A DNA stretch of 64,000 nucleotides, taken from the NCBI RefSeq assembly GCF_014645015.1, contig NZ_BMLC01000001.1:1-64000 (forward strand). Direction: 5' to 3'. The translations under genes were made by a program, and so were the position numbers. The notes beneath the pieces were generated by a model. It saw nothing but the letters and a program-made list of their open reading frames with translations, was not told where the DNA came from and made no database searches. Below are positions 1 to 64,000 of the stretch, one piece after another (positions within the stretch are counted from its first letter, which is position 1; every line of letters begins with the position of its first letter). The stretch is from Salinibacterium xinjiangense. GTDB taxonomy: Bacteria; Actinomycetota; Actinomycetes; Actinomycetales; Microbacteriaceae.

Positions 1-1
1 A

Positions 2-466
2 ACAACACCGGGTGCACCGTCGGGTGTGTCGGCTACGGCCGGTGACAGGCAGGCGACTGTGTCTTTCACCCCTCCGACCAGTGATGGCGGTTCAGCTATC
101 ACCGGATACACGGTTACTGCCACCGATACGACAACACCAGGCAATGGTGGGCAAATTGTTTCCGGTAGTAGCAGCCCGATCACCGTGACCGGCCTCACCA
201 ACGGGGACAGCTACACCTTCACGGTGACCGCAACCAACGCTGTTGGCACCGGTACCGGTACCGGCACCGGCCCCGCCTCCGACGCCTCCACCGCGGTCAC
301 ACCTTCACCACCGGCGGTCACACCCGCGGGATCAGTGCTGGCTGCTACCGGGACGGAACTGGCGCTACCCATGGGAGGGCTCGCCTTGCTTCTGCTGACA
401 GCCGGGCTCGTCGCCTTCGGCAGCGCACGGTTACTTCACCGCTCAAGGCAACAGCACACGAACTGA
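2..466 (+). CDS. C-terminal end of a fibronectin type III surface protein with LAXTG sorting signal (partial)
   Basis: The frame is already open at the left edge, so only the last ~155 residues of a larger exported protein are seen. One fibronectin type III domain is visible (from VSFTPPTSDGGSAITGY to the strand TFTVTATNAVG), followed by a Thr/Pro-rich linker, the pentapeptide LAATG, a hydrophobic helix (GGLALLLLTAGLVAFG) and a basic tail (RLLHRSRQQ). This order is that of a cell-wall sorting signal. LAXTG is the form recognised by class E sortases of high-GC Gram-positives, so the protein is inferred to be covalently wall anchored. A (GGTACC)n-like run encodes the GTGTGTGTG stretch. No sortase lies in the window. 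Confidence 0.85.
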   Translation, partial: TTPGAPSGVSATAGDRQATVSFTPPTSDGGSAITGYTVTATDTTTPGNGGQIVSGSSSPITVTGLTNGDSYTFTVTATNAVGTGTGTGTGPASDASTAVTPSPPAVTPAGSVLAATGTELALPMGGLALLLLTAGLVAFGSARLLHRSRQQHTN

Positions 467-1257
467 ACCCGACCACGAGGTTCGTGTCGTTATCTTTCCG
501 GTGAAAAGCTTCGACTACCCCAAAAAAATACCGCAACCGAGGTTCGTGAGCGTGCGGTTCGTAAGGGTGCGGTTTGTGTGGCTCTCGATCGGTTGAATGA
601 ATACCGGCCGTATTCAACCGGTCGAAGCAACACCTGATCATGGAGGTGATGGATGCGGGGTGATCCGTAAACTTCGACGTCGCCATTGTCGTCAAACAAC
701 ACGATCAGCGAATCAGAGCTCATCAAGCAAGTGTGTCGAACTGAGTTGCCCTCGACCGGCTTGAACCGCCCTGAATCGGACGATTATCCACAATCACAGC
801 GGACCGCCCGTAAGCCGGACCATCAACGGACACTCCCGCGTCGTTACTGGGATCGACGGCACGTTTCGGCGCAGGGTGCCCGTATAGGTGCCCCGTAAGG
901 AATTCGCGCTCAGGTACGTCATACGCGACACCAGTTCGACGCTGTAGACCGCCCTACGGACACGAGACGTCTCACGCTCCACTCCTCGCGCCGTCGACGA
1001 TCGCCGGGATCTCGCGGCCATGCGATTCTCATAACTACGTCTCGTAGCCCAATGCTGTGCCGAACCGCTAACGACCAGTTTTAGAACGACGATCTCTGCC
1101 TGGCAGGCAGAGACCAACCGAGCATCGGAGACAGTGGCCGGCGAACGGCTGAGTCCGTTCTACTTTCTTGCGAATCTCGTCAATCGAGATTCAGTAGGTA
1201 GCGCTCTGCGTTCGGAGGCCCACCAGCCGGGCGTGCAAGCTCAAGTCAGATTGAATT
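467..1257. other. Gene-poor, degenerate stretch
   Basis: No convincing gene. Around 530-590 short GTGCGGTTCGT-like units recur. A minus-strand frame at 490-726 (start MSSDSLIVLFDDNGDVEVYG) reads like coding sequence for about 50 residues but then runs into the repeats, and I recognise no family. It may be the remnant of a gene. Confidence 0.4.
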
Positions 1258-1833
1258 TCATGAAGGGAGGCCTCGAAACCTTCGCAGGCGAGCGTTGATG
1301 TAAAGACCCGTTGACTCCGGCTCGTGACCACACCAGACCTCGTGGATGATAATTTCGCGCTCCGCGATCATGACGAAGACGGGGAGCATCCGATAATCCA
1401 CGACTCGGGCAGCTCTGGCCAGATTTTTGGCCAGCTTCATCCCTTTTGCCTTGCTGAGGTCGAGATCGGGCTCGACGATTTGGAGTGCGCGCCGAACGGA
1501 CGCCAGAGTCTGAATTGCCCGAGCGTGCTCCTTTCGTCCGTCCCTGTGGTCCAAGTACCACGGGGCCTTCGACTCGTCCCGAGCCTGCGAGGCCTTGCGC
1601 TCTGAGACGCCGCTAACCGCATCGATTTCCGCCCATAACTTGGCCTCAGAGCGAATGGTCTCGGCCAGATCGGCCGCGGACACCCCATCCCTATGAGCTT
1701 CGAGAATATTTGGCATGAAAAAGTCAGCGAAGTGCGGGAAAGAGGCTGGGGAGGTGAGCCCGAGTGCGATGTCCACATCCATGACGTAGCAGTAGATAGA
1801 TAGCGCAGCGGTCGGCAATTTCACGTTCGGCAT
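1258..1833 (-). CDS. Hypothetical protein, 191 aa
   Basis: I do not recognise this protein. It starts MPNVKLPTAALSIYCYVMDV, is mostly predicted helical, contains no signal peptide or membrane segment, and has a Lys/Arg-rich middle (residues ~80-140). A TTAGGA ribosome binding site lies 7 bases before the ATG. It stands alone between two gene-poor stretches in the accessory part of the window, so it may be an orphan cargo gene. Confidence 0.6.
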   Translation of the reverse strand: MPNVKLPTAALSIYCYVMDVDIALGLTSPASFPHFADFFMPNILEAHRDGVSAADLAETIRSEAKLWAEIDAVSGVSERKASQARDESKAPWYLDHRDGRKEHARAIQTLASVRRALQIVEPDLDLSKAKGMKLAKNLARAARVVDYRMLPVFVMIAEREIIIHEVWCGHEPESTGLYINARLRRFRGLPS

Positions 1834-2305
1834 TTACGGTCCTAAAGTTCGATTTTTGAGCCACGAATGTGCCCCGGTTAACATGTGTGCGGCACTTCTC
1901 AACGTCATCAAAAAAATGCTGCTGAGTTTTCGCATCACCGAAATGGCGAACCGCAGTTGACACAGAGACGACCGTCAGTCGCGGTCTCAGACTGAAGCGT
2001 CTGGACGCTGCACGGTCCTCTTAGAAATTGAGGCAACTCCGGCCATCACGAGATGGCCGGGGTTCTTTCACTGTTTCATTTTTGACTACGGTTGCAGCGA
2101 ACCGAGCCGCGCCGACATGGTGATAGAGCCCGCAGCATCACACCTCACGTTCCTTGTGGACATTATGAAGATGGTCGCAAGGGCGGCGGCGTGGGATGAG
2201 ATCGATCGATCCTGTCCTCAGCCGCGGTGACTTGCTCGGTAGGCGCCTGAGGGAGCGAATCGTGAACACTCCCCCTTTGGAGACTCAAACAGCTCCGCGT
2301 AACTG
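1834..2305. other. Intergenic stretch with one strong hairpin
   Basis: No gene seen. The only clear structure is the hairpin at 2037-2067, listed separately. Confidence 0.5.
2037..2067 (+). terminator. Hairpin, terminator-like
   Basis: CCGGCCATC and GATGGCCGG form a 9-bp GC-rich stem around an ACGA loop, followed on the + strand by GGTTCTTTC. It looks like a rho-independent terminator read rightward, but no + strand gene ends before it. It may instead end a lost gene, or end a small RNA. Confidence 0.5.
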
Positions 2306-3121
2306 TCACCCGTTGGCGAAGAACGCCGCTACAGCATCAAAGATCGCCGGCTCGACGGTTTCGAGGTCACCTTCCCGGATGAGTTGGGCCGGTGCTGCGT
2401 CCTTCAGATTGGGATTCATACCCTGAAACCAGGCCTGGACGGTCCCCTGACTCTCCCACTGGAGCAGGATGGTGGTGACCCGATGCGCGAGCCGCAGCCG
2501 TTCCGCGACCTCGTCCGATGGGGCGGAGGTACCGTGCGCCCAATCGCGCAAGATGCGGGTCTCGTTCAGCGACGCTAGGTACGCCGTGAGCCGCGCGCCG
2601 AGGGTGAGACGCAGCCAGCTGACAACATCGACGATGTCCGTCGCAGGCTGTGAGTCGGCGCGCACCGGCGGGTTATCGATGACTTCGGTCGGCAGGCTTG
2701 CGAGCATCGTCTCGGCAACCGACTCGATGCTCCGATCGGATTCTGGAATCCGGTCCCCGGCAATGTTCGGGAGCTGATCGCTAACAGGTCGAAGCAGCTC
2801 CCAACGGACATCGTCGGAGTGCTCACGCACCTCGGGGGGCTCTTCGGTGATAGAGAGGATGGTTGCTGTCAGATGGGTCGTGGCGCCGCCCAAGTAGGAT
2901 TCGTCGGCGACGACCAGAAATCCTTGCCGGCCCACTTCCCACCCTGGACCGAGTTCACTCAGAACCCGCGGCGAGTAGTCGTAGCGCTCTGTAGTTGCAC
3001 CAGGTCCGGGGCGTCGCTCCCAGGTCGTCCGACCGGCAATATCGAGAATGTGCACGGTACCAGAGACTGTTTCGACCCGGTAGACGCCGCGTTTGCCCGG
3101 GAGTTTGTCAAGGTTGGTCAT
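2306..3121 (-). CDS. Protein with MbcA/Xre-type antitoxin-like C-terminal domain, 271 aa
   Basis: The ATG at 3121 is chosen over an upstream one because GGAG lies 5 bases before it. The N-terminal ~165 residues are unlike anything I recognise (MTNLDKLPGKRGVYRVETV, then a TWERRPGPG loop). From about residue 165 the sequence resembles the helical toxin-binding domain of Xre/MbcA/ParS (DUF2384-like) antitoxins: an HTH-like part (ILRDWAHGTSAPSDEVAERL) followed by WFQGMNPNLKDAAPAQLI and a closing acidic helix. In that family the NPxL...P..L pattern is the hallmark. The usual partner, a RES-domain toxin, is absent next door. Function is inferred only from this resemblance. Confidence 0.6.
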   Translation of the reverse strand: MTNLDKLPGKRGVYRVETVSGTVHILDIAGRTTWERRPGPGATTERYDYSPRVLSELGPGWEVGRQGFLVVADESYLGGATTHLTATILSITEEPPEVREHSDDVRWELLRPVSDQLPNIAGDRIPESDRSIESVAETMLASLPTEVIDNPPVRADSQPATDIVDVVSWLRLTLGARLTAYLASLNETRILRDWAHGTSAPSDEVAERLRLAHRVTTILLQWESQGTVQAWFQGMNPNLKDAAPAQLIREGDLETVEPAIFDAVAAFFANG

Positions 3122-3606
3122 GTCACTCCATTCGCGTGCATCGATTGTCTCGACTAGGAATTCGTGCGGAGTCCGGACGCTCTGGTCCACCAATGGTCTT
3201 GCCTCCGCGACGAGCCGCACCGTCGACTGAGGCTCAGCATCCCCAATGCTCGGACGTTCGTCACAATATCCGGATGACTAGTGCGAAGGTTCCCGTTGTG
3301 GAAGACAGGATTGCGGGCCTGTCGCTCACCCGACGCGCAGTTCCGAAGCCGCACGACCTGTCTCGCCTCACCAGACGACGAAAAGACGCCGGCCCCGCGC
3401 CGAGGAGTGTCCGCACATTGAGGCTTGCTTCACTAGCCTCAGCTGATGAACCGTGCCGTCGCGATGGGATTCGCCACTACGAGCGCGGGCCTTGCTCGTC
3501 GGCGCTGGCCCATACTTCGGTCGCCGTGTGGCGAATATCTTCTCGAGAAGGGCGAAGACGGAAGTTTTCCCGCCGGCCACAATTCGTTCCTCGATCTAAT
3601 GAAACG
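3122..3606. other. Degenerate intergenic stretch
   Basis: No complete gene. A minus-strand frame around 3370-3590 contains the short coding-like stretch AGGKTSVFALLEKIFATRR but has no start or family match that I can name. It may be debris from the same island as the hsdR remnant to its right. Confidence 0.4.
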
Positions 3607-4080
3607 TTAGTAGTGCTCCCCTACGTGCCCCAGGGCCTTCTCGGACACGTTGTTGTCGCGAACCTTGAACTGAACTTACAGCGTCTTGCGGAGCACCCTC
3701 CGACTTTCCTGATCGCCTCAAATTGTGGTTTGCCAGCCCTCAAAGCGCACAGCGCGAACAACCTCGTCGATCCGGTTGACGATGTTAACGACGATGATCG
3801 GTTTCTGATCGGTCTTGAGAGCCTCGGACAATTCCGTTAGCGCAGCCTTGCCCTGCTCCTCACGCGGGACTTCTTTAAGTACCTTCACGGCCGCCACCGT
3901 GTCTCGCGCGAGCTCGAGAAGTTCCCACAAAAAGTCGAGGCTTGATTGTTGGATGTCGGCGTACCTGTCGCGAAGCGCGTTCAGGCGCTGACCCAACTCG
4001 ATGAGAACAAGGTTGTTGAGGTGGCGCGCGATCCTGGCGGTGATTCTTTTCTCAACTTCCTTGGGCGGAATGTCAATGGG
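3607..4080 (-). pseudogene. hsdR: C-terminal remnant of type I restriction enzyme subunit R
   Basis: Read leftward from about 4080, the frame gives the end of a HsdR subunit: IPPKEVEKRITARIARHLN, then ELLELARDTVAAVK, KAALTELSEALKTDQKPIIV, and NRIDEVVRAVRFEGWQTT. This is the helical C-terminal region that follows the helicase domains in type I enzymes. The frame meets a stop (TGA, 3718-3720) just after GWQTTI, continues in the same frame through RRVLRKTL, hits TAA, then reads VQFKVRDNNVSEKALGHV to a final stop at 3607. The nuclease and helicase parts are missing, and no hsdM or hsdS remains. It is a dead remnant. Confidence 0.8.
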
Positions 4081-4291
4081 GTGCGCTGCGCTGGCCTTGC
4101 GCTCTCGGCAACTCAAACCGTTTCTGGATGAACCTGCAGAGTCGATACGATCTCGACATCGCAGTCTCGAGGCTCCGGGCCGGATTGGATCTAATCCGGT
4201 AACTTTCGGCTCGACCGCCTGGCTCCTCGGCCAGCGATACGATGTCATCGCCGGCGCGACACCGCAAACGCCAGATAGACGACGACTCAAT

Positions 4292-5227
4292 ATGCAATTT
4301 GGAGGAACCATCGCCCTTTTCGGCCGTAAGAACCCAGCTCAAGAGGACGTCCCATCCGCCATTGCCAGGATCGCGCGACAGCATCTCGCCGAGCTGGGCT
4401 TCGAGACCACCATCGATCTCGTCAAGGAACCGCTCAACCCACATCTGATGGCCGCGGACGGCTTGGTCTTCCCGCTGTACAACCTGATCGGGTCGTGCAG
4501 GGATCAGCCGCAACGAAAGTGGCGGGTCATTGTGGCCAACCACCTGGCCAAAATTTTGAGTTCACGGGCCAACCAACCACCCGAACAGCTCGACGCAGGA
4601 ATGCTCCGACGTCAGGTGCGCACCCGACTGCTCTCAGCCGGAGAAGACGGTCAGATCGACCTGAGCTACGCCCGGCCATTTGCGCCCGGCCTCGTTATAG
4701 CCCTCTGCATCGACTACCCCGAAGCCGTAGAAACGATCAACAGCTCGACGATAAGCAAGCTATCGCTCACGCCAGATGAGGCGTTCCGTGCCGGCCAGGA
4801 AAACACCAACGCAGAACCAATTGATGAGCGAACGGAGATTGCGCCAGGCGTCTGGGCCCTGGCTGGTGCTTCGCTGTTTGTCGCATCGAAGGTTATTGAT
4901 CTCGACGCCCTCATCCACACCAGCATTGGCCCCGCCCCAGACGGCATCGTGTTCGCAACTCCGCACCGCGGCCTGCTGGTTTACGTGAAACCGGAGGGGC
5001 CAGACTTCGCCGAGGCGGTTCAAACACTCCTGATTGCCGTCGACAACATGGCACGCGATTCGAACGCTTCATTGCCTGGCGGACTTCTGAGCCCCGCTGT
5101 CTACTACATCAACGAAGGAACAGTTGACGTCATCGGAGGACGTGCGACCGATAACGACCAGCTACACATCAGCGCGTCTGGAAGATTTGGTGAACTTCTT
5201 GAGAAGTGGGCGAGTTCCTCCAACTAG
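4292..5227 (+). CDS. Conserved-looking hypothetical protein, ~311 aa
   Basis: I do not recognise the family with confidence; the layout vaguely recalls DUF1444-type cytoplasmic proteins. It has no signal peptide or membrane span. The open frame extends back to 4001, but that part lies antisense to the hsdR remnant and reads poorly. The ATG at 4292 (MQFGGTIALFGRKNPAQED) marks where coding-like sequence begins, though it lacks a clear ribosome binding site and a GGAGG lies just after it, so the exact start is uncertain. Notable segments are LVFPLYNLIGSCRDQPQRKW and DGIVFATPHRGLLVYV. Confidence 0.6.
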   Translation: MQFGGTIALFGRKNPAQEDVPSAIARIARQHLAELGFETTIDLVKEPLNPHLMAADGLVFPLYNLIGSCRDQPQRKWRVIVANHLAKILSSRANQPPEQLDAGMLRRQVRTRLLSAGEDGQIDLSYARPFAPGLVIALCIDYPEAVETINSSTISKLSLTPDEAFRAGQENTNAEPIDERTEIAPGVWALAGASLFVASKVIDLDALIHTSIGPAPDGIVFATPHRGLLVYVKPEGPDFAEAVQTLLIAVDNMARDSNASLPGGLLSPAVYYINEGTVDVIGGRATDNDQLHISASGRFGELLEKWASSSN

Positions 5228-5375
5228 AAAGATCTACGCGGCAAAACGCCGCTCGCTCGGAGGCCAAACGTTTCAATCCTGAAGCTCCAAACCGCAAACG
5301 ATTAGGCACTTCGGGAGCGAGATGACACGCCGTTAAGCCTAGTTCTCTCTCTCTCGGTGTGAAGATCAGGCGGAG

Positions 5376-5579
5376 ATGGATGCTCGGTCGAAGCGTAGCT
5401 CGTGCTTGATTGGTGCCGAGTATCCGGGGGTGCCAGTGGCGGTGTTGCAGGTTGTAGAAAATCTTGAGAACAGCAAATATCGCGTTCGCTGGGTCGAGGA
5501 GGACTCCCCATTTCATTCGATTCAGCAGCTCGATCTGCATGCTCGGCCAGAAGAATTCTTGCTAATCGAGTTGTCGTAG
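5376..5579 (+). CDS. Small ORF, possibly a gene fragment, 67 aa
   Basis: Reads MDARSKRSSCLIGAEYPGVP... then VVENLENSKYRVRWVEEDSP. The composition and codon use look coding, and it has the feel of the first domain of a longer protein cut off by the adjacent IS3 remnant, which begins about 20 bases after the stop. No family is recognised and no clear ribosome binding site is seen. Confidence 0.35.
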   Translation: MDARSKRSSCLIGAEYPGVPVAVLQVVENLENSKYRVRWVEEDSPFHSIQQLDLHARPEEFLLIELS

Positions 5580-5596
5580 CGACGGGAGATTGTTCG

Positions 5597-6096
5597 ATGT
5601 CGAGGGCATTGACGATGAGATTCGACGGCGGGATTCGAGTCCTGCGCGTTGTCGACCGACCAACCGACGATTTTCCGGCAGAGAGCGTCCATCACGGCGC
5701 ACCGAAAGACTTTTCCTTCTCTCATGGGATGTTCCGCGATGTCCGTTACCCAAGGTTCATTCGGAGAGGGCCGGTGGGATGTGCGGTGGACAAGGTCGTC
5801 GGCGGTTGCCACCGCGTGCAGCCGTTTGATCTTCGCTGGCTCCGGAAGCCCAGCAATCCGGGCATGAATCCCCAGAACGGAGACGAGCCGCTCGCTCACC
5901 CGAACGCTCATTCCGAGGATGAGTTCCGCGTGCACACGCCGGAGAGCAGAGGTTTGCCATGGGGCAGCGTGAACCTCCCGGGTCAATCCGGCCAGCCGCG
6001 GCCGCCGCACTCACGCCCCAGCTCGACGGCCGCGGTCGTGATTGGTTTACCGGCAGAAACGACAGCGACTGCTCGCATCCGGAACTCAGCGGAAAA
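5597..6096 (-). pseudogene. IS3-family transposase remnant (OrfA start fused to OrfB, frameshifted)
   Basis: From 6096 leftward the frame begins with the OrfA helix-turn-helix start (FSAEFRMRAVAVVSAGKPIT, ending AAVELGRE), then jumps into OrfB in another frame: RVHAELILGMSVRVSERLVS, GLPEPAKIKRLHAVATADDL, NEPWVTDIAEHP and AVMDALCRKIVGWSVDNAQ. The D of VTDI and the D of AVMD correspond to the first two acidic residues of the DDE catalytic core. A further frameshift leads into NLIVNALDIE near 5600, after which the element stops; the final Glu region is missing. Most of OrfA and the first part of OrfB are deleted, so the element is inactive. Confidence 0.8.
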
Positions 6097-6309
6097 GGGT
6101 CCTGACATCGATAAAGCCCTCAAAGAGAGCCTCCGCCAACAGACCATTTGGGGTAACCAAACCATGGGGCAGGACACAAACCATGGGGCACGTCAACGAG
6201 TCAACTAGATCAACAGCAAACTCGTTCCACACCGAATGTTTTGCGCGTGGCCCGCATTTGTGAAGCTGGTGAGAATTTGGGCCCTTTCACTGCTGGGGCG
6301 AGAGTCAGA

Positions 6310-7314
6310 TCACCTCGACTGTGCGATGTGCAGGAGGTGGGATGCAAGATCCGGGTTGTGTGCGCGCCGCAGCGGAGTGGATCCTTGGCGCATCAGTGTC
6401 ACGACGAGTTGGTAGACCGAGTCGAGCACTGAGCGTTCTTGCAGGAGCTTCACCGCTTGGGAGACCTCCGGTATCTGCACAGTTTGAATGCCAGGAAGCG
6501 CGCGATAGGCAGCATCCGCTACCGAGCTGGTATCGAGCCCGACTCGCCGAAGTGCGCGAGCAAGGCCCCTCGTGGTGCCAGGGGCGAGATTGAGGAAGCT
6601 GGGGTATTCGGGCCCAACGCTGGAGTTGCTGTCTTCGAACGTACGCAAGACTTCAACCCGCCCAGCACTCAGCGTCGCCAGCCGACGCCACCCTGGCACC
6701 ATATTTGTCGCGGGCAACGCACTCACGGACCACAGCACTCCCTGGCTCAACGATGGCGACGGGATCGCCTCCTTGACTACGGTCGCGAACAGTTCCGCGA
6801 CTTCGTCAAAGCCCGGAACGCTGGCGAGTTTGTCGAAGGCAGCCCGCTGGCGATCGGAGCTCTCCGCAGAGCGCGGCAACTCACCGATTCCTCCTCGACG
6901 GGTGCGATCCCACGGCAGCGTGAGTGACTGCCCCTCACGGACGGACACGACGAGATCCTGTTCGCCGCCCGGCCGGGAGGTAAGAAGCTTGTTGCGTAAC
7001 GGACGCGTCTTCTGCGCCAACTGGATCGTAGCGAGCTCGAATTCATCGAGCCGTTCCGGCGGGCAAGCGGCAAATCGGACGACGATCGCGTCGCTCCATC
7101 GGCGTCGGTGTGTGGCGAGTCTGGATCGCGTCGAGACTGACTGCCCGACGTAGGAGTATCCGTCCTCAAAATCGATCCAGTAGATACCGCAGCGTGACTC
7201 ACCGTCCGCGAGCAAGGCCAAGGAGTCGTTCTTGGACATCCTGTGCTCAACAAAATGCAACTCGGCCGCTGGCGTTGCATCGATATGCGGTGCGGTGGGA
7301 ATTGCCTCGGTCAT
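6310..7314 (-). CDS. GIY-YIG domain protein, ~334 aa
   Basis: The N-terminal third carries a GIY-YIG nuclease-type module: CGIYWIDFEDGYSYVGQS (residues ~42-59), then an Arg (STRSRL) and a His (ATHRRRW), and a later Glu in DEFELATIQLAQ. These are the positions of the tyrosines, Arg and metal-binding Glu in the superfamily. The remaining ~220 residues are not recognised. The ATG at 7314 is preferred to one at 7395, but neither has a strong ribosome binding site. A decayed copy of part of this gene lies at 17357-17462. Role unknown: solitary GIY-YIG proteins can be restriction, repair or homing nucleases, and nothing nearby decides between them. Confidence 0.65.
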   Translation of the reverse strand: MTEAIPTAPHIDATPAAELHFVEHRMSKNDSLALLADGESRCGIYWIDFEDGYSYVGQSVSTRSRLATHRRRWSDAIVVRFAACPPERLDEFELATIQLAQKTRPLRNKLLTSRPGGEQDLVVSVREGQSLTLPWDRTRRGGIGELPRSAESSDRQRAAFDKLASVPGFDEVAELFATVVKEAIPSPSLSQGVLWSVSALPATNMVPGWRRLATLSAGRVEVLRTFEDSNSSVGPEYPSFLNLAPGTTRGLARALRRVGLDTSSVADAAYRALPGIQTVQIPEVSQAVKLLQERSVLDSVYQLVVTLMRQGSTPLRRAHNPDLASHLLHIAQSR

Positions 7315-7725
7315 GATGCGAGAGTACTGGCCCGGCTGAGAGCGGTCGTTCGCAGATAACGCATTTCGCCGATAACAGCACCTATGCCAGCACATAGCGT
7401 TGATCGCGATGCTGATTCGAATTCCCGGCCACTGCCCGCATCACTAGAACGATGCAGTCTTCGCGCGCGTCTCGTGGGGTGGTGCACATTTTGGCCGCTG
7501 AGCGTTCAGTTTTAGAACTGAAAAACCATCACAAAATCGCCGGTTTGGCTCTGGCATCGACTTCGCGCGTTGCCCAACCTGCGGCAGGAAGACGCTACTG
7601 GCTTGGAAACCGATCCTCTTTGCGATGGGACAGGCTTTCGCCCCGGCGCCGACTACCGGGATGCTGCACCTCGCTCACGCCCCGTGCCCTTGTCCCCATT
7701 GAGCACTACCCGGTAACTTGTGTCC
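7315..7725. other. Divergent intergenic region
   Basis: No gene seen. At its right end TTGTCC (7690-7695), an 18-base spacer and TAACTT (7714-7719) form a plausible promoter whose transcript would start at or next to the ATG at 7726. Confidence 0.45.
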
Positions 7726-8568
7726 ATGACCGATGAGGCAGATTCGGCAAGTGTCTTGACCTGGCACGAACGAGCGAGTCGGAAGCAAGCTACAGCCTTG
7801 GCTCGCGTCGTATCGATTGTGCTCTTCACCGGTGCGCTCGTTGCTCTGGTCGCGACGACACCGCTGGCTGCCAATCCGACCCCTTCCTCGACTCGGACAA
7901 CCACGGAAGAAGTCACCTACGCGCCCGCGGGCCGCACCCGGGTTCACACCCAGTCCACTGTTGAAGCCGATCCTCTAGAGGACCAGAGCTTGTTGACGCG
8001 CATGTTCTCCAGTGGCGCTTCGCCCTTGCTTTTCCAAGTCCTTCTGGCGGGCGCCGGCGCATTCGTCTTTGGAGCGTTCGTCCAGCGAATTTGGCTTGGA
8101 GAGTACGGCCTCACGATCGGGCCAGTTTCGCTTCCTGCGCTTCCGGCAATCACGGAAAAGACTGCCTCTGAGGTCGCCGATTCCATCAAGGAGTCACCTC
8201 GACTCGAGGATCTGCCCGGTCCGGGTCGGCGCGGACCGCAACCGGCGCCGCAGTTCCAAGCCATAGCTGATAATCGTCTTGCTCTTATCAGCATCCGCAT
8301 TGAGCTCGAAGAAAAGCTTCGAAACCTCGCCGTCGCGGTAGGCGTAGACAAGGAAGTGGAGCTCGAAAAGATCCCCGCACGACTCGTTCGCTTGGACATC
8401 ATTGACGATGCGGGCGCCAACGGCATTCTGAAGTTTCTTGACGCCGGCGATCGGATTGTAGCCGGCGCGAAGGTCGAACCGGCGGCCGCCGTCACCCTGC
8501 GCAGTCAAGCGTTCCTTCTCCTGAATGGGCTTGACGTTCTCCGCTCGCGCGCCCTGCTGGAACCGTAG
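7726..8568 (+). CDS. Two-pass membrane protein with cytoplasmic helical domain, 280 aa
   Basis: Two hydrophobic segments are clear (VVSIVLFTGALVALVATTPL near residues 28-47; LLFQVLLAGAGAFVFGAFVQ near 100-119). After the second comes a Pro-rich linker (PGPGRRGPQPAP) and a ~110-residue helical tail with RLALISIRIELEEKLRNLAV and a conserved-looking LRSQAFLLLNGLDVL. The tail resembles helical domains found at the end of many bacterial membrane proteins (DUF4145/HEPN-like), but this is only a resemblance. ATG 7726 is favoured over the GTG six bases upstream because TAACTT lies six bases before it, suggesting a leaderless mRNA. The next gene follows 25 bases later on the same strand and may be co-transcribed. 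Confidence 0.6.
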   Translation: MTDEADSASVLTWHERASRKQATALARVVSIVLFTGALVALVATTPLAANPTPSSTRTTTEEVTYAPAGRTRVHTQSTVEADPLEDQSLLTRMFSSGASPLLFQVLLAGAGAFVFGAFVQRIWLGEYGLTIGPVSLPALPAITEKTASEVADSIKESPRLEDLPGPGRRGPQPAPQFQAIADNRLALISIRIELEEKLRNLAVAVGVDKEVELEKIPARLVRLDIIDDAGANGILKFLDAGDRIVAGAKVEPAAAVTLRSQAFLLLNGLDVLRSRALLEP

Positions 8569-8593
8569 TTGCACCCTATTCGAGGAACTCCAG

Positions 8594-9220
8594 ATGGACC
8601 ATGAGCAAGAACACATAAAACAAAATGAGTTTGGCAGGGCTGTTTTCGCGCACCTGCAACGCGAAACTTCAAGCCGATGGGACTTCCTCGCTGTTGCCCA
8701 GGACTTGAATCCGCTCACCTTTTGGCAGCCAGAAGCAAGTGAAATAGCCAGGGGAGCTGCACGCAACGCTGCGGGTGAGGTGAAGCACGTCTTTGTGTCC
8801 ACGCCTCCTGGCGCGACCCCGGTCTGTTGGATGCCGACTCCCGCCAACGACTGGGGTTCGCCCGTCGCCTTATTAAAAGCGATAGTGAACGTAGACGGAA
8901 CAACGCTACTGGGAGCGGAGCCCGAGTCTGGCCTGACTTCCTTCAAACCCGCAGTCGAGCGGCTCTTTGAGACAGTGTGCTACCGCGATTCTCGAGGCCA
9001 CAGAGTCACCACGGTAGGCGCTGCAGATGGTGGTGAAACCACGGTTATGGTCGATTGGGACAGCTCCATCGTGATGTTTTGGATCGATTCCCCCGGAACG
9101 AAGCGGATGCTTGCAGTGGCTGCCTGTCTTCCTCGGGGTGGACTTGCCGCTACCGTCGTCGACATTGATCTGCGACCCATTTTTTCTGGGAGTGCTCTCC
9201 AACGAAAGCTTGACCGTTAG
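8594..9220 (+). CDS. Hypothetical protein, 208 aa
   Basis: Starts MDHEQEHIKQNEFGRAVF behind a GAGGA ribosome binding site 7 bases upstream; the longer open frame from 8525 overlaps the previous gene and is not needed. Soluble, with no signal peptide. Segments such as LKAIVNVDGTTLLGAEPESG, VMVDWDSSIVMFWID and MLAVAACLPRGGLAATVVDI look like beta strands of a compact domain. I do not recognise a family. Likely in an operon with the membrane protein before it. Confidence 0.55.
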   Translation: MDHEQEHIKQNEFGRAVFAHLQRETSSRWDFLAVAQDLNPLTFWQPEASEIARGAARNAAGEVKHVFVSTPPGATPVCWMPTPANDWGSPVALLKAIVNVDGTTLLGAEPESGLTSFKPAVERLFETVCYRDSRGHRVTTVGAADGGETTVMVDWDSSIVMFWIDSPGTKRMLAVAACLPRGGLAATVVDIDLRPIFSGSALQRKLDR

Positions 9221-9569
9221 CATCGGCTCGGCTGCACAGAATAGGTGTCATTTTTACGTGCCCCACAAGTTAGTTACCTCAACCCCGAGTAGTCCCGTTA
9301 GCGATTTTGCCGTCGCGTCGATTGCGTGCGAGCCGCTTTGAGTGGAGGAGGCCCCGAACCAGGAATACAGGCTCCATTCATGCGATCGCGGTGCGCTGTG
9401 GACGCTGGTTCCCGACGCATTTCGAAGACATAGTTGATCAGGCCATCTCCGGCTGGTTGGAATACTTGCTATTGATTCCTGGAACGGGCCCGCGACGGCT
9501 AATGGTATGCCCAGCGTTCGCGGGGCTAGATGGATTCTTCGAACCACGCACGTTGTTGAGACAGCGAAC

Positions 9570-9593
9570 GGGACTGCTGTCGGTTTGGTTGAC
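9570..9593 (+). repeat. 24-bp inverted repeat, left copy
   Basis: A 24-base sequence beginning GGGACTGCTGTCGGTTTGG recurs exactly, in opposite orientation, at 10570-10593, about 1 kb away. The flanks do not match. Confidence 0.75.
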
Positions 9594-9892
9594 TCGCTGA
9601 CCTGCCGAAACCCCCAGGGTTGCCTTCGTGTCCGACGCGCGACCACTTGGCTCGCCCATCCGTTTCAGCAGAAAGCGAGAGTGGGTTGGCTCCTCAGCGA
9701 TGGGCAGTTTCCAATCCCCCGGGCGCTGGCATCTCGTCAGTCACGGTCCGATGCCATTCCCCCGCAGGCGCTGGTCGAGCAGCAGACCGCGGCGGCGAGG
9801 ATCCATTTCATCGAGCTGTCCGCGCACTCGGATTCGCCTCCGGAATCAGGGGCAGTTTCGTGGCGAGCGAGGGTCGGTAAGAATCCATGCTC

Positions 9893-10022
9893 GACCCCGA
9901 ATTCGTCGGGATGTGGGCGCCCCACTGGAATTTTCAGAGTTTCTTCGTGGAATGACTTTTCCACCGTTTGAAATCCGACCCCTTTGATCGGGACTTTTGT
10001 ATTCTCCGAATCACCCACGTTG
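9893..10022 (+). repeat. ~130-bp dispersed repeat, copy A
   Basis: Begins GACCCCGAATTCGTCGGGAT and ends TTGTATTCTCCGAATCACCC plus ACGTTG. It aligns over its whole length with 12560-12686 in the same orientation, with scattered substitutions and a 4-base gap. Its last ~35 bases also match 9533-9569. A hairpin terminator follows within 20 bases in copy A and about 45 bases in copy B. Confidence 0.8.
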
Positions 10023-10039
10023 TTGAGACAGCGAACAGG

Positions 10040-10073
10040 AAGACCCCGTAGACAGTGTCTGCGGGGTCTTTTC
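10040..10073 (+). terminator. Rho-independent terminator
   Basis: AAGACCCCG ... CGGGGTCTT forms a long stem with the loop region also pairing (AGACA/TGTCT), followed by TTCTG. The same element, including the upstream CAGCGAACAGG, recurs at 31466-31506. Confidence 0.75.
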
Positions 10074-10569
10074 TGTGCGGCTGGCCGACGAATACTGTCG
10101 GCGTCGGCGGCAGTTGCGCCTCAGGGTCCGCAGGGCTGGGCCTTAGCCTGGCGCTCTGCCGTCCCTTACTGATAGCAGGTACGTAGGGAACTACATACGG
10201 ACCGACGTTATTCAGAAGCTTGGTGAAGCCGTGGAAAACAAGAGAAAAGTGGGCGCGAATCGCCCAGTCCCGTCCACTTACAGCAGGGAGTGCTCTAGCT
10301 GGACGAATCGAAATCAAATCACTTCAGGCAACAACGCCTTGGCTTCGCCGTTCTGCGGGATATTTATGGCAGCTGACGTCGCGGGCGGATAGAACTTGGG
10401 CTGCCCAATTCCGCCATTGTCAGAGTTCAAGGCGAGCCCAACTAGATGGCCTGCCGAATCCGAACCCGGCTGTCGATATTGAAGGTCATTTCGTCGGTCG
10501 GATTGAGTCCGATGGGATCCTGCTCAAGGACGCCGTAATGGATCGCAACAGGGATGTTCCGGACATTCG

Positions 10570-10593
10570 GTCAACCAAACCGACAGCAGTCCC
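10570..10593 (-). repeat. 24-bp inverted repeat, right copy
   Basis: Exact reverse complement of 9570-9593. Confidence 0.75.
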
Positions 10594-10616
10594 TTCCGAG
10601 TTTCGACACGCACGTA

Positions 10617-11084
10617 CTAAGTCGACGTCTTCCGGATCGAACGAGCTGCATGGAATTCCGTCAAACCAAGCCCCAACTCTGCGAGCAAGCTGGTGACTCC
10701 GAGTGCCCCGATGAGAGGAGTGGAGGAGGGCGAGTCAAGCACCGCATCATAACTTTCGAATGGCCCAACCCCCGCGAAACGTCGAAGGAATATGAGCGAC
10801 AAGAGAAGCGCGGCAATAGCGAAAACCCAACCACATGCCACCGTTCGGCTTGTTGTCGTGCCTTTCATGAACGCGGAATAGCTCTCTACCGTGGAATTCA
10901 GCACCGTCGCAAGTATCGCTCTAAGCAAAGTGGCTGCGACTCCACCAGCAAGACCGACTGCTGCTGCAAAGGAGTCGGAATCGAAGCGACCGAACACCGC
11001 TCCAATGGCCATCCCGGCACCAGCGAATGGGGATGCACTAGCCGCGATCCAGTGCGCGATGATCCAGAGAGTACGTCCAATCAC
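10617..11084 (-). CDS. Small integral membrane protein, ~155 aa
   Basis: Four hydrophobic segments are visible: LWIIAHWIAASASPFAGAGM, FAAAVGLAGGVAATLLRAIL, ACGWVFAIAALLLSLIFL and a last one in PLIGALGVTSLLAELGLGL. A GTG at 11084 has AGGCAGG just upstream and gives a start close to the first helix; an ATG at 11123 in the same frame is the alternative. No family recognised. It is isolated between two gene-free stretches, and its base composition is less GC-rich than the core genes to the right. Confidence 0.5.
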   Translation of the reverse strand: MIGRTLWIIAHWIAASASPFAGAGMAIGAVFGRFDSDSFAAAVGLAGGVAATLLRAILATVLNSTVESYSAFMKGTTTSRTVACGWVFAIAALLLSLIFLRRFAGVGPFESYDAVLDSPSSTPLIGALGVTSLLAELGLGLTEFHAARSIRKTST

Positions 11085-11579
11085 TTGCCTGCCTCTTTTA
11101 CCAGCCGGAACGATTCCCCGCATGAATCATCATGCTTAAGACCGTGCTCTGAGTTGACAGAAGCAATGGACTCTGCCGGTCTCCCTTTTTCCATTCGGTG
11201 CTGCGACTTTAACGCCGGTGAAACCTCAGACACCTATTGGATTTCCGGCTGTACTGTGCAACTTGCGGAGTTACTCCGTGGAAACGTTTTTGGTGGTTCG
11301 CGATGTCGGCCCGTCTGATTGGGGTGCTGCTTTCAAAGTGGTCCGCTCGCTCGTGGAGGCGGTTTGAAGACACTGGTATTGCTTTCGATTTGGCCGACAC
11401 CGGAACGAGTCAACCGGATGTGAAGCCGCCGTGGGCCCAACAGTTGATCCGTATGTTCCCAGAGGTCGTTGGTTGAAAGCGACTAAGGGTTTCCGGCTTG
11501 CGCTGTTTAGCCTCGCCCCCGTAGTGGGGTTCGTAGCGCGCGGGCGCGAAACATAGGGTGGAACAGATGGGAGTTCGAC
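11085..11579. other. Intergenic stretch
   Basis: No gene or clear structure seen apart from a GGGAG ribosome binding site at its right end that serves the next gene. Confidence 0.4.
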
Positions 11580-12491
11580 TTGTCTGAAGCAGCGGCACGG
11601 CTGCCAAAGACCATGCGTCTTCGATACTCGGGCCACTGCGCAATGTGCGGAATTGAATTGCCCGTCGGCACGATCGCGGTTTACAACAGCAGTACCAAGA
11701 GCGTGACCTGCCCGGTGTGCCTGCCACAAGAATCCTCGGCCGTGCCGCGATCGCAGGGTTCGGATGTGCCAGTGAAAGTCAATGACGTGGAGAACTCGCT
11801 GCCAGAACTGGTTCTGGAACAGTCGGAGGTGTTCGCCGGGGCTGCTGGCGCATCGGCTCAGCGCGAGTATGAACGACGGAAGGACAAGCGGGAGTCACGG
11901 ATTCGCGAGGCCCACCCGCGCATCGGTGGCCTCATCATCGCTTTGAGCGATGACCCGCAAAGCACCAAGGCGTGGGCCACCGGCGCGCAGGGTGAGGAGC
12001 GACTGGGCCGACAACTCGACGCCGTCGTACAGGCGGGCGTTCACGTTCTTCACGACCGGCGCATCCCCACCACGAAGGCCAACATCGATCACCTTGTTGT
12101 CTGCCCTTCGGGCGTCTTCGTCATCGATGCCAAGAAGTACGAGGGACAACGCCCCAGCCTTCGAATCGACGGCGGTTGGACTCGCCCGCGCACCGAAACA
12201 TTGATCATCGGATCGCGAAATGGCACGAAACTGGTCGACGGCGTGCACAAGCAGGTAGACCGCGTCAGGACGACGCTCGAAGCCAGCGGCCTCAATGATG
12301 TGCCGGTCAGTGGAATGCTTTGTTTTGTCGAGGCCGATTGGCCCCTATTCGGCGGCGATTTCACAATTGACGGGGTGAGTGTGCTGTGGCCGAGGAAAGC
12401 AGCCAGCCACATTGGACGGCTCGGCGCTATCGATGCGGCAACGGCGGCGCGGGTCCATCACGTCCTCGCATCATCATTCCCGCCGGCGTGA
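11580..12491 (+). CDS. Zinc-ribbon and NERD (nuclease-related) domain protein, 303 aa
   Basis: Residues 20-47 hold two CxxC knuckles (HCAMCG and TCPVCLP), a likely zinc ribbon. After a charged coiled segment (about 90-110) comes a NERD domain: GAQGEERLGRQLDAV, VLHDRRIPTTKANIDHLVV, and GVFVIDAKKYEGQ. The E..., D and D-x-K pattern corresponds to the nuclease-like active-site residues described for NERD. Start is a TTG with GGGAG 6 bases upstream. NERD proteins are thought to process nucleic acid, but the role of this one is unknown. Its place among restriction and IS remnants suggests accessory DNA. A second, more diverged NERD-like domain occurs in the J-domain protein at 36910-37824. Confidence 0.75.
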   Translation: MSEAAARLPKTMRLRYSGHCAMCGIELPVGTIAVYNSSTKSVTCPVCLPQESSAVPRSQGSDVPVKVNDVENSLPELVLEQSEVFAGAAGASAQREYERRKDKRESRIREAHPRIGGLIIALSDDPQSTKAWATGAQGEERLGRQLDAVVQAGVHVLHDRRIPTTKANIDHLVVCPSGVFVIDAKKYEGQRPSLRIDGGWTRPRTETLIIGSRNGTKLVDGVHKQVDRVRTTLEASGLNDVPVSGMLCFVEADWPLFGGDFTIDGVSVLWPRKAASHIGRLGAIDAATAARVHHVLASSFPPA

Positions 12492-12559
12492 GCTCGTAAA
12501 TTTCGATTCCAGGTCCACCACGGTCGCCCAATTTGATTATTCGATCAATCGTGCTTCAT

Positions 12560-12686
12560 GACCCCGAATTCATTGGGATGTGGGCGCACTGGAATTTTCG
12601 GAGTTTCTCCGTGAAATGCCTTTTGGCGGCACAGAATTTCGAACCTCCTGATCAGGGCTTTTGTATTCTCCGAACCACCCACGTTG
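12560..12686 (+). repeat. ~130-bp dispersed repeat, copy B
   Basis: Second copy of the repeat described at 9893-10022. It begins GACCCCGAATTCATTGGGAT and ends in CCACCCACGTTG. Confidence 0.8.
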
Positions 12687-12729
12687 GGTAGTTCATGTAA
12701 TTCGAGCAATCGAGTCATGAAATACCTGG

Positions 12730-12778
12730 AACAGGACCGATTTGTCTTCACGGACGAGTCGGTCCTGTTCTTTTTCTT
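12730..12778 (+). terminator. Rho-independent terminator
   Basis: GAACAGGACCGA (12730-12741) pairs with TCGGTCCTGTTC (12760-12771), a 12-bp stem, followed by TTTTTCTT. It is the nearest terminator after the NERD gene. Confidence 0.8.
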
Positions 12779-13084
12779 CCCGCGGCTGCGATTTCTCGCC
12801 GTGTGATTACGGATCGGGCCGTTAAAGCCAAGAAGGCCCGCTTTTCGGCGGGCTGGCGCTTCTCTTGGAGCGGGTAGGTGGTAGCGGCGGTGGTGCTGGT
12901 TGTCTACGACGGTGGTCGCGCTCGGTTCGCGGGGTCGACTGTTGGGAGTAGCTGGTTGTCCGGTCACCTGCGGCGCCATTGGCGGGTCAGTCTTCCGCCG
13001 GCCAGGGTGATCGCTTCGGCGAGGAAGAACTGCGAGATTTTGCGGAAGTTCAACGAGACGGCGGCCATGGTTGTGGAGAGGTAT

Positions 13085-13165
13085 TGGAGCGCGAAGCCCC
13101 GACTCCACGGCGACCTCGGGAACATCCCACCCGAGGAGTACGAGCGGAACTACATGCTCAAAGAC
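13085..13165 (+). pseudogene. C-terminal scrap of an IS3-family transposase
   Basis: The frame reads PRLHGDLGNIPPEEYERNY, matching the NxxRLHSxLGxxxPxEYE ending of IS3-family OrfB proteins. Nothing of the catalytic core precedes it. Confidence 0.65.
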
Positions 13166-13249
13166 ACGGCGCATCGACCGGTGACGCCGCCGACAAAACG
13201 GCGGCATGAAAACCGGGACGGTTCAAGAAAACACTTCGCACGGTGTTGG

Positions 13250-13628
13250 GTGCCGTCGATTTTGAGCTGGTTAGGCCCCGTGAATCGGGCGTTACCGCGC
13301 AAGGTCGTCACACCGTTGCCGGTGAGCTCGTCCTCCATGCCTTGCGGTACAGCATCTGTGAAGCCTCGTTTATGGCGCATCAACGCGGACCAATCGATCG
13401 ACACCCCGTAGTCGGTGATGCCCTTGCGCCGCATCAAGCGAGCAGTGTCAATCACTTCCGCGCCACGGCGGAGAATCTTTTTCGGATCACAGCCGCGCAG
13501 TGCGCCAGTGCCCCCGTAGGGAAGCGCGTCGACGATGCCCACGCGCATCCCTGGATGTCGCACTTACTAGCTGTCGTTGTGCCGGCCATCCCGGCGCCGA
13601 TGACGAACAGTTCGTATTACTCGTTCAC
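13250..13628 (-). pseudogene. N-terminal part of an FAD-dependent NAD(P)/disulfide oxidoreductase, broken
   Basis: Read leftward from a GTG at 13628 the sequence is VNE-stop-YELFVIGAGMAGTTTASKC, i.e. the FAD-binding GxGxxG start of a glutathione/mercuric reductase-like flavoprotein with a TAA at codon 4. Near 13560 the frame shifts, then continues RVGIVDALPYGGTGALRGCD, PKKILRRGAEVIDTARLMRR and GVTTLRGNARFTGPNQLKID before homology ends at about 13250. The redox CxxxxC motif is already damaged (normally GGTCALRGCDPKK; here the first Cys codon is Gly). Three independent lesions and the missing C-terminal two thirds mark a pseudogene. Confidence 0.8.
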
Positions 13629-14369
13629 GTACCGTTCCCATCTGCCGAAACCGCGGCCGGATCACATCCAGGTCTTGCTCGGAGTTGTGTTGTTCAGCTT
13701 GCGCCTATCCTCGCCCGCAGTTGCTCAAGCGTGAGCGCACCGGCGAAGTCTTCGGATGTTACGACGCGGGGCGGGGTGCGCGGCCAGTCGCTCCGCGGAG
13801 ATGGTCCAGTTCGGGCGTTCATCGAAGCACTACATCGCAATCTCCATAACAATCACGATGAACCTTGCCCCTCGACGCACGGCGCAGCGGTACATGGGGC
13901 TGTATGAATGGGCGGCTGTGTGGCGCGCATGTCGCTGGCCGATCTCATCATTCAAAAAGCTTCGGCCGCGACTTTCGGGCTTGGCAGCCGGCCGGATGCC
14001 GGTTTCGCGTTTGTTCATGACCTACGCAGGGTCGGCGAGCGGAGCGCCTGCGCCTGCGCCTCGGGCGCGGCCTTCGCCAGGTAGGTTGAGTTTCCCGGCC
14101 TCCCGTCGATGTTCCGGCCCCGCAAAATCTGCGAACGAGTGCAGACCCACATGGCGTGGTCCGCTCGAAAGAGTAGAGGGTGTGAGTCGGGGAAATTCCG
14201 GGACCGACGGTGGTGACACCGCTGACGTCACTCTCGGGAGTGTCTACCAGCGGTGAGGGAGCCGATCACTCGAGGCCAGCGCCTCGGGGATCGGCCCCGC
14301 CCATTAGTCCCGCCGGACCGTTGGTCGGCAGTTCAACCGCATCGTGCGTGACAGTCCCGCCAGACCCCG
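13629..14369. other. Gene-poor stretch
   Basis: No recognisable gene. A short + strand frame at 13928-14086 (MSLADLIIQKASAATFGLG) looks codon-biased but is only about 50 residues, has no family, and may be debris. Confidence 0.4.
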
Positions 14370-14819
14370 CTACTTGAGCTGCCCGCGAATCTCGCCGGCC
14401 TTGTAACGCTCGCTGTGTACGTTGACGTAATAACCGCGGGGATCAGCCGCGATGTTCGCAAGAACCGTCGAGTCCACCGTGGTGCAGGACTGCACGGTCC
14501 AGTCCGTACCGGAGCCGACTACGAGCGGGATGACTACGTCACCCTTTGCGTTGCGCTCCCCGACGTGAATGTGTGCGACGGTGACGGGCGCCGACAGGTG
14601 AAGTACATCAAGGTTGTAACAGAACTTCGAGCCTGAGACGGTGTAGCTGAAAAAACCGCTGGCGCCCGTATCGGGCACTCCGGCCTGCTCGTTATTGAGC
14701 GGGATGGCGGGCCCGCCGCCCGGCTTGGCATTCGCGATTCCACCTCCAGCAAGGGTGAGAGCGGCGACGGTCGCAGCGACGGCGAGCAGTCTGAAAGAAG
14801 CGCGGGTGATGGTGCTCAA
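14370..14819 (-). CDS. Secreted CHRD-domain protein, ~149 aa
   Basis: An N-terminal signal peptide (SFRLLAVAATVAALTLAGGG, cleavage near IANA-KPGG) is followed by one CHRD domain: IPLNNEQAGVPDTGASGFFS, YTVSGSKFCYNLDVLHL, VAHIHVGERNAKGDVVIPLV, and the typical ending YYVNVHSERYKAGEIRGQL. CHRD domains occur in secreted proteins of many bacteria and in chordin; no enzymatic role is known. Two Cys (CYN, SCTT) could form a disulfide. I favour a TTG start at 14819 because GGAG lies 6 bases before it; the ATG at 14831 is the alternative. Confidence 0.8.
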   Translation of the reverse strand: MSTITRASFRLLAVAATVAALTLAGGGIANAKPGGGPAIPLNNEQAGVPDTGASGFFSYTVSGSKFCYNLDVLHLSAPVTVAHIHVGERNAKGDVVIPLVVGSGTDWTVQSCTTVDSTVLANIAADPRGYYVNVHSERYKAGEIRGQLK

Positions 14820-15117
14820 GATGATCTCCATTGGGCTTGAATTTCGGATTTTCAGATTATGTCGGAGCGCCCGGGACCGGAAGCTTCCGGTCCTGCCAAA
14901 CCGCTGGGAATTCGAAGCACCCAGAGCCCACCGCTGCAACGGCGCCGGGTATCGCAAAAAAGAGGCGTGCAGGGCAACACCGCCAAGAGTCACGGGGTCA
15001 CGTCCCGTGAAGTGGTGTAATTTCCGGCTGCTGAGCGTGGCGTTGTCGACGTGAGAAGCCATCGAGCGATGGTCAGTGAGAACCGACCAAAGTTACCCAC
15101 ACGAAGGACAACGCACG

Positions 15118-15846
15118 ATAGCTCTTGACCAGTCTGCCCTGCCCGACTTGCTTGCCGAGCTCAAACTCACCGATGCTGAGGCTGCTGCCTTTACCGCCGT
15201 GGCCCCGTTTCAACGGTCCGCCGAGCGCACCCACCGCAACGGCACCCGCCCGGGGGTGTTGTCCACGACTGCCGGGGATCTGGAGCTTGCGATCCCGAAA
15301 ATGCGGCAGGGAACCTTCTTACCGGCGCTGGCCGAGCGTCGCCGTCGGGTCGACCAGGCGTTGTTCGCCGTGGTGATGGAGGCGTATCTGCATGGCGTCT
15401 CGATCCGCAAAGTCGACGACCTCGTCAAGGCTCTCGGTGCTGATACTGGCACCTCCAAGTCCGAGGTGTCGCGCATCTGCGTAGGCCTGGACGAGCAGGT
15501 CGCCGTGTTTCGGGACCGGGATATTGCCTCGGTCGACTATCCGTATGTGTTCCTTGATGCCACCTACTGCAAAGCCCGCGTCAACCACCGGGTGGTGTCC
15601 CAGGTGGTCGTCGTCACCGTCGGGGTCGCATCCGACGGGCGCCGGGAGGTTCTCGGCTTCGACGTCGGTTACCCCGAGAACGAGGGCTTCTGGACCGGGT
15701 TTCTGCGCTCGTTGAAAACTGGCTATGTCAGAGTCGCCCCAAGCTGCGGGCAGGCACACCGGGCTGCTTCCGTGCACGGTGAAGGCCCGTGGGAACGTTG
15801 CAGCAGACACGATCAAGGGTCCTGCCGCCCCGTCGACGATCCTTGA
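15118..15846 (+). pseudogene. IS256-family (Mutator) transposase, truncated
   Basis: The reading frame begins ALDQSALPDLLAELKLTDAE and continues through RTHRNGTRPGVLSTTAGDLE, VVMEAYLHGVSIRKVDDLVK, SEVSRICVGLDEQV, YPYVFLDATYCKARVNHRVV and GFWTGFLRSLKT, all typical of IS256 transposases, including the first catalytic Asp in FLDATY. The codon where the start should be is ATA, about 25 residues are missing after LKLTDAEA, and family resemblance fades after residue ~215, so the second Asp and the catalytic Glu are lost. It is about 240 residues against the usual ~400. Inactive. Confidence 0.8.
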
Positions 15847-15889
15847 ACTCTTCGTCGGAACTGCTCCACCGACCGCCTGATGGATGCTT

Positions 15890-17272
15890 TCAGGCGGAGA
15901 GTTCTGAGTTCGCCGCCGTCAGAAGCGCGAAGTCGGCCTGCGACTGGTCAGCGTAGGCCAGCGACCAGTCGACGACGGCGTCATCGAACGCACCCGAGCT
16001 GCCGAGATACCCCGCGACCATCGCCGCGTTCTCGCTCTGCGAGTGCGCTCGCGCCAGCAGTGCACCGCACGCGACCGCGTAGGTCACGAACGGTTCGATC
16101 GTGAGCTTTGACACGTCGATCGATCCCTTCATGTCACGGAACTGGCGAACATAAAAGTCCTTCTCGTCGAAGCGAAGATGCCCGAGAAAGAGATCGGAGA
16201 CAGCCTGCAAGATGCGCTGGTTCGACACGACGCGAAGGGCTTGCGGGGCATCCGTCGTCTCGAGCCCCAGAAAGCGCGGGTTGACCGTCTCGCCACCGTA
16301 CGACTGCAGCACCGAGACCTGGGCCTCTTTGATCTGCAGCACCAACGACTCGCCCTGGGGTCCGGTGAGGATCATGATGTAGCAGCGCGTGCCGACGCTG
16401 CCCACGCCGACGATCCGGCGCGCGATGTCGGTGATGGTGAACTGCGAAAGCAACTGGGCGATGTCTGCAGGCACTGTTCGGCGGTACTTCTCGAAAAGCT
16501 TGATGATCGATTCTTCGTCGGGGAACGGAACGTGAGCGAGAGTGGGAGGGTTCTCCTTGAGCAGCAGCCGGCCGTCGGGCCCGCGCTCGGAGATCTTCTC
16601 GACGAACGCCTCAGAGGTTCGCAGGCGCGCCTGGCTGGTCGCCTTCTTCAGCACCTTGCGGGAGGCGGAATCGAGGTTCTTGTTCTCACCCTCGATGTCC
16701 ACTCGAAAATAGAATCGCTCGAGCACAGAGAGCTTCATCATGTCGCGAATGCCCTCGCGGTAGCCTGCTGCTGCCGCTGTAGCCGCCCGGCGAATCTCCG
16801 CGGCCGAGAAGTTCGACTCTCGAGCGCCGATGATCACGCTGGCCACCAGGCGCTTCACGTCCCACTCCCAGGGGCCGACGGCCGCCTCGTCGAAGTCGTT
16901 CAGGTCGAACACCATCGTGCGCTGCGGACTTGCGAACAGACCGAAGTTGCTGATGTGGGCGTCGCCGCAACTCACTACGCGAACGCCCGTGATGGGGCCG
17001 CCTGCCAGGTCGGCGGCCATGATGGCGGCGGCACCGCGGTAGAACGTGAAAGGGCTGACGAGCATCCGCTGCATTCGAAGGGGCACCAGCTCCTGCACCC
17101 GGGTGGCGTTCTGTTCGTTCAGGATGCCCAGCGGGTCTCTCTGCGCAGACGGCATGTAGCTCGCGTGCGACCGGCGCGGCACCTGCGTTCGCAGGGCCTT
17201 GCCCGCAGCCAGCAGGTCGCTCTGGGACGCGCGGCCCTCACGTTGGTCAAGATTCCAACCGGCGATTCTCAT
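15890..17272 (-). CDS. DUF2252 family protein, 460 aa
   Basis: Full-length member of the DUF2252 family, which is distantly kinase/aminoglycoside-phosphotransferase-like in fold. Characteristic stretches are FTFYRGAAAIMAADLAGG, VVSCGDAHISNFGLFASPQR, VFDLNDFDEAAVGPWEWDVK, YIMILTGPQGESLVLQIKEA and FYVRQFRDMKGSIDV. The GDxHxxN and DxNDFD pairs correspond to the catalytic loop and metal-binding Asp of kinase-like folds. AAAGG lies before the ATG. The biological role is unknown. It is the first intact conserved gene to the right of the IS debris. Confidence 0.85.
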   Translation of the reverse strand: MRIAGWNLDQREGRASQSDLLAAGKALRTQVPRRSHASYMPSAQRDPLGILNEQNATRVQELVPLRMQRMLVSPFTFYRGAAAIMAADLAGGPITGVRVVSCGDAHISNFGLFASPQRTMVFDLNDFDEAAVGPWEWDVKRLVASVIIGARESNFSAAEIRRAATAAAAGYREGIRDMMKLSVLERFYFRVDIEGENKNLDSASRKVLKKATSQARLRTSEAFVEKISERGPDGRLLLKENPPTLAHVPFPDEESIIKLFEKYRRTVPADIAQLLSQFTITDIARRIVGVGSVGTRCYIMILTGPQGESLVLQIKEAQVSVLQSYGGETVNPRFLGLETTDAPQALRVVSNQRILQAVSDLFLGHLRFDEKDFYVRQFRDMKGSIDVSKLTIEPFVTYAVACGALLARAHSQSENAAMVAGYLGSSGAFDDAVVDWSLAYADQSQADFALLTAANSELSA

Positions 17273-17834
17273 GCGTGCCTTTCATTTAGAAGCACTCTAG
17301 GGCTGCAAGCGTCGGCTGGATGTCGCGTCGTGCGCGCGTGGTGACTTCTGTTTGGTACGCAGCGGACGCGTCTTCTGCGCCGGCTGAATCGTTGCGAGCT
17401 CGCATTCGTCGAGCCGTGCCAGCGGGTAAGCGGCCCATCGGACGACGATCGCGTCGCTCCATCCTCTGTGACCATCGAGGGTGGCCCCTTACGTTGAAGA
17501 AGCAACGCTCAGGAGCAGGAAAGCACACCTCACACGAGGACGCAACGCCCGTTTAGCTTGCACGAAAAGTTTGCCTGCGATCGCGCCGGATCTGAAGCGC
17601 GGAGACTCGTGTCATCTCCCGAGGACGTCTCATCGCCGAGACGAGGTAGGGACCCTGTGCCCCTAAAACTCGATGACGTCGGCATGATCCGCGCTCACGG
17701 CGGCCAGGTCATCCCCCTCGCCTGTGGGTAACTGAACGTCCTCGACCTTGGCGGAATAATCGCGTCTGCGGCCTACGGCTGGGGAAGCAGTCATTTCGAG
17801 ACAGTCTTTAGCCTGATGGTCGAGGAGTCGAACT
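17273..17834. other. Intergenic stretch with a gene fragment and a tandem repeat
   Basis: Only a fragment of a GIY-YIG gene (17357-17462) and the start of a 27-bp tandem repeat are recognisable. Confidence 0.5.
17357..17462 (-). pseudogene. Fragment of a GIY-YIG gene, paralogue of 6310-7314
   Basis: About 105 bases are clearly alike, in the same strand sense, to the 6995-7100 part of the GIY-YIG gene. The minus strand translates as RWSDAIVVRWAAYPLARLDE followed by CELATIQPAQKTRPLRTK, against RWSDAIVVRFAACPPERLDE and FELATIQLAQKTRPLRNK there. The matching ends abruptly on both sides. Differences are mostly single substitutions, so this is either a diverged duplication or the stub of a homologous gene. 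Confidence 0.75.
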
Positions 17835-17859
17835 TTAGCCTGACGGTCGAGGAGTCGAA
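17806..17859 (+). repeat. 27-bp tandem repeat, two units
   Basis: CTTTAGCCTGATGGTCGAGG continues AGTCGAA and is repeated immediately with one change (GATGG to GACGG). The stop codon of bioD (minus strand) lies inside the second unit, at 17835-17837. Confidence 0.75.
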
Positions 17860-18560
17860 AGCGAGAGCCAACCCGCCGCGTTTTTGCGGAAGACCGCAGG
17901 GTCCAGGCGCGACGATCCTTCGGGGATCGCCCCCAGCAGCGGTACGTCCAACGACTCGAAATACCGGCGATTGTCGAGGTCGATTTCAGAAGGGTCGTTC
18001 GGCCATGACCCGATGATCACACCCGCGATGGGAATGCCACGAATCCGAAGCGCTTCCAATGTCAGTTCGGTGTGGTTGAGTGTGCCGAGCCCGCTGCGGC
18101 AAACCACGATGGCCGCGGCATCCTGTCCGAACGACACCGCAAGGTCGGCGAGCGTGTGGCCGAACCGGTCGAGTCGTACGAGAATGCCGCCCGCACCCTC
18201 GACGACAACCCGGTCGTGGCTTCGGGTCAGTCGGTGGATGCGGTCGACGTGCTCGCCGAGAGCGGGTAGTGTCGCGGATTCGCGGGCCGCTGCGGCGACT
18301 GGGGCCATCGGTGCCCGAAGCCGGATGCCTTCGGTGACGTCGCGGACGCCGGTGAGTCGGGCGACCTCATCCATGTCACCCGGTTCGCCCGGCATGACAC
18401 CGGTCTGTGTGGGCTTGTCGACGGCCACGCTCAGGGTGCTTTTCGGAGACTTCGGGAGCACAGCCAAGGCGCACGTGAGGGCGGCGGCGGCGATCGTTTT
18501 GCCCACATCCGTGTCGGTCCCGGTGACGAAGAGGATGGGAGTTTCGGTGGCGCGCGTCAT
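17835..18560 (-). CDS. bioD: ATP-dependent dethiobiotin synthetase BioD, 241 aa
   Basis: Closes the ureido ring of dethiobiotin from 7,8-diaminopelargonate, CO2 and ATP in the cytoplasm. The P-loop ILFVTGTDTDVGKTIAAAAL (residues ~9-28) is the family signature; also visible are KPTQTGV and VVVEGAGGILVRL. The ATG overlaps the stop of the P450 gene (ATGA), with GGAG 5 bases before it, so translation is probably coupled. It is the last gene of the bio operon. The C-terminal tail (LSTPRPSG) and the stop are formed by a 27-bp tandem repeat. Confidence 0.93.
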   Translation of the reverse strand: MTRATETPILFVTGTDTDVGKTIAAAALTCALAVLPKSPKSTLSVAVDKPTQTGVMPGEPGDMDEVARLTGVRDVTEGIRLRAPMAPVAAAARESATLPALGEHVDRIHRLTRSHDRVVVEGAGGILVRLDRFGHTLADLAVSFGQDAAAIVVCRSGLGTLNHTELTLEALRIRGIPIAGVIIGSWPNDPSEIDLDNRRYFESLDVPLLGAIPEGSSRLDPAVFRKNAAGWLSLSTPRPSG

Positions 18561-19669
18561 CCGGGCTCCAGCGCGACCATGACGGTTGTCGGCGTCTGGA
18601 ACGACAGCAGCCGAATCCATTCGGGGTCCGGCCCCGCGAGCGCGAGCGTGGGGAACGCGCGCGCGGTCTCCTCGAGTACGGTGATGGTTTCGAGTTCCGC
18701 GAGTTTGGCGCCAAGGCACCGATGGAGCCCGTGGCCGAACGCGAGGGAGTATGCGGTGGGCGTGGCACCGGCCGGATGATGCCCGCTCAGTTCGAGGAGG
18801 ATCTCCGCACCAGCGGGCAGGTCCACTCCCCCCAGCGTGCTGTCCGTAGCCACCACGCGACGCCAGGTGTGGACGGACGACTCGGAGGCGAGCACCCCTC
18901 GCACGAACGCGGCTGCCGACGCTCCCTGCGACAACTCGTGCCACAACGCCCTATTTTGGAGCGCGCGGTAGAACGCAATGTTGATCAACTGCGCGGTCGT
19001 CTCTTGCCCTGCGATCACGAGGAAGTAGCCGAGGGAGCAGATCTCGGCTGTGCTCAGCCCTGCGGCGTCGAGCACGCCGAACAGCGAATCGTCCCCCTTG
19101 CTGGCAGTGACGGTCGTGCGGAGCCACGTGTAAAATTCGACCGCGCTGGCGGCGAGCCTGAGTTGGCGTTCCTCGTCGGGCCACCCCCAGAAGAGTTCCA
19201 GCGAGTCCCTGCTCCAGCGTTTGAGCAGCATCAGGTCGGGACAGTCGAATCCTGTCAGCTCCTGCATGATCATGGGAGGGATGTGGCGGCCGATGATGTC
19301 CGCGAGGTCGATCGGTCCGCTTCCGAGTGCCGCTGCGGCCGTCTTACAGCGCTCTCGGGTCAGCTCCGTCACTCGCGGGCCGACCGCGGCGACTTTCGCT
19401 GGAGTGAAGAACGCGGCGACCATCCTCCGGACGGTGCGATGCCGGTCGCCGGTTGCGGAGGCGAGCACTGGTGGCAGAATGAAGCGCGCGCGGCTGAGGA
19501 CGCGCAGGGTCGCCATGCTGAGGGGAACCACGCTCGTGAGTGCGTTCGTCGGCACGAACTCGTCGACGCGACGAAAGGCTTCCCGCACCTCGTCGGGATC
19601 GCGCACGACGTGGTATTTCTCGGGGTGCGTGCTCGCATCCATGGGGATGGTCGCCGCGTTCGTGGTCAT
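18557..19669 (-). CDS. Cytochrome P450 in the biotin operon, 370 aa, no ExxR motif
   Basis: The heme-binding loop FGHGLHRCLGAKLAELE carries the Cys ligand, and the I-helix has AGQETT. In the K-helix, where bacterial P450s have ExLLR-Y-xSPV, this protein reads FVRGVLASESSV: both the Glu and the Arg of ExxR are gone. CYP157-type P450s of Streptomyces are known exceptions of this kind. The start ATG overlaps the bioF stop by one base (TGATG) with GGAG 8 bases upstream; the stop overlaps bioD (ATGA). Lying between bioF and bioD, it may play the part of Bacillus BioI, which cleaves fatty acyl chains to pimeloyl; this is inference from position. Proteins of the family are cytoplasmic and need ferredoxin partners, none of which are in the window. 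Confidence 0.88.
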   Translation of the reverse strand: MTTNAATIPMDASTHPEKYHVVRDPDEVREAFRRVDEFVPTNALTSVVPLSMATLRVLSRARFILPPVLASATGDRHRTVRRMVAAFFTPAKVAAVGPRVTELTRERCKTAAAALGSGPIDLADIIGRHIPPMIMQELTGFDCPDLMLLKRWSRDSLELFWGWPDEERQLRLAASAVEFYTWLRTTVTASKGDDSLFGVLDAAGLSTAEICSLGYFLVIAGQETTAQLINIAFYRALQNRALWHELSQGASAAAFVRGVLASESSVHTWRRVVATDSTLGGVDLPAGAEILLELSGHHPAGATPTAYSLAFGHGLHRCLGAKLAELETITVLEETARAFPTLALAGPDPEWIRLLSFQTPTTVMVALEPG

Positions 19670-20811
19670 CAGGGTCGCTCCAGGAGCATCGAGGTGATGA
19701 GTGCGGTTGCCCACAGCAGCCGGTCGGGGTCGGCGCCTGCGTGCGCCGTCAGTCTCAACCGGGAAATTCCATCCGGAACGCTTGGTGGGCGGAAACAGCC
19801 GACGAGTATGCCTTCGTCGCGCAGCCGCTCTGTCACCTCCACGGCGGTTTCCGGCGATCCGACGCGGATCGACTGAACCGGACCGGCCGCGCGATCCACC
19901 CCGCAGGATGAGGCAATCAGGCTCGCGACTCGATGAAGCGCCTCCACTCGCTCCGGCTCGGCGAGGATGACGCGGCAGCCAGCAGCCGCCGCTGCCGCTG
20001 GCGCCGGCGCGAGCCCCGTGTCGAAGATGAAACTGCGGGCCGTGTTGACGAGATGCTCCCGCAGCATCGTCGATCCGAGCACGGCGCCGCCCTGCGCTCC
20101 TAACGCTTTGGAGAGCGTGGCGGTCACGACGACGTGCTCTGCTCCCGCGAGGCCGGCAGCGTGTACACCACCCCGTCCTTCCCCGAGCACTCCGATCCCG
20201 TGGGCCTCATCCACGACGAGCAGTGCGTCGTACTTGGCGCAGAGAGCGGCTGCGTCGAGAAGGTTCGGGGCATCCCCGAGCACGGAATATACGGATTCGA
20301 CGACGACAATCGCCCGCGTTTGGGTTCGGTTGGCCAAAACATCGCCCAACACGGCGAGGTCCGAGTGTGGGATCGTTTCGATCGGTGAGCGCGACAGCCG
20401 GGCGGCATCGACGAGGGACGCATGGATGTGTTGGTCGCTGAGGATCAGGGTGTCTGGTCCGCCGAGGGCGGTCAGGATGCCGAGGTTCGCCGCATAGCCG
20501 CTGGAGAACGCGAGTGCCGCCGGTTGACCCGTCAGCTCGGCAAGCGCCAGTTCGAGTTCAGTGTGAACCGGAAGCGTGCCGGTCACCACGCGAGACGCGC
20601 GTGCCCCCGTACCGTACCGTTCGGTTGCCGCGATCGCGGCGGCTTTCAGCCGGTGATCTGTCGACAGTCCGAGGTAGTCGTTGGATGCGAGATCAAGCAG
20701 CCGGTCGCCGCCATCCTCTTCCCAGCCAGGTCCGACCCGGGTAGTGCGGACGGTTCCGCGGCGTTCCCGCACCCGTGCCGCATCTGCGAGCCGGTCCTGT
20801 ACTGCTCCCAT
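19669..20811 (-). CDS. bioF: 8-amino-7-oxononanoate synthase BioF, 380 aa
   Basis: PLP enzyme that condenses pimeloyl-ACP (or -CoA) with L-alanine, the first dedicated ring-building step of biotin synthesis. Family features: LDLASNDYLGLSTDHRL at the N-terminus, GTGARASRVVTGT, VVDEAHGIGVLGEGRGG, and the PLP lysine in TLSKALGAQGG. Length is normal for the family. Its ATG overlaps the bioA stop (TGATG) and its own stop overlaps the P450 start, so the four genes are translated as a coupled chain. Confidence 0.93.
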   Translation of the reverse strand: MGAVQDRLADAARVRERRGTVRTTRVGPGWEEDGGDRLLDLASNDYLGLSTDHRLKAAAIAATERYGTGARASRVVTGTLPVHTELELALAELTGQPAALAFSSGYAANLGILTALGGPDTLILSDQHIHASLVDAARLSRSPIETIPHSDLAVLGDVLANRTQTRAIVVVESVYSVLGDAPNLLDAAALCAKYDALLVVDEAHGIGVLGEGRGGVHAAGLAGAEHVVVTATLSKALGAQGGAVLGSTMLREHLVNTARSFIFDTGLAPAPAAAAAAGCRVILAEPERVEALHRVASLIASSCGVDRAAGPVQSIRVGSPETAVEVTERLRDEGILVGCFRPPSVPDGISRLRLTAHAGADPDRLLWATALITSMLLERP

Positions 20812-22139
20812 CAGCCGTGCACCTGCGCGACGGCTCCAGTGATGGCCTCACCGATGTCCTTGATGTCCTGCGGGCCGCACACGTAGGGCGGCATCGTGTA
20901 GACAAGATTGCGGAACGGCCTGAGCCACACGCCACGTTCGAGCGCCGCACGAGTGATCGCGACCACATCGACCGGCTCATCGAGCTCAATCACGCCGACT
21001 GCGCCGAGGACGCGCACCTCTCGCACGGAGCTCAACGAGGCGGCGGGTGCAAGCGCTGCGGACAGCTCGGTGCCGATCCGTGAGAGCCGCGATTCCCAAC
21101 CATCCAGCAATTCGAGGGACGCGCTTGCCACGGCGCAGGCGAGCGGATTCGCCATGAACGTCGGGCCGTGCAGGAGCACGCCCGGCGCGGATTGCCCGAT
21201 CATCGTCGCCACCTCGGCCGTGCACAGCATCGCCGCGAGCGTGAGGTAGCCGCCGGTCAGCGCCTTCCCCACACACATCACATCGGGGGCGATGCCGGCC
21301 CATTCCGTGGCGAACAACTTGCCGGTCCGGCTGAATCCGGTCGCGATCTCATCGAAGATCAGCAGGATGCCATGTTCGCTCGCCGCCCGCCGCAGAGCTT
21401 CGAGGCACCGCGGTGCGTAAACATACATGCCGCCCGCGCCCTGCAGGATCGGCTCGACGATAATGCCTGCGATTTCGGCTCGATGCCTGAGGATCGTCTC
21501 ATCCATCGCCTCCACCCAGGCGTCGACGGCCAGTTCGTCGGTGACGAGCCGGCCGCCCACGAGCGTCGCTTTGGGTGGACGCTGAAGAAACAGTTGCGGT
21601 GCAACCAGATTGGGAAATGCGGAGTGCATCCCGTCGATCGGGTCGCAGACGCTCATCGCCCCGACGGTGTCCCCGTGGTAGCCGCCCCGGAGCGCCAGGA
21701 ATCGCTGTCGGCTGGGACGGCCGGCAGACGCTTGATACTGGACGGCCAGTTTGAGGGCTACCTCCACCGAGACGGATCCGGAATCGGCGAAGAACACGTG
21801 CGCAAGCGGCTCGGGCGCGAGGCGCACCAGTTGCTCGGCCAGTCGCACCGCAGGCTCGTGGGTGAGTCCGCCGAACATGACATGGCTGAATCGCTCGATC
21901 TGCTTTCGCAGCGCCTCGTCGAGGACAGGATTGCGGTAGCCATGGATGGCGCTCCACCAGGAACTCATGCCGTCGACGGCCTCGAAATGCGTGCCGTCCT
22001 CCGCCCTGAGATGCAATCGCACCCCGGATGCGCCGGTCACCTCGTACGGCGCCGGACCGTCGAGCGCTGCGTATGGGTGCCAGACCAAGCCGCGATCTCG
22101 CTCGATCAGGGACCGCGCGGCCGCAACCGTCTCAGGCAT
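20811..22139 (-). CDS. bioA: Adenosylmethionine-8-amino-7-oxononanoate aminotransferase BioA, 442 aa
   Basis: Class III PLP aminotransferase that converts 8-amino-7-oxononanoate to 7,8-diaminopelargonate, using S-adenosylmethionine as amino donor. Visible: VWHPYAAL near the start, [54 protein letters not shown] and the PLP lysine in [15 protein letters not shown], then [16 protein letters not shown] take the ATG at 22139, which overlaps the last 8 bases of bioB, over a longer frame from 22214 that would lie inside bioB. No strong ribosome binding site is present, so it probably relies on coupling. Confidence 0.92.
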
Positions 22140-23187
22140 TGGGCGCAATTTGCGTGCCGGCTCCCCGCTTGCGGAGACTGACGCCGGAATGTCCGTCCGT
22201 GCGGGGTTCGGCACCCAGCACCTGGAAGCCGGCGTCGGCGATCATCTCAAGATCTGCGTCGGCTTCCTGGCCCTCGCTGGTCAGGTAGTCCCCCAAAAAG
22301 AGGGAGTTGGCGATGTGCAGTGCGAGTGGTTGAAGCGAGCGCAGGTGCATCTCGCGACCGCCGGCCATGCGTAACTCGGTGCCGGGGCAGGCGAAGCGGA
22401 CCAACGCAAGAATGCGCAGGCAGGTGCCGGGAGTGAGCAACCAGGTGCCTTCAAGCGGCGTGCCGTCGAACGGCATCAGGAAGTTCACCGGGATCGATTC
22501 GCTGCCGAGGTCGCGCAGTGCGAACACCGCATCGACTAGCTCGTCGTCGGACTCGCCCATCCCGACGATTAGCCCCGAGCACGGCGAAAGTCCGGCATCC
22601 TTTGCGTGCCCCACCGTCCGCACCCGGTCTTCGTATTCGTGGGTGGTGCAGATGTCGGCGTATCGAGATTCGCTGGTGTTGAGGTTGTGGTTGTACGCGT
22701 CGACCCCGGCGGCCTGCAGCTTCTCGGCCTGCCCTTCCTTGAGGATGCCGAGACAGGCGCAGACCTCCACCTGCGGATGCTCGTCCTTCAGAAGGCCGAC
22801 CATGTCGGCAACGCGAGCGACGTCATGGTTGCTGGGTCCTTTGCCGCTGGCGACGAGGCAGACTCGGGATGCGCCCGCCCGAATCCCGACAGTGGCCTGC
22901 TCGACGGCTTCCTCCGGTTTCAGCCAGCTGTATTTCAAAATCTGTGCCTCTGAACCCAGTCGCTGGGAGCAATAGTGACAATCCTCCGGGCACAGCCCAG
23001 ATTTCAGGTTCACGAGATAATTCACCTTGACGGTGTTGCCGAAGTGGGCGCGGCGTAGTCGTGAACCGGCGGCTACCAACTCCATCAACTCGTCGTCGCT
23101 GCTGCGAAGGATGGTGAGAGCGTCAGCGCGAGTAAGCGTGCCGCCCTCTAGTTGCTGGGCGGCAAATTCTTCAAATTTATTGAACAC
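22132..23187 (-). CDS. bioB: Biotin synthase BioB, 351 aa
   Basis: Radical-SAM enzyme that inserts sulfur into dethiobiotin. The CxxxCxxC cluster motif is in [19 protein letters not shown] (residues ~63-81); [29 protein letters not shown] and [17 protein letters not shown] are further family hallmarks, the last holding the Arg ligand of the [2Fe-2S] cluster. The first gene of the operon. The start is a GTG at 23187, with no ribosome binding site; a TATACT -10 box ends exactly six bases upstream, so the mRNA is probably leaderless. The start codon lies inside a perfect palindrome that is likely the BioQ operator. Confidence 0.92.
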
Positions 23188-23199
23188 CGTTCAAGTATA
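23180..23199. promoter_or_regulatory. Predicted BioQ operator overlapping the bioB promoter and start codon
   Basis: TTGAACACCGTTCAA (23180-23194) is a perfect 6-bp palindrome with a 3-base centre, the TGAAC-N3-GTTCA/GTTAC type reported for BioQ. On the minus strand TATACT (23199-23194) is the -10 box of bioB. The operator runs from the last base of the -10 box over the inferred transcription start and the GTG start codon, so a bound repressor would block initiation. A weaker half-like site (TGTTCATCGCTCAA) lies at 23214-23227 toward bioQ. Confidence 0.75.
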
Positions 23200-23279
23200 G
23201 GTTTAGAGATAGGTGTTCATCGCTCAAATCGTACCTGCGAAGGTGCATTAGGACTCACTCACCCCGACGGAGGATTCGT

Positions 23280-23858
23280 ATGGCACTGTCGCGGGAACAG
23301 ATCGTGGACGCCGCGATGACGATCCTGCGCAGCTACGGCCTCGCCTCGCTATCCATGCGCAACCTGGCCAAAAATCTCGGGGTGCAACCCGGGGCGCTGT
23401 ACTGGCACGTCAAGAGCAAGCAAGACCTGCTCGTGCTGCTCGCCGACCGTATCCTCGTGACGACGCCGGCAGGGACGGACCAAGCAGGGAGGCGTTCCGA
23501 CTGGGACGACGCTCGCCAGGCTGCGCTGGATATTCGCACAGCATTGACATCCGTCAAAGACGGCGCCGAGGTGGTCTCGGTGGCACAAGCCCTCAATCCG
23601 AGGCAACTGGCGCCACTGCAGCGATTGCGTGACACACTGCCCGCCGATCTGACTCTGAGGCAGGCGGAGTGGGGCGCCCGAGCGCTCACCCATTACATCT
23701 TCGGCGCCGTGGCTGAGGAGCAGACCCACGCCGAGCTGATTCTGGCTGGCGTTGCCGCCAGCGAAGAGTCGACCGCCTACACGACCGAAGCATTCGTCTT
23801 CGGAGTTGACGTATTCCTGCGCGGCCTCGGCGCCACAGCACCCGGCCCTGCACCATGA
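23280..23858 (+). CDS. bioQ: TetR-family regulator, probably the biotin repressor BioQ, 192 aa
   Basis: The N-terminal helix-turn-helix is clear: REQIVDAAMTILRSYGLASL, SMRNLAKNLGVQPGALYWHV and KSKQDLLVLLADRIL. The C-terminal ~130 residues form the usual TetR ligand/dimer domain. It is divergent from bioB, and GGAGG lies 6 bases before its ATG. Divergence from the bio operon, the TetR family and the palindrome between the genes together match BioQ of other actinobacteria. The C-terminal half itself is not diagnostic. Confidence 0.85.
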   Translation: MALSREQIVDAAMTILRSYGLASLSMRNLAKNLGVQPGALYWHVKSKQDLLVLLADRILVTTPAGTDQAGRRSDWDDARQAALDIRTALTSVKDGAEVVSVAQALNPRQLAPLQRLRDTLPADLTLRQAEWGARALTHYIFGAVAEEQTHAELILAGVAASEESTAYTTEAFVFGVDVFLRGLGATAPGPAP

Positions 23859-23869
23859 TCGACTTCACA

Positions 23870-24150
23870 ACCAACAGCCGAGCGGCCGATCTGGTGCGAC
23901 AGCTCGGCCACACCTCGTCGAGCTCCTCGATCAGCACGAACCCCGCCAGGCGCAGCAGGGCCGCGTCATGGCGGAACACGCCGACGACGTCGGTGCAGCG
24001 TTGATCCTTTTACTAACCCGTTTCAGCGGGTTGGTCGACCAGATCTGGCTCCAATGACGCCGCGGGAAGACCGCGTACGCGACCAGGTCGGGTTGCGCAT
24101 CGGTGAGCATCGCGGTGACACCCCGCGCGCGCAGTCGGCTGGACACCATC
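23870..24150 (-). pseudogene. C-terminal remnant of an IS256-family transposase
   Basis: The minus strand reads DLVAYAVFPRRHWSQIWSTN, PLKRVSKRI, then after a frameshift near 24005 CTDVVGVFRHDAALLRLAGF and VLIEELDEVW. This is the FPxxHWxxIxSTNPLERxNxEIKRRTDVVGIFPN ending of IS256 transposases, including the Asn/Glu region. No N-terminal part is attached. It is not simply the missing end of the 15118-15846 copy, since it lies on the other strand 8 kb away. Confidence 0.78.
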
Positions 24151-24623
24151 GACCGAACACGGGATCGCTCGCCTCGGACCGCAGGGCGATGACGCGATAA
24201 CGGCTTTTTCGGACCGGATGATCTGGTCGCTTTCTCGAGCTGGGGCGTTTCTGTCATCGTCGGATTAGGTCTGGTCACTTGGTGAGCGGGCTGTGGACGT
24301 GCGGCGAGTCACATCCGAAAGGAACTCTGACTACTCGAGAGGCAGATCACATTCCGTCCATGCTTCCTCATTTACGTTCATCGAGGATGCGATCGGCAAC
24401 GGCAACGGCGCCAAAATGCGAATCGATGCGGTCAGTACTCGCGTGAAAACGGACGGCCCGAACCTCGATGAGGTCCTCTCTCCAGCAGCGGCGGCGAGGA
24501 CAACGCTCAGAGCCGAGCCAGGCATTTGCCGACTCGCCGCTCACGCTTTGACCCGTGCGACTGACGAATCTGTGATTGGCATTATGCGCACCGGCAGGCC
24601 GTAAACAGAAACGATGGTGCAGA
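24151..24623. other. Intergenic stretch
   Basis: No gene or structure that I can support. Confidence 0.4.
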
Positions 24624-24639
24624 ATGTTAACGCTCACAT
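24624..24639 (+). promoter_or_regulatory. LacI-type operator upstream of the GH43 gene
   Basis: ATGTTAACGCTCACAT differs by one base from the reverse complement of the site at 31176-31191 over the first 14 bases. Both resemble the TGTTAGCGCTAACA palindromes bound by LacI-family sugar repressors. Confidence 0.65.
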
Positions 24640-24671
24640 AAAGGTGAGCAATCTGACTAACGAGAGGGACA

Positions 24672-26213
24672 ATGATGTCCGTTGAATACTTTGATCGACC
24701 CCCGCCGCGGCGACTACGGAAGGTTGTGGGCGCGCTGGTCCTGGCCGCCGCCGTCGCTATCGGGATCATCACTCCCCCGGCACTCCCTGCTGAAGCCACC
24801 GATCCGATGGAGGGCTATCTCTTTGCCTATTTTGCCGGTGAGGGAACAGCCGACGGAGAGCAGATCCGGTTCGCCGTGAGCAGGGGGAATAACGCGATCG
24901 AATACGACGTGCTCAATCAGGGGCGACCTATTTTGGTCTCCACCGTCGGTACGCGCGGAGTGCGCGACCCACATTTGCTGCGCAAGCTGGATGGCTCGTT
25001 CGTGCTCATCGCGACCGACCTCCGTATCTACGGAAATGGCAACTGGGACGCGTCACAGCGCACGGGTAGCCGTTCAATCGTGGTGTGGGAATCCACTGAC
25101 CTTGTCAACTGGTCTGCCCCACGTCTTCAGACGGTAGCGGATGCCACGGCGGGAAACGTTTGGGCACCCGAAGCGATCTGGGATCCATCGCTCAACGCCT
25201 ACGTCGTCTTTTGGGCGTCAAAGATCTACTCGACCAGCGACCCGAGTCACACGGGCAACACCTATAACAAGATGCTCTACGCCACGACGACGGACTTCCG
25301 CACTTTCTCCGCGCCCAGTGTGTGGAAGGACCCGGGATACTCCGTGATCGACTCCACGGTGATCGCCAATGCCGGATCGTTCTATCGCTTCACAAAGGAT
25401 GAACGCGGCACCGGCACGAGCTCGCCGTGCGGCAAGTTCATCATCCAGGAACGATCGACCGTATTGACCTCGACCAACTACACCTTCCAACGGGATTGCA
25501 TTGGCCAGGGATCGGTCGGAGCGGGTGAAGGCCCGACGATCGTCAAGTCCAACATCGAAAACCGCTGGTATCTGTTCATCGACGAATTCGGCGGTCGTGG
25601 GTACGTTCCGTTCACGACCACCGACCTCACCTCCGGCACATGGACGGAAGTTGCCAATGCTGCGCTGCCCAACAACCCGCGGCACGGATCGGTCATGCCG
25701 ATTACGCGCGCCGAACTTCTGAGACTCGCGGGAGCAACCACGCAGGTCGCACCGACCCTCGGCAACACCTCGATGCGCGCCACGACGGCCGGTTACACGA
25801 ATTTCTACTGGCGACACCGCGACTATGTGGGAGTGACGGCGGCAACGACATCGTCGAGCTCAACGGTCGAAAAGCTTGACTCCACCTTCACGGTAGTTTC
25901 CGGTCTGGCCAATTCCTCGTGTGCCTCGTTTCGATCGCGCAATTTCCCTGATCGGTACCTGCGTCACTACGGACTCGCGCTCAGGCTCGACACTGCCACC
26001 ACAGCAACGGCGAACGCTGACGCGACCTTCTGCGCCGTGCCCGGCAAGAGTGGAACCGGAGTCTCGTGGCGCTCGTACAATGTGCCCACCCGCTTCATCC
26101 GCCACTACAACAGCGCGTTGTATATCTCGTCAAGCGGAGGCACGAATGCCTTCGACTCGACAACGAATTTCAACGCCGACGTCACCTGGGCCTACTCCTC
26201 GCCGTGGGGTTAG
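24672..26213 (+). CDS. Secreted GH43 glycoside hydrolase with AbfB module, 513 aa
   Basis: A basic start and hydrophobic signal (KVVGALVLAAAVAIGIITPP, cut near PAEA) send it out of the cell. The GH43 five-blade propeller follows: VRDPHLLRKLDGSFVLIATD supplies the first Asp, NVWAPEAIWDP and VIDSTVI the middle acidic residue, and VGAGEGPTIVKS the Glu acid. From ~residue 390 an AbfB (CBM42, arabinofuranose-binding beta-trefoil) repeat pattern appears: SFRSRNFPDRYLRHYGLALR. It probably releases arabinose or cuts arabinan/arabinoxylan; exact specificity cannot be read from sequence. A GAGAGG ribosome binding site precedes two adjacent ATGs. A LacI-type operator lies 33 bases upstream. Confidence 0.85.
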   Translation: MMSVEYFDRPPPRRLRKVVGALVLAAAVAIGIITPPALPAEATDPMEGYLFAYFAGEGTADGEQIRFAVSRGNNAIEYDVLNQGRPILVSTVGTRGVRDPHLLRKLDGSFVLIATDLRIYGNGNWDASQRTGSRSIVVWESTDLVNWSAPRLQTVADATAGNVWAPEAIWDPSLNAYVVFWASKIYSTSDPSHTGNTYNKMLYATTTDFRTFSAPSVWKDPGYSVIDSTVIANAGSFYRFTKDERGTGTSSPCGKFIIQERSTVLTSTNYTFQRDCIGQGSVGAGEGPTIVKSNIENRWYLFIDEFGGRGYVPFTTTDLTSGTWTEVANAALPNNPRHGSVMPITRAELLRLAGATTQVAPTLGNTSMRATTAGYTNFYWRHRDYVGVTAATTSSSSTVEKLDSTFTVVSGLANSSCASFRSRNFPDRYLRHYGLALRLDTATTATANADATFCAVPGKSGTGVSWRSYNVPTRFIRHYNSALYISSSGGTNAFDSTTNFNADVTWAYSSPWG

Positions 26214-26246
26214 TCCGCGCGCGGGTCTAGCTTCCTGGCAACGAAG

Positions 26247-26281
26247 AGCGGCGAGTGGAGCTAGAAGCTCCACTCGCCGCT
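26247..26281. terminator. Bidirectional terminator between convergent GH43 genes
   Basis: AGCGGCGAGTGGAGCT and AGCTCCACTCGCCGCT form a perfect 16-bp stem with a 3-base loop, midway between two genes that end toward each other. Confidence 0.8.
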
Positions 26282-26301
26282 GGTGTATCGGGTCGAGGGG
26301 C

Positions 26302-27783
26302 CTAGTCGAGGACGAAGGTTGCGTCAGAGAATCCCGTACCCGCTGCCACTGTTTGCACATACATGACGTATGAAGAGTGACGCAGGTATCGCCCGGGATT
26401 GGCGATCGACTCGAATGACGCAGCCGACGAACTCGCGAGCCCTGCCCGACGCGTGAACGATGCGAGCCGCGCGAACGCCGCCGTGCCGTCGCTTGCCTCG
26501 ACGCGCACTGACGTTCCACGGTCGACGAGATACCGGCCTGGGAAGTTCGCCGACTCGAGAGACACGCTCGAACCGCCCGCGAGTCCGGCAGCGAGCGTGA
26601 ATTGCGAGTCGGCGAGCGTCGTGACATTGGCATCCAATCGCGCTTGGAAATCGAAGTGACGCACGACCCGGTCAGGGAAGTTGAACGACGTCAGTCGCAC
26701 CGGTAGCGCACCGTTCGCAACGGGAATTCCGAAGTTCGGCGTGCCGTCTGCGTTCCAGTAGAGCTTCTGGACGCGAGTGTTGCGATTGGGATCATAGAGC
26801 GGATCCCCCGTGATGTCTCGATAATTGCGCGAGTGGAAGACATTGAGGTCGCTCGTGCCGTCTTCCGACACCGTAAACGAGTTGTGGCCGGGGCCGTACT
26901 GACTCGTTGCGGTATTCGACGTGAACACGGGAGTCGGGGTCTTGACCCACGAGGCCGGGCTGAGCAGGTTCGCGGTGGCGTTCGCCGTCAGGAGCCCGAG
27001 GCAATAGTTCGAGTCGGTCGCGCTCGCCGAGAAGGCGATGAACACCCGATCGTTGCGAATAATCACCGCCGGACCCTCGTTGACCGTGTAACCGACCTTC
27101 TCCCACGCGTACGTCGGCACGGCGATTCGAGCCTGTGGACCGGTGAGCGTCGTCGGCCCTGACATTGCCGAAATATAGAGGTTGGTTCCGGGCCCCACGG
27201 CGGCCTCGTTCTGAGCCCACACCAAATATCGCGTGCCGTTGTGGCTGAAGGTGGTCGCGTCGAGCGAGAAGGAATCGAACGCTGTAAAGATGCGACCGAG
27301 AACGCTCCAGGATGCCGTGAGCGGATCTTGCCCGTTGGCCACGAGCACGTAGGGCCGCACCCTGAACACATCGCTCGACGTTCCCGCCGCGAAATACATG
27401 TACCAGGTGTTGTTGAAATAGTGCAGCTCGGGTGCCCAAATATGGCCGCCCATCTCACCGGGAGTTCGTGTCCACACCGTGCGTTCGGTCGCCGTCGCGA
27501 GCCCCGCAATCGTTGAAGCCCCGCGAACAATGAGCCCATCGTAGGCCGGCACAGAAGCCGTGAAGTAGTACATCCCGTTCGAATGCTTCATGATGTGGGG
27601 GTCAGCCCGTTGATTGATGAGCGCGTTGTTCAGGGGGAACGCCGCCGCGCTCGCAGGCATTGCGTCGAACAGTCCGCTGGAGGGCAGGGCCGCGGCGAAG
27701 GCCACAGCACCTGCTCCCATCAGGATTGCTCGTCGAGACAGCTGTGAACCAAATTCGTTAGTCATATCGTTTTCTACTCTCAT
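26302..27783 (-). CDS. Secreted GH43 glycoside hydrolase with AbfB module, Tat signal, ~493 aa
   Basis: LSRRAILMGAGAVAFAAALP is a twin-arginine signal, so it is probably exported folded. The GH43 residues are visible in INQRADPHIMKHSNGMYYF (Asp), GHIWAPELHYF, FSLDATTF and VNEGPAVIIR (Glu). The last ~140 residues are an AbfB beta-trefoil (SFNFPDRVVRHFDFQARLD; SANFPGRYLVDRGTSVRVE; NPGRYLRHSSYVMYV). I take the ATG at 27783, which overlaps the stop of the preceding gene (ATGA), so the genes are coupled; an ATG at 27765 is possible. Last gene of a three-gene leftward operon. Likely an arabinofuranosidase or related enzyme. Confidence 0.84.
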   Translation of the reverse strand: MRVENDMTNEFGSQLSRRAILMGAGAVAFAAALPSSGLFDAMPASAAAFPLNNALINQRADPHIMKHSNGMYYFTASVPAYDGLIVRGASTIAGLATATERTVWTRTPGEMGGHIWAPELHYFNNTWYMYFAAGTSSDVFRVRPYVLVANGQDPLTASWSVLGRIFTAFDSFSLDATTFSHNGTRYLVWAQNEAAVGPGTNLYISAMSGPTTLTGPQARIAVPTYAWEKVGYTVNEGPAVIIRNDRVFIAFSASATDSNYCLGLLTANATANLLSPASWVKTPTPVFTSNTATSQYGPGHNSFTVSEDGTSDLNVFHSRNYRDITGDPLYDPNRNTRVQKLYWNADGTPNFGIPVANGALPVRLTSFNFPDRVVRHFDFQARLDANVTTLADSQFTLAAGLAGGSSVSLESANFPGRYLVDRGTSVRVEASDGTAAFARLASFTRRAGLASSSAASFESIANPGRYLRHSSYVMYVQTVAAGTGFSDATFVLD

Positions 27784-29693
27784 ATTGTGATCCGGAATCG
27801 TTGGCACTGATTGTCGAGCCAGCCGTACTGGTTGATGCGGGTGCCGTCAGCGCGTCCGCAACCCGCGAGGTCGAGAACCTTGCCACTGTGGGCGGCAACG
27901 ATTCGCACCGTTCCGTCGGCGAGGGGGTCGATCTTCCACGAGCTGGAAGCGCCGCACGTTGCTTGTGTGACTGCTGCGCCGTCAGCCGCGCTTGCGCCGG
28001 TCACGGTGAGGCACAGTCCCACAGCCGATGATGGGTGAATCTGCACGTAGCCGTTTGCCGCTGCGGTGAAGGTGTACCGCTGGCACACGCTTCCCGTGTA
28101 CTGCCACTGCTGAAGTCCCGCTCCCGCTGCCGTCGAACAATCGGGAACATCGAACGACTTACCGCTCGCAACCGAGACAATGCTCACGGCACCGACCGGG
28201 CGAAGCGCCCACTGCTGGCACGCGTTGCCGAGCCCCGTCCACAGGGCAATTGAAGCGCCCGTAGCGAGCGAGCAATTCGCTACATCGAGCACCTTGCTCG
28301 CGTTGCGATTGGTGAGCGTCACGAATCCGTCGGCCCCGGGCGCCGGTCGCCATTCCTGGCAAGCATTGGCGACCCATGACCATTGCCGCACGGCGGTGCC
28401 GTTAGCGGTGGCGCAGTTCGCGGCATCCAGAACCTTATTGCTTGCCGCGTTGACGAGGCGGTAGTAGCCGTCGGCGGTTGAGTCGAGCTTCCAACTGGTG
28501 TGCGCGGTCTTCGAGTTGGCGCACGCGGCCTGCACGAGCCCTCCCCCGTCGGCCGTCGAATTGCCGGCGATCGTTGCGCAGAGTCCGCTGTTGCGGTTCA
28601 CGAGTTCGAACGGAGCCGAAACGATCGGTGCTGTGATCGGGCCGCGTTCTCCGCTCGGCACCGCGATGGCAGTGGTTGTGGCAGCGGGCTGGCCGAAGAG
28701 CGGCTTGCCCGCTGCATCCCAGTTGACCTTCTGGGCTCGCGAGCTTCGCGTGGTGCTACAGCCATCGGTCGAGGCGTTGTTGCCGTGGTACAGGTTCCAA
28801 TACTCGCTGCCATCGGGCGACATGAAGAAGTCGTTGTGGCCCGGGCCGAAGACTCCGTTCGCTTTCTCAAAGACCGGGTTTGCACCTTTGGTCCAGGATG
28901 CCGCGACCGCCGGATCCCCACCGTTGTAGGTGAGCATCCCGAGCTTGTAGTCAGGGGTCCAGCAGCCGCTCGCCGAGTAGACCATGAAGGTTTCGCCGCC
29001 CCGTTGCAGAGCGACCGGCCCCTCATTGACCGCGCCCCCCTGCGTTTCCCAGCTCAACGTCGGTTGTGACAGGATCGTGCCGGCACTCACTGCCGTCCAG
29101 GGGTTTGTCATGCGAGCGATCCAGTTGCTCTGTCGCCCATCAGGAGCGGGCGCGAATTGCGACCACACAACGAACAATTCCCCGTTGAGTTCGAGGTACG
29201 AGCCGTCAATGTTCCACGCGGTCGTGGGGATCGGCCGACCCTTATAGGAGTACGGCCCGAGGGGGTCGTCGCCCGAGCTCTCGAGCGCGTGCATCCGCTG
29301 GTTATCGTAATTTCCCGGCGTTCCCATCGTGTACATGAGGTACCAGCGCCAACCGTTGGGGCCCTGCAGGCGCTTGAGCTCAGGCGCCCACATGTTGGCC
29401 GAGCGATCAGTGGCCGTGTCGGAGTAGACCGTCATGGAAGCCGCGGTCTTAAGCCCTTCAAGGGTCGGCGACTTCCGCATTGTTACATCACCCGACCACG
29501 TAGTAGCCGCGTAATAGTAATTGCCCTGATAGAACTCGATCGTGGGGTCGGCTTCCTGAACGAGCGGGTTCGTGAAGGTCGGTTCGCCGATTGCCGTGGC
29601 GGGCTCGGAATTCGCGCTGAACTGGAGGAGCGAGGCTGCGAGGACGGCAGCGAGGGCCGACGCGACAATGCGACGGACGGAGGGTCTTCTCAT
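27780..29693 (-). CDS. Secreted GH43 glycoside hydrolase with ricin-type lectin modules, 637 aa
   Basis: Signal peptide RIVASALAAVLAASLLQFSA, then a GH43 catalytic domain (FTNPLVQEADPTIEFYQGNY with the first Asp; NMWAPELKRLQG; WNIDGSYLELNG; GAVNEGPVALQRG with the acid Glu). From about residue 350 onward come two successive ricin-B-like beta-trefoils (RICIN/CBM13), recognisable by repeats of the type VLDVANCSLATGASIALW and QQWALRPVG. The arrangement fits an exo-acting arabinofuranosidase of the GH43 type acting on polymeric substrate. Start ATG 29693 has AAAGAGA upstream; a longer frame to 29762 overlaps the upstream gene and is less likely. Middle gene of the operon. Confidence 0.85.
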   Translation of the reverse strand: MRRPSVRRIVASALAAVLAASLLQFSANSEPATAIGEPTFTNPLVQEADPTIEFYQGNYYYAATTWSGDVTMRKSPTLEGLKTAASMTVYSDTATDRSANMWAPELKRLQGPNGWRWYLMYTMGTPGNYDNQRMHALESSGDDPLGPYSYKGRPIPTTAWNIDGSYLELNGELFVVWSQFAPAPDGRQSNWIARMTNPWTAVSAGTILSQPTLSWETQGGAVNEGPVALQRGGETFMVYSASGCWTPDYKLGMLTYNGGDPAVAASWTKGANPVFEKANGVFGPGHNDFFMSPDGSEYWNLYHGNNASTDGCSTTRSSRAQKVNWDAAGKPLFGQPAATTTAIAVPSGERGPITAPIVSAPFELVNRNSGLCATIAGNSTADGGGLVQAACANSKTAHTSWKLDSTADGYYRLVNAASNKVLDAANCATANGTAVRQWSWVANACQEWRPAPGADGFVTLTNRNASKVLDVANCSLATGASIALWTGLGNACQQWALRPVGAVSIVSVASGKSFDVPDCSTAAGAGLQQWQYTGSVCQRYTFTAAANGYVQIHPSSAVGLCLTVTGASAADGAAVTQATCGASSSWKIDPLADGTVRIVAAHSGKVLDLAGCGRADGTRINQYGWLDNQCQRFRITI

Positions 29694-29730
29694 GGGATCT
29701 CTTTCGACTTCGATGTCAGCTGGTTGTGGG

Positions 29731-31143
29731 TTAGTAGCGAACGCCGAAGGTCGCGTCTTCACGCGCGGCCTGGCTTGAGGTTGTGGTTATGGGGTCGATT
29801 CGGAGCACGAAACCGGTGTGACGGATGACCCGATCCGGGTAGTTGAACGACGTGAAGGTCGACCAGCTCGAGTCGGCAAGCCCCGCAACCCGGGTAAACG
29901 TTGAGTCAGCCGCGAAAGCTGCCGACCCGTCATTGCTCGCGAGTTTGAGTTCGAATCCTTCGTGCCGGAGGAACATGTTCGGGAAGTTGATCGACCGGAA
30001 CGAGACCGTGTTTGTGCCGGCCAACCCGGCGACCATGCGGAACTGTGAGTCAGCGAAAGGGTCGAAGGGGTACTGGTCGATGCGGGCCACGTTCGAGGCA
30101 TGGCGCACGTAGCGATCCGGATAGTTGAACGACTTGAGTCGGTTCCAGCTCGGGAGTCCCCAGCGAGTGACGAGGTTGCTGTATTCCACGCTCGTGATCG
30201 GCTGTATCGTGGCGTGCTTCGAGTTGAGCGGTTGCGTATAGGCGCGCTGGCTCAGGGGAGTCCACGAATTCGTGCTGATGCTCGAGCTCGACCATGCGGT
30301 GAACTTGCCGTTGACCGGCGTGTAGACGTCTCCCCACAGCGTGAACTGGTTTGAGGTGAGTGACTTGACGACGATCGGAGCCTCGGTGAGTCCCGATCCG
30401 GCATACCCCGTCGTGTAGGTCGCGTTGTTGAACGCACCGGGGGCGAGAGAGGTCGACTTGGCACCGAAGAGCTGGTTGTCACGCTTGTAATACATGTAAT
30501 AGGCGCCGTTGTCGACTGTCACGGTCGCGTCGATGATGTTGACGCCGGGGTCGAACCAGGTCTGCGGAGCACTGACGTTGACGAAGTCGGACGTGTAGTT
30601 CACCATGATGACGTCTCGCGTGCCGTTGAACGCGGAATAGATGATGCCGTACTGATTGCGAGCAGGATCCCAAAACGCTTCGGGCGCCCAGCTGTGCGTC
30701 GCGAGCGAGTGCACCTTGATGCGCCGGTAGTTGGAGAAGCTCGTCAGGTCGGCTGAATCCCACGCGTGTATGTATTGGTTGTTTTGCGCGAAGTTGGTTC
30801 CGGCGAGGTCTGTTGCGAGCACGACGAAGGTGCCGTCCTGCTTGCGGAAAATATATGGATCGCGCAGCCCCCGGGTGCCGGCAGTGGGTGTGACAACCGG
30901 AGCGTTCTGATTGAGCGGGGCCCAGTTGTGTCCGTCGGAACTCACCGCGAGGTGCAACCCGTAATTATTCGCGATGCTGTCGGGCGACTCGGTGAAGTAC
31001 CCCATGACGTAATTGGAGTAGACCGGGGCTGCCTGGGCCGGGGCACCGACCAGAAGAGTCGCGGTGAGGGCTGTGGCGAGAACCGTCGCAATGGCGCGCA
31101 GTCTTCGCACGCGCGACTGGGCGCGGGCCGGGGAAACAGACAT
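29731..31143 (-). CDS. Secreted GH43 glycoside hydrolase with AbfB module, 470 aa
   Basis: Starts MSVSPARAQSRVRRLRAIAT with GGAAAG 7 bases upstream, a signal peptide (ATVLATALTATLLVGAPAQA) and a GH43 domain closely like that at 24672-26213: LRDPYIFRKQDGTFVVLATD, HSWAPEAFWDPARNQYGI, NIIDATVTVDNGAYYMYYK and GLTEAPIVVKS. A C-terminal AbfB trefoil (FNYPDRYVRHASNVARID; INFPNMFLRHEGFELKLAS; FNYPDRVIRHTGFVLRIDP) should bind arabinofuranose side chains. First gene of a three-gene operon, behind a LacI-type operator. The likeness to the right-facing gene suggests duplication. Confidence 0.85.
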   Translation of the reverse strand: MSVSPARAQSRVRRLRAIATVLATALTATLLVGAPAQAAPVYSNYVMGYFTESPDSIANNYGLHLAVSSDGHNWAPLNQNAPVVTPTAGTRGLRDPYIFRKQDGTFVVLATDLAGTNFAQNNQYIHAWDSADLTSFSNYRRIKVHSLATHSWAPEAFWDPARNQYGIIYSAFNGTRDVIMVNYTSDFVNVSAPQTWFDPGVNIIDATVTVDNGAYYMYYKRDNQLFGAKSTSLAPGAFNNATYTTGYAGSGLTEAPIVVKSLTSNQFTLWGDVYTPVNGKFTAWSSSSISTNSWTPLSQRAYTQPLNSKHATIQPITSVEYSNLVTRWGLPSWNRLKSFNYPDRYVRHASNVARIDQYPFDPFADSQFRMVAGLAGTNTVSFRSINFPNMFLRHEGFELKLASNDGSAAFAADSTFTRVAGLADSSWSTFTSFNYPDRVIRHTGFVLRIDPITTTSSQAAREDATFGVRY

Positions 31144-31175
31144 CGTTGTCTTTCCAATCTCGACATTGAGAGAAT

Positions 31176-31191
31176 AAGTGAGCGCTAACAT
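31176..31191 (-). promoter_or_regulatory. LacI-type operator upstream of the GH43 operon
   Basis: AAGTGAGCGCTAACAT, i.e. ATGTTAGCGCTCACTT on the coding strand, about 33 bases before the ATG of 29731-31143. It nearly matches the site before the other GH43 transcription unit, at a similar distance from the start. Confidence 0.68.
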
Positions 31192-31598
31192 AAGCGTAGC
31201 TTGTGGCAGGCCCTTTATTGCCCATGCGGTCGAACTCGAGTCGAGTTCCAAGACCGGTCGGTGTCCGGTCACGTTCGCTGATACGTCGCACAGAGGCGGC
31301 TTGGGAGGATGAAGTAGGCCCGCAGCCGACGAGTAGGCGCACGTGGGTACTCACATCTTCATCGCGATACAGCTCGCCCGACCAGCCATCTCTCGGCTAT
31401 ATCGGTAGCGAGCTGGACGTCGCCCGGTCGGACTACATGTGCTATCCGGAGAGGTTGTCCAGCCAGCGAACAGGAAGACCCCGTACACAGTGCCTCCGGG
31501 GTCTTTGCGGTGGCGGGCCCGGGAATATTTTTGCGCAATGAGAGATGTCTCACGCGGTGTTGACAGCTGCAGGCTTGCCAGCAGTCGATAATCAGAGA
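31192..31598. other. Divergent intergenic region
   Basis: No gene. It contains a copy of a terminator element (31466-31506) and, before the histidine kinase, TTGACA (31560-31565) and GATAAT (31587-31592). Confidence 0.45.
31466..31506 (+). terminator. Rho-independent terminator, copy of the 10030-10073 element
   Basis: CAGCGAACAGGAAGACCCCG is identical to the sequence at 10030-10049. AAGACCCCG pairs with CGGGGTCTT (31497-31505). No gene ends just before it. Confidence 0.7.
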
Positions 31599-33065
31599 AT
31601 GCGCGTCGCACCTCCATTGCTCAAGCGGCGTTTCAGGGCCCTGCGATCGGTGCGAGCGCGCATCCTCCTGTCGATGCTGGCGGTTGCTGCGGTGGGGATG
31701 ATCGTGGCCGGCGGCACCGCCTACGTCATCCAGCGCGAGCGAACCCTGTTCCAGATCGACGACAGGCTCGCGTCAGCGGTCGACGAGTCGGCGTTCATCG
31801 CCCGGGATGCCCAGCCAGCGACCCTCGACGATGCCCTCTACGCAATAGTGCAGGGACTCAGGCCCGGTACAGACGAGGCGACGTTCGCGATCATCGGGGA
31901 TCGCACCGCCATTGTCCCCGGGGGTGGCGGCGAGCTGCATCCCGAACAGGACCCTGGGTTCGTGGCGCGCGTACTGGCGGAGACAGCGGGTGGCCAGGTA
32001 GTGAGGGGCACCGCCGCTGCCGATGAGAGCTCGGTGCGATACGTAGCCATCCCGGTGACCGTCGAGGGCGATGGTGACGGCACCGGGATCTTCGTCGTCG
32101 CGGTTGATCTGAATGCTCGACTTCTGCCCGTGAATGAGGCGTTCCGCACCTTCGCGATCGTGGCCGCTATGGCGCTCGCCGTGCTCGGGCTGGTCGGCTG
32201 GTCCGTGGCCGGCCGGCTGCTCTCCCCCATCCGGAAGCTCCGAGAGACGGCGGCAAGGATCACGGCGACAGACGTGAGCGAAAGAATTGTCGTCGTCGGT
32301 TCCGATGATGTCTCAGAGCTGACCGTGACCGTGAACAGGATGCTCGACAGGCTCGACAGCGCGCTCACCGGGCAACGGCAGCTGCTGGATGACATCGGCC
32401 ATGAACTGAAGACGCCGATCACCATCGTCCGCGGGCACCTCGAGCTCATGCGGGCCAGCGATGAGGCCGATGTCGTGGCGACCAGGTTGCTCGCCATCGA
32501 CGAGCTGGACAGGATGAGCGGCCTGGTCAGGGACATCTCGGATCTTGCCACCGTGCTGCGAACACTGCGGATGCAACGGGAACCTACCGATATAGGAATT
32601 CTGACCGAGAGCGTGCGGGCCAAGGCGAGAGCGCTCTCGTCGGCCCATGAATGGACCAGCCCCCGGATTGCGCACGTGACTGTGTCGATCGACCCAGAGA
32701 GGCTTACTCAGGCACTCCTCCAGCTAGCCGCGAATGCGGTCGTGCACGGCACGGCGACCGGTACCATCGAGATCTGCAGCGAGGTTCGTGCCGACAGGCT
32801 TCTGTTCACCGTACGCGACGACGGGCCGGGGGTTGATCCGCAGCTGGCAGATGCCATTTTCGAGCGGTTCCATCGGGGATCGGACTCCAGCGGATCAGAG
32901 GGGCGCGGCGCCTCGGGCTCAGGGCTGGGCCTTGCGATCGTGCTGGCCATCGCCGAGGCGCACGGTGGCACCGCAGCGCTGCAGTCAGGCCAGGCTCTTG
33001 GTGCGACATTCGTCATCGATATCCCCATCACAACACCACCGCTAGTACAGGGAGACAGGACATGA
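31599..33065 (+). CDS. Sensor histidine kinase, 488 aa
   Basis: Membrane sensor of a two-component system. TM1 (ILLSMLAVAAVGMIVAGGTA) and TM2 (AIVAAMALAVLGLVGWSVAG) flank a ~130-residue extracytoplasmic domain. A HAMP linker follows, then the phospho-acceptor H-box LDDIGHELKTPITIVRGHLE (His ~268), the N-box LAANAVVHG, G1 VRDDGPGVD and G2 GSGLGLAIVLAIA. The ATG at 31599 is preferred because GATAAT ends six bases before it; the ATG at 31545 is the alternative. The stop overlaps the response regulator start (ATGA). The signal is unknown; the two acidic exported proteins that follow are candidates for partners. Confidence 0.9.
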   Translation: MRVAPPLLKRRFRALRSVRARILLSMLAVAAVGMIVAGGTAYVIQRERTLFQIDDRLASAVDESAFIARDAQPATLDDALYAIVQGLRPGTDEATFAIIGDRTAIVPGGGGELHPEQDPGFVARVLAETAGGQVVRGTAAADESSVRYVAIPVTVEGDGDGTGIFVVAVDLNARLLPVNEAFRTFAIVAAMALAVLGLVGWSVAGRLLSPIRKLRETAARITATDVSERIVVVGSDDVSELTVTVNRMLDRLDSALTGQRQLLDDIGHELKTPITIVRGHLELMRASDEADVVATRLLAIDELDRMSGLVRDISDLATVLRTLRMQREPTDIGILTESVRAKARALSSAHEWTSPRIAHVTVSIDPERLTQALLQLAANAVVHGTATGTIEICSEVRADRLLFTVRDDGPGVDPQLADAIFERFHRGSDSSGSEGRGASGSGLGLAIVLAIAEAHGGTAALQSGQALGATFVIDIPITTPPLVQGDRT

Positions 33066-33718
33066 GTCGCATTCTGCTGGCGGAAGACGAGGCCAGGATC
33101 TCGTCTTTCGTGGAGAAGGGCCTGCGAGCCGCAGGCTTCACGACGGTCGTCGCCGCCACCGGACCCGATGCGCTCGAGCATGCGCTGTCTGGTGGGTTCG
33201 ACCTACTCGTGCTCGACATCGGTCTGCCGGGCTTCGATGGGTTCGAGGTACTGCGCCGACTTCGTGCGGCGCGTGTCGAGTTGCCGGTCATCGTTCTGTC
33301 CGCTCGCACCTCGGCCGACGACACCCTGGCGAGTCTCGAACGCGGTGCCAACGACTACATGCCCAAGCCGTTCAGGTTTGACGAGCTCCTGGCCAGGATC
33401 AGGCTCAGGATGGCGGATGCCACGCGTGGCGTCGAGCCGGTTCTCGCGGTCGACGGCCTGCAGCTGGACCTTCACAGTCGCCGGGCGATAGTGCGCGGTC
33501 GCGAGGTCGAGCTCTCAGCCCGCGAGTTCGCGCTGGCCGAGGAGTTTCTGAGAAACCCTGACCGGGTTCTCAGTCGCGAACAGCTGTTGAGTCGGGTGTG
33601 GGGCTACGACTTCGACCCCGGCTCGAACATCGTCGACGTGTACGTCGGCTACCTCAGGTCGAAGCTGGGGAGCGAACACATCGAAACGGTGAGAGGAATG
33701 GGCTACCGGCTGCGCTGA
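33062..33718 (+). CDS. OmpR/PhoB-family response regulator, 218 aa
   Basis: Receiver domain with the phospho-acceptor Asp52 in FDLLVLDIGLPGFDG, the acidic pair in LLAEDEARI and Lys in NDYMPKPFRF. The winged-helix DNA-binding domain occupies residues ~125-218 (LSAREFALAEEFLRNPDRVL, IVDVYVGYLRSKLG, VRGMGYRLR). Translationally coupled to the kinase by ATGA overlap, so the pair is one two-component system. Confidence 0.93.
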   Translation: MSRILLAEDEARISSFVEKGLRAAGFTTVVAATGPDALEHALSGGFDLLVLDIGLPGFDGFEVLRRLRAARVELPVIVLSARTSADDTLASLERGANDYMPKPFRFDELLARIRLRMADATRGVEPVLAVDGLQLDLHSRRAIVRGREVELSAREFALAEEFLRNPDRVLSREQLLSRVWGYDFDPGSNIVDVYVGYLRSKLGSEHIETVRGMGYRLR

Positions 33719-33749
33719 GGCAGCCAGCGCCCATCCCTGGGGGTGAGCG

Positions 33750-34259
33750 TCAGTCCTCGTCGCTGCCGTGACCTGAATCGGAGTCGTTGTCGTCCGAGTC
33801 GCTGTCGTGAGAGTCGCTGTCGTCGCTCGCGTTGTCCTCAGCTTCGCTGTCGTCAGCTTCGGAGTCGTCAGCTTCGTACTCGTCCGAGTCGCTGTCGTCA
33901 GCTACGTCGTCCTCGGCTTCGTACTCGTCCGAGTCGCTGTCGTCAGCTACGTCGTCGTCAGCTTCGTCATCGTCAATTCCGTTGTCGTCAGCTTCGTCAT
34001 CGTTGACGTCGTGGGTACCCGGCGCGTGGACGTCGTCGTCGTCGTTCAGGTCGTCGGTAGCCGGGTCGTCGAAAATGCTGGGCTCCGGCGTGGGGACCAG
34101 GAGGTCTCCGGGTGCGTCGCTTGGAGTTGAGGCGGAACTGGATGAGACTACTGAGCTCGACGGCTGGGCCGCTGCAACTGCGGCGGAGCCTGCACACAGC
34201 ACTCCGACGACGGCGACTGCCGAGGCGATGAGAACCGGACGCGAGGTGAAGAGTGACAT
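33750..34259 (-). CDS. Exported, extremely acidic Asp/Ser-repeat protein, 169 aa
   Basis: A signal peptide (PVLIASAVAVVGVLCAGSAA) is followed by a Ser/Pro/Thr linker and a ~110-residue tail made almost wholly of D, E and S, with units such as DDVADDSDSDEYEA repeated. The tail should be disordered and could bind Ca2+ or other cations. No enzyme domain. AAAGG lies 7 bases before the ATG at 34259. Convergent with the response regulator, 31 bases away. The repeat DNA makes length variation between strains likely. Function unknown. Confidence 0.7.
   Translation of the reverse strand: MSLFTSRPVLIASAVAVVGVLCAGSAAVAAAQPSSSVVSSSSASTPSDAPGDLLVPTPEPSIFDDPATDDLNDDDDVHAPGTHDVNDDEADDNGIDDDEADDDVADDSDSDEYEAEDDVADDSDSDEYEADDSEADDSEAEDNASDDSDSHDSDSDDNDSDSGHGSDED
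33871..33970. repeat. Tandem repeat inside the acidic-protein gene
   Basis: A unit of roughly 50 bases (GTACTCGTCCGAGTCGCTGT, then CGTCAGCTACGTCGTC...) occurs twice, embedded in a longer run of shorter TCGTC-rich repeats from 33780 to 34000. Confidence 0.65.
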
Positions 34260-34392
34260 GGTCTGCCTTTCGACGTGCCGGATATCCGACGCTGGTGCGG
34301 CTGAATGCCGTATGTACAAGCTGACTGGCGAATGTAAGGGGATCACGAGGGAATCGTGAGACGACTCTTAGGAAATGGCGCGCGGCGGCGGG

Positions 34393-34833
34393 TCAGTCTT
34401 CGGGATTGCTGGCCCCGCTGCTGTCGCCGCTGCTGTCATCGTTGCTGAGCCCGTCGTGATTATCCAGTTCGACTTCCACGGGTGGTGGGGCCGTCACGAC
34501 TTCAGGCTCGTCGTCCCCAGATAGTGGGCCCGTCACGACTCCAGGCTCGTCATCCCCGGGCGCCGATGATGATGTCGGTGGTGATGTCGGCGTCGCGGTC
34601 GGCTCTTGGCTTGGCTTGGGGCTCGGTTTGACGTTCGGTTCGGCGGCCGGCTCCGCACCGGGAACCGGGCTCGGGGTGATAGACACCGCGGGAACATCCA
34701 GGGGCTGGCCCGCGGCATCCGCGAATCTGAGCTCGCTGGTCACGACGATTCCGGTCGCGATAACGGCGACAGCCACGATCGCGAAGACGGCATCGGCGAT
34801 CGCGGAACGAGCACCCCAAAATCTCACCATCAC
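34393..34833 (-). CDS. Exported Pro/Ser/Thr-rich protein with acidic tail, ~146 aa
   Basis: One N-terminal hydrophobic helix (FAIVAVAVIATGIVVTSELR) is either a signal anchor or an uncleaved signal; after it come a P/S/T/E-rich linker and acidic repeats (PGDDEPGVVTGPLSGDDEPE). No family recognised. Start GTG 34833 sits six bases after GATAAT, ATG 34830 directly follows; there is no ribosome binding site. Together with its neighbour at 33750-34259 it forms a pair of acidic exported proteins next to a two-component system. Confidence 0.55.
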   Translation of the reverse strand: MMVRFWGARSAIADAVFAIVAVAVIATGIVVTSELRFADAAGQPLDVPAVSITPSPVPGAEPAAEPNVKPSPKPSQEPTATPTSPPTSSSAPGDDEPGVVTGPLSGDDEPEVVTAPPPVEVELDNHDGLSNDDSSGDSSGASNPED

Positions 34834-34903
34834 GGTCGTATTATCCCCGCTTTTGGGGGGTAGTGCGGTGAGATTCTTCTTAGGAGGTCGGGTTTCAGAG
34901 ACC

Positions 34904-35602
34904 TCAGGCGGCGGTAACCTCTCGTGCCACAGCGCCATAAGACGCCGTAACGAGGATGGGGATGTGGTCTGATGAGCCGCGTGGCATGGTCTGCACGTCG
35001 TCGATTGTGAAGCCCTGCGACGTGACGAAGTCGAAGTGCCCGCGGAAGAATTTATAGGCGGTGTAGGTCTGACGGTCGCTCAGCGTCAGGTCGTATCCGG
35101 ATTTTGCGACCCTGTTCGACAGGTCGTCTTTGAAGAGCGGGTAGTTATAGTCGCCGACCATGATGATCGGCGCGCCCGACCCGAGATCCTGCAACAACTC
35201 GTGTGCTGCCTTGATTTGCTTGCGTCGAAGCGAGTTGAGAGCCGTCAGCGGAGCCGCGTGAAAAGAGGCGAGGACCAGCTCGTGCCCCGATGCCCGGTCG
35301 ATGAGCTTTGTCCCGACAAGTCTCTCGGGAGTCGGCGTGAAGATCAGATCGTGCAGTGACTTCTTGAGCTCGAATGACTTGCTCGCCAATTGCTCATAGC
35401 GGTCTTTGCGGTAATAGACAGCGAGACCGAGCCTGTTTCGCTTCGTCGAGTCGGCGAGGTGGAGGTTGCCGATCTCGGCCGGCAGTTCGGAAGCTATGCA
35501 CTCCTGGAGGCACATGGCATCGAGATCGGGTGTCTTGGCGAGTTCGGCGAGTTCGATGCTCGCCCGATTCTTGCGGAGGTTGTAACTGATGACGCGAATC
35601 AC
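34904..35602 (-). CDS. Endonuclease/exonuclease/phosphatase (EEP) family protein, 232 aa
   Basis: Shows the EEP/DNase I-like fold landmarks: RVISYNLRKN (Asn), DAMCLQECIA (metal-binding Glu), VLASFHAAPL (His), IIMVGDYNYP (catalytic Asp and Asn) and SSDHIPILV (final Asp-His pair). Members hydrolyse phosphodiester bonds of DNA, RNA or lipids; the substrate here is not evident. Start taken as GTG 35602 with GAGGG about 10 bases upstream; a longer frame to 35653 lacks such a site. No signal peptide. Confidence 0.8.
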   Translation of the reverse strand: MIRVISYNLRKNRASIELAELAKTPDLDAMCLQECIASELPAEIGNLHLADSTKRNRLGLAVYYRKDRYEQLASKSFELKKSLHDLIFTPTPERLVGTKLIDRASGHELVLASFHAAPLTALNSLRRKQIKAAHELLQDLGSGAPIIMVGDYNYPLFKDDLSNRVAKSGYDLTLSDRQTYTAYKFFRGHFDFVTSQGFTIDDVQTMPRGSSDHIPILVTASYGAVAREVTAA

Positions 35603-35672
35603 GGTCCTGAATCCCTCTTTCCTCACACGAAGACACCAGCCTATGGTCTCCACGAGTATTCGAAGTCACCGG

Positions 35673-36134
35673 CTAGAGCGGCGGGTCTGCGTCCAGGGTT
35701 TGCATTACTTTGCCCATCACGTGGTCAAGTGCCGCGACATCCTGGGCATCGAGCGAAGCGAAAACTGTGCAAAGCACGGTGGCGACATGACCGGGCGCCG
35801 TCGCCTGCACCTTCTCCCATCCTGCCTCGGTGAGCTGCGCATTGGTGGTCCGACGATCGCCGGGACAGGGTGACCGGCGAAGGTATCCGCGATTTTCCAG
35901 CCTGGATGCCACATGCGAGAGCCGCTGAAGCGTCGAGCTCGTGCGCTCGGCAAGCTGGGTCATACGCAGCGCGTGATCCGGCGCTTCTGACAGCATCGCG
36001 AGCGTCAGGTAGTCGAAATGGCTGAGATCTGAGTCGCGCCTAAGCTGGCTGTCGAGCACACCGGGAAGCCGCTCGACCACGGTAGCGAGTTTGCGCCAGG
36101 CGGCCTGCTGGTCGTCATCAAGCCAGATGGTCAC
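35673..36134 (-). CDS. MarR-family transcriptional regulator, 153 aa
   Basis: Typical winged-helix MarR layout: HFDYLTLAMLSEAPDHALRM, TQLAERTSSTLQRLSHVASR (recognition helix) and LENRGYLRRSPCPGDRRTTN (wing with the DxR motif). Start is a GTG with a TACACT box ending six bases upstream, suggesting a leaderless transcript. MarR proteins often control a neighbour. The candidates here are the EEP gene downstream and the broken methyltransferase upstream. Confidence 0.87.
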   Translation of the reverse strand: MTIWLDDDQQAAWRKLATVVERLPGVLDSQLRRDSDLSHFDYLTLAMLSEAPDHALRMTQLAERTSSTLQRLSHVASRLENRGYLRRSPCPGDRRTTNAQLTEAGWEKVQATAPGHVATVLCTVFASLDAQDVAALDHVMGKVMQTLDADPPL

Positions 36135-36205
36135 TCTTCCAGTGTAGGTCTGGCGCAGCCGCGGCTACCGTCTCATCGCTGCCGTCTCGCCGCTGGCGGA
36201 TCGAC

Positions 36206-36839
36206 TCAGGGCTTACGCACCTCAATGAGTGCGCGCTGGCCCCTCGACACGAACGAGCTGTGCTTCGCGATGTGTTCGTGCATGGCCCCGAGTCTGTCGC
36301 GGTATGCGGCGACGGAAAAGTCGGGCACCGTCCAGATCACTTTTCGGAGGAAGACCACCACGGCTGCGACATCGAAGAATTCGAGCGTCGGCGATTCGCT
36401 GTGCAGGTCGCGCACGTCGAGTCCGGCAGACTGCGCACCGGATTCGAGTCGGGTGGTCGTCGGGACGGAGTCGACCCACTGCGCGCCCATCATGAACTCG
36501 TACAGCCTGCGATTGGTGCCATGCCCGATCTGCTGCGAGAGGAAGGTTCCTCCCGGTCTGAGCACCCTGGCGATGTCGAACCACGGCGTGACGGTGAGAA
36601 GTCGTGATGTCACGACATCGAATGTCTCGCCGTCGAACGGCAGCGGTGCGTCGTTTGCCACCTCGGTGACCGTTCCCCCGAGAGGCGTCAGCCGCGACCT
36701 TGCGATGGCGAGATTCGGCGGCAAGGGCGGCATATTCCCACCATGTCCGCTCCTCGGTGGCACGCCCCTCGAACCACGAGAAATCCCAGCCGTCTGTATC
36801 GACGGCCGCACTCTCGGCAGGGAGTTCCTCGAATGTCAT
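36206..36839 (-). pseudogene. Class I SAM-dependent methyltransferase, broken by an internal deletion
   Basis: The first part is in one frame (MTFEELPAESAAVDTDGWDF, SWFEGRATEERTWWEYAALA), the rest in another (PNLAIARSRLTPLGGTVTEV, PLPFDGETFDVVTSRLLTV, ARVLRPGGTFLSQQIG, then to a stop at 36206). The segment that should lie between, including the glycine-rich SAM-binding motif I, is missing: the two parts meet within about 20 bases near 36730. A deletion that also shifts the frame explains this. The promoter (TAGCGT six bases before the ATG) is intact, so the loss may be recent. Confidence 0.8.
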
Positions 36840-36909
36840 GATCCAACGCTATCCGTGAGACATTTTCAGCGCATCAGCGCATCAGCTCATCAGCTCACGA
36901 CTCAGGAGG

Positions 36910-37824
36910 TCACACGAAACGCACACCATCACCGACGCGCGTGCGCACATCGAACAACTCGTTGCCGCCGATGAGCGCCGATCCCGGGATTCCCTGGCGC
37001 AGCAGCATCGCCAGGTATGACTGGGTCACCGCGATCGTCGCGGCCCCCCGCACGCTTCCCAGCTGGATCATGGGTTCGTCGAGTGCGTCATCCGGAAGCA
37101 CGACCACGAGCCCCGTAAACCGTACGCGCAGTTGTCTTGACAGCACTTTCGCACGAGTGGCGAGTTCATGCAGCGGTCGCTCGCCCATCAGGGCCTCACC
37201 GATCAGCTCTCCCTTGCGCACCCTGACAGGCCCGCCGAAGTCTTCGGACAGCATGGCGAACAGTCCGCTCGGACCCAGCACCACGTGGTCGATCTTCGAC
37301 TCCGGATCCCCCGTCGAGACGTCATGCCAGACGGTGTAGCCGATCCCGAGGCTGCTCAGGGTGCGGGCCGTCGACTCCTCTGCGAGGGCGTCGGCCAGCG
37401 TGTGCCTGATCTCCCGTGGGGCGGTGCGCACGAAGGCCGGGTCGTAAGGGTCGGCGATCTCGACTCCCCTGCCCGCCCACTCACGCAGCTGGCTGAGAAA
37501 CCTCTCTCGCCGCCAGCCGCCGGGGTGCCCGTGTGACCTGGCTTTGGGTCTGGTGTCCTGGCGCGCACGTGCGGCGTGTGTTGTGAACGGCTCATGATGG
37601 TCGGAGTGGATGCCGCGACCGGCATCGTACGCTGCCCGCTTCTCTGCCGTGCTGACGTGATCCCACGCCCGCTGCACGGCGTTGAAGCGGCCGGGGTCGC
37701 CGCCCGTGTCCGGGTGGGTTTCCCGCAGCGCTTTGCGGAACGCACGTCGGAGCTCGTCGTGTGTTGCGGATACCGCGACGCCGAGCACGTCATACGGGCT
37801 CGCCGACATGGGACTTTCAGGCAT
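36910..37824 (-). CDS. J-domain protein with NERD-like C-terminal region, ~304 aa
   Basis: Residues ~5-70 form a DnaJ J-domain: SPYDVLGVAVSATHDELRRA, FRKALRETHPDTGGDPGRFN (HPD motif) and AWDHVSTAEKRAAYDAGRG. J-domains stimulate DnaK ATPase. No G/F or zinc region follows; instead residues ~150-300 contain a domain recalling NERD (DPESKIDHVVLGPSGLFAML, VRVRKGELIGEAL). The combination suggests a specialised co-chaperone or nucleic acid protein rather than canonical DnaJ. Start uncertain between ATG 37824 and ATG 37809 (GAAAG before each). Confidence 0.75.
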   Translation of the reverse strand: MPESPMSASPYDVLGVAVSATHDELRRAFRKALRETHPDTGGDPGRFNAVQRAWDHVSTAEKRAAYDAGRGIHSDHHEPFTTHAARARQDTRPKARSHGHPGGWRRERFLSQLREWAGRGVEIADPYDPAFVRTAPREIRHTLADALAEESTARTLSSLGIGYTVWHDVSTGDPESKIDHVVLGPSGLFAMLSEDFGGPVRVRKGELIGEALMGERPLHELATRAKVLSRQLRVRFTGLVVVLPDDALDEPMIQLGSVRGAATIAVTQSYLAMLLRQGIPGSALIGGNELFDVRTRVGDGVRFV

Positions 37825-37916
37825 TCTTTCGCTTTCGACGTGAGGCAAGGGCTTGCCCACCATACCCAGCCATCTTGGACGATTGCTGGCCTGCGCTGCC
37901 TAAGTCGTGGGCGGTG

Positions 37917-39462
37917 CTACCGCGCCCGGAGGTCTTTGCGCAAGATTTTGCCTGAACTCGACTTCGGAACCGTCTCGATGAAAGCTACCTGGCGCACCTT
38001 CTTATGCGGCGCAACGCGCTTGGCGACAAAGGCCATGACGGCATCTTCATCGAGCTCGGCGCCCGCCACCGTCACAACGAAAGCCTTCGGAACCTCCTGG
38101 CCGTCATCGTCCGGTGCTCCGACGACGGCGGCATCGGCGATGAGTGGATGCGTCAGCAGCAATGCTTCGAGTTCGGCCGGCGCCCTCCTTCAGCCTGTCG
38201 ACAATGAAGAATGAACCGTCGGCGTCAACTGTGGCGATGTCGCCCGTGCGCAGGAATCCGTCGGCTTCGAGAGACTCACGCGTCGCGTCATCACGCCCGA
38301 GATAGCCGAGCATGATGTTCGGCCCTCTCACCCACAGCTCGCCGGGTTCGCTCATCCCGGTTCCGGCAAGTACCTCCTCGCCGGTCTCGACATCGATGAG
38401 TTTGCACTCGATGTTGGCCACAGGGACACCGATGGAGCCGCGGGCGATATCCATGCGGTCCGGGGGGATCACGTGCGAGACGGGGCTCATCTCGGTCATG
38501 CCGTACCCCTGGGCAACCCGGGTGTCGAGTCGTCGGGCCACGGTCTCTGCCAGCGCCGTGTCGAGCGGTGCGGCGCCAGAGAACACGACGCGCACCTTCG
38601 ACAGGTCGTACTGCTCGATGATGGGGTGCTTTGCCAGCGCTACAGCGATGGGTGGAGCGATGAAGAGGTAGGTGCAGCCGTGATCCTGGGTGATGCGCAG
38701 AAACTCGACGAGATCGAACTTCGGCATGGTCACGAGCCGTGCACGCTTCTTCAGCGCGATGTTCAAGAGCACGGTCATCCCGTAGATGTGGAAGAACGGC
38801 AGCAGGGCGAGAACCCGGTCGTCCTGTTCAACATCGAGCACAGGGCGGCATTGTTGAACGTTGGCGACCAGGTTGGTGTGGCTGAGCATGACGCCTTTAG
38901 GCTTGCCCGTCGTGCCCGAGGAGTATGGCAGCACGGCGATGTGGGTCGCGGGATCGAAGCTGACCTCGGGAGGTGTCGACTGCTGCGCGAGGAGATCGCG
39001 CAGGGAGGGGTGGCCCTCAGCCCCGTCGATCACGATGAGGTGCTCCGCATCGATACCGACCTCATTTGCCGCGATTTCGGCCTGTGGCAGCATCGGGGAG
39101 ATCGTGAACAGGAAGCGCGCCTTCGAGTCAGACAGTTGGCTGACGATTTCCTCGGGCGTGGACAGGGCATTGATCGTCGTGGCGGTGGCGCCTGCGCGAA
39201 GGATTCCATGAAAGACGCTCGCGAATACGGGGACGTTGGGGCACAGCATGCCCACTACGTCACCGACCTTCACCCCGCGGTCGGCAAGGGCGCCGGCGAC
39301 GGCGTCGATCTGGCCGACCAGTTGTGCGTAGGAGGTCTCGGCTCCTGATGGTCCGTCGACGAGGGCGATGCGGTTGAGGTCGGCCGCAGTGAGATCGGAG
39401 AAGAGGAAGTCGTAGATGCTCAGCGCTGGGATTATTTCGTCGGGAAACGGGCTTGTGAACAT
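37917..39462 (-). pseudogene. 4-coumarate-CoA-ligase-like AMP-dependent ligase, frameshifted by a small deletion
   Basis: A strong AGGAG site precedes the ATG at 39462. The protein reads normally through LPYSSGTTGKPKGVMLSH (AMP-binding), AQGYGMTEMSPVSH, GELWVRGPNIMLGYLGRDDA and [20 protein letters not shown], then changes frame near 38185 and resumes as [20 protein letters not shown] through to [13 protein letters not shown], which holds the catalytic A10 lysine. The hinge segment LIKYKGYQV expected between these is absent: about 26 bases have been lost. The two halves would form a normal ~515-residue ligase. As it stands the product would lack the C-terminal lid domain. Confidence 0.82.
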
Positions 39463-39565
39463 GAGATCTCCTTCGATCAGTCCGGTAGCCCGATCCTGAT
39501 CGGCCCACGCCAGCGTGCTGAGCATTCAGCGCCAACCCGCAGGTGTTTCAGCGTATCTTGTTGTC

Positions 39566-40057
39566 GTGACCACTATCAGCGACATCCCGCTCACCACCAT
39601 CGACGGCGCCACGACCTCGCTCGCCGACTACGCAGACAAGGTCGTGCTCATCGTCAATGTCGCGTCCCGTTGCGGCCTCGCGCCCCAGTACGAGAAGCTC
39701 GAGGCCCTGCAGAAGACCTACGGTGAGCGCGGATTCACCGTGCTCGGCTTTCCCAGCAACCAGTTCCTGCAAGAGCTCAGCACGGAAGACAAGATCAAGG
39801 AATACTGCTCCATGACGTGGGGCGTGACTTTCCCGATGTTCGAGAAGGTCAGGCTCAATGGCAAGAGCGCACACCCGCTGTACCAGGAGCTCACCAAGAC
39901 ACCGGATGCCGCGGGCAAAGCCGGCAAGGTCAAGTGGAACTTCGAGAAGTTCGTGATCACACCTGATGGCGGCATCCACAGGTTTCGGCCGACCGTCGAG
40001 CCGGACGCTCCGGAGATCGTCTCGTTGATCGAAGTTTCACTGCCCGCGAGCACTTAG
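39566..40057 (+). CDS. Glutathione peroxidase family thiol peroxidase, 163 aa
   Basis: Thioredoxin-fold peroxidase with the peroxidatic Cys36 in NVASRCGLAPQYEKLEALQK, Gln in GFPSNQFLQE and Trp-Asn in VKWNFEKFVI. Cys replaces selenocysteine, as usual in bacteria; these enzymes are normally thioredoxin- or mycothiol-system dependent. Start is a GTG six bases after a TATCTT box, without a ribosome binding site (leaderless layout); an ATG at 39515 would lie upstream of that promoter. Divergent from the ligase pseudogene. Confidence 0.9.
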   Translation: MTTISDIPLTTIDGATTSLADYADKVVLIVNVASRCGLAPQYEKLEALQKTYGERGFTVLGFPSNQFLQELSTEDKIKEYCSMTWGVTFPMFEKVRLNGKSAHPLYQELTKTPDAAGKAGKVKWNFEKFVITPDGGIHRFRPTVEPDAPEIVSLIEVSLPAST

Positions 40058-40367
40058 GTTTCTCGCACGCGATTTCTGCTGTGCGGGCACGGCCAGGCGC
40101 CAGCGCACGTCGAGGGGAGACCGGGCACCCCGGCTCCTGGCCAAGGGTCGACCTAACCCGGCGCGCGCCTGGTGTCAGAGATTTCGATTGGGTTGCGGAT
40201 CGAAGGCGGAATCGCTGGTATCCCTGTCAGCATGCTCCTGCGCACGATGCGTCTACAGACGCGAGAATGAGACCGAGAACTGCCAGACAGGTTGAACAGG
40301 GCGGCTCGCGCATCGATTCAAGCCCAGCGGCGCCTGAGTCGGTGGCCGAGGATCGTATTCTGGAACC
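40058..40367. other. Intergenic stretch
   Basis: No gene seen. The right end carries TATTCT (40356-40361), six bases before the next ATG. Confidence 0.4.
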
Positions 40368-40652
40368 ATGTCGAAGACCTTCGCCCATGAGCCGGATGCC
40401 AGCCGCTACACACTCACCGTCGACGGGAACCTCGTCGCCCTCGCCGACTATCGGATCAACGGCAGCTCGATCTCGTTCAATCACACCTACACCCAGCCGA
40501 ACCAACGTGGAAAAGGTTTTGCGGGTGAGGTCGTCGAGTTCGCGATGGACGATGTCGAGGCCACAACCGAGAGGCGCGTTGTGCCGATGTGCTGGTACGT
40601 CTCGGACTGGTTCGATGCCCACCCAGCGCGCGGCGGGCTGCTGATCCGGTAG
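40368..40652 (+). CDS. Small GNAT-like N-acetyltransferase (Acetyltransf_CG/YjdJ type), 94 aa
   Basis: Short acetyltransferase-fold protein: YTLTVDGNLVALADYRINGS, SISFNHTYTQPNQRGKGFAG (the acetyl-CoA loop with RGKGxA) and EVVEFAMDD, then the ending VVPMCWYVSDWFDAHPA. This matches the minimal GNAT family of ~90-residue proteins; substrate unknown. TATTCT lies exactly six bases before the ATG, and no ribosome binding site is present. Confidence 0.82.
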   Translation: MSKTFAHEPDASRYTLTVDGNLVALADYRINGSSISFNHTYTQPNQRGKGFAGEVVEFAMDDVEATTERRVVPMCWYVSDWFDAHPARGGLLIR

Positions 40653-40786
40653 GGCAGCGGCTGGCTTCGGACCGACGGCTCTCTCATCCAGAGGTAGACA
40701 GACGACCTCACCCCTTGAAATGGGGATCGCACGGCCTTTTGGTCGTCCTTACTGTCGTAATTATAGAAACGACGGCGGGGGCCGAG

Positions 40787-41134
40787 ATGTCGATTATCCA
40801 ACACACGCACGTGCCTTCTGGCTGGTACCCGGATGGCGTCGCAGACGGCAGCCTGCGCTGGTGGGATGGCACCGACTGGACGAATGACGTCCGTCCGATC
40901 GCCGCTCCGGTTCTCGTTCCGGTTCTGCTGATGGATGTGGAATACGTCCCCGGGGAATCCCTGCCGGTCGAGCCCGATTCCATCGAAACCCCTCACGATC
41001 TTTCAACACTGCTGGCGTCCGTCCCCGAACGACAGGCGCCAGTGCACCGTTTCACCACCTCGGCTCTGAGCCGGCGCCAGCTGCGCGAGATGCTGGGCGG
41101 CCCCTTGGTCACCGATACGCCGGCCGACCAGTAG
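40787..41134 (+). CDS. DUF2510 domain protein, 115 aa
   Basis: The N-terminus holds the DUF2510 motif VPSGWYPDGVADGSLRWWDG followed by TDWTNDVRP, a ~40-residue module common at the start of actinobacterial membrane or secreted proteins. The rest (Pro/Val-rich, then SRRQLREMLGG) has no recognised domain and no membrane segment. A TATAGA box lies 25 bases upstream and GGGGG near the start. The next gene is a broken DUF2510 protein on the same strand. Confidence 0.75.
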   Translation: MSIIQHTHVPSGWYPDGVADGSLRWWDGTDWTNDVRPIAAPVLVPVLLMDVEYVPGESLPVEPDSIETPHDLSTLLASVPERQAPVHRFTTSALSRRQLREMLGGPLVTDTPADQ

Positions 41135-41147
41135 GGCAAGCAACGAC

Positions 41148-41918
41148 ATGACCGAGGTGATGGAACGCACCCCACCGGTGGGCTGGTATCCCGAAAGTCC
41201 TGAATCGACACTGCTTCGATGGTGAGACGGTTCGGCGTGGACCGACCACACCATGGATCCAGCGTAGGAATCGATCGCCCCTGGCCCCAGCCGTCGCGAA
41301 CGTCGGGAGCAACATTGCTCTGAGAGTGGGGACCAGGCCGACGACTCTCCTGCAGCGACTGCCGGCGCTTACTTCCAGCAGGCAGGGGCCGAGACCTCGC
41401 AGGGCTCGCCGTCAACAGGCATTGAATGGTTCGTCGATCCTGCTTCAGCATGCTGGAATGCGGTCCCCTCGACCCTGCCGACCCGGTCATCCACCGAGCG
41501 CGTCTGGGCGCTTGCCTTCGTACCGTGGGTCGCAGCCCTCTCATCGTTGGGATCTGTGCTCGTGCACGCGGTCATCATGCCGCACATCGGTCTTCTGATC
41601 GTCGGCGCGCTGGTTCCGGCGCTCTGGATGCCTGCCACCGCCGTTCAGGATCGCAAATCCCTGATCGAGCTGGGGTTTCGGATGCCGGCGAGTTCCTGGT
41701 GGATCCTTCTCGGTCCACTGGCATACATGATCGCCCTCACGGTCAAGGTCGTCCAGGTGACAGAAAAGGGGCGGGCACCGCTGGTGCTGTTGCTGGTGAA
41801 CACCATCGCGGTACCCGTGGTTGTGTTTGCCGCTGTCCATTTCCTGCCGAACGTCATGGGGCAGTTCTCACCGGATTCCAGCGCGACCCGTCTCGTTTGG
41901 TCAGCCGCCACGAATTGA
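41148..41918 (+). pseudogene. DUF2510 membrane protein with two in-frame stops
   Basis: A single frame runs the whole length: MTEVMERTPPVGWYPESPES, TLLRW, TGA (41223-41225), DGSAWTDHTMDPA, TAG (41265-41267), then ~215 residues ending in a membrane domain (VWALAFVPWVAALSSLGSVL; IGLLIVGALVPALWMP; SWWILLGPLAYMIALTVKVV; PLVLLLVNTIAVPVVVFAAV). The TGA sits on the second Trp of the RWWDG motif, one base from TGG. With both stops read through, the product would be a normal DUF2510 membrane protein of ~255 residues. Two stops argue for a pseudogene rather than recoding. Confidence 0.75.
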
Positions 41919-42153
41919 TGACAGCGGTGGTGGCCGTCACCGTCGCTACATGCTGTGCCACCTGCGCGGCGATCTCCGGGTCATCCGCCGCGAAGCGCAC
42001 CACGATCCTGGCCTGGCCCGAGACCACCTGAAGCTCAGCAGCCTCGACCACCACCAGTTCCCATGCCGCTGTCCGCGCTGCCGGCAGTACCCGGTCTGGC
42101 GTCACTCCGGGCGCCAGCGCGCCGATGGCCATGGTCACTCGATACGACGGCAT
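41854..42153 (-). CDS. Conserved hypothetical protein beside rnhA, 99 aa
   Basis: Reads MPSYRVTMAIGALAPGVTPD, RVLPAARTAAWELVVVEAAE, ARIVVRFAADDPEIAAQVAQ and INSWRLTKRDGSRWNPV. An alpha-beta protein with alternating strands and helices; I believe similar genes occur next to RNase H in related actinobacteria, but no function is known. It overlaps the end of the DUF2510 pseudogene antisense by 65 bases. Its ATG is 19 bases from the divergent rnhA ATG, and its -10 box (TAGGGT) overlaps that of rnhA. Confidence 0.68.
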   Translation of the reverse strand: MPSYRVTMAIGALAPGVTPDRVLPAARTAAWELVVVEAAELQVVSGQARIVVRFAADDPEIAAQVAQHVATVTATTAVINSWRLTKRDGSRWNPVRTAP

Positions 42154-42172
42154 GCTCGCTACCCTAGACGTG
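42154..42172. promoter_or_regulatory. Overlapping divergent -10 boxes between two leaderless starts
   Basis: The 7 bases TACCCTA (42160-42166) give TACCCT for rightward rnhA and TAGGGT for the leftward gene. Each hexamer is followed by exactly 7 bases and then ATG (42173 rightward; 42153 leftward). There is no room for a ribosome binding site on either side. Confidence 0.65.
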
Positions 42173-42841
42173 ATGACTATTACTGCTGCTGCCGATGGTT
42201 CGGCGCTGGGAAATCCGGGACCTGCTGGTTGGGCCTGGTACATCGACGACCAGACCTGGGCAGCCGGAGGCTGGCCCCACGGCACGAACAACATGGGCGA
42301 ACTGAAGGCCGTTCTGGAACTCTTCCGCGCTACATCGCACATCGATGACGACCTGCATATCCTCTGCGACAGCCAATACGTGATCAATTCCGTGACGAAG
42401 TGGATGCCCGGCTGGAAGAAGAAGGGGTGGAGGAAAGGTGATGGAAAGCCTGTCATGAACCTCGACCTGCTGCAGGAGATCGACGAGGCCATCGCCGGGA
42501 GGCGGTACAGGTTCGAGTGGGTCAAAGGGCACATAGGGCATGTGCTCAACGAAGCGGCGGATTCACGCGCACGGGCCGCTGCGGAGGCGTACCAGCGCGG
42601 CCGACAGGCCCCCGGCGGCCCGGGATACCCCGGTGCTGCGACAACTCGGGCCGATTCACCGATCGCGACGGGCACGGGGACGGGGGCACCCAGTCTCTTC
42701 GACCTCGATGAGCCCGGTGAGCCTGCGGAGCCCGACCGAAGGGTCAGCCTCACCTTCAGCGCCGCCGACTACGCGAGACTGGCCACACGAGCGGCCGCTG
42801 CAGGCGTTCCCGTCGAAGAACTGCTCCGGCGACTCGCCTGA
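42173..42841 (+). CDS. rnhA: Ribonuclease HI with C-terminal extension, 222 aa
   Basis: Cuts the RNA strand of RNA-DNA hybrids. Catalytic acids visible: Asp8 (TAAADGSALGNPGPAG), Glu43 (NNMGELKAV), Asp66 (HILCDSQYVINSV) and Asp130 (VLNEAADSRA), with the His loop WVKGHIGHVLNEAAD. After the ~145-residue RNase H domain comes a Gly/Pro linker and a short helical tail (VSLTFSAADYARLATRAAAA, ending VPVEELLRRLA) that resembles a small DNA-binding or dimer helix pair. ATG 42173 is taken rather than an earlier one because the -10 box TACCCT precedes it by 7 bases. Confidence 0.9.
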   Translation: MTITAAADGSALGNPGPAGWAWYIDDQTWAAGGWPHGTNNMGELKAVLELFRATSHIDDDLHILCDSQYVINSVTKWMPGWKKKGWRKGDGKPVMNLDLLQEIDEAIAGRRYRFEWVKGHIGHVLNEAADSRARAAAEAYQRGRQAPGGPGYPGAATTRADSPIATGTGTGAPSLFDLDEPGEPAEPDRRVSLTFSAADYARLATRAAAAGVPVEELLRRLA

Positions 42842-42862
42842 ACCATTTCCCGCAGGAGCGGG

Positions 42863-44434
42863 CTACCTGTGGGCCTGAAGCTTCGCTAGCAGATCCGGAC
42901 CACGCCGGTCGAGGATCGCACCACCCTGACGGATACCGATCACCATGAGCCCGGAGCCGAGCAGGATTCCGACGACCAGCGACAGCCAGCCGAGGATCGG
43001 GATGTCGAGGGCGAAGCCGACAATCGCCAGCACCATCTCGGGAATAACGAGGATTCCCACCATGCTCCAGGTCGCGAACGTCGACAGCATCAGGCTGACG
43101 CCCCCTCCGGGTTTGGAAGTGAATGGGCTTTCCCCCGGAGCCGGAACCGCGAACACGAACCGGCCCGAGACGAATGACGAGACGCCGAATCCGGTGAGAA
43201 GCACCCCGGTCGTGATGCCGAGCAATCCCGGGAGGATCTGCCAGGTGCCCGACACGGCCACACTTGCGACGGCGAGGCCGATGCTGATCGGGGCAGCGAA
43301 CACCGCCAGCGCGAGCACGCGACCGGTTCGATCTGCTCGACCGCTCACGCCGGACTGCAGGTGCAGTGCGAATGCCGTGTTGTCATAGGAGACATCCGTG
43401 TAGATCGACATCGAGAGCAGCACGGCGATGATGGGAGCCACCGTGTTGAGCGCCGCGAGATTATCGTTTCCACCCGCGTAGACGAAGATCAGCACCGGGA
43501 CGAGCGGAACCGCGATCAGCGCCTGTGCGTACCGCGGGTCGCGGATCCAGTACGTCAAAGCTCGAGCGGCGACAGCTCCGGATGGGGTGCCGGAGAAGAC
43601 CCCGAACAAACCGAGCCCTCGAGCTCTGGACGTCGACTGGGCCGGACGGTTCGGGGTTTCGAGGGCTCTCGCCAGACCCCAGCGCCAGAGCAGCAGCAAC
43701 GCCGCGAGGGTCGCCACTCCGATGAGAAATTCCAGTGCGGCCCGACCGGGGTTGCCGAGCGCCACGTCTGCCGGAACCGCCCAGATCGCCCCGAACGGTG
43801 TCCATGACACGATCTCAGCAATGCGGGGAAACAGATTCGGAGCGTCCCGGAACATCTGCGAGAGGCCGAAGATAATCGGTCCCAGCAGCAGCAGGGGCAC
43901 AAAGATCAGGATGCCCTTTGCCTCCCGTGCGCGACGCCCGGCCCCGATCCGGGAGCTGAGCGCCACGAGCATCCGGGACCCGATCACACAGGTGAGCACA
44001 CCGACTACGGCGCACACGACGGCAACGATCGCAGCTGCCGGATGCTTCCACCAGGTACCAGCCGTGGCGAGCGCAGCAATCAGCGTGACGATGCCGGGTA
44101 CGCCGAGCACGCCGCTGATGGCCAGAGAAAGAACAAGGGTGTTGAGTGGGATGGGAAAGGTGGCGAGCCTCGCTGAGTCCACTGTCTGGTCGATTCCCGA
44201 GGTCAACATCGGCAGGATCGTCCATCCGATGATGAGTGCTGCACCCGCGAGCACTGTGACGGTGCGAGCAAACTCGATCGAGCCGAAACTGAGGGCGAAC
44301 AGCAGTGCGACAGCCCCGACGAGCAGTCCGAGGCCGTAGAGAGCACCGATAATGACGGCGACAAGCTGCCACGGCTTTTTCTTAAGCGAATTCGCCAGCA
44401 GCAGGAATCGCAGCTTTACGAGAGTCGCAACCAT
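42863..44434 (-). CDS. ABC exporter permease, 523 aa, 11-12 membrane segments
   Basis: Integral membrane protein with many hydrophobic helices (for example LVAVIIGALYGLGLLVGAVA, VTVLAGAALIIGWTILPML and LGWLSLVVGILLGSGLMVIG). It overlaps the end of the ATP-binding gene by 19 bases and is therefore its permease partner. The type resembles actinobacterial ABC-2-like exporters with unknown cargo. No soluble binding protein is nearby, which fits export rather than uptake. Confidence 0.82.
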   Translation of the reverse strand: MVATLVKLRFLLLANSLKKKPWQLVAVIIGALYGLGLLVGAVALLFALSFGSIEFARTVTVLAGAALIIGWTILPMLTSGIDQTVDSARLATFPIPLNTLVLSLAISGVLGVPGIVTLIAALATAGTWWKHPAAAIVAVVCAVVGVLTCVIGSRMLVALSSRIGAGRRAREAKGILIFVPLLLLGPIIFGLSQMFRDAPNLFPRIAEIVSWTPFGAIWAVPADVALGNPGRAALEFLIGVATLAALLLLWRWGLARALETPNRPAQSTSRARGLGLFGVFSGTPSGAVAARALTYWIRDPRYAQALIAVPLVPVLIFVYAGGNDNLAALNTVAPIIAVLLSMSIYTDVSYDNTAFALHLQSGVSGRADRTGRVLALAVFAAPISIGLAVASVAVSGTWQILPGLLGITTGVLLTGFGVSSFVSGRFVFAVPAPGESPFTSKPGGGVSLMLSTFATWSMVGILVIPEMVLAIVGFALDIPILGWLSLVVGILLGSGLMVIGIRQGGAILDRRGPDLLAKLQAHR

Positions 44435-45228
44435 GCCGGGCCCTCCCCGGTGCGCCGACCTCCGACGAGTTCGACGAACCGGTCTTCGAGCGTCGAATCA
44501 CCGCGAACCTCAGCGGTCGTGCCGGCGGCCAGCACCCGGCCCTGAGCGATGATGGCAACGTGGTCGCACATGCGCTGCACGAGATCCATGGCGTGGCTGG
44601 ACACGATGACGGTACCTCCCGACGTTACGAATCCTTCGAGGATGTCGCGGATATTGGCCGCAGACACAGGATCGACAGACTCGAAAGGTTCATCGAGCAC
44701 GAGCAGCCGCGGCGCGTGGACGAGCGCGCAGGCAAGCGCGATCTTCTTGGTCATTCCGGCCGAATAGTCGATGACAAGGGTTCCACTGGCCGCGTCGAGG
44801 TCGAGGAGGTCCAGCAGGTCGTGTGCGCGCTCGACCACGACCTCTCTCGTCAACCCGCTCAAAAGACCGGCGTATGTGACCAGCTGAAGGCCCGTGAGAC
44901 GGTCGAATAGTCGAACGCCATCGCTGAGATTGCCGACAAGTCTTTTCGCGTCCAGGAGATTCGACCATACGTCGACGCCATGGATGCTGATCTGTCCCGA
45001 ATCGGGCCGCAGCAGGCCGGTCGCCATCGACAGTGTGGTCGTCTTCCCGGCACCGTTCGGTCCCACGAGGCCGTAGAACGAACCACTGGGCACGACGAGA
45101 TCCAGCGTGTCGACGGCCGGCTTCGCGCCGAAGTGTTTCACCAGTCCTCGAATCCGAAGAGCCGGGATCTCGTCCCGCACCCGGGAATCGGGTGTACTGC
45201 TGGTCGTCGCCGTGACGTCTGAGGTCAT
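44416..45228 (-). CDS. ABC transporter ATP-binding protein, 270 aa
   Basis: Walker A GLVGPNGAGKTTTLSMATG (residues ~53-71), a degenerate signature YSAGMTKKIALACAL, Walker B RLLVLDEPFESVDP and the switch His in VIVSSHAMDLVQ. The signature deviates from LSGGQ but fits the ABC-2 exporter branch, where YSxGMxxR is common. Works with the permease encoded just downstream to drive export of an unknown substrate. Confidence 0.9.
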   Translation of the reverse strand: MTSDVTATTSSTPDSRVRDEIPALRIRGLVKHFGAKPAVDTLDLVVPSGSFYGLVGPNGAGKTTTLSMATGLLRPDSGQISIHGVDVWSNLLDAKRLVGNLSDGVRLFDRLTGLQLVTYAGLLSGLTREVVVERAHDLLDLLDLDAASGTLVIDYSAGMTKKIALACALVHAPRLLVLDEPFESVDPVSAANIRDILEGFVTSGGTVIVSSHAMDLVQRMCDHVAIIAQGRVLAAGTTAEVRGDSTLEDRFVELVGGRRTGEGPAWLRLS

Positions 45229-45280
45229 GAAGAGCTCGCCCTATCCTGAGGAATCCTGTGTTCAGCCCAGCATACGCACG

Positions 45281-46717
45281 CTATTTCTTCCGGGGCCTTG
45301 TGAACAGCGTCTCGGCCTCCTCCAGGGACATGCCGTTTGTCTCCGGCACGACCTTGAAGACGAAGGCGAACGACAGAGCCGCGAACAGCGCGTACATCGC
45401 GTAAGTCACGACGAGCGAGAAGGAGGCCAACGGAGGAAACGACACAGTGATCACGAAGTTGGCAATCCATTGGGCGGCCGCGGCAACGCCGAGAGCGCGC
45501 GCCCGGATCGTATTCGGGAAGATCTCACCCAGTAACACCCATACGACAGGTCCCCATGACGCACCGAAGCTCACGACGAACACATTGGCCGCGACCAGTG
45601 CGATCGGCCCCCACACGCCATCGAGCATGGGCTCACCGTCGACGACAGAGGCCTGGCTGAACGCGATCGCCATGGTGGCCAAAGCTATCGTCATGCCCAC
45701 GGAGCCGAATAGGAGGATGGGGCGCCGGCCTACCCTGTCGACCAGTGCGATGGCCACGAAGGTCACGGCGATGTTGGTGACGGAGGTGGCGACCGAGATG
45801 GTCAGCGAGTCGCGTTCGGCAAAACCGACCGATTTCCAGAGCGTGGTCGAGTAGTAGAAGATCACGTTGATGCCGACGAACTGCTGGAGGATCGACAGGA
45901 TGATCCCCACCCACACGATGGGTTTGAGGCCAAATCGGTTACCCCGAAGCGCTCCCTTGCGTGCGCCCAGCTGGTCGGTCTTGATGACCGAGCGCATGTC
46001 GCGGATGGCTCGCTCGACATCCTGCCCCGGCCAGTACTTCGCGAAGATCGTCCGCACCTCCTCGTCTCGGTTCTTCAGGATGAGGAAACGTGGCGATTCC
46101 GGCAGCCTGAGAGCCACCAGGCCGTAGATCACGGCTGGTACGACGCCCGCAAGGAACATCCATCGCCAGGCCTCGAGACCGAACCACAGGACATTGGCGG
46201 CCCCGTCTGCAGCGTTGGCGAAAACAGTGTCAGACAATAAGGCGGCGAAGATACCGATGGTGATGGCGAGCTGCTGGAGCGAGCCGAGCCTGCCACGCAT
46301 GTCCTTGGGTGATATCTCGGCGATGTATGCCGGGGCGATCACCGACGCGATCCCGATTCCGAGCCCACCGACCAGCCGCCAGAGGATCAGGTCTCCGATG
46401 CCGAAGGCGAACCCCGTACCCAGTGCGCTGACCAGAAACAGCGCGGCGCCGACCAGCATGGCGGGAATCCGACCCTTCCAGTCTGCAAGTCGCCCTGCGA
46501 GGTAGGCGCCGATGGCGCAACCGATCAGCGCGGATGCAACGGCGATCCCGGTGAGAGATTCGGTGAGACCGAATTGCTCCCGAATGGGTTCGATGGCGCC
46601 GTTCACCACAGATGAATCGAAACCGAACAGGAACCCGCCGAGGGCTCCGGCAGCAGCCAGCGCAATCACTTTGGCGTTCGTGCCGCTACCTGTCGTTTTT
46701 TCCGTTGACCTGCTCAC
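45281..46717 (-). CDS. Sugar porter (MFS), 478 aa
   Basis: Twelve-helix major facilitator of the sugar porter family. Motifs: GGFLFGFDSSVVNGAIEPIR at helix 1, GRLADWKGRIPAMLVGAALF (loop 2-3), RLVGGLGIGIASVIAPAYIA, EISPKDMRGRLGSLQQLAI, LQQFVGINVIFYYSTTLWK (helix 7 QQxxGxN), DRVGRRPILLFGSVGM and the PETNGMSLEEAE ending. Imports a sugar or polyol by proton symport; substrate unknown. GTG start with GGGAG 5 bases upstream. It is 14 kb from the GH43 cluster, so a link to arabinose uptake is possible but unsupported. Confidence 0.88.
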   Translation of the reverse strand: MSRSTEKTTGSGTNAKVIALAAAGALGGFLFGFDSSVVNGAIEPIREQFGLTESLTGIAVASALIGCAIGAYLAGRLADWKGRIPAMLVGAALFLVSALGTGFAFGIGDLILWRLVGGLGIGIASVIAPAYIAEISPKDMRGRLGSLQQLAITIGIFAALLSDTVFANAADGAANVLWFGLEAWRWMFLAGVVPAVIYGLVALRLPESPRFLILKNRDEEVRTIFAKYWPGQDVERAIRDMRSVIKTDQLGARKGALRGNRFGLKPIVWVGIILSILQQFVGINVIFYYSTTLWKSVGFAERDSLTISVATSVTNIAVTFVAIALVDRVGRRPILLFGSVGMTIALATMAIAFSQASVVDGEPMLDGVWGPIALVAANVFVVSFGASWGPVVWVLLGEIFPNTIRARALGVAAAAQWIANFVITVSFPPLASFSLVVTYAMYALFAALSFAFVFKVVPETNGMSLEEAETLFTRPRKK

Positions 46718-46843
46718 CAGCGCTCCCTGTCGTGTTCAGTCTCTTCACCATACGTGCACTACAGAGACCGAGGTAATGGCAGCCGTCCCGCCCAGCCCCC
46801 GGAAACTAAGCGGGCACCCAGCCGCTGGTGGAAGACTCGAAGC

Positions 46844-47512
46844 ATGACGACGACAACGAACACACCCCTTCGCATCGCGATCATCGGAGCCACCGGCAAG
46901 GTTTCGCGCCACGTAATCACCCAACTGCATGCGCGGGGTGACGACGTTGTCGCCATCTTCCGCAATGCCGACAGGGCCGACGCGATCGCGGAACTCGGAG
47001 CGACTCCTGTCGTTCTCGACATCGAGCAGGCGACGGGGGCTGCACTGGCGGAGGCGATCGCCGGTTCGGACGCCGTGCTGTTCTCGGCCGGTGCTGGTGG
47101 AGGGGACGCGGCCCGCACGCGCGCCGTGGACTTCGATGGTGCTGTGCTGGCGATGGCCGCGGCGTCCGCTGCGAACGTCAAGCGATTCATCATGGTCTCC
47201 GCAATGGGCGCCGGTGGGCCCGTACCGACCGAGGGCGACATGGTCACCTACTACCAGGCCAAGCACGATGCGGATGAGGCACTCATGGCAACCGACCTCG
47301 ACTGGACGATCCTCAGGCCAGGCGCGTTGACCGATGATGCCGCGACCGGACTCGTGAGCATCGCGGAAAATGTCGGACGCGGTTCGGTGCCGCGCGCCGA
47401 TGTCGCAGCGGTGATTATCGCGGCCCTGGACGACTCGCGCTCGATTGGCGCGGCCTGGGAGCTTGCGAGCGGATCGCAGTCGATCTCCGACGCGATCGAC
47501 TCGCAGGGCTGA
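46844..47512 (+). CDS. NAD(P)-binding sugar epimerase/SDR-like protein, 222 aa
   Basis: Atypical short-chain dehydrogenase of the NAD(P)H-binding type: Rossmann motif RIAIIGATGKVSRHVITQLH at the N-terminus, AIAGSDAVLFSAGAGGGD, RFIMVSAMGAGGP, YYQAKHDADEALMATDLDWT and ILRPGALTDD. Such proteins act as NAD(P)H-dependent reductases or as redox sensors. Start ATG 46844 has GGAAGA upstream; the earlier frame start at 46754 is not supported. Confidence 0.85.
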   Translation: MTTTTNTPLRIAIIGATGKVSRHVITQLHARGDDVVAIFRNADRADAIAELGATPVVLDIEQATGAALAEAIAGSDAVLFSAGAGGGDAARTRAVDFDGAVLAMAAASAANVKRFIMVSAMGAGGPVPTEGDMVTYYQAKHDADEALMATDLDWTILRPGALTDDAATGLVSIAENVGRGSVPRADVAAVIIAALDDSRSIGAAWELASGSQSISDAIDSQG

Positions 47513-47598
47513 TGGGCGCGGCCCCTCTATGGGGGCGTGCCGTAATCACGGGGAATCTCGTAGTGTGAGGTGCGTAACGACGGTCGGGGGGCCACGCT

Positions 47599-47811
47599 AT
47601 GACGCTTTCGGGAGCATCATCTTTAGGAACATCAGAATTGCCAGTCGCGGGGTGGTACCGGGATCCGGTGGACAGCCGGGCAGCGCGCTGGTGGGACGGC
47701 GTCGCCTGGACGGGTCACACCCGCGACATCACGCCGACGCCCGTCCAGGAATCGGAGCCGGCGTCCTGCGCGGCGGTCGCTTCGCTGAGGCAGAGTGTGT
47801 CGGCTGGGTGA
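47599..47811 (+). CDS. Short DUF2510 protein, 70 aa
   Basis: Contains just one DUF2510 motif ([20 protein letters not shown] followed by AWTGHTRD) and a short Ser/Ala-rich tail with no membrane helix. GGGGGG lies about 7 bases before the ATG. It may be a truncated relative of the larger DUF2510 membrane proteins. Confidence 0.6.
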
Positions 47812-47842
47812 ACGCCCAGCGAGCGTTCTCTATGGTCGAGGA

Positions 47843-48100
47843 ATGACTACAGCAACCATCACCTTGTTCGGCGCCGATTGGTGCGGCGACTGCATTCGCT
47901 CCAAGGCAGTGCTCGATGCGCGTTCCATCGACTACAACTACGTCGACCTCATCGCTACGCCTGAGCAGGCTGATGCGGCACAGGCCATCAGTGGTCGCAC
48001 CAGCATCCCCGTCATCACTTTCCCCGATGGGAGCCACCAGGTCGAGCCGAGTAACGCCGAGCTGGAATCCAAGCTCCGGAGTCTTGGGATGTTGGTCTGA
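47843..48100 (+). CDS. Glutaredoxin-like protein, 85 aa
   Basis: Small thioredoxin-fold redox protein with the active site ITLFGADWCGDCIRSKAVLD (Cys14 and Cys17), the cis-Pro loop GRTSIPVITFPDG, and the ending ELESKLRSLGM. In actinobacteria such proteins are usually mycoredoxin-like partners of mycothiol; here the CGDC centre is unusual for mycoredoxin (CGYC-type). TATGGT ends six bases before the ATG; GAGGA touches the start codon too closely to be a good ribosome binding site. Confidence 0.87.
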   Translation: MTTATITLFGADWCGDCIRSKAVLDARSIDYNYVDLIATPEQADAAQAISGRTSIPVITFPDGSHQVEPSNAELESKLRSLGMLV

Positions 48101-48353
48101 CCTTCGAGTCCGATAAACGTCAGACGACGGCGAGACGGCCGTGGCGTAGACCGCAGCAGCCGTCCGCAAAGCCGCGTCGTGGGGGGACCAGCGAAAGGTG
48201 CCGAGCCGCCGGCACATGCTGCGAGCTCCGAAGCATTGTCAAGGTCAGGTCGCTTCTGGCGAGATGCACGGGGTTCGGGATTCATAAGCGAATCGGTCGC
48301 CCCAGTGACGAGATTCACACCAGACTGGTGGCGTCCGCCGGTAGCGTGGGTTG

Positions 48354-50087
48354 ATGTCGTTCACGCCAGCGCCGGAATTCACCACTCGACCTACCCTCAC
48401 CGGCAGGTTTGGGATGTCTGCTTCGACGCATTGGCTCGCCACGGCCAGCGCGCAGTCGGTTCTCGAGCAGGGCGGAAATGCCTTCGACGCGGTGGTTGCG
48501 GGAGCGTTCGTCCTGCACGTCGTCGAACCGCACCTCAACGGTCCCGGTGGGGACATGGTCGGCATCTTCGCGACCGCGGGTGGGGCGCCCACGGTACTCA
48601 TGGGCCAGGGCCCGGCGCCAGCGGGAGCATCGGCCGCCGCCTATCGCGAGCTGGGACTGGAGCTGGTTCCCGGCGCAGGGGCGCTGGCAGCGGCGATCCC
48701 CGGTGCTGTCGACGCCTGGCTGTTGCTGCTGAGGGACCACGGCACGTGGGAACTCCCGGAGGTGCTGCAGTTCGCTATCGGGTATGCCAGGCACGGGCAT
48801 CCTGTGCTTGATCGTGTCACGGCGACCATTGAGAAGATGCGCGAGCATTTTGAGGATCACTGGCCCTCCTCTGCGGCCCTCTGGGGCAGCTACGACGGCA
48901 CGATGCCTGAGCTCGCTGGCACCTATGAGCGGCTGGCTGCATCATCGGGTTCATCGCGAGTCAAGCGCATCGATGCCGCGAGGATGCAGTGGAGCGAAGG
49001 ATTCGTAGCGCAGGCGATCGACGACTTCGTGCGGGTGCCGCACCGGCATTCCGACGGTCACGATTATGCCGGAGTGCTGACCGCTCGCGACCTGGCGGGA
49101 TTCTCCGCGTCATTCGAGTCTCCGGTCACCATCGATTTCAGAGGGCACACGATCGCAAAGTCCGCGGCGTGGGGCCAGGGCCCAGCCCTACTGCAGATGC
49201 TGGCCATCCTGGACGGTTTCGGTGACATTGATCCGTCGACTCCCCTGGGCGCGCACACCATTCTGGAGGTCGAAAAACTTGCCCTTGCCGACCGCGACGC
49301 CTGGTTCGGCGACACCGGCGATGTTCCGCTCGAAACGCTCCTGTCTGGGACGTACGTCTCCGGTCGGCGGTTACTCGTGGGTGACAGGGCGTCCCGTGAG
49401 CTGCGACCAGGCTCCATCGCTGGGCGTACGCCGTTCCGCCCACCGCTGACGACCGGCACCTCGGGGATGGGCGAGCCGACCGTAAGCCGGCAGGGAGTCA
49501 CGAGAGGCGACACGTGTCATATCGATGTGATCGACCGGTGGGGCAATATCGTCTCAGCGACACCGTCAGGTGGCTGGCTGCAGAGTTCCCCCGCGATCCC
49601 CGGTCTCGGGTTCTGCCTCGGAACGAGGCTGCAGATGACGTGGCTTCAGGATGGGGCACCCGCGACCCTCACGCCCGGTCGACGGCCCCGCACCACCCTC
49701 ACCCCGACGCTGGTGCTTCGAGAGGGTCGTGCCGTGACGGCTCTCGGGTCCCCCGGCGGCGACCAGCAGGACACCTGGCAACTGCTGTACCTGCTGCGGA
49801 CTATCGTCGGCGGGTACACCCCCCAGCAAGCGATAGACGCCCCGGCGTATCACACGACATCCTTCCCCGATTCGTTCTGGCCCCGACAGTGGGAGCCGGG
49901 TGGAGCGGTCGTCGAGGATCGGCTGGGCGCGACGGTCATCGATTCGCTGGAGTCTCGTGGACATGTCGTTACCCGGGCCGGCGATTGGGCGCTGGGTCGA
50001 CTGTCGGCAGTGGGCACCGACGATCGTGGAATGCTGTGGTCGGCCGCAAACGCCCGAGGAAATCAGGGTTATGCTGCCGGACGATGA
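48354..50087 (+). CDS. Gamma-glutamyltransferase family protein, 577 aa
   Basis: Ntn-hydrolase of the GGT family. The large-subunit part has TASAQSVLEQGGNAFDAVVA and HLNGPGGDMVGIF; the self-cleavage and nucleophile Thr is in GVTRGDTCHIDVIDRWGNIV, followed by SATPSGGW, LTPTLVLREG and ALGSPGGDQQ. No signal peptide is seen, unlike the secreted GGTs, so it is probably intracellular and may act on gamma-glutamyl conjugates or cephalosporin-type amides. TAGCGT lies six bases before the ATG. Confidence 0.88.
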   Translation: MSFTPAPEFTTRPTLTGRFGMSASTHWLATASAQSVLEQGGNAFDAVVAGAFVLHVVEPHLNGPGGDMVGIFATAGGAPTVLMGQGPAPAGASAAAYRELGLELVPGAGALAAAIPGAVDAWLLLLRDHGTWELPEVLQFAIGYARHGHPVLDRVTATIEKMREHFEDHWPSSAALWGSYDGTMPELAGTYERLAASSGSSRVKRIDAARMQWSEGFVAQAIDDFVRVPHRHSDGHDYAGVLTARDLAGFSASFESPVTIDFRGHTIAKSAAWGQGPALLQMLAILDGFGDIDPSTPLGAHTILEVEKLALADRDAWFGDTGDVPLETLLSGTYVSGRRLLVGDRASRELRPGSIAGRTPFRPPLTTGTSGMGEPTVSRQGVTRGDTCHIDVIDRWGNIVSATPSGGWLQSSPAIPGLGFCLGTRLQMTWLQDGAPATLTPGRRPRTTLTPTLVLREGRAVTALGSPGGDQQDTWQLLYLLRTIVGGYTPQQAIDAPAYHTTSFPDSFWPRQWEPGGAVVEDRLGATVIDSLESRGHVVTRAGDWALGRLSAVGTDDRGMLWSAANARGNQGYAAGR

Positions 50088-50090
50088 CAC

Positions 50091-50633
50091 TCAGGCCGCG
50101 GAATAAGCACGACGCAACCAGTCGAGCAGCTCATCGTCGACCTGACGCGGGTCTGTGATCCTCGCGCGGTGGGTGACCATCGCATTCCACGAGCCTGACG
50201 CCTCGAAGCGGGCCGTGACGGGTTCGCCTTTTACGTTGATCCCGACATCCATTCGGGTCGCCGTGAATGCGACGATCGCAAATTTCCTACCGTCCCTGAG
50301 CAGGCTTATGTAGGTGTCGGTCGGAGAAACATCGACCGGCCCGTCCTGCTCTACAGACGCGACGAGTGCTTCGTAGATCGGCTGCCAATGACCCTTTGCG
50401 CCGGCAAATTGCGATGCGATGCGATCGGATGCCGCGGGTCGTTCCCGGAATGTCGACACGATCGCCATTCCGTGCCCATGGCCGAGCCCGAAGTCTTCCT
50501 TCAGCCACGCGATGATTGCCCCCGTCGGTGTGCCGTCGGCGAGCAGGCCACGGTCTTCCGCGAGTTGGCGGAAATCCTCGGGATTCAGTCCGGTTTTGGT
50601 TTTCACGGTGTCGAGATAAGCCTGGAACGTCAT
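50091..50633 (-). CDS. DUF4287/DUF5655 domain protein, 180 aa
   Basis: The first ~65 residues are DUF4287 (MTFQAYLDTVKTKTGLNPED, AIIAWLKEDFGLGHGHGMAI), the rest a DUF5655-type domain (DVSPTDTYISLLRDGRKFAI, then VGINVKGEP). Domain functions are not established; members are widespread small cytoplasmic proteins. TAGCGT ends six bases before the ATG. It ends 3 bases from the GGT stop on the opposite strand. Confidence 0.82.
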   Translation of the reverse strand: MTFQAYLDTVKTKTGLNPEDFRQLAEDRGLLADGTPTGAIIAWLKEDFGLGHGHGMAIVSTFRERPAASDRIASQFAGAKGHWQPIYEALVASVEQDGPVDVSPTDTYISLLRDGRKFAIVAFTATRMDVGINVKGEPVTARFEASGSWNAMVTHRARITDPRQVDDELLDWLRRAYSAA

Positions 50634-50701
50634 GTGATCACGCTAGCCCCGGCGCTGAGTCGGGTCTAGTTCCGGTGGTTGTGGTTGTGGTTGTGGACAG
50701 G

Positions 50702-52012
50702 CTAGAACGAGATCGAGAGCCAGGGGGCGCGCGCCGAATGGAATATGGAATCCAGCGTTGCCACGGATTTCGATGTGCCCGCCAGGAGCCCCGCCGATGA
50801 AAGGGTCGATGCCGACACCCCTCCGAGGTAGAGGGCAGACAGCGACGTGATGGGGAGCGAGATGGAGGCGCTGTCGTCCCCGTCGAATCCCGCAGTGACG
50901 CGGGCAGTTCCCGTGGCATCCACTTCCAGCAGGTAGGTGCCTGTGGCAAAGCCGAGTTCATCCTCCACGCGAAGCACGCATCGGCCTTCCCCGGCGTACC
51001 TGCGTGCTTCCAGCGATGCCCGGACGTCGAGGATGCGCAGCCAGAGATGATCCCAGGTCGATTGTGAGGCAGCGCGACGGTCGCTGATGTTCCACACGAC
51101 AGGTTCGTCGACAGTGCGGTGCACAGCCTTGAGCGCGCGCACGAGATCCATCTCGAGCAGGTAGCGCCAGAGTGCGAAGTACGCGTCATCGGTTTCGTGG
51201 GACAGGTGAAGCACTGTGAGGGTGTGCCCCCTGAAATCTCCCTCGTTCTCGGTGACGCGGTAGAGGGCGAGGCCACGAGCGTGACCGTCGGCGTCGTCGT
51301 ACCGCACTGCGCGCAGGTCTGCGCCCTTGTTCTTGTCATCGTCTGCGATGCCGGCGAGCTGATCCCAGCGCAAACCCCACGCCGGGATCTGGCCCGGGCT
51401 GTCGAGTCGCACCCGTTCATGCATCTCTGCCACGTCGTTGCGGAACTGGGATCGGGTGATGAAATTGACGCGACCGTCCGGTGTCGGCCCCGTCCAGGTC
51501 ACCCGTTTCGTGTCGATCTCGAGATTGGCCGCGAACGCGGCAGGAGCAAATCCGAACCGGCCATAGATCGTGGATTCCGACACCGTCAGGATCGCCATCG
51601 GAATTCCTCGTTGATGCGCGGTGCGCAGCTCGCCCTCGAGTAGGTTGCGAGCAATGCCCTTGCGGCGATGCGTCGGCGCTACGGTGACCGAGCTGATGGC
51701 CAGGGCCTCAAGGGTCCGACGTCCTGGGACCGTCATGTCGACCGTCCATGAACTCACCGTCGCCACGGGCGTGGCTGCATCGAGTGTCGAGTCATCCCAG
51801 ACACCGGTCGTGCGGCGGTCGGCAAGGCCGGTGACGTGATGGGTAATGGTCTCTGCGCTGAACTCCGGCTCATGGAATCCCCGCGAATCCGCCCTGAGCC
51901 AGGTCTCGAACTTTGCGTGATCTGAGGTGTCCACGAGGGCGAGTCGCAGTCCGTTTACCGAGAGTGACGTTGCGGAAGCCTGGTCGATGGGAACGTCTGC
52001 GAGCTCGGTCAT
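50702..52012 (-). CDS. Eis-like GNAT acetyltransferase, 436 aa
   Basis: Large acetyltransferase of the Eis type: an N-terminal GNAT domain (ALAISSVTVAPTHRRKGIAR with the acetyl-CoA loop R/QxxGxx, then GIPMAILTVSESTIYGRFGF), a second GNAT-like domain in the middle, and a C-terminal sterol-carrier-like domain ending at SIFHSARAPWLSISF, where the C-terminal carboxylate takes part in catalysis in known Eis enzymes. Eis proteins acetylate amines, including aminoglycosides; the natural substrate here is unknown. TACCGT lies six bases before the ATG. Confidence 0.87.
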   Translation of the reverse strand: MTELADVPIDQASATSLSVNGLRLALVDTSDHAKFETWLRADSRGFHEPEFSAETITHHVTGLADRRTTGVWDDSTLDAATPVATVSSWTVDMTVPGRRTLEALAISSVTVAPTHRRKGIARNLLEGELRTAHQRGIPMAILTVSESTIYGRFGFAPAAFAANLEIDTKRVTWTGPTPDGRVNFITRSQFRNDVAEMHERVRLDSPGQIPAWGLRWDQLAGIADDDKNKGADLRAVRYDDADGHARGLALYRVTENEGDFRGHTLTVLHLSHETDDAYFALWRYLLEMDLVRALKAVHRTVDEPVVWNISDRRAASQSTWDHLWLRILDVRASLEARRYAGEGRCVLRVEDELGFATGTYLLEVDATGTARVTAGFDGDDSASISLPITSLSALYLGGVSASTLSSAGLLAGTSKSVATLDSIFHSARAPWLSISF

Positions 52013-52088
52013 ACGTCAACGGTAGCCGGAATTGACGCGACGCTTTCTCGATTCGAAGTCGCTGGCCAGATCTTGTTATCGTCGGACG

Positions 52089-52394
52089 GTGAGTGAATTC
52101 CGCGTACAGAGACGAGCCAGCCTCGAAGTGTTGCGCGCCGAAGCGTCAGAAGAGCGGGACACGGTCGTGCATGAGCGACTCATCGCAGGTGGTGACCCCT
52201 GGGACTTCATGGATGAACTCCCCACCGTCGACGAACTGGTCATCTACCTGCTCCGCGCTGACGCTATCAACGCCAATGGGGGCGTGCTGCCGTCGCCGAC
52301 GCGCGAGTACCGCGTGCTCAGGCAGATTGCACTCCAACACCCTGCACTCACCAGGACGGTGTGGAGATTGATCGGTCAACTGGCCGACCAATGA
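52089..52394 (+). CDS. Conserved hypothetical protein, 101 aa
   Basis: Soluble, mostly helical: VSEFRVQRRASLEVLRAEAS, IAGGDPWDFMDELPTVDELV, YLLRADAINANGGVLPSPTR. No family recognised. A TATCGT box ends six bases before the GTG at 52089. Divergent from the Eis-like gene, 76 bases away, with similarly leaderless layout on both sides. Confidence 0.6.
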   Translation: MSEFRVQRRASLEVLRAEASEERDTVVHERLIAGGDPWDFMDELPTVDELVIYLLRADAINANGGVLPSPTREYRVLRQIALQHPALTRTVWRLIGQLADQ

Positions 52395-52397
52395 CAG

Positions 52398-53117
52398 TCA
52401 CTCCGCCGAGACGAACCAGGGTGGGTGGACCACGACCTTGACTGATGTCAGCTTCCTGACCCGGTCGCGCATCCGGTCGTTGGAAACGCCAACCAACTGC
52501 ACCGATTCGATGGGGAATGGTGCGAGGGCCAGGGCTTCCGCCTCCTGCACATCATCACTGTCGTGCAACCGCTCGAGCATCCGGGTGAGTGAATCCCCCG
52601 TGGCGAAGCGGGTAAGGCTGTGGGCGGCGTCGCCATCGGCGATCACCGACTCCTCACCCAGCGCCTCGACTGTGCTGACCAGGAAGACAAAATCCGATGT
52701 CGTGGCAGCTCGAGCTGCCGGTGACCAGCGAGTCTCGTCACCAGCGCCTTCGCGTAGCTGCTCCCAGAGCGTCGCACTCGGCGTGAGGTAGAACGGGATG
52801 TACTCAGACACCATGCGACCGTCAGAGCACACCCTTGCCGTGCTGCGAAGCTCACGCGTGAGTTCAGTGCTCAGGTCGACAGTCGGCGCCGCATTGGCGA
52901 GGAGGGCTCCCGTCGCGAGAATCCCCTCGAGATTGTTAATGTGCGTGACGTGGTAGACCCGCTGCGCACCAGTGTTGATGGATTTCTTCGACGTCGATAC
53001 TGCAGCGAAGCGTGGTGTTCGTGAACTTGCTCGAACGACCTTGGGTTTTTCTGGAACGGCCTTCGGGAAACAGCTGTCGCACAGCGGAATCTCGAGCCCG
53101 TGGATGCAATCTGGCAC
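52398..53117 (-). CDS. DarT-like (DUF4433) protein with N-terminal zinc-binding motif, 239 aa
   Basis: Residues 4-16 hold CIHGLEIPLCDSC, a C-x-H...C-x2-C cluster likely to bind zinc. From ~residue 53 the sequence recalls DarT/DUF4433 ADP-ribosyltransferases: VYHVTHINNLEGILATGALL (NAD-binding YHxTHxxNL..I...GLL), then SEYIPFYLTPSATLWEQL, where the Y/F-x-P-M/T region follows. DarT modifies thymidine in single-stranded DNA and is normally paired with the macrodomain antitoxin DarG; no macrodomain gene is near. The likeness is moderate, and key residues would need a structural check. GAGAGGA precedes the GTG start. Confidence 0.65.
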   Translation of the reverse strand: MPDCIHGLEIPLCDSCFPKAVPEKPKVVRASSRTPRFAAVSTSKKSINTGAQRVYHVTHINNLEGILATGALLANAAPTVDLSTELTRELRSTARVCSDGRMVSEYIPFYLTPSATLWEQLREGAGDETRWSPAARAATTSDFVFLVSTVEALGEESVIADGDAAHSLTRFATGDSLTRMLERLHDSDDVQEAEALALAPFPIESVQLVGVSNDRMRDRVRKLTSVKVVVHPPWFVSAE

Positions 53118-53199
53118 TGCTGTCCTCTCGAGACATGGTCGGCGTCTCCTCTAACGGTACGGCTATTCGCGAGTGCGGGTCGACCAGCGGCATCGAAAA

Positions 53200-53919
53200 T
53201 CAGCGAATCGACCTGTCAGCGCACGAGTTGAGCTGGCGTGCGATGGATGGCGCGATCAGTTCTGCCCAGGCCGAGTAGGTGCGACCCGTGCCCTCTCGAC
53301 CGGCGATACCGCTGGGAGAAAACGGCACGAAGATCGTGTTGGGCCTCTCCCGGCACAGTTGCCGGGCTTTGTCGTTGAGCGCGGCACCCAGCCTCGCCGC
53401 CCATGGTCGAAAAACTCGAGGGAGGGCAGTCACGGTATCAAGCGGTGGGGTCGCCACGATGAATATCCGCATGTTCGCCGGCCCACGCCCGGTCATCTGA
53501 TCCAGCGCATTTTCGAGCCGTCGACGATAGATCGCGCCGGGAAGAAAAAGGATCGCGTCGACGTCGCCGGGAGTGATGACAACGGCATCCGCCGTCCGCA
53601 GGATGCGTGTCACTCCAAAGGGCAACTCCGCGCTGCCAGAGAGGATGTCATCGGTAACGACGTCTATCGTGATGCCCCGGCCGGTCGCTGTCGAGATTGA
53701 TCGCGCGAGATAACCTCCGAGGGCGTCGTCGTGCGAGCTCATGCCCCAGCCGACGGATATCCCGCCGCCCACCAGCAGGATGCGATCGGGATCCGGTCCA
53801 GGAACCGAAACTGAGCCGGATGACTCCGGGGACGTCAGCGAACGCCACGATAGGTGGGAGTTCGAGAGCCAGTGCAGTGCAAGTGGACGGACGACCGCTT
53901 GGCGGAGCAAATCGGTCAT
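53200..53919 (-). CDS. SGNH-hydrolase-like protein, 239 aa, short paralogue
   Basis: One domain with an SGNH/GDSL-like course: block I RILLVGGGISVGWGMSSHDD, then AVVITPGDVDAILFLPG (in the place of the Gly/Asn blocks) and RTYSAWAELIAPSIARQL at the C-terminus. The canonical GDS is replaced by GIS in block I, and the catalytic DxxH is not evident. It aligns over its whole length with the first ~230 residues of the neighbour at 54052-55248, so the two arose by duplication; this one lacks the GAF domain. Strong AGGAGG site before the ATG. Confidence 0.7.
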   Translation of the reverse strand: MTDLLRQAVVRPLALHWLSNSHLSWRSLTSPESSGSVSVPGPDPDRILLVGGGISVGWGMSSHDDALGGYLARSISTATGRGITIDVVTDDILSGSAELPFGVTRILRTADAVVITPGDVDAILFLPGAIYRRRLENALDQMTGRGPANMRIFIVATPPLDTVTALPRVFRPWAARLGAALNDKARQLCRERPNTIFVPFSPSGIAGREGTGRTYSAWAELIAPSIARQLNSCADRSIR

Positions 53920-54051
53920 TCCCCCACCTCCTTCGGCAATTCATGCGGCTTGGTTCGCCTCAAACGCCAGTATATTACGAGGTGTTCTCAGATTGATATG
54001 CCCAGTTTCGGGGCTACCGCACGCGTGACGATCCCGCACTCAGCCGGGCTG

Positions 54052-55248
54052 TCAGGGGTGTCGCTCCCTGTCTCCGGCTATCGCCTGGATTCTCAATGCG
54101 AGCTTGCGAAGCAAAGCGTGGTCGCGTTCTGAAAACTTCCTGGGCTTCGAATCCAGAAGGCACAGAGCGCCGACCCTCTGCCCATCTACCGATTCGATCC
54201 AATAGCCCGCATAAAATCGTGGACTGCCGATGCGGCGGACCCAGCTCCGATCGCGAAATCGAGGGTCGACCGATAAGTCCTCGATCACGAGGAGCTCGGA
54301 CCGCTGGATCGTGAGCGAACACACACCCTCGGAGCGCGAAAGCTGCCCGGGGTTGATTCCTGCAAAAGATTTGATCCACACGCGGTCGGTGTCGATGAAG
54401 CTCAGCGCCGCAGTGTCTGTTCCGAAGAGGTTTCGAGCCATCTCGACAACGTCGTCGAATCGAGGATTTCTGATGTCGTTGAGCACGCCCATGTCACGAA
54501 GCGCCGCGAGTCGGGCATCCTCGTTGATGGGGCCGTGAATGGCCGACATCCTCCGGCAGGCCGACGCGTTCAGGGCACTGACCATCTGAGGTGCAATGGA
54601 TGATGCCCAGCCCAGGTAGTCTTCACGGTTTACCACGCCGTCGCCGTGCTTGACGATCGGGACCGTGATCGGGGTCACGCGCAGCCCCTCGCACTCTTCG
54701 ATGAGGATAATCACGAAATCGCGTGCTCGTTCAGCTACGGCCCGCGCATACGCTGAGGGATTCGGGATGCCAGCCGAGGCGACCGCCATCCCCATGAGCA
54801 CGAACGCGTGGGGCGCACAACTGTCGAGCAGCCTCACGAGATTGCGTACCTGGGACCTGAAAGATTTCACCGGTAGAAGTTGCAAAGCCTCGATGTCGCC
54901 GAGAACGAGCAACGAGGTATCGTATCGAGTGAGGTCTGCGCGGGAATACATTTCGACGGCGTCGACAATCGACATCTCCGACTTTGCGGCGATATCGACG
55001 TTCACCCCACGTTCGGTCGACTCCGCCAGACGCCGCGCCAGGTTTCCACCCAGAGCGAGATCGTGTGACAGCACTCCGAAGCCGACGGCGATCCCACTGC
55101 CCATGAGCAGTACCCGATCGGCGTTCGGGCCATCCGAATGGACGGAAGGCGAATCGAGCGGAGTGGGCAACTGGCGCCAGCCGTTGCCCGAATATTTCAT
55201 CCAGACATCAGCCAACGGCCGCGCAATTGCATGCACAAGACTGTCCAT
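54052..55248 (-). CDS. SGNH-like domain fused to a GAF domain, 398 aa
   Basis: Residues ~45-230 repeat the SGNH-like domain of the neighbour (RVLLMGSGIAVGFGVLSHDL; SLLVLGDIEALQLLPV; REDYLGWASSIAPQMV), here with Ala where block I should have the nucleophile Ser. Residues ~243-395 form a GAF domain: RLAALRDMGVLNDIRNPRFD, FGTDTAALSFIDTDRVWIKS, GVCSLTIQRSELLVIEDLSV, GYWIESVDGQRVGALCLLDS. GAF domains bind small ligands or tetrapyrroles. The fusion suggests a ligand-sensing protein with a possibly inactive hydrolase fold. GGGGGG lies before the ATG. Confidence 0.75.
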   Translation of the reverse strand: MDSLVHAIARPLADVWMKYSGNGWRQLPTPLDSPSVHSDGPNADRVLLMGSGIAVGFGVLSHDLALGGNLARRLAESTERGVNVDIAAKSEMSIVDAVEMYSRADLTRYDTSLLVLGDIEALQLLPVKSFRSQVRNLVRLLDSCAPHAFVLMGMAVASAGIPNPSAYARAVAERARDFVIILIEECEGLRVTPITVPIVKHGDGVVNREDYLGWASSIAPQMVSALNASACRRMSAIHGPINEDARLAALRDMGVLNDIRNPRFDDVVEMARNLFGTDTAALSFIDTDRVWIKSFAGINPGQLSRSEGVCSLTIQRSELLVIEDLSVDPRFRDRSWVRRIGSPRFYAGYWIESVDGQRVGALCLLDSKPRKFSERDHALLRKLALRIQAIAGDRERHP

Positions 55249-55370
55249 GTATCCCCCCCGGGTTGATAGCGGTTTACCGCGACCTTAAGCGTTCAACGCA
55301 AGCGGGAGCGGCAGTAGAGCCTATCGCGACGCTCAAAGACTGTAAGACATTTCTACAGGGTCGGGCCGAT

Positions 55371-55766
55371 TCAGCGGCCGATGTCACCCTTGCTCTGCGC
55401 GGCCTTCGCTGCCCTGTCGGCTTTGATTCGAGCGTTGTCGTCCTGCACTGCAGCGTGCGTGGCACGCTCGACGACGAGCCACTCGGGTTTTTGCTCCAGC
55501 AGGCTCTTGATCTCTCCCGACGTCATCGTGTCGGGCGCACCGGCCCGGGCGAGCCCGGACGTTGAGATGCCCAGTTTGCGCGCGACCTCATGGCGGGGAT
55601 GCGGGCCATTCTTGCGCAGCTCGATGAGCCATTCCGGCGGAGTGGACTGCAGTTCAGCGAACTGGCCGCGAGTGACCTCGCCCTCCTGGAACTCGACGGG
55701 GGTCGCCGGCAGGAAAATTCCGAGCTTCTTTGCCGCAGTAGCGGGCTTCATGGTCTGGTCTGGCAC
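55371..55766 (-). CDS. DUF5997 family protein, 131 aa
   Basis: Small actinobacterial protein: KPATAAKKLGIFLPATPVEF, STPPEWLIELRKNGPHPRHE, VARKLGISTSGLARAGAPDT, LLEQKPEWLVVERATHAAV. The middle resembles a helix-turn-helix, so it may be a DNA-binding protein, but no function is established. The GTG at 55766 follows TACCCT by six bases; ATG 55751 is the alternative. Divergent from the LysR-substrate-domain gene, with overlapping -10 boxes. Confidence 0.78.
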   Translation of the reverse strand: MPDQTMKPATAAKKLGIFLPATPVEFQEGEVTRGQFAELQSTPPEWLIELRKNGPHPRHEVARKLGISTSGLARAGAPDTMTSGEIKSLLEQKPEWLVVERATHAAVQDDNARIKADRAAKAAQSKGDIGR

Positions 55767-55788
55767 AGTGCAAGGGTAGCCTGTGGCA
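55767..55788. promoter_or_regulatory. Overlapping divergent -10 boxes, second example
   Basis: AGGGTAGCCT (55773-55782) contains TAGCCT rightward and, on the other strand, TACCCT leftward, sharing the central TA. Each box ends exactly six bases before a start codon: ATG 55789 rightward, GTG 55766 leftward. Confidence 0.62.
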
Positions 55789-56436
55789 ATGGTCCAGCCT
55801 GCGAATCCTGTCTACGGGGCCACCCTGAGGGTGGCATTCGTGGTCGGGGTCACCCCCGGCAAGTGGGCGAAAGTGTGGGCGGAACGACTGCCTCGCACCT
55901 ACCTGGAACTGACCGCATCGACCACGGCGCAGTCACGGGCTGCGCTCGACGGCGGCTCTGTCGACGCCGCATTATTGAGGATGCCCGTCACGGGTGACCA
56001 CCTGTCGAGCATCCCTCTTTACGTCGAGCTTCCCGTCGTCGTCGTGCCCAAGGATCACGCCATCGAGGCGATGGATGTCGTGACCATGGGCGATCTCGAT
56101 GCCGAGAATGTGCTGTCGAATGACGTGCAAGATGCCGACTGGGCACCCATTGTCGAGTTGGTTGCGACCGGTGCCGGCGTTGCCGTCATGCCGCAATCGG
56201 TCGCGAGAGCACTCAGCCGGCGGGACGTGGTCGCTCGGCCCGTCTCCGATGGCCCTCAGAGCCGGATCGCTCTTGCGTGGCTCTCGACCAACGACAGCCC
56301 GCTGGTCGAGGAGTTCATCGGGATCGTGAGAGGCCGAACCGCGAACAGTTCGCGCGGAGTGCAGCCTCCTACGGAAAAGAAGTCGAAGCCCGCCAAGCCC
56401 CGGACGCCCGATCGTCGACCGGGTCGCCGACGCTAG
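55789..56436 (+). CDS. LysR-type substrate-binding domain protein without HTH, 215 aa
   Basis: Type 2 periplasmic-binding fold as in the effector half of LysR regulators: ATLRVAFVVGVTPGKWAKVW, DGGSVDAALLRMPV, YVELPVVVVPKDHAIEAMDV, LVATGAGVAVMPQSVARALS. There is no N-terminal helix-turn-helix and no signal peptide, so it can bind a ligand but not DNA by itself. The C-terminal tail is strongly basic (KKSKPAKPRTPDRRPGRRR). Its fixed partner may be the divergent DUF5997 protein, which has an HTH-like middle; this is inference. Confidence 0.78.
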   Translation: MVQPANPVYGATLRVAFVVGVTPGKWAKVWAERLPRTYLELTASTTAQSRAALDGGSVDAALLRMPVTGDHLSSIPLYVELPVVVVPKDHAIEAMDVVTMGDLDAENVLSNDVQDADWAPIVELVATGAGVAVMPQSVARALSRRDVVARPVSDGPQSRIALAWLSTNDSPLVEEFIGIVRGRTANSSRGVQPPTEKKSKPAKPRTPDRRPGRRR

Positions 56437-57845
56437 TCGTCGTGCGCGATGACCAGCGACTCGATCTCACGCATCACCATGACTGCGAGATCTTCAAGGG
56501 TAGCCAGAGCGTCGGCATCGATCGTGCGCGGGTTGACATCCAGTACGCAGAGGGTGCCGATCGCTGTGTTGTCCGCGGTGAGTATGGGCACGCCTGCGTA
56601 GAACCTGAAGCTCTCCGCATCGGATCCATTCGGCGTCATGAGGGGATTCTGCGCCGAACGCAGGTCGATCGTGGCATCCTCTATCACCCAGGGCGTCGAC
56701 TGGATGAGGGCGGGCGCGTTGGCTGCGGCATCCATTCCGATGCTCGTGACATCGAGGTCGTGCCGTGACGTGAACCACACGCGGTCATGACCAGCAATGC
56801 TCACCATGGCAAGGGGGACCGAGTTGATCCTCGCCGCCATCGCCGTGATGCGGTCGAAAGCTTCGTCGGGAAGCGGCCCGGGAAGAGCGATGCTGACCGG
56901 TACCGGAGGTGACCTGTGCCGGCCCGACTCGGTGAACGAGAACTGGCCCATCGCGACGGCGACATCGTGGATGTCCGGGCGATCGCCCGGCTCCCGGGAG
57001 GTCATGGCCCGCAGCAGAATCCGCCACTCGTCCGGAACGAAATCAGGGATCTCGGGGTCGTTGATCAGCCGCACCATCGCGGAGTGCTGAGGGGGGCCGG
57101 GAAAGGCGAGTTGCGCAGTGAGGCATTGCAGGATCACGAGTCCCAGCGAGTACACGTCGCTGGCGGGCCCTACCTCTTCGCCCCTGGCCTGCTCCGGGCT
57201 GAGGTAGGCGACCGTGCCCGTGACGAAATCCTCATCCGGAATCGCCTGGGCATTGCCGATCGACGCGATGCCGAAGTCACCCAGTTTCGAATTGACTGTG
57301 AGCCCGTCGTTGGTCACGGCGATGAGGATGTTTGCTGGCTTGACATCCCGATGCACGATGCCCAGGTCGTGCACGTATTCGAGTGCGGTAGCGACCCAGT
57401 ATCCAACCTGTGCAACCTGGCGATTGCGCAGCGGTCCGGAATCGAGCCGACGTTTAAGGTCGGTGCCCTCGACGAGTTCCATCACGAAGTAGATGCGCGG
57501 CCTGACGGGATCGGTGCGGTCGACGGCGGCATCGAGCAGGGTGACGAGGTTCGGGTGGTTCAGGCGCGCAAGCACATCGACTTCGATTTCCTGTCGGCGG
57601 AAATCGCTCTCGGCGGTGGCGGCCGCCCTGAACAGCTTGACCGCGACGTCCCGGCCGAGGAATTCATCTCGCGCCCTGAAGACGTCAGCCATTCCCCCGC
57701 GGGCGATGAGAGACAGCGGCGTGTAGCGGCGTCGCAGGCGAGCGGGCCATTCGAAATCGTCACTTGTCGCAGAGGCCTCTGTTGCAGAGCTGTTTGCCTC
57801 AGGGTCGTTTGCCGCAGTGTTGTCTGTTGCCGAGTCGTTTGTCAC
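56433..57845 (-). CDS. Serine/threonine protein kinase with C-terminal GAF domain, 470 aa
   Basis: PknB-like kinase domain (residues ~38-300): LIARGGMADVFRARDEFLGR (P-loop), VAVKLFRA (Lys), GIVHRDVKPANILIAV (catalytic loop), KLGDFGIASIGNAQ (DFG) and YLSPEQARGEEVGPASDVYS. Instead of a membrane helix and PASTA repeats, a GAF domain follows from ~325: ITAMAARINSVPLAMVSIAG, TPWVIEDATIDLRSAQNPLM and VPILTADNTAIGTLCVLDVN. It is therefore a cytoplasmic kinase, probably gated by a small ligand or redox state. GTG start with GGAGG. It ends by sharing CTAG with the converging gene. Confidence 0.9.
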   Translation of the reverse strand: MTNDSATDNTAANDPEANSSATEASATSDDFEWPARLRRRYTPLSLIARGGMADVFRARDEFLGRDVAVKLFRAAATAESDFRRQEIEVDVLARLNHPNLVTLLDAAVDRTDPVRPRIYFVMELVEGTDLKRRLDSGPLRNRQVAQVGYWVATALEYVHDLGIVHRDVKPANILIAVTNDGLTVNSKLGDFGIASIGNAQAIPDEDFVTGTVAYLSPEQARGEEVGPASDVYSLGLVILQCLTAQLAFPGPPQHSAMVRLINDPEIPDFVPDEWRILLRAMTSREPGDRPDIHDVAVAMGQFSFTESGRHRSPPVPVSIALPGPLPDEAFDRITAMAARINSVPLAMVSIAGHDRVWFTSRHDLDVTSIGMDAAANAPALIQSTPWVIEDATIDLRSAQNPLMTPNGSDAESFRFYAGVPILTADNTAIGTLCVLDVNPRTIDADALATLEDLAVMVMREIESLVIAHDD

Positions 57846-57983
57846 TGGCCCTCCCCATTCTGCTCCGTCGACAGGTGCCTGATCACAGAATAGGGATCCG
57901 TACGACTATCGCCGGGGGGATTACGGTGAACGTCCTGTTCACGATAAAGGGAGCAAACCGGGCGAGCAGTACAGTGGATCGAG

Positions 57984-59402
57984 ATGTCATTCACGCGACG
58001 CAGCTTCATCATCAGCGCCGGGGCCGGTGCGTCGCTGCTCGTGCTCACCGCCTGTACCGACACGCCACCCTCTCCCACACCTGCGCCCACGCCGACCCCG
58101 ACCAGCTCAGTGCCGACTCCGACCAGCCTGCAGCGCAGCAACTGGTCAAACGATCCCCTCGCCATGGGCGCGGTGAGCTTCCTGCCGCCGGGGGCGACAC
58201 CTCTGCACCGTGAGAATCTCGCCCAGAACGTCATCGACAGGGTGTTCTTCGCCGGTGAGGCGACGGCCGATGAACCCTCCACCGTCCGGGGAGCACGGAG
58301 TTCGGGCGCCAGGGCCGCCGGCGAAGTGTTCGCGCTCGTCGGTGAGGGTGAACGTATTGCCGTGATCGGTGCCGGCGCGGCCGGTGCCGAGTGCGCACGA
58401 CGACTGTCAGCGTTCGGCATCGACGTCGTCGTGCTCGAGGCACGCGACCGCACCGGTGGGCGCATCCACAGCACGAAGGCCGAAGAAGGCCAGTTCAGCG
58501 AGCTGGGCGCCTGGCGGCTCGGTCTCGACAGCGATGCCGAGATCATCGCGGCCCTCGAACGACTCGATGTCGCCAGGAGCGCGACCACTGGTCCCGACCT
58601 CATGCGCGATCCTGACAGTGGCGCCGAGGTTCTGACGCCCGCAGGCATTACCCCAACCAACACGGCCGGGGCTCGTGCCGTCAGCACCGCCGTCGAGTGG
58701 GCCGTCATGCAGGTCGCAGACTCCACCCTCGCCGATGCTCTCGACACTTCGGGCGCTCGCAGCACCGCGGCCGCTGCGAACCAGGGCGACCTCGTGGGTG
58801 AGGCTCTGCTTGAGCAGTACCTGCGCGGGCTTGCTGTCGAGACGGGGGCTGAGGCATCCGCTCTCTCTGCATGGTTCACTCCCCCGCAGGTGCCAGAAGA
58901 ACGCGCGCTGGTCACCGGGGCGTTCGTCACACTCGTCGATGACGATCTGGAGGGGATCGAGACCTTCCTGTCGACGGCCGTGCTGGGAATCTCGTACGAC
59001 GACGACCGGGTCAGCCTGCGGCTCGGCACGGGCGAGTCGCTCAGCGTCGACAGGGTCGTCGTCACGGTGCCGCTCGGTGTGCTGAAGGCATCCGCCATTA
59101 CATTCTCGCCACTGCTGCCGTTCGGTCACCGCGCTGCCATCAACGCGATCTCCGTCGGCGCAATCGAATTGGTGAAGGTGACATTCGACGAACCCTTCTG
59201 GACAACGGATGCCACCACCTGGGGCCTCGTCGGAACCGACGAGCTCATCACCAGCTGGGTCAACCTGCTGCCGGTCACCGGCGAGGCGGCGCTGGTCGGC
59301 GTGGTGGGTGGCGACGCCGCGATCGCGCTTGCAGGGCTCACCGAAAACGAACTCGCGGAGCTGGTCAGTTCGAGCCTGGAGCCGTTCGCCGATAACGCGT
59401 GA
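57984..59402 (+). CDS. Lipoprotein flavin amine oxidase with rearranged domain order, 472 aa
   Basis: Signal with RR and a lipobox (TRRSFIISAGAGASLLVLTAC, Cys24), so it is a Tat-exported lipoprotein. Residues ~52-113 (NDPLAMGAVSFLPPGATPLH, RVFFAGEATADEPSTVRGAR, SSGARAAGEV) correspond to what is normally the C-terminal FAD-binding end of amine oxidases. Only then comes the usual N-terminal FAD motif ERIAVIGAGAAGAECARRLS and EARDRTGGRIHS. The chain ends at ELAELVSSSLEPFADNA, just where the missing C-terminal part would normally follow. I read this as a circular permutation. Substrate unknown. TACAGT lies 8 bases before the ATG. Confidence 0.82.
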   Translation: MSFTRRSFIISAGAGASLLVLTACTDTPPSPTPAPTPTPTSSVPTPTSLQRSNWSNDPLAMGAVSFLPPGATPLHRENLAQNVIDRVFFAGEATADEPSTVRGARSSGARAAGEVFALVGEGERIAVIGAGAAGAECARRLSAFGIDVVVLEARDRTGGRIHSTKAEEGQFSELGAWRLGLDSDAEIIAALERLDVARSATTGPDLMRDPDSGAEVLTPAGITPTNTAGARAVSTAVEWAVMQVADSTLADALDTSGARSTAAAANQGDLVGEALLEQYLRGLAVETGAEASALSAWFTPPQVPEERALVTGAFVTLVDDDLEGIETFLSTAVLGISYDDDRVSLRLGTGESLSVDRVVVTVPLGVLKASAITFSPLLPFGHRAAINAISVGAIELVKVTFDEPFWTTDATTWGLVGTDELITSWVNLLPVTGEAALVGVVGGDAAIALAGLTENELAELVSSSLEPFADNA

Positions 59403-60045
59403 GGGCCACGACGGCGAGACCTACGACGGCGAAGACCAGCAGGGCCAGCCCAGACAGCCTGATGAATTCCAGTGGGCCGCTGAGTTGCCCCGGATCGAGG
59501 AAATAATAGGGAAACCAGCCTACGGTCGCGCCACGCAGCATCGTCAGCCCACCCCACGTCAGTGTGTAGCCCAGCACGAAGACGATGGTGCGCCAGGCTG
59601 CGCGACCCCGGCCGGGCGACAGGAACCATTCCAGGACGGCGAGCGGTGGTAGCCAGAAGTGCAGCACCAGGTCGGAGGTCGGCACGTCGATGGGGACGGT
59701 GTTCGACCCGGCCTGCTGCACGATAAGGGCGAACACGATGCCCGCGGTCACTGTGCAGGTCAGGATGCAGGCTCGCATGGCCGTCAGCCACACCGGATCC
59801 CGATCAGACCGCAAAGCCACCGCTCCGGCGAGGACTGTCACTATCGTGAAGGCGATGTTGCTCTGGATGGTGAGGTAGGCGTAGTAGTTGTTCGGGGTGA
59901 ATGTCGCCGACCCGAGGCCCCAGTTGTAGCGCGAGATGAGTGCCATCGCACAGGTCACCGCCAGGGCGAGCCTGACGGCCCCGACGATCGACCGAGGGCG
60001 TAGGTCCCTGACCGTCGGGGGCAGCAGTTTGGCGACATTCAGCAC
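59365..60045 (-). CDS. Pr6Pr family membrane protein, 226 aa
   Basis: Six hydrophobic segments and the family pattern: YYAYLTIQSNIAFTIVTVLA, DLVLHFWLPPLAVLEWFLSP (HxxxP), TIVFVLGYTLTWGGLTMLRG and WFPYYFLDPGQLSGPLEFIR. This matches the Pr6Pr/FAR-17a-AIG1-like group of six-helix integral membrane proteins, of unknown role in bacteria. GTG start without a clear ribosome binding site. Its end overlaps the amine oxidase end antisense by 38 bases. Confidence 0.82.
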   Translation of the reverse strand: MLNVAKLLPPTVRDLRPRSIVGAVRLALAVTCAMALISRYNWGLGSATFTPNNYYAYLTIQSNIAFTIVTVLAGAVALRSDRDPVWLTAMRACILTCTVTAGIVFALIVQQAGSNTVPIDVPTSDLVLHFWLPPLAVLEWFLSPGRGRAAWRTIVFVLGYTLTWGGLTMLRGATVGWFPYYFLDPGQLSGPLEFIRLSGLALLVFAVVGLAVVALTRYRRTAPGSN

Positions 60046-60136
60046 GGTGAAGAGGGGTCAACCGCAGGGATCTACCGACGGAAAACGCATGAATCGAGAC
60101 TACGCCCCCCGGTTGGACCCTTCGGCAACGGCATAT

Positions 60137-60592
60137 CTAGTTGGCTATGGTGCCTCGCCAGGCGCCGTCGGCAGAGCCCTCGGTTTCGATGTACTTCTTG
60201 AAGTTCTCGAGTTCGTGCTTGACAGCGCTGTCGGGGATGTTGAGCGCGGCGCCGGCTTTTTCGACGAGTCCACTCGGGTCCCAGTCGATCTGCACGGCCA
60301 CTCGGGACGACGTGTCGCTGAGCTTGTGGAACGTCACGACTCCGGCGTGGTTTACCTCGCCGCCGGTGCTCGTCCAGGCGATGCGGTCATCCGGAAGCTG
60401 CTCACTGATCACCGTGTCGAACTCGCGGGTGTTGCCTGCGATGCTCACGACCCAGTGGTTGTGCTTGTCGTCCTGCTGGGTGATCGATTCGACGACGCTC
60501 AGAAACTTCGAAAACTCTTCAAACTGGGTCCACTGGTTGTACGAGATGTTCACGGGAACACTAACGTCGATCGTCTGCAGCACTTGTGCCAT
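60137..60592 (-). CDS. SRPBCC (polyketide cyclase-like) family protein, 151 aa
   Basis: START/Bet v1-like fold of the SRPBCC type: VLQTIDVSVPVNISYNQWTQ, FEEFSKFLSVVESITQQDDK, HWVVSIAGNTREFDTVISEQ, RIAWTSTGGEVNHAGVVTFH and the final helix VKHELENFKKYIETEGSADG. Such proteins bind hydrophobic ligands or act in stress; ligand unknown. AAGGAG lies 8 bases before the ATG. Confidence 0.85.
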   Translation of the reverse strand: MAQVLQTIDVSVPVNISYNQWTQFEEFSKFLSVVESITQQDDKHNHWVVSIAGNTREFDTVISEQLPDDRIAWTSTGGEVNHAGVVTFHKLSDTSSRVAVQIDWDPSGLVEKAGAALNIPDSAVKHELENFKKYIETEGSADGAWRGTIAN

Positions 60593-60685
60593 TGTGGGGC
60601 TCCTTAAGTCGTTGCGTGGTTGTCATTCCACGTTAGGCACAATGGCGAATGGATGCCCCGGGGTTGATCCCCGGGCCGACGGCGG

Positions 60686-61021
60686 CTATGCGTTCCGCGC
60701 CGCCTCCAGCGTGCGCTCCCGCATCGCGAGGAACAGTGGGAAGGTGAACGCGAACGCCGTGATGCCCGACAGCACGATGTAGAGCCAGGCCCGCTTCATC
60801 CCGAGCCTGCGTGATTCCACGACGATCAGGATGCAGCCCGCCACCGCAACGACCAGCAGGTCGACAGTCAGCGACGACACTGCGGGGCCGCTGTTCACCC
60901 AGTCGCCGATGAAATCGCGGAGCTGGATGACCGCCAGCGTGTTGAACGTCCAGGTGCCGACGAGGCCGACAATGGCCAGAACGAGCCAGGTGATCGCAAG
61001 AGGGGTCCAGTTCTTCGTCAT
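60686..61021 (-). CDS. DUF2834 family small membrane protein, 111 aa
   Basis: Three hydrophobic helices: PLAITWLVLAIVGLVGTWTF, TVDLLVVAVAGCILIVVESR and LYIVLSGITAFAFTFPLFLA. The spacing and the TWTFN...F motif after helix 1 fit the DUF2834 family of unknown function. ATG at 61021. It diverges from the SOS operon and shares its upstream region. Confidence 0.75.
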   Translation of the reverse strand: MTKNWTPLAITWLVLAIVGLVGTWTFNTLAVIQLRDFIGDWVNSGPAVSSLTVDLLVVAVAGCILIVVESRRLGMKRAWLYIVLSGITAFAFTFPLFLAMRERTLEAARNA

Positions 61022-61089
61022 GGGAACATTGTTGCGCGTGGGGCCGCTGGCTGCACAGGCGACGACACGCCGCACAATGTCGTCCGTAA

Positions 61090-61124
61090 TTGACACACTA
61101 GAACGTATGTTCGAACATAGGGTT
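61090..61124 (+). promoter_or_regulatory. SOS promoter of the imuA'-imuB-dnaE2 operon with LexA box
   Basis: TAGAACGTATGTTCGA (61099-61114) is one base off the actinobacterial LexA consensus TCGAAC-N4-GTTCGA. It lies between TTGACA (61090-61095) and, 17 bases on, GAACAT (61113-61118), which ends six bases before the ATG at 61125. LexA bound here would cover the promoter. Confidence 0.85.
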
Positions 61125-61838
61125 ATGACCTCCGCTGCCGCGACCCTCAGTAGCCCTGAGCACGCTGTCGAAAGCAGCGCGCCCAGCAGGGTGGCCGAGT
61201 TGCAGGCTCGCATCCGGTCGATGCAGGCAACGAAGCTCGACTCGAAACTGATCCCCACGCACCCCGCGATCGCCGGGTTGCTGCCGGGTGGCGGGCTGCA
61301 GCAGGGAGCCGCATACTCCGTCGACAGTTCGGCGATGCTGCTCATGACCCTGCTGGCGGCACCCTCGGCCGCGGGTTCCTGGTGTGCGGTCGTTGGCGTG
61401 CCGGAGTTTGGAGTCGAAGCAGCGGGTCATTTCGGTATCGACCTCGACCGGCTGGTGCTGGTGCCCCGGCCTGCAGAGCAGTGGCTGGCCGTGACGGCGG
61501 CCGTCGCCGATGTTATGAGCGTTGTCGTCACCCGCCCGCCCAAGCGCGCAACCGACTCCAGCATCGCGCGCCTCGCAGCGCGGCTGCGCCAGCGCGGAAC
61601 CACCCTGCTCGTGCTCGGCAACTGGCCCCAGACCGAGGCGATGCTGTCACTGTCCCAGAGCACCTGGCACGGCATCGGCGACGGCCACGGCCACCTGTCA
61701 TCACGCGAAGTGACCATCACCGTGACCAGCCGCATGACGGGCCGACCCCGCAGCACGAGGCTCTGGCTGCCCGATTCCGGAGCTGTAGTGAGACGATCCG
61801 ACACCCGCGTCGACGACACCCGCAGGTACGGCACATGA
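61125..61838 (+). CDS. imuA': ImuA'-like RecA/SulA-related SOS protein, 237 aa
   Basis: First gene of the mutasome operon. RecA-like shape without a Walker A: PAIAGLLPGGGLQQGAAYSV, DSSAMLLMTLLAAPSAAGSW, CAVVGVPEFGVEAAGHFGID, LDRLVLVPRPAEQW and VVVTRPPKRATDSSIARLAA. ImuA' of mycobacteria supports ImuB and DnaE2 in error-prone lesion bypass. The ATG at 61125 directly follows an SOS promoter, and its stop overlaps the imuB start (ATGA). The longer frame beginning at 60831 lies upstream of the promoter and is not used. Confidence 0.88.
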   Translation: MTSAAATLSSPEHAVESSAPSRVAELQARIRSMQATKLDSKLIPTHPAIAGLLPGGGLQQGAAYSVDSSAMLLMTLLAAPSAAGSWCAVVGVPEFGVEAAGHFGIDLDRLVLVPRPAEQWLAVTAAVADVMSVVVTRPPKRATDSSIARLAARLRQRGTTLLVLGNWPQTEAMLSLSQSTWHGIGDGHGHLSSREVTITVTSRMTGRPRSTRLWLPDSGAVVRRSDTRVDDTRRYGT

Positions 61839-63403
61839 GGTGGGAACCGCCGAGGGTCGCCCTGCTGTGGTGCCCGGACTGGCCGGTAACTGCCGCGGCC
61901 CAGTCGGCAAAGGTCTTGGTGGATGCCCCGATCGCCCTGATCTCGGGCGGCATAGTCCATGCTTCATCCGCTGCGGCGCGCGTCGAGGGAATCCGGCGTG
62001 GCCTGCGATTGCGCGAGGCGCAGGCCATGCACCCCGATCTCGTGGTGCTCGACTACGACGCAGCCCTCGACAACCGGGCGTTCGAACCCATCATCACGGC
62101 TCTCGAAGCCCTCGTTCCCGGTGTGCAGGTGCTGCGGCCGGGGCTGTGCGCTGTGCAGGTGCGCGGCGCTGCTCGGTATTACGGTGGCGAACTGCCCGCC
62201 GGCCTTTTCCTCACCGGCAGGGCAGACGACGAGGGGGCAGGCGGGGCCAGGGTCGGCATCGCTGACGGGATCTTCACGGCAGACCAGGCGGCACGCAGAA
62301 CCGGTGCGCAGGGCAACGATCGTGTGCATGTGGTGCAGACCGGGCATTCGGCCGACTTTCTCGCACCACTCGGCATCGGGCTGCTCGACGACCAACAGGG
62401 ACCGGTGGGGGCAGCGGCGATCGTCACCCTGCTGCGCAGGCTCGGCATCCGCACGCTCGGTGATTTCGCCGGACTGCCCGCCGACGATGTGACATCGAGG
62501 TTCGGGCCCCCCGGAGCACGCCTGCATGCGCTGGCGAGCGGCCGCGATTCGTGGCCCGTCACCCCACGCACTCCCCCGCAAGACCTGGATGTGATGATCG
62601 ACTTCGAGCCGGCCCTCGACCGGGTCGACCAGGTTGCGTTCGGTGTTCGAGCGATGGCCGAACGGTTCATCCTCGACGTCACGGCGGCGAAGCTGGTGTG
62701 CACGGCCATCCGCGTCGAACTCGACTCCGACTCCGGTGAGCTCTCTGAGCGCGTCTGGCTGCATCCTCGCTCGTTCACCCCGGGTGATGTCGTCGACCGC
62801 GTGCGGTGGCAGTTGCAGGGTTCGGGTGAGGTCGGGCTGAGCTCCGGGATCACCAGGGTAAGGGTTTCGCCCGAGGCCGTCGACGCGATCGGCAATCACG
62901 AGAGCGGGCTGTGGGGGCAGGGTCCGGATGAACGGATCCACCACGGCCTGTCACGCGTGCAGAGCATGCTCGGCCACGGCGCGGTGCTGATGCCGGGCGT
63001 CGGCGGGGGCCGCACCCTCCACGAGCGGCAGCAATTCGTGGCCTGGGGCGACAGGCTCGTGGGCGACCGCCCGGCCGGGCAGCCCTGGCCAGGGCAGCTC
63101 CCCACTCCGCTGCCTGGCACCGTGTTCTCGCCGCGGCATCCCGTGCACGTCTTCTCCCGCACAGGAGCGGCCGTCGCCGTCGACGAGCGAGGTGCCCTCT
63201 CTGCACCGCCCGTCTCGTTCTCAGCCACGGGAACGCAGGCCCGCACGCTCACGGCATGGGCCGGCCCCTGGCCCATCGACGAACGCTGGTGGAGCGAGGA
63301 TGCGACGAGTTCCTGGCGGTTCCAGGCTGTAGATGACACAGGATGCGCCTGGCTGCTTGTGCTCGACGCCGGCGGCTGGTGGGCCGAAGCGAGGTACGAC
63401 TGA
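61835..63403 (+). CDS. imuB: ImuB, inactive Y-family polymerase of the mutasome, 522 aa
   Basis: Y-family fold adaptor that links DnaE2 to the beta clamp. Begins RVALLWCPDWPVTAAAQSAK, then ARVEGIRRGLRLREAQAMHP, PGVQVLRPGLCAVQVRGAAR, LRRLGIRTLGDFAGLPADDV (helix-hairpin-helix) and GPPGARLHALASGRDSWPV. The catalytic DxD and DE acids of true Y-family polymerases are not present, as in other ImuB proteins. The long C-terminal part has FSPRHPVHVFSRTGAAVAVD and AGPWPIDERWW, both typical. Coupled to imuA' (ATGA) and to dnaE2 (TGATG). Confidence 0.9.
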   Translation: MRWEPPRVALLWCPDWPVTAAAQSAKVLVDAPIALISGGIVHASSAAARVEGIRRGLRLREAQAMHPDLVVLDYDAALDNRAFEPIITALEALVPGVQVLRPGLCAVQVRGAARYYGGELPAGLFLTGRADDEGAGGARVGIADGIFTADQAARRTGAQGNDRVHVVQTGHSADFLAPLGIGLLDDQQGPVGAAAIVTLLRRLGIRTLGDFAGLPADDVTSRFGPPGARLHALASGRDSWPVTPRTPPQDLDVMIDFEPALDRVDQVAFGVRAMAERFILDVTAAKLVCTAIRVELDSDSGELSERVWLHPRSFTPGDVVDRVRWQLQGSGEVGLSSGITRVRVSPEAVDAIGNHESGLWGQGPDERIHHGLSRVQSMLGHGAVLMPGVGGGRTLHERQQFVAWGDRLVGDRPAGQPWPGQLPTPLPGTVFSPRHPVHVFSRTGAAVAVDERGALSAPPVSFSATGTQARTLTAWAGPWPIDERWWSEDATSSWRFQAVDDTGCAWLLVLDAGGWWAEARYD

Positions 63404-64000
63404 TGAGGTGGAACAACCCGCCCATCCCGTGGTCGGAGTTCGAGAAGAAACTGAGCGACGCCTCACGGCCAGGCTCTGCGCCGCCGGTGGGCGCAGACGG
63501 CGGCGACAGCCCGGCCTGGTCGCTCAAGCGCAAGCCGTACCAGGCGCCTGCGGATATCAAAAACACGGATGCCACGGCTCCCGCTCGCGCGGCAACTGTG
63601 CCATACGCGGAGCTGCACGCCCACTCGAGCTTCAGCTTCCTCGACGGGGCGAGCATGCCGGAGTCGCTCGCGGAGGAGGCGGCGCGCCTTGGGCTGCATG
63701 CCCTAGCACTCACGGATCACGACGGGCTCTACGGCATCGTCAGGATGGCAGAGGCCGCCGCCGAGATCGGCGCGACAGCCACCGTGTTCGGTGCAGAGCT
63801 GTCTCTCGGCCTCAGGAAGCCGCAGAATGGCACCCCCGATCCCGAGGGCATCCACCTGCTGGTGCTCGCCAGGAAAGAGGAGGGCTATCACCGGCTCTCC
63901 TCTGCCATCACGAAAGCCCAGTTGCACGGAGGCGAGAAGGGCCGGCCCCTCTACGATCTCGAAGAACTCGCAGACCAGGCAGACGGTCACTGGATCGTGC
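63403..64000 (+). CDS. dnaE2: Error-prone DNA polymerase DnaE2, N-terminal part (cut by window end)
   Basis: Starts with an ATG overlapping the imuB stop by one base, and the frame is open to the window edge (199 residues seen of ~1,100 expected). After a ~75-residue leader comes the PHP domain: PYAELHAHSSFSFLDGASMP (metal-binding HxH) and GLHALALTDHDGLYGIVRMA, then IHLLVLARKEEGYHRLS. DnaE2 is the SOS-induced C-family polymerase that performs mutagenic bypass with ImuA' and ImuB. Confidence 0.93.
   Translation, partial: MRWNNPPIPWSEFEKKLSDASRPGSAPPVGADGGDSPAWSLKRKPYQAPADIKNTDATAPARAATVPYAELHAHSSFSFLDGASMPESLAEEAARLGLHALALTDHDGLYGIVRMAEAAAEIGATATVFGAELSLGLRKPQNGTPDPEGIHLLVLARKEEGYHRLSSAITKAQLHGGEKGRPLYDLEELADQADGHWIV

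Follow-up and report, generated by a model that had tools for sequence, protein, structure and literature searches.

Few flavoenzymes have been studied as thoroughly as the monoamine oxidases, the polyamine oxidases and LSD1, and to our knowledge all of these carry their segments in the same order. Here, we describe an open reading frame from a 64,000-nucleotide stretch of Salinibacterium xinjiangense DNA (the window, taken at its full length) that raises the question of whether this order can be rearranged in nature: the part that closes the ordinary amine-oxidase fold stands ahead of the dinucleotide-binding start. We address whether the order is real, how widely it is shared, how the chain may fold and what the protein may do. 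The reading that best fits the whole, and that we consider probable, is that of a naturally occurring circular permutant of the PF01593 fold, conserved as a mostly Tat-exported family in Actinomycetota. Such a conserved natural permutant would show where the amine-oxidase fold tolerates cutting and rejoining.

Segment order of the window protein

The amine-oxidase-family gene occupies positions 57984-59402 of the forward strand and encodes 472 amino acids from an ATG start, in a frame that is open throughout. Its features and its neighbour are given below with their basis in brackets; A1 denotes an alignment and profile of 23 permuted proteins, the window protein included.

57984..58052, + strand: Tat-type signal peptide, residues 1-23, MSFTRRSF...LVLTA (sequence and motif rule)
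58053..58055, + strand: Cys24, predicted to be lipid-anchored, in lipobox LTAC (sequence; at least 90% of the 23 A1 rows)
58056..58109, + strand: Pro/Thr-rich linker, residues 25-42 (sequence; comparable linkers in other A1 rows)
58110..58334, + strand: moved segment, residues 43-117, the closing part of the amine-oxidase fold (PF01593, LSD2, segment profile)
58245..58265, + strand: FFAGEAT motif, residues 88-94 (sequence)
58335..58349, + strand: new junction linker from old C-terminus to old N-terminus, residues 118-122 (edges from profiles)
58350..59399, + strand: body, residues 123-472, dinucleotide-binding start through substrate-binding domain (PF01593 6-369, LSD2 335-697, body profile)
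58368..58385, + strand: GxGxxG (GAGAAG), residues 129-134 (sequence)
59169..59171, + strand: Leu396 at the conserved catalytic lysine position (alignment column)
59365..60045, - strand: Pr6Pr family membrane protein, 226 aa, convergent neighbour (NF038065, E 9.2e-28)

The first-pass annotation of this DNA had placed the closing motifs before GxGxxG, and the residue positions confirm this: the motifs NWSNDP, FFAGEAT and GARSSGARAAG begin at residues 53, 88 and 103, respectively, against 129 for GAGAAG. The closing FAD motif (FAGE and the SG..AA helix, residues 88-113) lies ahead of GxGxxG and so is not C-terminal. G129, G131 and G134, together with the acidic E152, are invariant across the 23 rows of A1.

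Aligned separately, both segments match the family profile in swapped order, with profile positions 6-369 at 58392-59399 (E 5.4e-33) and 367-442 at 58104-58328 (E 1.7e-12). The two stretches total 161.9 bits against a cut-off of 19.8 and extend the family match over the whole profile. In annotation, Pfam splits the protein into two separate pieces, and none of the curated NCBIfam cut-offs was reached by it among the matches listed (25 of 83). With the PF01593 family (LSD1/LSD2, spermine and polyamine oxidases) the window protein shares both fold parts, the GxGxxG, E-R-GGR and closing FAGE motifs, and cover of the whole model; it differs in its swapped order, in lipoprotein export (by motif) and in having Leu396 for lysine. 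On the chain of the best solved match, human LSD2 (4gu0), A1 positions 124-468 align with residues 335-697 (i-E 8.9e-55) and positions 42-120 with residues 697-775 (i-E 9.1e-16). Both matches meet at residue 697, so nothing was lost or duplicated and the cut is clean; the chain stops, as had been claimed, where the closing part normally follows. A reordering without loss had also been proposed, and it stands: the two segments jointly cover the ordinary model, the cut lies in the loop past the last body part, and a short linker joins the old ends.

A segment profile finds the closing segment of the window protein at 58110-58331 (110 bits), and a body profile gives 455 bits. A second closing segment, which a downstream copy split off by a frameshift would have left, was looked for in six frames of 55000-63000 with the segment profile and is absent, the three other matches listed all scoring below 0 bits. 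That the order is an artefact of the window genome, whether an assembly chimera, a frameshift or an annotation error, deserves practically no credence, given the uninterrupted frame, this six-frame scan and the recurrence of the permuted order in 128 of 398 genomes. Conservation in other genomes and the absent second copy together rule out an artefact or a split gene, and conservation of the segment order excludes chance. On sequence grounds, the circular permutation is almost certainly real.

Distribution and number of origins

Within the genus, a permuted protein is found in five of 27 genomes, namely G000, G023 (75% identity), G010 (49%), G003 (47%) and G026 (a divergent protein, L013), and the top ordinary-order match has E 3.3e-21. 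Orthologues of the same order are present in related genera as well: at E <= 1e-30 the window's family gives a match in 128 of 398 genomes and 28 of 85 genera, and each match listed for the 128 genomes extends, in permuted order, over portions of both segments, with a single one broken into two pieces. Wider searches used A2, a junction profile of 138 positions of which ordinary proteins can match only half; the genome draws of the class, order and phylum searches overlap. The class search (E <= 1e-22) returned 36 of 394 genomes: 14 from the window's family, 14 from other families (f24, f26, f32, f37, f40 and f43; one of them, G451, truncated at a contig edge) and eight half matches, of which the two that were read (L086 and L087) have ordinary order. 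The order search (E <= 1e-22) returned 17 of 248 genomes, four of them outside the window's family (f55 and f56), and the phylum search (E <= 1e-24) returned 11 of 396, six of them outside the class (f72, f80, f82, f85 and f121). Outside the window's family, the A2 junction profile finds the permuted order in 24 genomes from 13 families.

Seven plasmid records cover at most 72% of the query as joined pieces, and the one read fully (Haloarcula, L098) is ordinary; none of the 11 plasmid records matching the L013 junction query reaches 80% cover, and no phage match to that query was found. Scans of viral collections gave one relative, the same contig three times, in ordinary order. L057 of Mycolicibacterium, whose match of 44-463 seemed permuted at first, proved to be of ordinary order.

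From 110 loci, 94 two-segment proteins were kept (67 permuted and 27 ordinary), leaving out repeats or fragments (L001, L005, L058, L083, L085, L097 and L109) and all single-segment proteins; a closing segment at both ends occurs in none of the 94. In the ordinary proteins (n = 27), which were found by likeness to permuted ones or to L057 and are not a random sample, the closing segment follows the body after 1-13 residues. The junction linker measures 5 residues in the window protein and 4-14 among the permuted proteins listed, with edges set by the profiles. Permuted proteins end at the ordinary boundary between body and closing segment, and the groups are cut at the same loop. Below, the lineage means the permuted proteins of the window's family (f1) except L013, amounting to 60 distinct genes, of which 24 are in the tree and the rest are assigned by family and match. 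The other permuted proteins (n = 22) comprise L013, L092-L094 (tree sisters of the lineage clade) and 18 more.

Trees were built from 67 of the 94 proteins (near repeats out) and then from 66 (46 permuted and 20 ordinary) without L025, which has a very long branch. The 24 lineage members form a clade with support 100/99, and L092-L094 are its nearest sisters. Whether the order arose several times at this loop, among exported and cytosolic amine oxidases, instead of once is a closely matched question, and we give several origins somewhat less than an even chance. The careful tree (common segment order) and the quick tree each have four order changes, one change is seen in none of 200 bootstrap trees of the careful tree (5-95% range 3-4), and either the active site or the export signal sets L013 and the f55/f56 group apart from the permuted proteins of the family. 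Against this, holding all permuted rows together lowers the log-likelihood by 13.67, which the AU test does not reject (p 0.166), so that we claim neither one origin nor several; the starred branches force just one change, and few ordinary rows are in the tree (n = 20). The permuted groups also share their cut loop, whose recurrence in every group would follow from a single event or from a strong structural bias towards that site. No trace was found of a mechanism of origin, either tandem duplication with trimming or fission with fusion.

L013, from congener G026, is like the window protein in being permuted at the same cut loop and in having a twin-arginine signal with a lipobox-like Cys. It is unlike it in keeping the lysine and an LGASWIHG stretch, in its shorter body and in that no Pr6Pr neighbour was found, and it may represent a separate or early lineage. 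Since both orders occur in one genus, and even in one genome (G026), the mode and frequency of circular permutation in an enzyme family become testable. The G026 locus (L013/L127), permuted with ordinary active-site motifs kept and sharing its genome with a relative of ordinary order, is key for dating the event. In the literature, no permuted flavin amine oxidase was found from titles and the starts of abstracts among the matches listed, most subscription papers lying outside this scope. New here are the Tat-lipoprotein trait, the lysine loss and the convergent Pr6Pr gene of the permuted proteins in the window's family.

Export signal and fold closure

The window protein had been called a Tat-exported lipoprotein, and at the level of motifs it has every element: a twin-arginine motif (TRRSF), a hydrophobic stretch and the lipobox LTAC with Cys24. 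By motif rule, twin arginine, hydrophobic stretch and lipobox are found together in 60 of 60 lineage members, so that the permuted proteins of the window's family look like Tat lipoproteins in all those examined, a trait described here for the first time. Among the other permuted proteins, 18 of 22 pass the twin-arginine rule (17 counting out L089, which passes via letters upstream of its likely start) and nine of 22 also have a lipobox by the motif rule. No export signal is visible in L071 or L088-L091. The latter four (families f55 and f56) form a permuted group that keeps the lysine, and the L089 chain seems to begin exactly at the cut loop. The Tat system transports folded proteins; as a Tat substrate, the permutant offers a natural experiment on folding and FAD loading.

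Of the ordinary proteins, six of 27 pass the twin-arginine rule and one passes the lipobox rule; L057 and L099 have lipobox-like cysteines by eye. A Tat-like signal as in the window protein is seen in the ordinary-order amine oxidases L057 (Mycolicibacterium sp. S2-37), L099, L098 (a Haloarcula plasmid) and L111 (a viral-collection contig), which differ from it in having a C-terminal closing segment and in keeping the lysine. L057 is approximately 35% identical to the window protein, and the closing segments of L057 and L111 are 40% and 47% identical, respectively, to that of the window protein.

The sequence itself shows the layout: the closing segment with its FAGE motif and last helix is first, followed by a short linker and the GxGxxG strand, and the chain ends at the loop that in the ordinary order leads into the segment. 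In the ordinary amine-oxidase fold the first strand begins next to the end of the closing helix, close enough for a linker of five residues to bridge the gap as an ordinary Rossmann crossover. Taken with this topology, the identity that the moved segment shares with its counterparts in L057 and L111 would put it in its usual place in three dimensions. A normal closed fold within one chain is very probable on this evidence, and the permuted chain would bind FAD in the usual fold. A segment-swapped oligomer, in which each FAD domain would borrow its moved segment from a partner chain and the order would be tolerated through dimerisation, is quite unlikely: the short junction of 4-14 residues is also compatible with it, but the joined ends are expected to be neighbours in the ordinary fold and a swap would be unneeded. 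In a closed single chain, the new N-terminus would put the membrane anchor on the body-end loop and not on the first strand of the FAD domain, and the active site might then be presented differently to the membrane. AlphaFold2, applied to a seven-row alignment (A6; the window protein with parts of L057 and of L111), yielded a model that could not be used (mean pLDDT 37, pTM 0.25), and alignments A4 and A5 were set aside with the Rossmann start or the closing helix misplaced.

The active-site lysine and the Pr6Pr neighbour

L057 has a lysine in the column that, by motif and alignment, we take to be that of LSD1 K661. The column holds lysine in 27 of 27 ordinary proteins and in 20 of 22 other permuted ones (L078 and L082 both have R), compared with nine of 60 in the lineage (65 rows less the five repeats L149-L153). 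Fifty of the 60 have another residue (T 23, L 8, S 7, V 6, R 4, A 1 and Q 1), and one has a gap. The window protein has Leu396 here in place of an active-site lysine. Lysine is kept by nine lineage members and by 20 of 22 other permuted proteins, including the sisters L092-L094, so permutation itself is not tied to its loss. According to one article (PMC3184146), there is a lysine-water-flavin motif in which the active-site lysine bridges via water to flavin N5, the LSD1 change K661A abolishes activity, and in maize polyamine oxidase a Lys300-to-Met exchange makes flavin reduction 1400-fold slower. The initial label of amine oxidase therefore holds for family membership, by the PF01593 match, and is doubtful for function, given that leucine 396 replaces the catalytic lysine.

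We lean towards a changed chemistry in the lineage, judging from these residues. The window protein and most permuted family members, without the lysine, would catalyse another, or a slower, FAD-dependent redox reaction on the outer side of the cell; it may be dehydrogenase-like, with electrons passed to a partner instead of O2. According to one report (PMC10611581), NicA2 and pseudooxynicotine amine dehydrogenase of Pseudomonas putida S16 belong to the flavin amine-oxidase family, react poorly with O2 and deliver electrons to CycN. These two enzymes are cited solely to illustrate the chemistry proposed, and no permutation or lysine loss is claimed for them. That the family's permuted members have ceased to be redox enzymes, and persist as FAD-binding or structural lipoproteins with a decaying catalytic site, is unlikely. 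The variable lysine column (T, L, S, V, R, A, Q or K) would suit such a history, but the FAD-motif residues are invariant in A1 and the gene is under purifying selection, with dN 0.167, dS 1.06 and dN/dS ~0.16 (NG86) against congener G023 (dN 0.152 and dS 2.09 by YN00). The window protein is thus likely an exported FAD protein with a normal fold, and with changed chemistry in its lineage. The loss of this lysine from the majority of the family's permuted members suggests an activity, in an exported flavoprotein, for which no description was found.

In the window, the oxidase and Pr6Pr genes overlap by 38 bases (59365-59402), both stop codons included. A convergent, tail-to-tail Pr6Pr gene accompanies 34 of 35 lineage loci (the window and 34 fetched loci, each from a different genome), and at the sole exception, L140, the contig ends 32 bases past the oxidase frame. 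Across the 34 loci the two frames overlap in 23, lie 2-32 bases apart in nine, and are separated by 801 and 1099 bases in the remaining two. Where the frames overlap, in these 23, the coding ends share bases on opposite strands, which places a joint constraint on both C-termini. No Pr6Pr gene was found within the fetched stretch at six other permuted loci (L127-L132), and no other open reading frame in the surroundings of the window gene is shared by more than three of 20 loci; one further row, with seven loci, is an antisense frame of the oxidase gene itself. Pr6Pr is widespread in the window's family (168 of 199 genomes, often in several copies), so that co-occurrence says little and adjacency more. 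This commonness, together with the absence at the six other permuted loci, means that the link may be mere old synteny. The Pr6Pr membrane protein possibly acts together with the permuted protein, and we hold a functional link as a tentative suggestion that falls a little short of probable; a search for Pr6Pr in the literature covered gave no papers. The fullest version of events is doubtful: that the order arose more than once at the same loop in Actinomycetota, mostly in exported proteins, and that one lineage, having then dropped the lysine, turned into a lipid-anchored flavoprotein whose reaction is non-classical, encoded beside Pr6Pr.

Three genomes of genus g77 (G102, G164 and G215) have, in addition to the convergent Pr6Pr gene downstream, another Pr6Pr gene that precedes the permuted oxidase gene and shares its strand. 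Elsewhere in the window, 56433-57845 (- strand) encodes a Ser/Thr kinase whose C-terminal part is by eye like the GAF region of the GAF protein at 54052-55248 (- strand); Pfam reports no GAF domain in the kinase. A Y-family polymerase-like protein (PF00817) is encoded at 60831-63403 (+ strand) after another open reading frame, and the two presumably resemble an ImuA/ImuB pair.
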